A stretch of 22,425 nt of DNA from a bacterium (GTDB lineage: Bacteria > SM23-31 > JAUVVT01), in contig JAUWXV010000033.1 of the NCBI GenBank assembly GCA_030616165.1, forward strand, positions 1 to 22,425, given 5' to 3'. Of this stretch, positions 1 to 22,425 are shown one piece after another. The notes beneath the pieces are model-generated. The model was given only the letters and a program-made list of their open reading frames with translations, was not told where the DNA came from and made no database searches. Position 1 is the first letter of the stretch. Each line of letters starts with the position of its first letter. The position numbers and the translations under genes were made by a program.

Positions 1-95
1 TAACACAGATTGCTTTGCTCTACTGATGAATCAAGGGTTGCTAGTGCCTTATTAAATAATAAATGACATAAAATCAACTTTTACTTTATACAGAA

Positions 96-173
96 GGACA
101 GGACAATGTCCTGTCCCTACAATATATTTAATCATAAATGATTATTATGTAGGGACAGAACAGCGTTCTGTCC
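96..173. repeat. Paired REP-like palindromes with GTAG feet, facing each other
   Basis: Two hairpins lie in opposite orientation. Copy 1 has a perfect 9-bp stem, 96-104 with 108-116, a 3-nt loop, and CTAC at 117-120 (GTAG on the minus strand). Copy 2 has GTAG at 149-152 and a perfect 9-bp stem, 153-161 with 165-173, also with a 3-nt loop. The stems differ by a compensated G-C to A-T pair, so both stay fully paired. An AT-rich spacer of 28 nt separates them. A GTAG at the foot of a short hairpin, repeated in inverted pairs, is the known layout of REP/BIME elements mobilised by RAYT (Y1-type) transposases. No such transposase lies in the window. Confidence 0.7.
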
Positions 174-262
174 GTTAACATATCTTTGAAAATTATACAA
201 ATATAAAAATTAAGGAACTTTTTTTATTTTCTAATTAAAAAAATGCTTAACTCCAGTCAAAT

Positions 263-285
263 TTTTTTGTAAAAATTACAAAAAA
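263..285. promoter_or_regulatory. Perfect dyad upstream of the NifU-like gene (candidate operator)
   Basis: Bases 263-272 and 276-285 form a perfect 10-bp inverted repeat around AAA, with core TTGTAA-N3-TTACAA. It ends 94 bp before the start codon. Neither strand has a U-run directly after the stem, so a protein-binding site is as likely as a terminator. A second dyad, ATGTTA-TT-TAACAT, follows at 292-305. Which regulator would bind is unknown. Confidence 0.35.
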
Positions 286-378
286 GAACATATGTTATTT
301 AACATGGCACCAGATTTAGATTTTTCTTTTTTTGTATTAAAATTGAGCAGAACAAATTTCCAGGTGAGGTGATAAAAA

Positions 379-771
379 ATGATATATAGTGATAAAGTAA
401 TGGACCATTTCAACAATCCAAGAAATATCGGCGAAATCCCGGACGCAGATGGAGTCGGACTTGTCGGGAATCCTGTCTGCGGTGATGTTATGAAAATTAT
501 GATAAAAGTCAATAAAGAAACCGAAATTATTGAAGATATTAAATTTAAAACATTCGGATGTGGGGCTGCTGTTGCCACAAGTTCAATGGTTACAGAAATG
601 ATTAAAGGGAAAGGTTTAACCCTCGATGAGGCATTAAAAATTAGCAACAAAAAGGTAGCCGAAGCCCTCGATGGGCTTCCTCCGGTAAAAATGCACTGTT
701 CTGTTCTCGCCGAAGAGGGTCTGAAGGCTGCTATTGAAGACTATAGAAAAAAAAATGAAAAAAATATTTAA
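379..771 (+). CDS. Fe-S cluster assembly scaffold, NifU/IscU type
   Basis: The 130-aa protein is a single IscU/NifU-N domain, on which [2Fe-2S]/[4Fe-4S] clusters are built in the cytoplasm before transfer to apo-proteins. All three scaffold cysteines are present: Cys34 in NPVCGD with the usual Asp36, Cys61 in FGCGAA, and Cys107 in the motif LPPVKMHCS (100-108). That motif carries the LPPVK segment bound by HscA-type chaperones in classical IscU. The start is certain, from the typical N-terminus MIYSDKVMDHF and a strong Shine-Dalgarno at 363-372. No cysteine desulfurase (IscS/NifS) lies beside it, so its sulfur donor must be elsewhere or just left of the window. It is the only clear plus-strand gene here. 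Naming it nifU or iscU is a matter of subfamily that cannot be settled by eye. Confidence 0.93.
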   Translation: MIYSDKVMDHFNNPRNIGEIPDADGVGLVGNPVCGDVMKIMIKVNKETEIIEDIKFKTFGCGAAVATSSMVTEMIKGKGLTLDEALKISNKKVAEALDGLPPVKMHCSVLAEEGLKAAIEDYRKKNEKNI

Positions 772-817
772 TAGAAGAGACTTTTTAGGGTTATCTTTAT
801 TTGTATTTGACTTTTAG
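755..817 (+). pseudogene. Possible stump of a Tat-exported protein gene (signal peptide only)
   Basis: An ATG at 755, overlapping the end of the NifU-like gene in another frame, opens a 20-codon frame that stops at 815-817. It reads MKKIFNRRDFLGLSLFVFDF. The NRRDFLGLS segment fits the twin-arginine consensus (S/T-R-R-x-F-L-K), with a basic n-region before it and a short hydrophobic stretch after. None of the three plus-strand frames continues as coding downstream to 913. I read this as the 5' remnant of a gene once translationally coupled to the scaffold gene and then deleted. A chance match in AT-rich sequence is possible, since the hydrophobic part is short. Confidence 0.4.
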
Positions 818-913
818 AATCCTACATAAAATTAATATGGGTTTCCTGGGAGAATTAACAATTATTAACGGAAATTAGAATTATTAAGATTAGTTCCAAT
901 CAAATTACGTTTA

Positions 914-1204
914 TTATTGTTCAACTCTGCTTACTTCAAATATCACTGTTCCACCACCAGTGTATTCATGAGGGTCCAAGCATTGGAGAAATAACTTTGT
1001 TTTATCCTCGACTCCTGCCAAACCCCATTCCCCCGGTTCTGAAACTTTAAGAACATTATAATATGGTAGTAAGGATGTAAGAGAATGCATACAAATAGGT
1101 ATTTTTGAGACCAGTCTATACCCATCCTCAAGTTTAAAACTATCATTAATCTTATAAACAGAACAATTACCTTTGATTTCTTTAACCCGTATTATTAAAT
1201 CCAA
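914..1204 (-). CDS. TIGR04076-like small cysteine protein
   Basis: This 96-aa protein resembles the TIGR04076 family of small, mostly bacterial and archaeal proteins of unknown function. Features that match are the length near 95 aa, a conserved cysteine near residue 14 (NCSVY), a central cysteine before a hydrophobic run (ICMHSLTSLLPYYNVLK, Cys38), a third in QCLDPH (Cys74), and an ending of the form VIFEVSRV. The spaced cysteines hint at a redox or metal role, which is inference. The start is TTG (1202-1204), chosen because AAGGAGA at 1211-1217 sits 7 nt upstream and no ATG fits. It stands alone, convergent with the NifU-like gene. Confidence 0.7.
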   Translation of the reverse strand: MDLIIRVKEIKGNCSVYKINDSFKLEDGYRLVSKIPICMHSLTSLLPYYNVLKVSEPGEWGLAGVEDKTKLFLQCLDPHEYTGGGTVIFEVSRVEQ

Positions 1205-1210
1205 TTTATT

Positions 1211-1217
1211 TCTCCTT
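1211..1217 (-). promoter_or_regulatory. Shine-Dalgarno fixing a TTG start
   Basis: The minus strand reads AAGGAGA, 7 nt before the TTG at 1204-1202. There is no in-frame ATG at the N-terminus of the TIGR04076-like gene, so this site decides its start. Confidence 0.75.
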
Positions 1218-1293
1218 TAATTTCAGTGATTAATCTTATTACCTGTATCATTTAAATTAAAATAATAAAATTAGATTGTTGAAAATAGTATTT

Positions 1294-1418
1294 ATGAGTC
1301 AAGTTTAAAAAGGTTAAAACCGCGAATTTCGCTAATCAAAACTAATTGATTTTTATTAAATTGTGTAATATTAAATTAATGAAATTCGCGTAATCAGCGG
1401 TTTTTAGAGCGGACTCAT
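1294..1418. repeat. MITE-like nested inverted repeat
   Basis: There are three nested sets of inverted arms. The outermost is ATGAGTC (1294-1300) with GACTCAT (1412-1418). Next is AAAACCGC (1316-1323) with GCGGTTTT (1397-1404). The inner arms are CGCGAATTTC (1321-1330) with GAAATTCGCG (1381-1390), a perfect 10-bp match. The middle and inner arms overlap on the left side and are offset on the right, as if about 6-9 nt were lost from the left half. The centre is AT-only. It codes for nothing. A small non-autonomous mobile element or an old intergenic repeat is the likeliest reading. Confidence 0.5.
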
Positions 1419-1561
1419 TTATTATAAAAGTATAAAAATAATTAAAATTTAATTTATTTTTCGCGCAAACAAAATTTTCAAAGAGCCAAAATTTTTTACC
1501 TTTTTAATAATGGAGGAATGCTCAGAGGATTGAGAAGTAATGTATTACATGAATGGAATAA

Positions 1562-3529
1562 TTACTGAACCTTAATTACGATTAGAGTCAGGTCGTCGAT
1601 TTGATATGAGCCGGCGATATGAACTTTTATTTCTTTAATAATTTCATCAATGATAATTTTAGGGGGATTTTTCGCATTTTCCTTTATTATTTTCCTTAAA
1701 CGCCATTCCTCGAATGTTTCTTCTTCGCTGTTCATTGCTTCCGTCACACCGTCGGTATAAAAAATTATTTGATCGCCCGACTTGATTTCGATTTCCCGTT
1801 GTTTGTAAGTCACATTTTGCATCCAGCCGATGACTATTCCCCCTTCTTTTAACAATATTTCTGAATCACCTTTTCTTAATAATATCGGCGGATTATGCCC
1901 TGCATTACAGAAAGTAATCTTATTGTTTTTCGTATCAATCTCACTATAGAAGAATGTTATGTACTGATATTCATCAGTATTTTCATAAATAATATTATTA
2001 ATCCTTGTAACTATTTCCTTTATAGTCAAATTTTCTTTTGAAAGTGTTCGAAGGCACGCCTGAAGATTGGACATTAATAGGGAGGCAGGTATCCCTTTCC
2101 CGGATACATCCGCTATTGCCACTCCAAGCTTCTCCTCACTGAGTTTAATTAAGTCATAATAATCTCCACCAACCTCTTTGCAGGGTAAATTTAACGCTGC
2201 AACTTCAACGGCATAAAGAACCGGAACCTTTTTGGGAAGAAGTGTTTCCTGGATTCTTTTTGCAACAGCCAGTTCCTTCTCCAGTTCCTTTTTATCAAGA
2301 GAATCCTGGAAATAAAGAGCGTTTTCAATAGCCACAACAGCATGGTTTGCAAAGGCATTTAATATATAATCTTCATCCTCACTATATCCATAGTTATTAT
2401 TTTTTTTTGCATAAAGAATGCCAATGGTTCCTAATTTTGAAGATATAAGAGGAATTCCAATCAAAGAACCTTTTGAAATTCCAGAAATAAACAATTCTTT
2501 TTTTAGTTCATTCAGTATCAATGAAGATTTCGAACCGATTATTGTTCTGTTTAAAAAACCTTCAGGGTCAAGATTTACGAGAATTTTGTCTTCGGGCAGT
2601 AGATTTTTTGATGCCCCTATGGTAAATGGACTATTCTTATCTTTTTGAATAAGGAGCCAGATACTGTCGGAATTGGTGATATTATAAGTGTGGTTGACAA
2701 TTTCTTTGAGAAGTTTATCTATTTCCAGAACAGATGCGACGGAACTGCTCAATTGGTGCAGAGAAGAAAGCTGCTTAACCTTTTTATCGAAAATTCCGGC
2801 GCTGGGAAGGTGAAGCAAAATATTTATAAATGATAATACTGCATATAACAAAAAGAAGTACCAGGTGAGAATTTGGAGTGTACCCACAGAAAGGCTGAAA
2901 TAAGGAGCGATATTTTTTGTTGGAAAATTTAATCCAATACCCAAAAACACCATTACAAGTACCGAACAAATTAGGACAGTATATTTTTGTTTTCTGTTTA
3001 AGAAGGTCACCCAGGAACTTTTAAATGAATTAAGAAAAATTGATATATACGCCAAAATCCCGAAAACATTTCTCGGTTCACCGGTTAATATATCTTCAGG
3101 AATCTGCCCTGAAGAAAATCCTTTAAAATTTGTCCAGATGATATATACAATTGAGAGAAAGATAAGAATCTTGAAATTTAAAATGGTGACCCTTTTTCTG
3201 TGGAAAATAATAAGTTCATAAAGCATAACTATAATGACAATACATATTGCACCTATTAAAAGAGATACAAAACCGGACAGGATAAAGTTAAGGGGAGGAT
3301 TGTCAACAATGCCTTTTAAGTAATCACTTTCTCCTCGAGGAAACATAAAGCCCAAAAAAATAAAAATTAAAAAAAGAGATAAACCGCATAAAAAAAGTAT
3401 TTTTAATTTTACGAGGATGCTGGAGTCGGTAATGTATTTATTCTTTTTAATCAATGGGACTAAAGAGAGGAGAAAAAGGAATACTATAATTTCTTTTAGT
3501 ATTCCCAATGTTATGCTTGATATTAACAT
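1562..3529 (-). CDS. Membrane PP2C-type phosphatase (SpoIIE/RsbU family) with GAF domain
   Basis: The 655-aa protein has about seven hydrophobic segments (roughly residues 10-26, 43-63, 81-107, 118-134, 153-170, 183-201, 210-238). A GAF-like domain follows (about 265-402), then a charged helical linker holding AVAKRIQETLLP (421-432), which usually precedes this phosphatase type. The C-terminal SpoIIE domain (about 435-655) is intact. It has the metal-binding motifs EVGGDYYD (452-459), DVSGKG (474-479), CNAGHNPP (541-548), YTDGVTEAMN (591-600) and DDLTLIVIK (645-653). Enzymes of this class dephosphorylate STAS anti-sigma-factor antagonists. The STAS gene 229 bp upstream in the same direction is the obvious substrate, so this looks like the sensing arm of a partner switch. 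No anti-sigma kinase or sigma factor is in the window. The ATG at 3527-3529 lacks a clear Shine-Dalgarno, so the start is less certain. Confidence 0.92.
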   Translation of the reverse strand: MLISSITLGILKEIIVFLFLLSLVPLIKKNKYITDSSILVKLKILFLCGLSLFLIFIFLGFMFPRGESDYLKGIVDNPPLNFILSGFVSLLIGAICIVIIVMLYELIIFHRKRVTILNFKILIFLSIVYIIWTNFKGFSSGQIPEDILTGEPRNVFGILAYISIFLNSFKSSWVTFLNRKQKYTVLICSVLVMVFLGIGLNFPTKNIAPYFSLSVGTLQILTWYFFLLYAVLSFINILLHLPSAGIFDKKVKQLSSLHQLSSSVASVLEIDKLLKEIVNHTYNITNSDSIWLLIQKDKNSPFTIGASKNLLPEDKILVNLDPEGFLNRTIIGSKSSLILNELKKELFISGISKGSLIGIPLISSKLGTIGILYAKKNNNYGYSEDEDYILNAFANHAVVAIENALYFQDSLDKKELEKELAVAKRIQETLLPKKVPVLYAVEVAALNLPCKEVGGDYYDLIKLSEEKLGVAIADVSGKGIPASLLMSNLQACLRTLSKENLTIKEIVTRINNIIYENTDEYQYITFFYSEIDTKNNKITFCNAGHNPPILLRKGDSEILLKEGGIVIGWMQNVTYKQREIEIKSGDQIIFYTDGVTEAMNSEEETFEEWRLRKIIKENAKNPPKIIIDEIIKEIKVHIAGSYQIDDLTLIVIKVQ

Positions 3530-3665
3530 CGCGGACCATATTTTTAACCAATAAATTAACGAAACTTTGTTAAATTTCTACTAATTTACGAAGAGGTTTT
3601 AACATTTATAGTTCATCACGAATATTTGGGATAAATAAAAAACAGGTACAAATCATAATTATAAA

Positions 3666-3686
3666 ATATTACAAATACTGTAATAT
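3666..3686. promoter_or_regulatory. Inverted repeat between STAS and phosphatase genes
   Basis: ATATTACA (3666-3673) and TGTAATAT (3679-3686) form a perfect 8-bp dyad around a 5-nt centre. It lies 72 bp after the STAS stop and 137 bp before the phosphatase start. No U-run follows on the minus strand, so it looks more like an operator than a terminator. Its regulator is unknown. Confidence 0.35.
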
Positions 3687-3758
3687 ATATAATCCAATCT
3701 CAAAATTTAATATATTTTCTGAAATACATTTAAGTCTCGCAGATTACTTACTTTATTA

Positions 3759-4112
3759 TCATTTTTTAGATTCTTTTTTAAAGCTTGCCATTGCCCTATC
3801 AACAGTATCGTATGTCTTGAATATTGTCATTAATTGAGTAATCATCAAAAGACTATTAACCTTATCAGTTACATTGGCGAGTTTCAAGCCACCTCCCTTA
3901 TTTTTTATGGTTGTATAACTTGCCATCAATACACCTAAACCAGAACTATTCATCCATTTCACCTTTGAAAGATTAATAACTACCTTATTCAAATTGTCCG
4001 CTATTAAGCCTTTAATATGGTCGTGAAGCTGCTGTGTCTCGGGACCTCCCATCAATTTACCACTAATCTCCAATATTGCAACATCTCCTTCTATTTTTTC
4101 CTTTATCTTCAT
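3759..4112 (-). CDS. STAS-domain anti-sigma-factor antagonist (SpoIIAA/RsbV-like)
   Basis: The 117-aa protein is a stand-alone STAS domain. The phosphorylation loop reads WMNSSGLGVLMASY (53-66), with Ser56 aligning with the phospho-serine of RsbV/SpoIIAA. Asn55 stands where the classical Bacillus proteins have Asp. In the family, the unphosphorylated form captures an anti-sigma serine kinase and frees its partner. Phosphorylation turns it off and a SpoIIE-type phosphatase turns it back on. Such a phosphatase is encoded next downstream (1562-3529). The start is firm, with GGGAGGA at 4119-4125 six bases before the ATG. It could act on a sigma factor or on another target such as a response regulator, and the sequence does not say which. 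Confidence 0.92.
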   Translation of the reverse strand: MKIKEKIEGDVAILEISGKLMGGPETQQLHDHIKGLIADNLNKVVINLSKVKWMNSSGLGVLMASYTTIKNKGGGLKLANVTDKVNSLLMITQLMTIFKTYDTVDRAMASFKKESKK

Positions 4113-4233
4113 ATTCTATCCTCCCATTATTATGTGAAATTATTTTAAAGAATATTATTAAAAAATAAATAATAATATAAAAAAATACAATTAAAAAAAT
4201 TTAAAGTCAATACTATTACTAATATGTTAATTT

Positions 4234-5934
4234 TCAGACAGCCTTTCTCACCAAAGGTATAATTATTCTATCACCTGGTTTTACCCTACTTAATTTTTTT
4301 AAGTCATTGTATTTATAAATAAGCCATAACGGGACCCCATAAATCTGATAACATATATCCCATATATTTTCACCTTTTTTGATTCTATGTTCAATTATAC
4401 TCTCAATTTCGTAAATTCTAAAGAATTCTTCTTCAATCTTTTTATGATACCTTTTCCTCTGCTCTTCAAATATTTGAGAGTATTCATATTCCAAAGGTAT
4501 TTTGATTTTCTGATGAAGTTTTAAAGAATTAGAACTCCTCAAATTATTTGCTTTTTTAATGGAACTAACCGTTCTTTCTGACCACATTGAAAAATGCCAG
4601 ACTGTCTCTTCAGGATTAACATATATCCAGAAATAGTTTTCACTCTTTTCATCCTTATAAACAGAAAAATCAAGTTCGCTTAATTTTATATTTATTTCGG
4701 TTTTTATATCTATTTCTGGTTTTGATACAATATTATTATCTTTAACATCTTCATTTACTAAGGTTTTGAAATTATCTATATAAGCAATATATTTTTGACT
4801 TGGTAAATATATTAAAGTTCCCTTTGGAATATATCTTGCGTATGAAAATAATGATTTATTTATGTGAGGATTCAACTCTGCAAACTCTTCTTTTTTAATA
4901 TTAAATTTATCTAATACGCTATTTACCCGCGTATTAGAAGTTAATTTCATAGACTCGAATTCAACATCTTTTTCTATATTGATTTCACCAAAGTATTTCT
5001 GATAATTATTTTCCACCTCCAAAGCAGCAAGAAATTCAGGATAGAAATTCTTGGAAGCGAATCCAAACCTTCCTCTTTTATATTTTTCAATAATCACAGA
5101 AATATCATTGGTATTTAATATTCTCACCGCTCTTTTAATTCCATAAGTACCATAATTATGAGCAAGAATAGCAAGCGGCCAACTTTTCAATTCTTCATAA
5201 CTTTTCTTAAATAACTTTACAGCCGCTTTCGTGGAAGCAAATGGATCTTTTCTATTATCAATTGAGGAATTGATGCGAAGATACATTCTTCCTGTGGACC
5301 TTGTAAACTGCCAGATGCCAGCCGCACCATACTTTGACCTTGCATTTGTATTGAATGAAGATTCTATATGCGGAAGTGCAGAAATCTCAACAGGAACACC
5401 CTCCTCAATTAAAATCTCCTTTATTCTCTTTATATATCTTCCTCGAATAATTAAACCTTCAATAAATTTATCCCTCAATCCATCCTGGGCTCTAATATTT
5501 CTTTTTGCTCTGTAAAATTTATCCTTTTTATCGATTTTTTCGAACAACCCGAACACACGCTTCATATCCCCGGATAATTTTTCCCCTGAACCTTTATATT
5601 TTTCTAACTCTGAAATAATATTGATATATTTTTTCTTATAGTTTTCAATAATTTTTTCTTTTTGTTTGGAAGTGTATTTACCTCCTTTAAATTCCTTCTC
5701 CAAATCCACTATTTCATAAACAATATTCAAATTCTCACGGTCGTGTAAAACAACCTGGTCTTTACTATATTTGGTAAATATATCCTTCCAAAACTTAACA
5801 TTATCCACTAAAGAAGTCGGACATTTAAATATTCTCTCCTTTTCTTCAAAACTTTTACTCTCAGCCCAAATGGCAGTAAAGTAAAAAAGGAAAAGTACTA
5901 TAATAAGAATATTCTCTTTTCTTTTCATTTTCAA
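4234..5934 (-). CDS. Exported lytic transglycosylase (SLT/MltD-like) with LysM-type repeats
   Basis: The 566-aa protein starts with a signal peptide (hydrophobic about 9-23, possible cleavage after AIWA). A charged helical region follows, then a goose-lysozyme/SLT domain (about 155-310) with catalytic Glu191 in HIESSFN, GAAGIWQFTRSTGR (203-216), and LAHNYGTYGIKRA at about 257-269. Three C-terminal segments look like LysM modules: about 329-380, 432-481 and 514-561. The last (HRIKKGENIWDIC...VKPGDRIIIP) is the best preserved. The domain order is that of MltD-type murein transglycosylases, which cleave glycan strands in the periplasm. The start is TTG (5934) rather than the ATG two codons later, because AAGGAGA at 5941-5947 lies 7 nt from the TTG but 13 from the ATG. 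Confidence 0.88.
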   Translation of the reverse strand: MKMKRKENILIIVLFLFYFTAIWAESKSFEEKERIFKCPTSLVDNVKFWKDIFTKYSKDQVVLHDRENLNIVYEIVDLEKEFKGGKYTSKQKEKIIENYKKKYINIISELEKYKGSGEKLSGDMKRVFGLFEKIDKKDKFYRAKRNIRAQDGLRDKFIEGLIIRGRYIKRIKEILIEEGVPVEISALPHIESSFNTNARSKYGAAGIWQFTRSTGRMYLRINSSIDNRKDPFASTKAAVKLFKKSYEELKSWPLAILAHNYGTYGIKRAVRILNTNDISVIIEKYKRGRFGFASKNFYPEFLAALEVENNYQKYFGEINIEKDVEFESMKLTSNTRVNSVLDKFNIKKEEFAELNPHINKSLFSYARYIPKGTLIYLPSQKYIAYIDNFKTLVNEDVKDNNIVSKPEIDIKTEINIKLSELDFSVYKDEKSENYFWIYVNPEETVWHFSMWSERTVSSIKKANNLRSSNSLKLHQKIKIPLEYEYSQIFEEQRKRYHKKIEEEFFRIYEIESIIEHRIKKGENIWDICYQIYGVPLWLIYKYNDLKKLSRVKPGDRIIIPLVRKAV

Positions 5935-5940
5935 AATCTA

Positions 5941-5947
5941 TCTCCTT
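5941..5947 (-). promoter_or_regulatory. Shine-Dalgarno favouring a TTG start over a nearby ATG
   Basis: The minus strand reads AAGGAGA. The spacing is 7 nt to the TTG at 5934 and 13 nt to the ATG at 5928, which favours the TTG for the lytic transglycosylase gene. Confidence 0.65.
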
Positions 5948-6023
5948 CACTATTCGACATTTTGTTAAAAATAATTCCACTAAACCTCGATAAAACTAAA
6001 TGTTAATATAATAAAATAATAAA

Positions 6024-6053
6024 AAAAAACCTACAATAAAATGCAGGTTTTTT
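6024..6053 (-). terminator. Intrinsic terminator after the GWxTD gene
   Basis: On the minus strand a stem AAAAAACCTGCA / TGTAGGTTTTTT with one mismatch closes a 6-nt loop and runs into nine U residues. It lies about 65 bp past the GWxTD stop and before the lytic transglycosylase gene, separating the two transcripts. The flanking A and T runs could let it work on the plus strand too. Confidence 0.75.
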
Positions 6054-6066
6054 ATTTTTTTATAAA

Positions 6067-6093
6067 GTAGGGGTTCGAGGTGTCGAATCCCAC
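6067..6093. repeat. GTAG-footed palindrome downstream of the GWxTD gene
   Basis: GTAG (6067-6070) is followed by arms GGGTTCGA (6071-6078) and TCGAATCCC (6083-6091) around GGTG, with one bulged T. It has the same GTAGGG head and short-loop hairpin plan as the pair at 96-173, though the arm sequence differs. The GGTTCGA text recalls a tRNA T-arm, but no acceptor or anticodon parts are present. It sits between the stop codon at 6118 and the terminator. Confidence 0.45.
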
Positions 6094-6117
6094 AAAATCA
6101 CATCTATAATTCGGATT

Positions 6118-7422
6118 TCAGTTAAGCATATCCGAATCCTCATAATAAATAGGAGAAATGAGTATAAAATCGCCGAAGCCAGTTTCATCAATAAAAGTAT
6201 ATGTCCTATTTCTGTGATAATAATACCATATTTCATAAGGTGGCGAACGATAAGTATCAAAAGCCTGTTTGTAAGTATAGTCAGGTGCCCCCATGATAAC
6301 ATAAATGTATCCTCGGTCTGTCATCCATCCATCAGGTCTCCTTGAAGAAGAAAAACTCTTTATAGCAAAGCTTATTCTCCGATAATATTCAATCATCTTT
6401 TCATTTCCGTTTACTCCAGGAGAGGGATCTTTCTTATCCCAAAACTCTTTGAATGCTGCAAATTTCTCATACCCCTTATTCTTTTTTATTTTTTTTATCT
6501 CATTACCGGATGCAATATATTTCATCTGGTCGACTGCTTTATCAAAATCCTTGATTAATCCCGGAAGCCCTTCCCATGCTACTGAAAATGAAGCAGTTGT
6601 TTTATCAATATTTTTATCCTGTTCAATCTGATAAACAATGATATATCTCCCCATTTCAAGGTTTAAATCTTTAAGGTCAGTATAAAAATAATCGTACTTC
6701 TTGTTCTTTTTCAAAGAAATATTCCCTCTCTTTACAAGTGTAGTATCCTTACTTAATTCATCTAATACATTAAATTTTATAGAAAGTTCTTTATTTTCAT
6801 CTGGCATGTACATCTCGAAGTAAACATAAAAATTCTCCTCATTCACTGCAATATTATTAACAGATACGGGAAATAATTTAACAATATTATTAGGTAAAAA
6901 TTCAATCCTGTTTAAAAATAGCAAATTGCTGATATTTACAGTCTTATCATTAAACTTTTTAACTTCTAAAGGCATTTTCCCTTTAGAAATATTACCGGAA
7001 TTTTTATCAGTGAATATTATTTCAATTTCATATTTTTTTGGATTAATTTCAAAAGAATTTTCCCACAAGTAAAAGATTGAATCCGATTTTGTCTCCTCAA
7101 ACTCCACAACTGAAAATGAATTCTCAAAAGACTTATCTAATATTAAATTATCACCATCCCACAGAACTATATTTACTTCAGAGGTAGATTCAAAATAATC
7201 TTCATTCTTTATAAACAACAAATCATTATAAGGAACCTCCAAAAATATTCTCAATCCACTTTTGCTGAAATCATTTTTTACTGGATAATTAAAAAAATGA
7301 TAATAAACTTTTGGAGCAAACTCTGACTCTGATTTCAAGACTTCTGTATGCAAAAAAAATAATGAAATCATAAAACATATCGTTAACAAAGTCTTATAAA
7401 ATTTTTTAATCATAAAATACAT
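6118..7422 (-). CDS. Exported GWxTD-domain protein
   Basis: The 434-aa protein has an N-terminal signal sequence (hydrophobic about 10-25, after MYFMIKKFYK). A long beta-rich region follows, and then a C-terminal GWxTD domain (about 285-434) with the signature GWMTDRGYIYVIMGAPD (365-381) and a PYEIWYYY strand (395-402). The GWxTD domain is known mainly from Bacteroidota, Acidobacteriota and related phyla, in secreted or periplasmic proteins. Its function is not established. It follows RimO after a 23-bp gap and is last before a terminator, so it is co-transcribed with rimO, though no functional link is evident. GAGG lies 11 nt before the first ATG, and the next ATG is three codons on. Confidence 0.85.
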   Translation of the reverse strand: MYFMIKKFYKTLLTICFMISLFFLHTEVLKSESEFAPKVYYHFFNYPVKNDFSKSGLRIFLEVPYNDLLFIKNEDYFESTSEVNIVLWDGDNLILDKSFENSFSVVEFEETKSDSIFYLWENSFEINPKKYEIEIIFTDKNSGNISKGKMPLEVKKFNDKTVNISNLLFLNRIEFLPNNIVKLFPVSVNNIAVNEENFYVYFEMYMPDENKELSIKFNVLDELSKDTTLVKRGNISLKKNKKYDYFYTDLKDLNLEMGRYIIVYQIEQDKNIDKTTASFSVAWEGLPGLIKDFDKAVDQMKYIASGNEIKKIKKNKGYEKFAAFKEFWDKKDPSPGVNGNEKMIEYYRRISFAIKSFSSSRRPDGWMTDRGYIYVIMGAPDYTYKQAFDTYRSPPYEIWYYYHRNRTYTFIDETGFGDFILISPIYYEDSDMLN

Positions 7423-7445
7423 AATATATAATTCCTCTCTATATA

Positions 7446-8720
7446 TTATAATTCTCCAAAAATATCATATTCTTCAGCATCTTTAATTTCTACTTCAACA
7501 AGATTTCCTGGTTCAATTTCACCTTTAATTATAACAGAATTATCTATCTCAGGAGCGTCTTTTTCTGTTCTCCCTATTGAGATACAATCTCTAAAATCAA
7601 AGGAATCAACTAAAACATTTAGTTTTTTACTAATTAACTCCCTGTTCTTTTTCAAAGAAATTCCACCCTGAAGCATCATTATTTCCTGGTATCTCTCTTC
7701 CTTAATCTTTTCGGGGATATGATTTTTTCTTTCATAAGCATCAGTCCCCTTTTCCTTAGAATATTTAAAAACTCCAAGCCTATCGAACTCTGCTTCTTTG
7801 ACAAAGTTATACAGTTCATTAAAATCCTTTTCAGTCTCTCCGGGATAACCCACAATAAATGTTGTTCTTAATGCAGTCTCAGGCATATTAGATTTTATTT
7901 TTTCAAGGAGGTTAATTATCCCCTTTTTTGAAATCTTCCTCCTCATATCTTTAAGAATTTTATCTGAAATATGCTGAAGTGGAATATCGAGGTATCTGCA
8001 TACCTTTCCAGTCGAAGAAATATCTTTCAATATTTTTTCGCTCAATCTTGCTGGATGCAAATACATTATTCTTAACCACTCAATATCTTCTATTTTATCC
8101 AGCCCTGTTAAAATATACCCTAAATCAAAACCATTTTCAAGGTCTTTCCCATAACTCGCAGTATCTTCAGCAACAAGGATAAGTTCCTTTACGCCCGATT
8201 CTGCCAATTTTTGTGCCTCTTCAAATATATCTTCTGGATATCTGCTTCTGTATCTTCCTCTTATTTTAGGAACCATGCAATAACTGCAGTCGGAATCACA
8301 ACCCTCTGATATTTTAATATACGCAAAATGTTTGAAATATGAAAATCTTCTTTTATAATTTTCAAAATCCCCTTCAATTTTGAAATGGGATGCAATTTCA
8401 GGAAACTTCTCAACTCCGTAAAAATAATCTACTTCTGATATCAGGTTTTTTAATTTTTCTTCATCTCTTTCTACAAGACATCCAAAAACAATGAGTTCCT
8501 TAAGTTTTCCATTCCTTTTCAGTTTTGCTACTTTAAATATCTCATCCAATGATTCCTGTTCTGCACTTTTAATAAATCCGCACGTATTTATTAAAACAGT
8601 ATCAGCCTCTTCAGGATTTGCCGTAAATATATAATCACCCCTGCTTATAATTTCTGCCGTTATCTCAGAATCAACTGTATTCCTCGGACAGCCAAGTGTT
8701 ATTAAACTAACTTTTCTCAC
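7446..8720 (-). CDS. rimO: Ribosomal protein S12 methylthiotransferase RimO
   Basis: This is a 424-aa radical SAM enzyme that adds a methylthio group to a conserved aspartate of ribosomal protein S12. The N-terminal UPF0004 domain has its three cluster cysteines (Cys11 in TLGCPRNTVDSE, Cys47 in NTCGF, Cys81 in FGCLV). The radical SAM motif is GCDSDCSYC (Cys141, Cys145, Cys148). A TRAM-like domain ends the protein (about 362-424). The CPRN-VDSE text fits RimO (CPKN-VDSE) and argues against MiaB or MtaB. The start is GTG at 8718-8720, with AGGA about 10 nt upstream. The 231 bp upstream, after ftsY, may hold its own promoter. Confidence 0.95.
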   Translation of the reverse strand: MRKVSLITLGCPRNTVDSEITAEIISRGDYIFTANPEEADTVLINTCGFIKSAEQESLDEIFKVAKLKRNGKLKELIVFGCLVERDEEKLKNLISEVDYFYGVEKFPEIASHFKIEGDFENYKRRFSYFKHFAYIKISEGCDSDCSYCMVPKIRGRYRSRYPEDIFEEAQKLAESGVKELILVAEDTASYGKDLENGFDLGYILTGLDKIEDIEWLRIMYLHPARLSEKILKDISSTGKVCRYLDIPLQHISDKILKDMRRKISKKGIINLLEKIKSNMPETALRTTFIVGYPGETEKDFNELYNFVKEAEFDRLGVFKYSKEKGTDAYERKNHIPEKIKEERYQEIMMLQGGISLKKNRELISKKLNVLVDSFDFRDCISIGRTEKDAPEIDNSVIIKGEIEPGNLVEVEIKDAEEYDIFGEL

Positions 8721-8951
8721 TTGAATAATTTCCTGAAAAAAATTGCATTAATCTTTTTTAAACTTAGAATGTTTTTTCAACTTCATTTATTAGCACAATT
8801 ATCATACCATATTTCTATAATATTAAACTCAAAAAAGATGAAAATAATTCCAATTTTTTTTAAAAAACTATATAATCTGAATTATTCAGGATAAAGATTC
8901 AAAAAACATATTTATCTTTTTAGAGGATTCGTCTTGCCAAATCCTTATGGA
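8721..8951. other. Intergenic gap between ftsY and rimO with a weak promoter candidate
   Basis: No gene is seen. On the minus strand an extended -10-like element TGGTATGAT (8801-8809) lies about 80 bp before the rimO start. TTGAGT (8827-8832) is 20 bp further up, too far for a standard -35, so this is only a possibility. A 13-bp odd palindrome, CTGAATTATTCAG, occurs at 8877-8889. Confidence 0.25.
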
Positions 8952-9872
8952 TTAAAAACTAAATAAAGCTTCTACAAACCTTTTTGGTTCAAAAATTTCG
9001 AGGTCAGATATATCCTCACCAATTCCGATATATTTAACCGGAAGACCCAATTCAAGTTTTATGGGTATAATTACTCCTCCTTTAGCAGTTCCATCAAGTT
9101 TTGTAAGGACGATTCCTGTTACCTTTGTTGCTTTAAGAAATTCTTTTGCCTGATTTATAGCATTTTGACCCATATTAGCATCAAGGATTAGCAATACCTC
9201 GTGGGGGGCATCCGGAATTATCTTTGCTATAACTCTTTTAACTTTTTTTAGTTCTTCCATCAAATTCACCTTTGTATGCATTCTCCCGGCTGTATCTATA
9301 ATAAGCACATCAACATTCCTCGACAAAGCAGCTTTCACAGAATCATAAACTACCGCAGCCGGGTCTGCACCCTGCTGAGTCCCGATTAAATCAACATTTG
9401 CCCTCTTTCGCCATATATCAAGCTGCTCAACCGCTGCCGCTCTATAAGTATCAGCAGCAGCAACTAAAACATCTTTGTCAGAATTTTTATAACAATATGC
9501 AAGTTTACCTATTGTAGTTGTTTTTCCTGTCCCGTTAACTCCTACAACAAGGATTATCCATGGTTTCTTTCCTAACTTTTCTTCTTGAAATGATTCACTA
9601 TTCTCCAGCATCTTGAGTATCTCTTCTTTAAGGAATAAAAATAAATTGTCTGAATCACATTCTTTATTTACTCTAAATTTTTCCTTGATATTTTCAATTA
9701 TACTCATACTTGCAGAGAAGCCAATATCCCCCTCAATTAAAATCTGCTCAATATTTTCAAGAATCTCCTCATCAATCTTTCTTTTTTTACCAAGAATCCC
9801 AATTATTCTGCTTAAAAATCCCTTTCTGGTCTTGGAAAGGCTATCTTTCAGTTTTTCAAACTCATTCTTCAT
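8952..9872 (-). CDS. ftsY: Signal recognition particle receptor FtsY
   Basis: This 306-aa SRP-family GTPase docks SRP-ribosome complexes at the inner membrane. A short N-terminal amphipathic/basic stretch (1-35) replaces the long acidic A region of E. coli FtsY, as in many non-proteobacterial homologues. The N domain follows (about 35-95), then the G domain with P-loop GVNGTGKT (111-118), DTYRAAAVEQL (141-151), DTAGRMHT (193-200) and TKLDGTAKGG (257-266). The conserved C-terminus is DLEIFEPKRFVEALF. The FtsY-type P-loop GVNGTGKTTT, a C-terminus ending soon after FVEALF, and the absence of an M domain separate it from Ffh. It follows pgsA after 19 bp. Confidence 0.96.
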   Translation of the reverse strand: MKNEFEKLKDSLSKTRKGFLSRIIGILGKKRKIDEEILENIEQILIEGDIGFSASMSIIENIKEKFRVNKECDSDNLFLFLKEEILKMLENSESFQEEKLGKKPWIILVVGVNGTGKTTTIGKLAYCYKNSDKDVLVAAADTYRAAAVEQLDIWRKRANVDLIGTQQGADPAAVVYDSVKAALSRNVDVLIIDTAGRMHTKVNLMEELKKVKRVIAKIIPDAPHEVLLILDANMGQNAINQAKEFLKATKVTGIVLTKLDGTAKGGVIIPIKLELGLPVKYIGIGEDISDLEIFEPKRFVEALFSF

Positions 9873-9891
9873 TATAAAAAATATCCTACAA

Positions 9892-10428
9892 TTAAACTTT
9901 CGGCTTAACAGTGTCCTTTTGCAACCTCAAAAAAAGACGCCCGTAAGAAATCAAAGAAAGTATTATGAAAAATGTTCCTAAGTAAACCAAAGGCAGTTTC
10001 ATAAAATCCCAGTCTATAATATATACTCCGGCAGACGAAACAAGAATATTAATAGTAATCTTTCCGATAATGTTTGATTGAATTACCTGTCCTCTTTTCT
10101 TTATAAAAATAGAATTAAAAATGCAAATTATCAAATCCCTACCAATAATCAAAGATGCAAACCATATAGGAAAATTCCTTTTTATTACAAGAAAAACCAC
10201 TATTACCCCAATAAATATTTTATCAGCAAGAGGGTCTAATACTTTCCCCGTTATTGATATCTGTTTAAACCTTCTTGCAAAATATCCATCAAAATAATCA
10301 GTCAGTACCGCTGCGACTATTAAGCAAAATGCTATTAAATAATCTATGAAATATCCCCTATTTAAAAAATATATAACAGGAATAACCAGAAGAGCCCGAA
10401 TTATACTTAAAATATTTGCTATTGACAT
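9892..10428 (-). CDS. pgsA: CDP-alcohol phosphatidyltransferase, likely PgsA
   Basis: The 178-aa integral membrane enzyme carries the full CDP-alcohol phosphotransferase motif D-x2-DG-x2-AR-x8-G-x3-D-x3-D at Asp44, Asp47-Gly48, Ala51-Arg52, Gly61, Asp65 and Asp69. Size and text (SIANILSIIRALLVIPVIYF) fit phosphatidylglycerophosphate synthase, which makes PGP from CDP-diacylglycerol and glycerol-3-phosphate. Another CDP-alcohol transferase (for example archaetidyl-type) cannot be excluded by eye, and this matters given the neighbouring geranylgeranyl-reductase-like gene. The next gene after 19 bp is ftsY. The ATG at 10426-10428 has no visible Shine-Dalgarno. Confidence 0.85.
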   Translation of the reverse strand: MSIANILSIIRALLVIPVIYFLNRGYFIDYLIAFCLIVAAVLTDYFDGYFARRFKQISITGKVLDPLADKIFIGVIVVFLVIKRNFPIWFASLIIGRDLIICIFNSIFIKKRGQVIQSNIIGKITINILVSSAGVYIIDWDFMKLPLVYLGTFFIILSLISYGRLFLRLQKDTVKPKV

Positions 10429-10459
10429 TGTTAAGCAGTTAATTATTAATTAAATTGGT

Positions 10460-10487
10460 CTAGGGCGACCTATCAGGTCAACCTTAC
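10460..10487. repeat. Degenerate REP-like palindrome
   Basis: GACCT-ATC-AGGTC (10467-10479) is a perfect 5-bp stem. It extends outward imperfectly as TAGGGC on the left and AACCTTA on the right. The TAGGG head and 3-nt loop match the plan of the palindromes at 96-173 and 6067-6093, so this may be a decayed copy. Confidence 0.35.
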
Positions 10488-10503
10488 ACTAAAATTATAA
10501 ACA

Positions 10504-10520
10504 CTAATTCTTTGAATTAG
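10504..10520. terminator. Weak hairpin after the reductase gene
   Basis: CTAATTC-TTT-GAATTAG is a perfect 7-bp stem 23 bp past the reductase stop. On the minus strand no U-run follows, so termination would be weak. It may act only as an mRNA-end or processing structure. Confidence 0.3.
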
Positions 10521-10542
10521 AATTTTCAAGTAATTAAAAATT

Positions 10543-11712
10543 TCATTTAAATACTTTTATAGCGTCGATTACAATTGGAGGATATTTTTTTAATGCACTA
10601 ATAAAAATATCTTTCAATGTTAATTTTTCAGGTGGAATTTCGCTCAACACTCTGGCAAGTCTGTTAAGAGTTCTGTCAGATAGTCTAAAGACCACCTTTT
10701 TTATTCTATAGCATCTTTTGTTTATTTCACCCACAGAATTGTTCCATTCTTGAGGATATTTCTTTAGCATTTTTTCAGTAACATCTCCCTTTATAACAGC
10801 CTCCGCAGCTATTCTTCCTGCAATTCTGCCTGCTTTCATAGCGTTTATAATTCCCCCGCCGGTAATCGGATTAGCCTGATGGGCTGCATCTCCAACAAGC
10901 ATCAGACCATTATTAACAATTTTATTTAACGGGGAAGCGCAGGGAATACCACCTGCTATCCTTGTGAGTATAGAAGCATCGGGAAAATGGTTTTTAAGAA
11001 ACTCATCAAGGTAAACAAGTGGTGATTTATTTTTTGAATAAATTCCTGAAATTCCAACACCAACATTTGCAATATATTTGTTTTTCGGAAAAACCCATGC
11101 GTATCCACCGGGAGCAATATTTTTCCCAAAATAAAAGTCGCTGAAACTCGAATCGATTCTTTTACTGGAAATTGTAACCTGAGCACAGCTCTCTATATCA
11201 CGAAGGATCGTATTAGATTTTATTCCACACCATCTTCCTACTCTTGATTCTACACCATCTGCTCCGATGACAATTTTTGACCTTATAGAGAACTTTTTTC
11301 CAAGATATTCTGCAGTTACCCCTTTTACATTTCCATCTTCCATAATAATTCCATTCGCATACATTCGAGTCATTATTTCAGTCCCCTTTTCCGCAGCCAT
11401 TCCTGCAAGCATATAGTCAAATACCCTTCTATCAAGAATATAACAGCATTCTCTCTCTTTTAATGTTACTTTACTTCCATCGGGGGCTACAAGTCTGAAA
11501 GTACTTATCTTATTAACAGCCCATCTCGGGTCAGGTTCCATAAATTCCTTTAAACCTGCCTCACCAACACCTTCTGCACACCTCACAGGAAATCCAATAT
11601 CCCGCCTTTTATCTAATAAAAGGACCTTCACACCTTTAGACGCCGCATAAAAAGCAGAAGTTGAACCTGCAGGTCCACCACCAACTATTATTATATCATA
11701 CTCTTCTTTCAT
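10543..11712 (-). CDS. Geranylgeranyl-reductase-family FAD-dependent oxidoreductase
   Basis: The 389-aa flavoprotein has the FAD-binding GxGxxG (VGGGPAGS, 10-17), CAEGV (45-49) where family members carry a conserved cysteine, and YILDRRVFD (91-99). It also has YAWVFPKNKYIANVGVG (204-220), matching the YxWxFP...GxG motif of archaeal geranylgeranyl reductases, and GDAAHQANPITGGGI (274-288). Family members hydrogenate isoprenoid double bonds: archaeal lipid chains, the menaquinone tail (MenJ-like) or chlorophyll phytol. Its ATG lies inside the end of an upstream 2x[4Fe-4S] ferredoxin gene (17-bp overlap), so the ferredoxin is the likely electron donor. pgsA lies 114 bp downstream. The substrate cannot be read from sequence: partial saturation of quinone or polyprenyl chains is the conservative guess, and ether-lipid chains are the exciting one. 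Confidence 0.85.
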   Translation of the reverse strand: MKEEYDIIIVGGGPAGSTSAFYAASKGVKVLLLDKRRDIGFPVRCAEGVGEAGLKEFMEPDPRWAVNKISTFRLVAPDGSKVTLKERECCYILDRRVFDYMLAGMAAEKGTEIMTRMYANGIIMEDGNVKGVTAEYLGKKFSIRSKIVIGADGVESRVGRWCGIKSNTILRDIESCAQVTISSKRIDSSFSDFYFGKNIAPGGYAWVFPKNKYIANVGVGISGIYSKNKSPLVYLDEFLKNHFPDASILTRIAGGIPCASPLNKIVNNGLMLVGDAAHQANPITGGGIINAMKAGRIAGRIAAEAVIKGDVTEKMLKKYPQEWNNSVGEINKRCYRIKKVVFRLSDRTLNRLARVLSEIPPEKLTLKDIFISALKKYPPIVIDAIKVFK

Positions 11713-11875
11713 TTTCTTTTATCGCTTCAAACGGACAAACATATATACATAACTTGCAGTTTGTACATCCATCAAGGATTTTTATACTCGTCTCTTTCAA
11801 TTCTATCACATTCGGCACGCAAACAGAGACACAAACCCCGCAGTAATCACACCTTTCTTCGATTAAGTAAATCAT
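11696..11875 (-). CDS. 2x[4Fe-4S] ferredoxin coupled to the reductase
   Basis: This 59-aa protein is too short for common ORF cut-offs but unmistakable. It has two complete cluster motifs: Cys9-x2-Cys12-x2-Cys15-x3-Cys19, with VP following, and Cys37-x2-Cys40-x2-Cys43-x3-Cys47-Pro. The text is MIYLIEERCDYCGVCVSVC at the start and CTNCKLCIYVCPFEAI in the second half. It starts at ATG 11873-11875 and stops at 11696-11698, overlapping the reductase start (11712) by 17 bp, so the two are translationally coupled. In Methanosarcina a ferredoxin encoded next to geranylgeranyl reductase feeds it electrons, and the same layout here suggests the same job. It lies 73 bp after the NSS transporter gene. 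Confidence 0.93.
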   Translation of the reverse strand: MIYLIEERCDYCGVCVSVCVPNVIELKETSIKILDGCTNCKLCIYVCPFEAIKENERRV

Positions 11876-11948
11876 GCCATCTCATAAATTTTAATAATAC
11901 AAGCAAAACAAAAGAACTATAATATCCACAATTCTCATTAAGACTTTA

Positions 11949-13319
11949 TCAGAAAAAACTGGATTTAATAAGATTTAAAATAATTAATAATACGGCAATT
12001 GGAGAGACGAATTTGATTAAAAAATGCCATAATACCCTTGACTTAAATTTAGGATTCCCATTAGCAATCTCCTGTGATGCCCTGTGGACTCCCCATCGCC
12101 ATCCAACGAAAACTGCTATGAATAAGCAGCCGATGGAAAGAGCATAACTCCCAAAAACTGTACTCATAAACGAGAGAAAATCTCCACCATAATATGGGAG
12201 TTTTGTAAAAAATTTTACTATACCTCCAGAAAGAGCGGAGGGTATAGCGAGCAAAAATGATATAATTGAAGCACCGACGGTCGCCCTCTTGCGGGACCAT
12301 CCCCTTTCTTCAATAATATAAGCCACCACAACCTCAAGTAGTGAAATTGTAGAAGTTAATGCCGCTATGACAAGAAGAATAAAGAATGCTGTTCCAAAGT
12401 AGGTACCGCCGGGAATCTTGGAAAATATCGAAGGAATGACCACAAAAACCAGGTCCGGTCCCTCGTTAGGAGCCAAACCCATCGCAAATAACGCTGGAAA
12501 TATTGCAAGACCTGCTATAAAAGCAATTAAAGTATCAAAAAGACATACGTAGGAAACAGAAGTAACAAGATTATCCTTTTTAGATAGATAGCTTCCATAA
12601 GTAATCATTGTACCCATACCAAGACTCAACGAAAAAAATGCCTGTCCAAGTGCATTCATAAATGTAGAACCTGTAACCTTGCTAAAATCGGGTTTCATAT
12701 AGAAATTCAACCCCTCTAAAGAACCCTTGAGGGTTAATGACCTGATTACAAGAAAAATAAGTAAAAATAACAATATCGGCATCAATGTCTTTGACCATCT
12801 CTCTATTCCCTCTTCCACACCTTTATATACTATTATTCCATTCACAAAAAGAAACAGCGATAGACATAATAAACTTGAGATTGGATTAGAAGCGAATTCA
12901 CCGAATATTAGTTTTGTCTGCTGTGCAGTTTGAACATTCCTAAACGCTCCAAACAATGTCTCAAAAATATATCCAAGTGCGTAGCCTGCAACCACGCTGT
13001 AAAACGAAAGAATCGCAAAACCTGAAATTACACCCAAAATTCCAACATATTTCCAGTGTGTTTTAGGTGCAAGTTTTTTAAATGCACCAACCGGATTTCT
13101 CTGTGTATTCCTTCCAATTGAAACCTCAGCAAGCATTACCGGAAATCCAATCAAAAGGACAAAAAACATATATATAAAAACAAATGCCGCCCCTCCATTT
13201 TCACCGGTTAAATAGGGAAAACGCCATATATTTCCCAAACCTATTGCCGACCCCGATGCCGCAGCTATAAAACCTATCTTGGAACGCCACAATCCTCTAT
13301 TATTTATATTATCATTCAT
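11949..13319 (-). CDS. Sodium-dependent transporter of the NSS (SNF) family
   Basis: The 456-aa membrane protein carries the NSS signature in the first, unwound helix: GSAIGLGNIWRFPYLTGENGG (23-43). About eleven hydrophobic segments follow, the usual number for bacterial members such as MhsT and TnaT. The family couples Na+ (sometimes Cl-) entry to uptake of amino acids or other small amines. The substrate cannot be told from sequence. The start ATG (13317-13319) lacks a clear Shine-Dalgarno. It lies 53 bp after the DUF5683-like gene and 73 bp before the ferredoxin, so it is probably co-transcribed with both, without a functional link that I can see. Confidence 0.93.
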   Translation of the reverse strand: MNDNINNRGLWRSKIGFIAAASGSAIGLGNIWRFPYLTGENGGAAFVFIYMFFVLLIGFPVMLAEVSIGRNTQRNPVGAFKKLAPKTHWKYVGILGVISGFAILSFYSVVAGYALGYIFETLFGAFRNVQTAQQTKLIFGEFASNPISSLLCLSLFLFVNGIIVYKGVEEGIERWSKTLMPILLFLLIFLVIRSLTLKGSLEGLNFYMKPDFSKVTGSTFMNALGQAFFSLSLGMGTMITYGSYLSKKDNLVTSVSYVCLFDTLIAFIAGLAIFPALFAMGLAPNEGPDLVFVVIPSIFSKIPGGTYFGTAFFILLVIAALTSTISLLEVVVAYIIEERGWSRKRATVGASIISFLLAIPSALSGGIVKFFTKLPYYGGDFLSFMSTVFGSYALSIGCLFIAVFVGWRWGVHRASQEIANGNPKFKSRVLWHFLIKFVSPIAVLLIILNLIKSSFF

Positions 13320-13372
13320 CTATAAATACCCACTATTTTCATCATAACATCAGAACACGAAAGAGTTATACT

Positions 13373-13891
13373 TTAAAATCTTACAAGTAAATTTAGATAA
13401 ACATATCCATTATTAAAACCGCCAAAAGAGATATCCATATTTTCGTTAAACCTGTCGAGATATGCATCGACATACGCATCAACAGCACTTAACCCAAGAA
13501 CAAATACAAACCACCATTGAAGTGTATTTCTTCTTTTTCTGTATTTAACCTCCTTTGTATTATTAAATTTTTTATTATTATCATAAATGGAATATATTAA
13601 TATCCCTTCTCCAGCGGCAGCCAGCAAAGCTTTCACTTTTTTTCCATTATAAATCTGTCCCAGACCGGGTATCAAAAGTGACCTAACAGACGCTCCTATC
13701 GGAGATTTTGTCTGCAGAGTGTCATTATTATTTGAAATATTTTCATTTAACAAGGGACAAAATTTTACTTTAAAAAACTCAGCCTCTTGAGATAATGCCC
13801 TTTCTTTTAAAGAATCAATTCCTGTTATAAATATTAATAAAAAAATTAAATATAGAACTTTTTTAAAAACATAAACAGAAAATTTTCTCAC
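13373..13891 (-). CDS. DUF5683-like membrane protein
   Basis: The 172-aa protein has an N-terminal hydrophobic signal or anchor (about 10-24). A low-complexity stretch follows, then the typical core SLLIPGLGQIYNGK (71-84), a short membrane helix (about 87-103), and a second helix with VLGLSAVDAYVDAYLDRF (131-148). It ends in a beta-like stretch, DISFGGFNNGYVYLNLLVRF. This matches DUF5683 proteins of the Bacteroidota and relatives, whose function is unknown. The start is GTG (13889-13891) with only a distant AGG, and is moderately certain. It sits between the small membrane protein (32 bp) and the NSS transporter (53 bp). Confidence 0.75.
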   Translation of the reverse strand: MRKFSVYVFKKVLYLIFLLIFITGIDSLKERALSQEAEFFKVKFCPLLNENISNNNDTLQTKSPIGASVRSLLIPGLGQIYNGKKVKALLAAAGEGILIYSIYDNNKKFNNTKEVKYRKRRNTLQWWFVFVLGLSAVDAYVDAYLDRFNENMDISFGGFNNGYVYLNLLVRF

Positions 13892-13923
13892 AATAAAAAA
13901 TCAACCTTTTATTTCTATAAAAA

Positions 13924-14109
13924 CTAATTTTCGTCTTTCATATCTTTAAATTTAGCATCTTCAATATCATTTTCGTCAATATTAAAAGAAGATTTGTGTT
14001 TTTCCTTATTCTTAATCTTCCTTTTACCATCGTCCGATTTTAATAATATATTCTTGAAAAAGACATACAATAAATAAAATAATATTAAATAAAAAATAAA
14101 TCTAAACAT
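13924..14109 (-). CDS. Small single-span membrane protein
   Basis: The 61-aa protein has one N-terminal membrane helix (about 2-23, FRFIFYLILFYLLYVFFKNI), a lysine-rich middle (29-39), and an acidic tail with NDIEDAKFKDMKDEN (47-61). A hydrophobic anchor with a tail ending D-A-x-F-K/E-D/E is, to my recollection, a recurrent plan in small FCB-group proteins that lack a function. GGTGAT 5 nt before the ATG and tight spacing in the operon (48 bp after the kinase gene, 32 bp before the DUF5683-like gene) support it as real. Confidence 0.65.
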   Translation of the reverse strand: MFRFIFYLILFYLLYVFFKNILLKSDDGKRKIKNKEKHKSSFNIDENDIEDAKFKDMKDEN

Positions 14110-14157
14110 TGTATCACCAAAAACTTTCCTTTAATTCATATCTAAATTTGAGTTTAA

Positions 14158-14808
14158 TTATCCCTTAGGATTATAATATTTTGTTCCCATAAATGGAGTT
14201 TTAATATAATCAATGATTTTATTAATCTCTTCTGGATTCATAACAAAATCTATTTCACTTGTATTAATAACAAGGAGAGAAGAAATGTTATAATTAAAAA
14301 AATATTGATTGTAAGCTTCATTTATAATTTTCAGGTAATCTTCAGTAATATTTTCTTCAAAGGGATAATTTCTTCTCCTAATATTTTCCATCAATCTTTT
14401 ATAACCCGACTGTAAAAATATAATAAGGTCGGGAATCGGAACATCTTTAATCAACAGATCAGCTATTTTATCATATAAAGCAAGTTCTTTTTCATTTAAA
14501 TTTACACAAGCAAAAATCCTATCTTTCCATAAGGCATAATCAACAATTGTCCTTGGATAAAAGAGATCGCGCTGAATAAGTTTTTTCTGCTGTTCATATC
14601 TTAAAAACAAAAAATTTATCTGTGTTATAAAAGCATACTCTTTCGGATTTTGATAAAATTCTTTTATAAAAGGATTTTCTCCAACATTTTCAAGAACAAT
14701 CTTTGCGTTTAATATTTTGCCGAGTATTCTTGCAAACGAAGTCTTCCCCACACCAATTGCCCCTTCAACTGCTATAAATTCAAATTCCTTCGGAAACTTT
14801 TTCATCAC
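14158..14808 (-). CDS. Deoxynucleoside kinase (dNK/dGK-dAK family)
   Basis: The 216-aa kinase has the P-loop EGAIGVGKTS (15-24), RTIVDYALWKDRIFA (86-100) corresponding to the family ERS...DR.F motif, and a lid-like IRRRNYPFEENI (143-154). It phosphorylates deoxynucleosides to their monophosphates in the salvage pathway. The preferred base cannot be assigned. In Bacteroidota such a kinase is often next to or fused with FolK, and here folK is the immediate upstream gene (56 bp). The longest frame begins at GTG 14808, but the ATG next to it (14805) is the likelier initiator. AGG lies very close to both. Confidence 0.88.
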   Translation of the reverse strand: MMKKFPKEFEFIAVEGAIGVGKTSFARILGKILNAKIVLENVGENPFIKEFYQNPKEYAFITQINFLFLRYEQQKKLIQRDLFYPRTIVDYALWKDRIFACVNLNEKELALYDKIADLLIKDVPIPDLIIFLQSGYKRLMENIRRRNYPFEENITEDYLKIINEAYNQYFFNYNISSLLVINTSEIDFVMNPEEINKIIDYIKTPFMGTKYYNPKG

Positions 14809-14864
14809 CTACGATTAATTATAAAGTTTCTTTTCTGCCTTATGAGGTTCTGCTTTGGCGGAGG

Positions 14865-15383
14865 CTACTTTCCTATCAAAGAAAGTAACTCTTCCCAACT
14901 CTTAATCTTTAAAACTTTTTCGTCCTTTTTACAATTTTTAATTATATCTGATATTTTTAATTTTGTTTTCGGGCATAAAAAATTACCGGCAATCTCTGCT
15001 GTGGGAATAAGAACAAACCTCCTTTCATTTATCATAGGATGTGGTATTGTCAATTCCTTACTTTCTATTATTTCGTTCCCGCAGTATAAAATATCAATAT
15101 CGATTGAGCGGGGTCCCCACCTCATTTTAATATTTTTTCCCAATCTAAATTCAATGTCTTTTAACTTTTGGAGCAATTCAAAAGGAGATAAATCTGTGTA
15201 AATCTCCAATACTATATTAAAAAAATATTCCTGCTTTTTAAATCCAACTGGTTCTGTTTCATATAAAGAAGAACCCTTTATTATTCTTATTTCAGGTATT
15301 TTATCAATTAACTTTATCGCATTCAGAATATTCTTCTCTTTATCATCGATATTTGAACCTAAAGATAGAAAAACATTAGGCAT
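14865..15383 (-). CDS. folK: 6-hydroxymethyl-dihydropterin pyrophosphokinase (HPPK)
   Basis: This 172-aa folate-pathway enzyme transfers pyrophosphate from ATP to 6-hydroxymethyl-7,8-dihydropterin. The signature RWGPRSIDIDIL (88-99) carries Asp95 and Asp97, the Mg-binding pair with the same numbering as in E. coli. HPMINERRFVL (115-125) supplies His115 and Arg121. The N-terminus VFLSLGSNIDD and SSLYETEPVG (38-47) are also typical. It follows folB by 13 bp with no Shine-Dalgarno, which suggests re-initiation. The preceding pathway step (FolB) is encoded just upstream, and FolP is not in the window. Confidence 0.96.
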   Translation of the reverse strand: MPNVFLSLGSNIDDKEKNILNAIKLIDKIPEIRIIKGSSLYETEPVGFKKQEYFFNIVLEIYTDLSPFELLQKLKDIEFRLGKNIKMRWGPRSIDIDILYCGNEIIESKELTIPHPMINERRFVLIPTAEIAGNFLCPKTKLKISDIIKNCKKDEKVLKIKSWEELLSLIGK

Positions 15384-15396
15384 AGTAAAAATATTT

Positions 15397-15762
15397 TCAC
15401 ACTTTTTGTCTTACAATTTCAGTTTCCACGTAATCGAGGATACCCTCGACAGGTGGTTTTAATTTTCTCACTCTAACCACGATTTCCAGGATGTTGAAAT
15501 TTCTCAAGCATTCATCGGCTATATGATGAGCAAGAGTTTCTATAAGATTAAAGCGTCTGCCGATGACAATTCTTTCAACAACCTTATAAACCTTTTTATA
15601 GTCAACTGTAAATTTTACATTATCTTCCTGTATAGCCCTGGTTATATCAATCTTCAATTCAATATCAACCTCATACCTCTGACCGAGTTCTCTTTCCTTA
15701 ACATCATTACCATGAAAAGCGTAGAATGTCATATTTTTAATTTTCAGAACATCATAAGACAT
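15397..15762 (-). CDS. folB: Dihydroneopterin aldolase
   Basis: This 121-aa enzyme of folate synthesis makes 6-hydroxymethyl-dihydropterin, the substrate of the adjacent FolK. It shows the family text FYAFHG (13-18) followed by a Glu-rich turn and GQRYEVD (27-33), then DYKKVY (54-59), NLIETLAHHIAD (72-83), and RVRKLKPPV (97-105) with the catalytic lysine. Length is normal for a stand-alone FolB. The start is firm, with GAGG 6 nt before the ATG at 15760-15762. It lies 50 bp after lpxA on the same strand. Confidence 0.95.
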   Translation of the reverse strand: MSYDVLKIKNMTFYAFHGNDVKERELGQRYEVDIELKIDITRAIQEDNVKFTVDYKKVYKVVERIVIGRRFNLIETLAHHIADECLRNFNILEIVVRVRKLKPPVEGILDYVETEIVRQKV

Positions 15763-15812
15763 TATTTACCTCTTTACGAGCTCAAATGAAGTTCAAATTT
15801 TTGATAATAATT

Positions 15813-16580
15813 CTAAATAATCCCCCTTTCACTCTTTTCGATAAAATCGAGCACATCTTTAATTTCGGGTATGATTTCCAAATCACTTTTAATCTTTTGC
15901 ACAGCTTGAGAAACATTCAGATTCATCTTATAAATAATCCTGTAAGTCTCCTTTAACCTCGAAATAACCTCCTTTGAGAAACCTCTTCTGGTAAGACCTA
16001 CAATGTTAGGACCAATATAACTAAGAGGTTCCCCACTTGCAAGGATATACGGTGGAACGTCCTTCGGGACCCGATAACCACCCCCAATAAAAGAATGCTT
16101 GCCAATTTTAACAAACTGATGAATAGGACATAAGCCGCTGATATTAACATAATCGTGAATCTCTACATGTCCAGCCATATTGGTTGCATTTGCAATTATT
16201 ACATTATTGCCTATTTGGCAGTCATGAGCAATGTGAACATACATCATAAGAAAGCAGTTCTTACCGACCTCGGTCTTGCCTGAGTGTTTCGTACCTCTAT
16301 TTAAAGAACAAAACTCTCTTATAATAGTCCCATCACCTATTTCAAGCGTAGTTTTTTCATTTTCAAACTTCAAATCCTGAGGTATAGTTCCAAGAACAGC
16401 ATTATGAAATATTTTGCAGTTCTTTCCGATTTTTGTTCCTGATGCAATGTACACATTAGCGCCTATTTCGGTCCCGTCATCTATAAATACATCATCCTCG
16501 ATTATTGAAAAAGGACTTATTGTGACATTATTACCAATTTGAGCATCTTTATTTACAATCGCTCTTCGATCTATTCCCAA
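15813..16580 (-). CDS. lpxA: UDP-N-acetylglucosamine O-acyltransferase LpxA
   Basis: This 255-aa enzyme performs the first step of lipid A synthesis, moving a 3-hydroxyacyl chain from acyl carrier protein to UDP-GlcNAc. A left-handed beta-helix of hexapeptide repeats fills residues 1-185, with the catalytic His119 in VHIAHDC (115-121). A helical C-terminal domain follows, starting GPNIVGLTRRGF. In GGGYRVPKDVPPY (166-178), Arg170 aligns by hand with Gly173 of E. coli, the acyl-length ruler. The start is TTG (16578-16580), backed by GGAGG (16589-16593) 8 nt upstream and no nearby ATG. It is separated from lpxC-fabZ by 210 bp. Confidence 0.96.
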   Translation of the reverse strand: MGIDRRAIVNKDAQIGNNVTISPFSIIEDDVFIDDGTEIGANVYIASGTKIGKNCKIFHNAVLGTIPQDLKFENEKTTLEIGDGTIIREFCSLNRGTKHSGKTEVGKNCFLMMYVHIAHDCQIGNNVIIANATNMAGHVEIHDYVNISGLCPIHQFVKIGKHSFIGGGYRVPKDVPPYILASGEPLSYIGPNIVGLTRRGFSKEVISRLKETYRIIYKMNLNVSQAVQKIKSDLEIIPEIKDVLDFIEKSERGII

Positions 16581-16588
16581 ATTTATTT

Positions 16589-16593
16589 CCTCC
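16589..16593 (-). promoter_or_regulatory. Shine-Dalgarno fixing the TTG start of lpxA
   Basis: The minus strand reads GGAGG, 8 nt before the TTG at 16580-16578. There is no in-frame ATG near the LpxA N-terminus, so this site decides the start. Confidence 0.75.
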
Positions 16594-16777
16594 AGTGTTC
16601 TTAGTTCGATAAATGACTAATCTTTTATAAATCTCTCAGATTCAGTTTTAATTATGAAACTTTAATTTATTTATAGTAATATTGGATTATGAAATTAATT
16701 GCAAATTAAATATTTACATTGGAAATTAACAGACATCTTAATGGGGATTTAAAAGGGAGCATTACTTTAAGATTAGC
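16594..16777. other. Gap between lpxC-fabZ and lpxA
   Basis: This AT-rich stretch holds no gene and no strong hairpin. It is the longest gap in the envelope cluster, so an internal promoter for lpxA-folB-folK could lie here, but I could not pick out clear -35/-10 boxes. Confidence 0.3.
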
Positions 16778-16790
16778 AAAAAAGAGATAT

Positions 16791-18203
16791 TTAACTTAAA
16801 AGGGTTTTATTTTTTTCCACAACAGTTGCCATAAGTTCAGCTTCACAAACAAGATTATCTTCTACAAAAGTTTTTCCTTCCATCACAAAAACCATGTTTC
16901 TTCGTTTTTTCATATCGAGTTCAAAACGAAGTTGATCGCCTGGAATAACGGGTTTTCTGAATCTGACCTTATCAATCCCCGTGAAATATACAAGTTTCCC
17001 TTCTGGACTGTCCACAACATTAAGAAGAAGAATTCCTCCAACTTGAGCCATAGCCTCAACAATTAAAACACCCGGCATAATTGGATGACCCGGAAAATGT
17101 CCATTAAAAAAAGGTTCATTCACTGTAACATTTTTTATACCAACAATTCTTTTATCCATTTCAAAAGAAATAATTTTATCAACAAGCAGAAAAGGAAATC
17201 GGTGAGGAAGAATCTTTTCTATTGCGGATATATCGAATACAACACCTGGTTTTATGGATGTCTGGAATCTGCTGGTGAGCCTCTTTTTTTCGTATAGTTT
17301 CCGTATTTTTTTCACAAATTCAATATTTGCTTTGTGACCAGACCTTGCTGCAAGTATTTGTGCTTTTATAGGGATTCCAACAAGTGAAATATCCCCCAGA
17401 AGGTCCAAAAGTTTATGGCGACATAATTCATTCTTATATCTCAGTTTTACTCCATTTAAAATCCCATTTTTCCCAACCGTTACCTCTTTTTTTATGTTAA
17501 ACTTTTCCCTTAATCTGTTGATTTCTTTTTGATCTATATCTCTATCCACAATTACAATTGCATTATCAAGGCTGCCTCCTTTTATCAAACCCTCTTCAGC
17601 AAGTTGTTCAACTTCAGTCAGAAAACAAAAAGTTCTTGCGGGTGCAAATTCTTCAACAAATTCGTTTTCAAGAGAAAAAAGACCAGTATGCTGACTGCCA
17701 AGAGCGGGATTTTTGTAATCTATCATAACTGTAATCCTAAAATCATCGGTAGGCAGGGCAACTATCTCAACACCATTATCCTCATCTTTATATGTTATGG
17801 TTTCATCTACTACCAAATAATTCCGATAAGCATCCTGGTCAATAAATCCCACTTTCAGAAGAGTTTTAACAAAGGGGATTGAACTGCCATCTCCAACAGG
17901 AGGTTCATTACTGCTTATCTCAACTATTATATTATCAATCTCAAGTCCAGTTATTGCCGCAAGAACATGCTCAACCGTGTGCACCTTTATATCTCCGATT
18001 CCGAGTGTTGTTCCTCTTGATATATCAACCACATTATTTATTATGGCGGGAATCTCCGGGCTGTTTTCGCAGTCTTTCCTTACAAATTTAATTCCCGCAT
18101 CAGGGGGGGCTGGTTTAAAAGTTACTGTTGTTCCATTTCCCGTATGAAGTCCTATTCCAGAGTAACTTATTTCCCGTTTTATAGTCCTTTGAAACTTCCT
18201 CAT
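16791..18203 (-). CDS. Fused LpxC deacetylase and FabZ dehydratase
   Basis: The 470-aa protein joins two enzymes. LpxC (about 1-300) is the zinc deacetylase that commits lipid A synthesis. It has HTVEHVLAA (75-83: Glu78, His79), RHKLLDLLGD (262-271: His263, Asp267) and RSGHKAN (287-293: His290), so both the zinc ligands and the catalytic residues are present. FabZ (about 325-465) is the 3-hydroxyacyl-ACP dehydratase, with ILPHRFPFLLVD (331-342), GHFPGHPIMPGV (368-379: His369) and EAMAQ (383-387: Glu383). This fusion is known from Bacteroidota and related phyla. It places the two enzymes that compete for 3-hydroxyacyl-ACP use in one chain. GAGAGG precedes the ATG by 5 nt. Confidence 0.96.
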   Translation of the reverse strand: MRKFQRTIKREISYSGIGLHTGNGTTVTFKPAPPDAGIKFVRKDCENSPEIPAIINNVVDISRGTTLGIGDIKVHTVEHVLAAITGLEIDNIIVEISSNEPPVGDGSSIPFVKTLLKVGFIDQDAYRNYLVVDETITYKDEDNGVEIVALPTDDFRITVMIDYKNPALGSQHTGLFSLENEFVEEFAPARTFCFLTEVEQLAEEGLIKGGSLDNAIVIVDRDIDQKEINRLREKFNIKKEVTVGKNGILNGVKLRYKNELCRHKLLDLLGDISLVGIPIKAQILAARSGHKANIEFVKKIRKLYEKKRLTSRFQTSIKPGVVFDISAIEKILPHRFPFLLVDKIISFEMDKRIVGIKNVTVNEPFFNGHFPGHPIMPGVLIVEAMAQVGGILLLNVVDSPEGKLVYFTGIDKVRFRKPVIPGDQLRFELDMKKRRNMVFVMEGKTFVEDNLVCEAELMATVVEKNKTLLS

Positions 18204-18225
18204 TAATACCTCTCTAATAAAAAAA

Positions 18226-19254
18226 CTATGATTTGTTCCTTTTCTCGAGGTTTTTTACTCGTTTAAATAAATCTGGGATTTTCCGGAGATATATTTCAAT
18301 CTTTTTTGTCTCAGTAAGTTTTTTTGCAGGTGTACCCCATACACAAGTATCATCCGGCAGTGAATTTATCACTCCTGCCTGAGCACCAACCTGAACTCTA
18401 TCCCCAATTTTAAGATGATGAATAAATCCCGCCTGTCCACCAATTTGGACATCTTTCCCAATAGTAGTGCTGCCGGAAATGCCAACTTGAGCAGCCATCA
18501 CAGTGTTCTCACCTACAATGACATTGTGGGCTATGTGAATAAGATTGTCAATCTTACACCCCTTCTTAATTCTCGTCTCACCAATGGTCGCTCTGTCGAC
18601 TGTACAATTTGCTCCTATCTCAACATCATCCTCAATAACGACGATACCTGTGTGCGGAACTTTCACATATTGCTCACCATCCCTAACATAACCAAATCCA
18701 TCACTTCCGATTACCGTTCCCGAATGTATTATTACCCTTTTCCCAATAATAACATTCCTAAGAATCGAAACATTTGGATATATAACAGCATCTTCATCAA
18801 CTACAACCTTTCTGCCGAGATAAACTCCAGGAAATATCTTTGCTCCTTTCCTTATAATGACATCGTCCTCTAATACTGCATACGCTGCAATCGATCCACC
18901 ATCCTCTATTTTACAATTATTTCCAATAACAGCTCTCTCATCTATTCCAATTTTAAGGGTAGTCTGTAAAGGGCGAAACATCTGGACGAGTTTTATAAAT
19001 GAAATATAAGGATTTTTAATCTTAATAATATTTTTATCTGAACTTACTATATCTGTGGGAACTATAATCCCGGAAGCGTTTGTTTGTGAAAGGAATTTAA
19101 AGTACTTTTTATGGGCAATAAAAGAAATTTCGCCCTCTTTAGCATTCTCTATCTGTGCAACATCTCTTATGATAACAGAATGATTACCAATCAATTCTCC
19201 CCCAATCATTTCCGCAATTTCGGATAATTTCATCTCCATCAGTTTACAGCCCAT
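18226..19254 (-). CDS. lpxD: UDP-3-O-acylglucosamine N-acyltransferase LpxD
   Basis: This 342-aa enzyme performs the third step of lipid A synthesis, adding the N-linked 3-hydroxyacyl chain. An N-terminal uridine-binding domain (about 8-100) is followed by hexapeptide-repeat beta-helix. Motifs are IGSDGFGYV (182-190), DRATIGETRI (220-229) and IHIAHNVIVG (239-248) with catalytic His243, and a C-terminal helix ends the chain. The family usually begins MKLSEIAE, which here is residue 8, so Met6 or Met8 may be the true start. No Shine-Dalgarno favours any of them. It lies 15 bp after ompH and 22 bp before lpxC-fabZ. Confidence 0.95.
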   Translation of the reverse strand: MGCKLMEMKLSEIAEMIGGELIGNHSVIIRDVAQIENAKEGEISFIAHKKYFKFLSQTNASGIIVPTDIVSSDKNIIKIKNPYISFIKLVQMFRPLQTTLKIGIDERAVIGNNCKIEDGGSIAAYAVLEDDVIIRKGAKIFPGVYLGRKVVVDEDAVIYPNVSILRNVIIGKRVIIHSGTVIGSDGFGYVRDGEQYVKVPHTGIVVIEDDVEIGANCTVDRATIGETRIKKGCKIDNLIHIAHNVIVGENTVMAAQVGISGSTTIGKDVQIGGQAGFIHHLKIGDRVQVGAQAGVINSLPDDTCVWGTPAKKLTETKKIEIYLRKIPDLFKRVKNLEKRNKS

Positions 19255-19269
19255 TCATTATTAGTAAAT

Positions 19270-19833
19270 TTACTTTTGAGCCGGCGGTTTTTTGACTCCT
19301 TTATTCAACTCATCAAGCACATTCTGAGTAATATCTTCGGTCTTATCAGGATTTGCAAACAAAACACCCATATTAATTACATCAAAAACTAAATCAAAGA
19401 ATTCCTCTGAAGAGACTTTGTCAATAGCGTCGTTAATCTTCATTACTATTGGGTCGGTCAGTTCTTGATATTTTCTTTCAAGTTCACCCCCTGCACTGAA
19501 TTTTTCCTGCTGATACGCTATGCCCCTGCGATAAAGGTCATCAAGGTCTCTCTGCATCTCCTTTTTCTTTTCCTCACTCAAAAGAAGACTCTGACTTTCA
19601 AATCTCTTCATATCCGCTGCAAACTTATTATTCAAATCTTCAAGTTCTTTTCTATATCTTTGATTTAGTTCATTTATCTGCTTCTGAACTTCGACCATCC
19701 CTGAATAACTCTGCATAATTATTTCAGTATTGATTAACCCAATCTTTAACTGTGCAAACGAACTTGAAGTTAACACTAATCCCATTAACAATATTGAAAA
19801 CACTGTATATATTAAAGTTTTTTTGCATTTCAT
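19270..19833 (-). CDS. OmpH/Skp-family periplasmic chaperone
   Basis: The 187-aa protein has a signal peptide ending SSSFA-Q (cleavage near residue 27). A short strand segment follows (LKIGLINTEIIMQSY), then a long charged coiled-coil region (about 48-125, with EDLNNKFAADMKRFESQ), and a C-terminal core. The Skp/OmpH family holds unfolded outer-membrane proteins on the way to the BAM complex. The immediate upstream gene is bamA (55 bp), the usual context. GGAGG (19842-19846) lies 8 nt before the ATG, fixing the start. A slightly long tail (GVKKPPAQK) ends the protein. Confidence 0.92.
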   Translation of the reverse strand: MKCKKTLIYTVFSILLMGLVLTSSSFAQLKIGLINTEIIMQSYSGMVEVQKQINELNQRYRKELEDLNNKFAADMKRFESQSLLLSEEKKKEMQRDLDDLYRRGIAYQQEKFSAGGELERKYQELTDPIVMKINDAIDKVSSEEFFDLVFDVINMGVLFANPDKTEDITQNVLDELNKGVKKPPAQK

Positions 19834-19888
19834 TTAACTAGCCTCCAAAATCTAATTAAATTTTTAATTTTATATTTTATGAAATTAA

Positions 19889-22195
19889 TTAGAAATATCT
19901 TCCGAACTGAAAATGGAATTTCCACTCCCCCTTTCTTTCATTAGTAACCTCATCGAAGTGGTCAAATCCATAACCAATATCGAGTCCTAAAAGACCCATC
20001 ATCGGCATAAAAACCCTGAACCCAAATCCTGCAGACCTTCTTAGGTCAAATGGATTTGTATGCTGAATATCTTCCCAGGTATTACCTGCTTCTGCAAAGA
20101 TAAGTCCAAAAACTGTTGGATTTGGTAAAATTTGAAACCTCAGTTCAGTAGACCATTTTAAAAGGGTGTTAGCGCCAAATGCATAACCAGTTTCAGTCAA
20201 AGGTCCCACTGACCTATCGTCATACCCCCTCAATGGAATCCCAACTGTAAATGCCGTTCCACCCATAAAAAATCGATCAAGAGGAGGGATATAAGAATCT
20301 TTTTGAAAACCATTAAGATACCCGAAAATGAAACTATCATAAAAAACAAATTTCCCCAAAACAGGAATATATCTTTGAACTTTAACAATATGCTTATGAA
20401 AATCTTCACTTCCACCAAGAAATCCACCAGAGTACTGATTTGTAACAGAAAAGAATGAACCCCTTGTAGGAAATTCTTGATTATCTCTGCTGTCTCTGGT
20501 AATTATCTGCGTAATACTAACAGCGTTTGAAGTATTTCCGATAAGCCTTGCTTGAAGTTCAAGGTCAGGTCTTACATTGCTTACTTTGTTTTCTACTACT
20601 TGGAATATCCAGTCTGCCCTAAAGTAGTCATCAGGCCATTTAAATTCCCTCCCAAATCGAAGTGACATACCCCTGTTTCGCCAGTCAAATCCATAATATT
20701 CTCCTCCCCTTTTTGTATCAAAAACCGAAAAACCTGCAAGAGTTGGCGTTCCCATAACCCAGGGCTCTGTAAAGCTAACCTGAAACGAGCGATAAACCTT
20801 TCCAAACTGCCAGTCTATAGAGAACCTCTGTCCCCTCCCAAAGAAATTGTTCATTGAAATACCAAGTGCACCAATTAGTCCGTCCCTCTGGCTCATACCA
20901 GCAGACATATTTGCATAATCTGTAGATTTCTCCTCCACACTAAATTCTAAATTTATTTCCTCAGTACTTCCAGGAATCATATTAAATCCAGGTTCAACTT
21001 TCGAAAAGTAATTAAGCATAGTAATTTCTCTTTGACTGCGCTGGATCTCCTCCATCGAAAACATATCTCCAGGTTTAATAGTTATCTCTCTTCTTATAAC
21101 ATACTCTTTTGTTTTTGTATTGCCTTTTATCGCAACATCATTCACCCTTACTCTATTTCCCTCCCTGATACTATATTCTAAGTTAATTGTGTCTCTTGCG
21201 ACAGGTATCTCTCTGGGAACAATTGCAAGATATACATATCCCTCATCCTGATACAGTTTGCTCATATTTTGATAGGTTTCAATATATTCCTCTTCATTAT
21301 ACTGGTCTCCCTTCCTGAACTCAAACTGTTCCATTATTTCTCTGTCAGAGAACACCTCATTCCCATTCAGCACTACATCCCCAAAGTAATACTTTGTACC
21401 TTCATTAACCGTTATATCAACAAATAGTCCCGTTTTATCTTCCGAATATCTTAAAGAATCTGAAATAACAAAAGCATCACGGTATCCGTTTTTTCTATAA
21501 AATTCAAGCAATTTCGCCTTATCCCTTTTGAAATCCTCTTGGCTAAAATCCGCTCCTCTCCACCAGGTATCCTCTTTAGTCTCTTCAAATTGTCTTTTAA
21601 GGATTTTATCATCGAAAGCTGTATTCCCATAAAAAACTATCTTCTTAATCTGCACCTTTTCACCTTCATTAATATCAAAATTTAATGATACTTTATTTTC
21701 GTCCTCCAAGTAATCTTCTTTCAAATCCACTTCTGCAAGAAGAAAGCCCTTATCAGCATACAATTTTTCTACCTTTTTTATAGCATTTCTAAGTTTAAGT
21801 GAACTTATATGCATTAAGCGATATAAATCCAATTTATCTTCTATATCTTTCCTTTTAATTTCTTCGTTTCCATTTATTACTATATTTTCAATCCTTGGAA
21901 ATTCTCTAACTTTTATGACAAAATTCGAACCTTCTTCTGTTCTTGATTCTTCTTCTATCTGAATATGGGAAAATACACCAAGTCCCCATATCCTTTTTAG
22001 AGATCGTTGAATATCTTCACCTGTAATCTCACTTCCCGCCCTCAATTGAGAAGTAAGTTTAATTATTTGAACCCTTGTCTGGTCTGTCCCTTCTATCCTT
22101 ACACTTGCTATCTTTATCTTTTCTTCCTGGGAATATAATGTATCCGAAATTATAAAAATTAAACACAATATAACTAAAATTAAAATCTTCTTCAT
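19889..22195 (-). CDS. bamA: Outer-membrane protein assembly factor BamA
   Basis: The 768-aa protein has a signal peptide (1-22, ending TLYS-Q), five POTRA domains (about 28-98, 99-177, 180-268, 269-346, 349-423) and a C-terminal 16-stranded Omp85 barrel (about 428-768). The barrel loop-6 motif reads LRGYDD (655-660), the family VRGF/Y element. The chain ends in the aromatic beta-signal FQFGRYF with a terminal Phe. BamA folds and inserts beta-barrel proteins into the outer membrane, working with the Skp/OmpH chaperone encoded next. Length is normal. The ATG at 22193-22195 has only a distant AGG before it. Confidence 0.96.
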   Translation of the reverse strand: MKKILILVILCLIFIISDTLYSQEEKIKIASVRIEGTDQTRVQIIKLTSQLRAGSEITGEDIQRSLKRIWGLGVFSHIQIEEESRTEEGSNFVIKVREFPRIENIVINGNEEIKRKDIEDKLDLYRLMHISSLKLRNAIKKVEKLYADKGFLLAEVDLKEDYLEDENKVSLNFDINEGEKVQIKKIVFYGNTAFDDKILKRQFEETKEDTWWRGADFSQEDFKRDKAKLLEFYRKNGYRDAFVISDSLRYSEDKTGLFVDITVNEGTKYYFGDVVLNGNEVFSDREIMEQFEFRKGDQYNEEEYIETYQNMSKLYQDEGYVYLAIVPREIPVARDTINLEYSIREGNRVRVNDVAIKGNTKTKEYVIRREITIKPGDMFSMEEIQRSQREITMLNYFSKVEPGFNMIPGSTEEINLEFSVEEKSTDYANMSAGMSQRDGLIGALGISMNNFFGRGQRFSIDWQFGKVYRSFQVSFTEPWVMGTPTLAGFSVFDTKRGGEYYGFDWRNRGMSLRFGREFKWPDDYFRADWIFQVVENKVSNVRPDLELQARLIGNTSNAVSITQIITRDSRDNQEFPTRGSFFSVTNQYSGGFLGGSEDFHKHIVKVQRYIPVLGKFVFYDSFIFGYLNGFQKDSYIPPLDRFFMGGTAFTVGIPLRGYDDRSVGPLTETGYAFGANTLLKWSTELRFQILPNPTVFGLIFAEAGNTWEDIQHTNPFDLRRSAGFGFRVFMPMMGLLGLDIGYGFDHFDEVTNERKGEWKFHFQFGRYF

Positions 22196-22316
22196 AACAG
22201 GTCAGAACCTTTCTATTTAAATAAAAACACAATATTTAACTAAAATTTATTATTTAATAAATCTTTAATTTAAGTATTTAAAAACAAATTGTAAAGTAAA
22301 ATCTTATATTACCTGC

Positions 22317-22425
22317 TCAGTCAGATAGTCTGAAATACTGTCTTATCCATAATCTTTTATCTTTTTTATTCTGATATCTGTCAAATTGATAATCATATTG
22401 CATTTCCAGCATAATTCCGGGTGCT
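22317..22425 (-). CDS. C-terminal end of an unidentified protein (partial)
   Basis: A minus-strand frame enters from the right edge and runs 35 codons to a TGA at 22317-22319. It reads GIMLEMQYDYQFDRYQ and then KDKRLWIRQYFRLSD at the end. The alternating aromatic and polar text ending in short beta-like segments would suit the end of a large envelope protein. A TamB-like (DUF490) protein is a reasonable guess from its place just upstream of bamA, but 35 residues do not prove it. The 121 bp to bamA show no terminator. Confidence 0.55.
   Translation of the reverse strand, partial: APGIMLEMQYDYQFDRYQNKKDKRLWIRQYFRLSD

Follow-up and report, generated by a model that had tools for sequence, protein, structure and literature searches.

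Does a bacterium that makes lipid A also carry a dedicated electron donor for the saturation of archaeal-type lipids, and if so, which isoprenoid chains would be reduced? An open question in work on the lipid divide is whether archaeal-type membranes are indeed made by bacteria. In FCB bacteria, GGGP and DGGGP synthases have reportedly been demonstrated, with the saturation of the chains and the source of electrons for it left open. The locus considered here lies in a 22,425-bp stretch of bacterial DNA, analyzed as a whole and referred to as the window, in which the gene for a very small ferredoxin overlaps that for a flavoprotein reductase. An earlier note on this DNA had proposed a ferredoxin-driven module for isoprenoid hydrogenation. 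We find that the ferredoxin-reductase module is real and well conserved. The pair is probably a bacterial member of the Methanosarcina-type, ferredoxin-dependent geranylgeranyl reductases (GGRs) that would saturate the geranylgeranyl chains of archaeal-type ether lipids. Family, clade, and gene linkage thus support the proposed module, and from these we infer the flow of electrons from ferredoxin to FAD, the exact substrate, the product, and the physiological role.

Both genes are encoded on the minus strand. The ferredoxin gene (positions 11696 to 11875) specifies a 59-aa protein with two CxxCxxCxxxC motifs, as the earlier note had described, and the product exceeds the cut-offs of the Pfam Fer4/Fer4_7 models (Fer4, 42 bits; cut-off, 21.1). 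We propose that this 2[4Fe-4S] ferredoxin may be the direct electron donor to the reductase. In the window, the codon pattern for CxxCxxCxxxC has exactly two occurrences, both of them inside this reading frame, and it appears in none of 100 shuffles; all eight cysteines are retained in relatives that adjoin the same reductase. A protein of this size is easily overlooked. The reductase gene (10543 to 11712) encodes an FAD-dependent GGR of 389 aa with its catalytic cysteine at position 45. The 3′ end of the ferredoxin gene overlaps the start of the GGR gene by 17 bp (11696 to 11712), again as previously read. We consider this overlap real, since the GxGxxG motif for FAD binding (GGGPAG) lies at residue 11 and would be lost with a later start, and the reading frame opens just two codons upstream of the start. 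The nearest relative, G001, has an identical 17-bp overlap, and the arrangement suggests that the two genes may be translationally coupled. A scan of sigma-70 promoters and terminators gave promoters no more often than expected by chance.

The reductase passes the curated cut-offs of both Pfam GGR_cat (88.9 bits; cut-off, 27) and NCBIfam TIGR02032 (GG-red-SF; 236.4 bits; cut-off, 158.8), and the solved DGGGPL reductase of Thermoplasma acidophilum (3oz2) matches it over its full length with an E value of 2.6e-74. An active-site cysteine, YxWxFP, GxG, and GGG are present in every GGR with demonstrated activity (PMC6309074). The window protein has C45 within CAEG, YAWVFP at 204 to 209, GVG at 218, and GGG at 285 to 287, which bears out the YxWxFP and CAEGV motifs claimed earlier, and Cys45 carries the same residue number as Cys45 of the T. 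acidophilum enzyme. This cysteine has been termed a critical redox modulator (PMC6309074) and is essential in the Sulfolobus GGR (PMC10821996). As such, the protein is a member of the GGR family, for which hydrogenation of geranylgeranyl double bonds is predicted. Among equivalog models, the best is DGGGPL reductase; however, the scores of 270 bits on NF041160 (cut-off, 780) and 184 bits on NF041080 (cut-off, 580) fall far below the cut-offs, so the protein is filed as a GGR only and equivalence to the Thermoplasma enzyme, from which it also differs in its ferredoxin linkage, is not claimed. Membership in the class of MenJ, the actinobacterial menaquinone reductase, fails at 57.5 bits against a cut-off of 700 (NF045655). 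The difference between 270 bits for the best DGGGPL reductase model and 57 bits for MenJ counts in favor of the GGR class.

Phylogeny gives a consistent placement. In a maximum likelihood tree of 70 rows (quick method, with SH-aLRT support only and the root not inferred), the window reductase pairs with that of G001 (support, 100) inside a bacterial group of 10 rows (100). This group sits within a 29-row group that includes Methanosarcinaceae and Methanolliviera (90), itself within a 34-row group (96). The clade holding the window also contains L042, L043, and L049, of which L042 and L049 are from Methanolobus; identity between the window GGR and L042 is 44%. Actinobacterial MenJ-like proteins form a separate and distant clade. 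The possibility raised in advance, that the reductase might fall among unrelated flavoproteins, was not borne out: it lies outside the halogenases, the lycopene-type enzymes, and MenJ and groups with the Methanosarcinaceae GGRs.

Which substrate such an enzyme would meet was addressed by searching the window's genome (3.74 Mb, 343 contigs, 90.2% complete) for the archaeal ether-lipid pathway, as the earlier note had suggested, and the outcome was mixed. GGGP synthase is present (C223; 209 bits on TIGR01769; cut-off, 161.55), and DGGGP synthase was not found in this 90.2% complete, 343-contig assembly, where the two UbiA proteins are a MenA-like protein and a decaprenyl-phosphate phosphoribosyltransferase. 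CarS was likewise not found in the window's genome, nor in 12 of 13 genomes examined, with G044 as the exception. A search for G1P dehydrogenase (EgsA/AraM) gave a best score of 51 bits on PF13685, a model of too little specificity to be informative, as it also matches Escherichia coli and 12 other controls. Across a survey of 60 genomes, in which the clade reductase was defined by a best E value below 1e-50 (n = 13), GGGP synthase exceeded its cut-off in 10/13 genomes with the clade reductase versus 4/47 others (Fisher P = 3e-6, with relatedness ignored). For genomes at least 90% complete, the counts were 7/7 versus 4/41 (P = 4.5e-6, again ignoring relatedness), and the three clade-reductase genomes without GGGP synthase are only 59 to 70% complete. 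UbiA proteins resembling DGGGP synthase were detected in G001, G004, G008, G044, G050, and G059 (best on NF009521/NF009523, with all scores below the strict cut-offs); that is, in the closest relative of the window's genome (G001, same family; L138) and in five of six other clade genomes examined, as judged from family-level matches or motifs. A putative shared synteny, in which a URO-D-like gene and then one for an SSS transporter come after both the MenA-like gene of the window's genome and the DGGGP-synthase-like gene of G001, was rejected because the neighbors are only 29% and 24% identical.

Candidatus Cloacimonetes offers the closest bacterial comparison, with a GGR reported to be related to those of Euryarchaeota, GGGP and DGGGP synthases, and no CarS, for which bacterial enzymes are thought to substitute, CdsA being able to do so (PMC7852524). 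The window's genome shares the GGR, the GGGP synthase, and the lack of a detected CarS with this FCB pathway; unlike Cloacimonetes, its assembly is without a recognizable DGGGP synthase. In addition, the main text of that report describes no ferredoxin partner, and the word appears there only in a reference title. The GGGP synthase in the same genome, its co-occurrence with the clade reductase, and the DGGGP-synthase-like UbiA proteins of the six genomes named above count for an ether-lipid substrate. Counting against it are the missing DGGGP synthase in the genome's own assembly, the missing CarS, the low equivalog scores, and the promiscuity of such enzymes in vitro.

A pgsA-like CDP-alcohol phosphatidyltransferase gene (9892 to 10428, minus strand; PF01066, CDP-OH_P_transf, 107 bits) begins 114 bp beyond the GGR stop codon, in agreement with the earlier reading of pgsA after the reductase, and its product, a candidate head-group enzyme, scores 92.5 bits on TIGR00560, slightly below the pgsA cut-off of 109.1. 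It is followed by ftsY (8952 to 9872, minus strand; TIGR00064, 352 bits), a conserved neighbor that stands outside the proposed function. The order GGR-pgsA-ftsY is common to the window, G001, and G050, the last from another phylum; with pgsA variably present, GGR-(pgsA)-ftsY-rimO occurs in G002, G003, G005, and G050 and GGR-(pgsA)-ftsY in G001. The full order in G050 is (purF)-(UbiA)-ferredoxin-GGR-(pgsA)-ftsY-rimO, with related versions in G001, G002, G003, G005, G006, and G059. Upstream of the pair in the window lies a gene for a sodium:neurotransmitter symporter. The window also holds lpxD, an lpxC/fabZ fusion, lpxA, and bamA-like genes (lpxD, lpxA, and bamA were named by eye), which makes the earlier description of the host as lipid A making a fair one. 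The LpxC/FabZ fusion protein itself (16791 to 18203) scores 666 bits on NF009667 and is clustered with the lpxD- and lpxA-like genes.

An alternative is that the module saturates the side chains of menaquinone, as MenJ or the menaquinone-specific prenyl reductase of A. fulgidus does, with ferredoxin as the donor. MenJ and the window GGR belong to the same superfamily of FAD-dependent prenyl reductases, and the MenA-like UbiA of the window's genome (PRK06080.1-1, 140 bits; TIGR00751, 71.6 bits, below the cut-off of 102) is probably a true MenA, since its close homolog in G005 adjoins a UbiE/MenG gene (C125); the species may therefore make menaquinone. However, no UbiE/MenG exceeds the cut-off in the window's genome or in G008, G035, and G059, which are 98 to 100% complete and all carry the reductase. 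G059 (99% complete) has GGGP synthase, the DGGGP-synthase-like gene, and the ferredoxin-GGR pair and lacks a MenA-like UbiA as well, which together with the missing UbiE in the three genomes makes quinone reduction unlikely as a general function of the clade. The reductase also scores far below the MenJ cut-off and stands apart from the actinobacterial MenJ-like clade, whose examined loci have no ferredoxin directly upstream, and its presence across genomes follows that of GGGP synthase. We thus regard a menaquinone substrate as unlikely, though less clearly so for the window's species, which has a MenA-like gene.

Improbable, too, is a module whose substrate would be not an ether lipid but a polyprenyl or dolichol-type carrier, free GGPP, geranylgeraniol, or whatever a divergent UbiA produces. 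Compounds accepted by archaeal GGRs include GGPP, GGOH, and dolichol phosphate (PMC6309074), and in G006, G050, and G059, three genomes of other phyla, a divergent UbiA prenyltransferase is encoded immediately upstream of the ferredoxin-GGR pair (L192:1236-2201; L193, in G050, L006:2847-3884; L194:6742-7701). These proteins match all NCBIfam models weakly, with some similarity to chlorophyll-synthase-like and other prenyltransferase models. Against this stands the observation that no divergent UbiA was found at the window's locus or at most other ferredoxin-GGR loci, and in G050 and G059 it coexists with DGGGP-synthase-like genes.

Whether the ferredoxin belongs to the reductase was judged from gene linkage. 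A two-cluster ferredoxin is encoded directly upstream of, or fused to, the GGR in 29/35 scorable clade members versus 0/34 outside the clade; the ferredoxin was not found directly upstream in the other six. Relatives devoid of the ferredoxin gene, which the earlier note had named as evidence against its proposal, are therefore the minority. Linkage extends over Ignavibacteriota, Chloroflexota, the Poribacteria phylum, further phyla, and Methanosarcinaceae (Methanolobus and one other genome), the 17-bp overlap recurs in two genera, and single-ORF fusions of ferredoxin and GGR occur in G008 (472 aa; L199:10052-11470) and G060 (475 aa; L182). These natural fusions support a ferredoxin that reduces the reductase. 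That the two genes are chance neighbors and the ferredoxin serves another pathway is most improbable: although 2[4Fe-4S] ferredoxins are generic and six clade members lack one directly upstream, linkage over several phyla and Methanosarcinaceae, the overlap in two genera, the two fusions, and 0/34 outside the clade all speak against it.

The precedent for such a partnership is archaeal. According to reviews that relate the original work of Isobe et al. (2014), the ferredoxin of Methanosarcina acetivorans makes the GGR more active in E. coli (PMC9385802, PMC10821996), and synteny of GGR and ferredoxin genes is a feature of many Euryarchaeota that Crenarchaeota do not share (PMC9385802). The window pair resembles this type in its clade, in the small two-cluster ferredoxin gene that overlaps the GGR gene, and in the same catalytic cysteine, YxWxFP, and GGG motifs. 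It differs in being bacterial, from an outer-membrane organism that makes lipid A and in whose genome CarS was not found. The gene order also differs: the M. acetivorans ferredoxin, which we know from reviews, is placed downstream of the GGR in one of them, whereas it lies upstream in the window and in the Methanosarcinaceae loci examined. Archaeal ferredoxin-GGR synteny and the GGRs of FCB bacteria are already published; the window pair is a bacterial addition to the ferredoxin-linked GGRs and is of interest for the lipid divide. A partial literature search found no paper on a bacterial ferredoxin-GGR pair.

A mechanism can be sketched on this basis. The small ferredoxin, made beside the GGR by way of the overlapping genes, would dock on the reductase and deliver low-potential electrons to its FAD; the resulting FADH2, with Cys45 beside the flavin, would hydrogenate geranylgeranyl double bonds. 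The likeliest substrate would be an archaeal-type ether lipid, namely DGGGP or its CDP- or head-group derivative, with DGGGP built from the GGGP that the genome's own GGGP synthase may supply. Head groups would then be attached by bacterial CDP-lipid/PgsA enzymes, such that the saturated chains end in phospholipids with bacterial head groups. If this reading is true, the ferredoxin would be the missing donor, and co-expression should yield fully saturated archaeal lipids from bacterial enzymes alone. The conserved pair, the fusions, and the association with GGGP synthase open this claim to direct testing. A fuller account, in which the organism makes saturated archaeal-type ether lipids beside lipid A and ordinary phospholipids by means of a ferredoxin-GGR module that methanogens also have and that is distributed over several bacterial phyla, with a Poribacteria branch that has exchanged the catalytic cysteine for selenocysteine, is put forward tentatively, at somewhat less than an even chance.

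That branch is a by-product of the analysis and more surprising than the main finding. The GGR gene of L011 (G044) has TGA exactly at the codon for the catalytic cysteine. Among 84 genomes of the Poribacteria phylum, the reductase was detected in 23, including G082, which carries the L041 sequence (“uncultured Poribacteria”). TGA occupies the catalytic position in 14 genomes (L164-L176, L178; L011 and L041 correspond to the gene regions of L164 and L171), and in 14/14 the frame runs on with conserved sequence. The codon is TGT or TGC in seven more distant homologs from the phylum, and two of the 23 matches do not span the position in frame. Counted from the start of the UGA, a hairpin lies at 17 to 33 nt; it is 97.4% paired, two of its pairs show compensatory changes, and an invariant G24 opens the loop. 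Its covariation score was reached by 0/500 shuffles, and no such hairpin was found in the seven cysteine homologs (26% paired). Codons downstream of the UGA are under purifying selection (dN/dS, 0.04 to 0.09 where dS is unsaturated), and tRNA-Sec was detected at 70 to 78 bits in 13/14 TGA genomes, along with SelB in G044. We reject a pseudogene or sequencing error behind the TGA on the strength of the frame conserved in 14 genomes, the covarying hairpin, and the purifying selection. We predict, from these features of the nucleotide sequence, that the TGA reductases are selenocysteine GGRs with a SECIS-like hairpin. They form one clade in the tree, which makes a single origin from the cysteine form likely. 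Such a UGA-encoded reductase would serve as a natural experiment on what the catalytic cysteine does, and a partial literature search turned up no report of a selenoprotein GGR.

Three further observations concern selenocysteine and these genomes. In G127 (L167 / L202 near 6525), the UGA reductase has an extra in-frame TAG 20 codons past the UGA, which may reflect either decay of this copy or an error. Three closely related UGA reductases (L164, L165, and L166, from G044, G098, and G101) no longer have the neighboring ferredoxin gene, which is retained in their relatives. Finally, tRNA-Sec and SelB lie close together in the window's genome (G000:C100:117-209 and 1520-1657), which indicates that it decodes selenocysteine; its own GGR encodes the catalytic cysteine by a TGC/TGT-type codon and has no in-frame stop.
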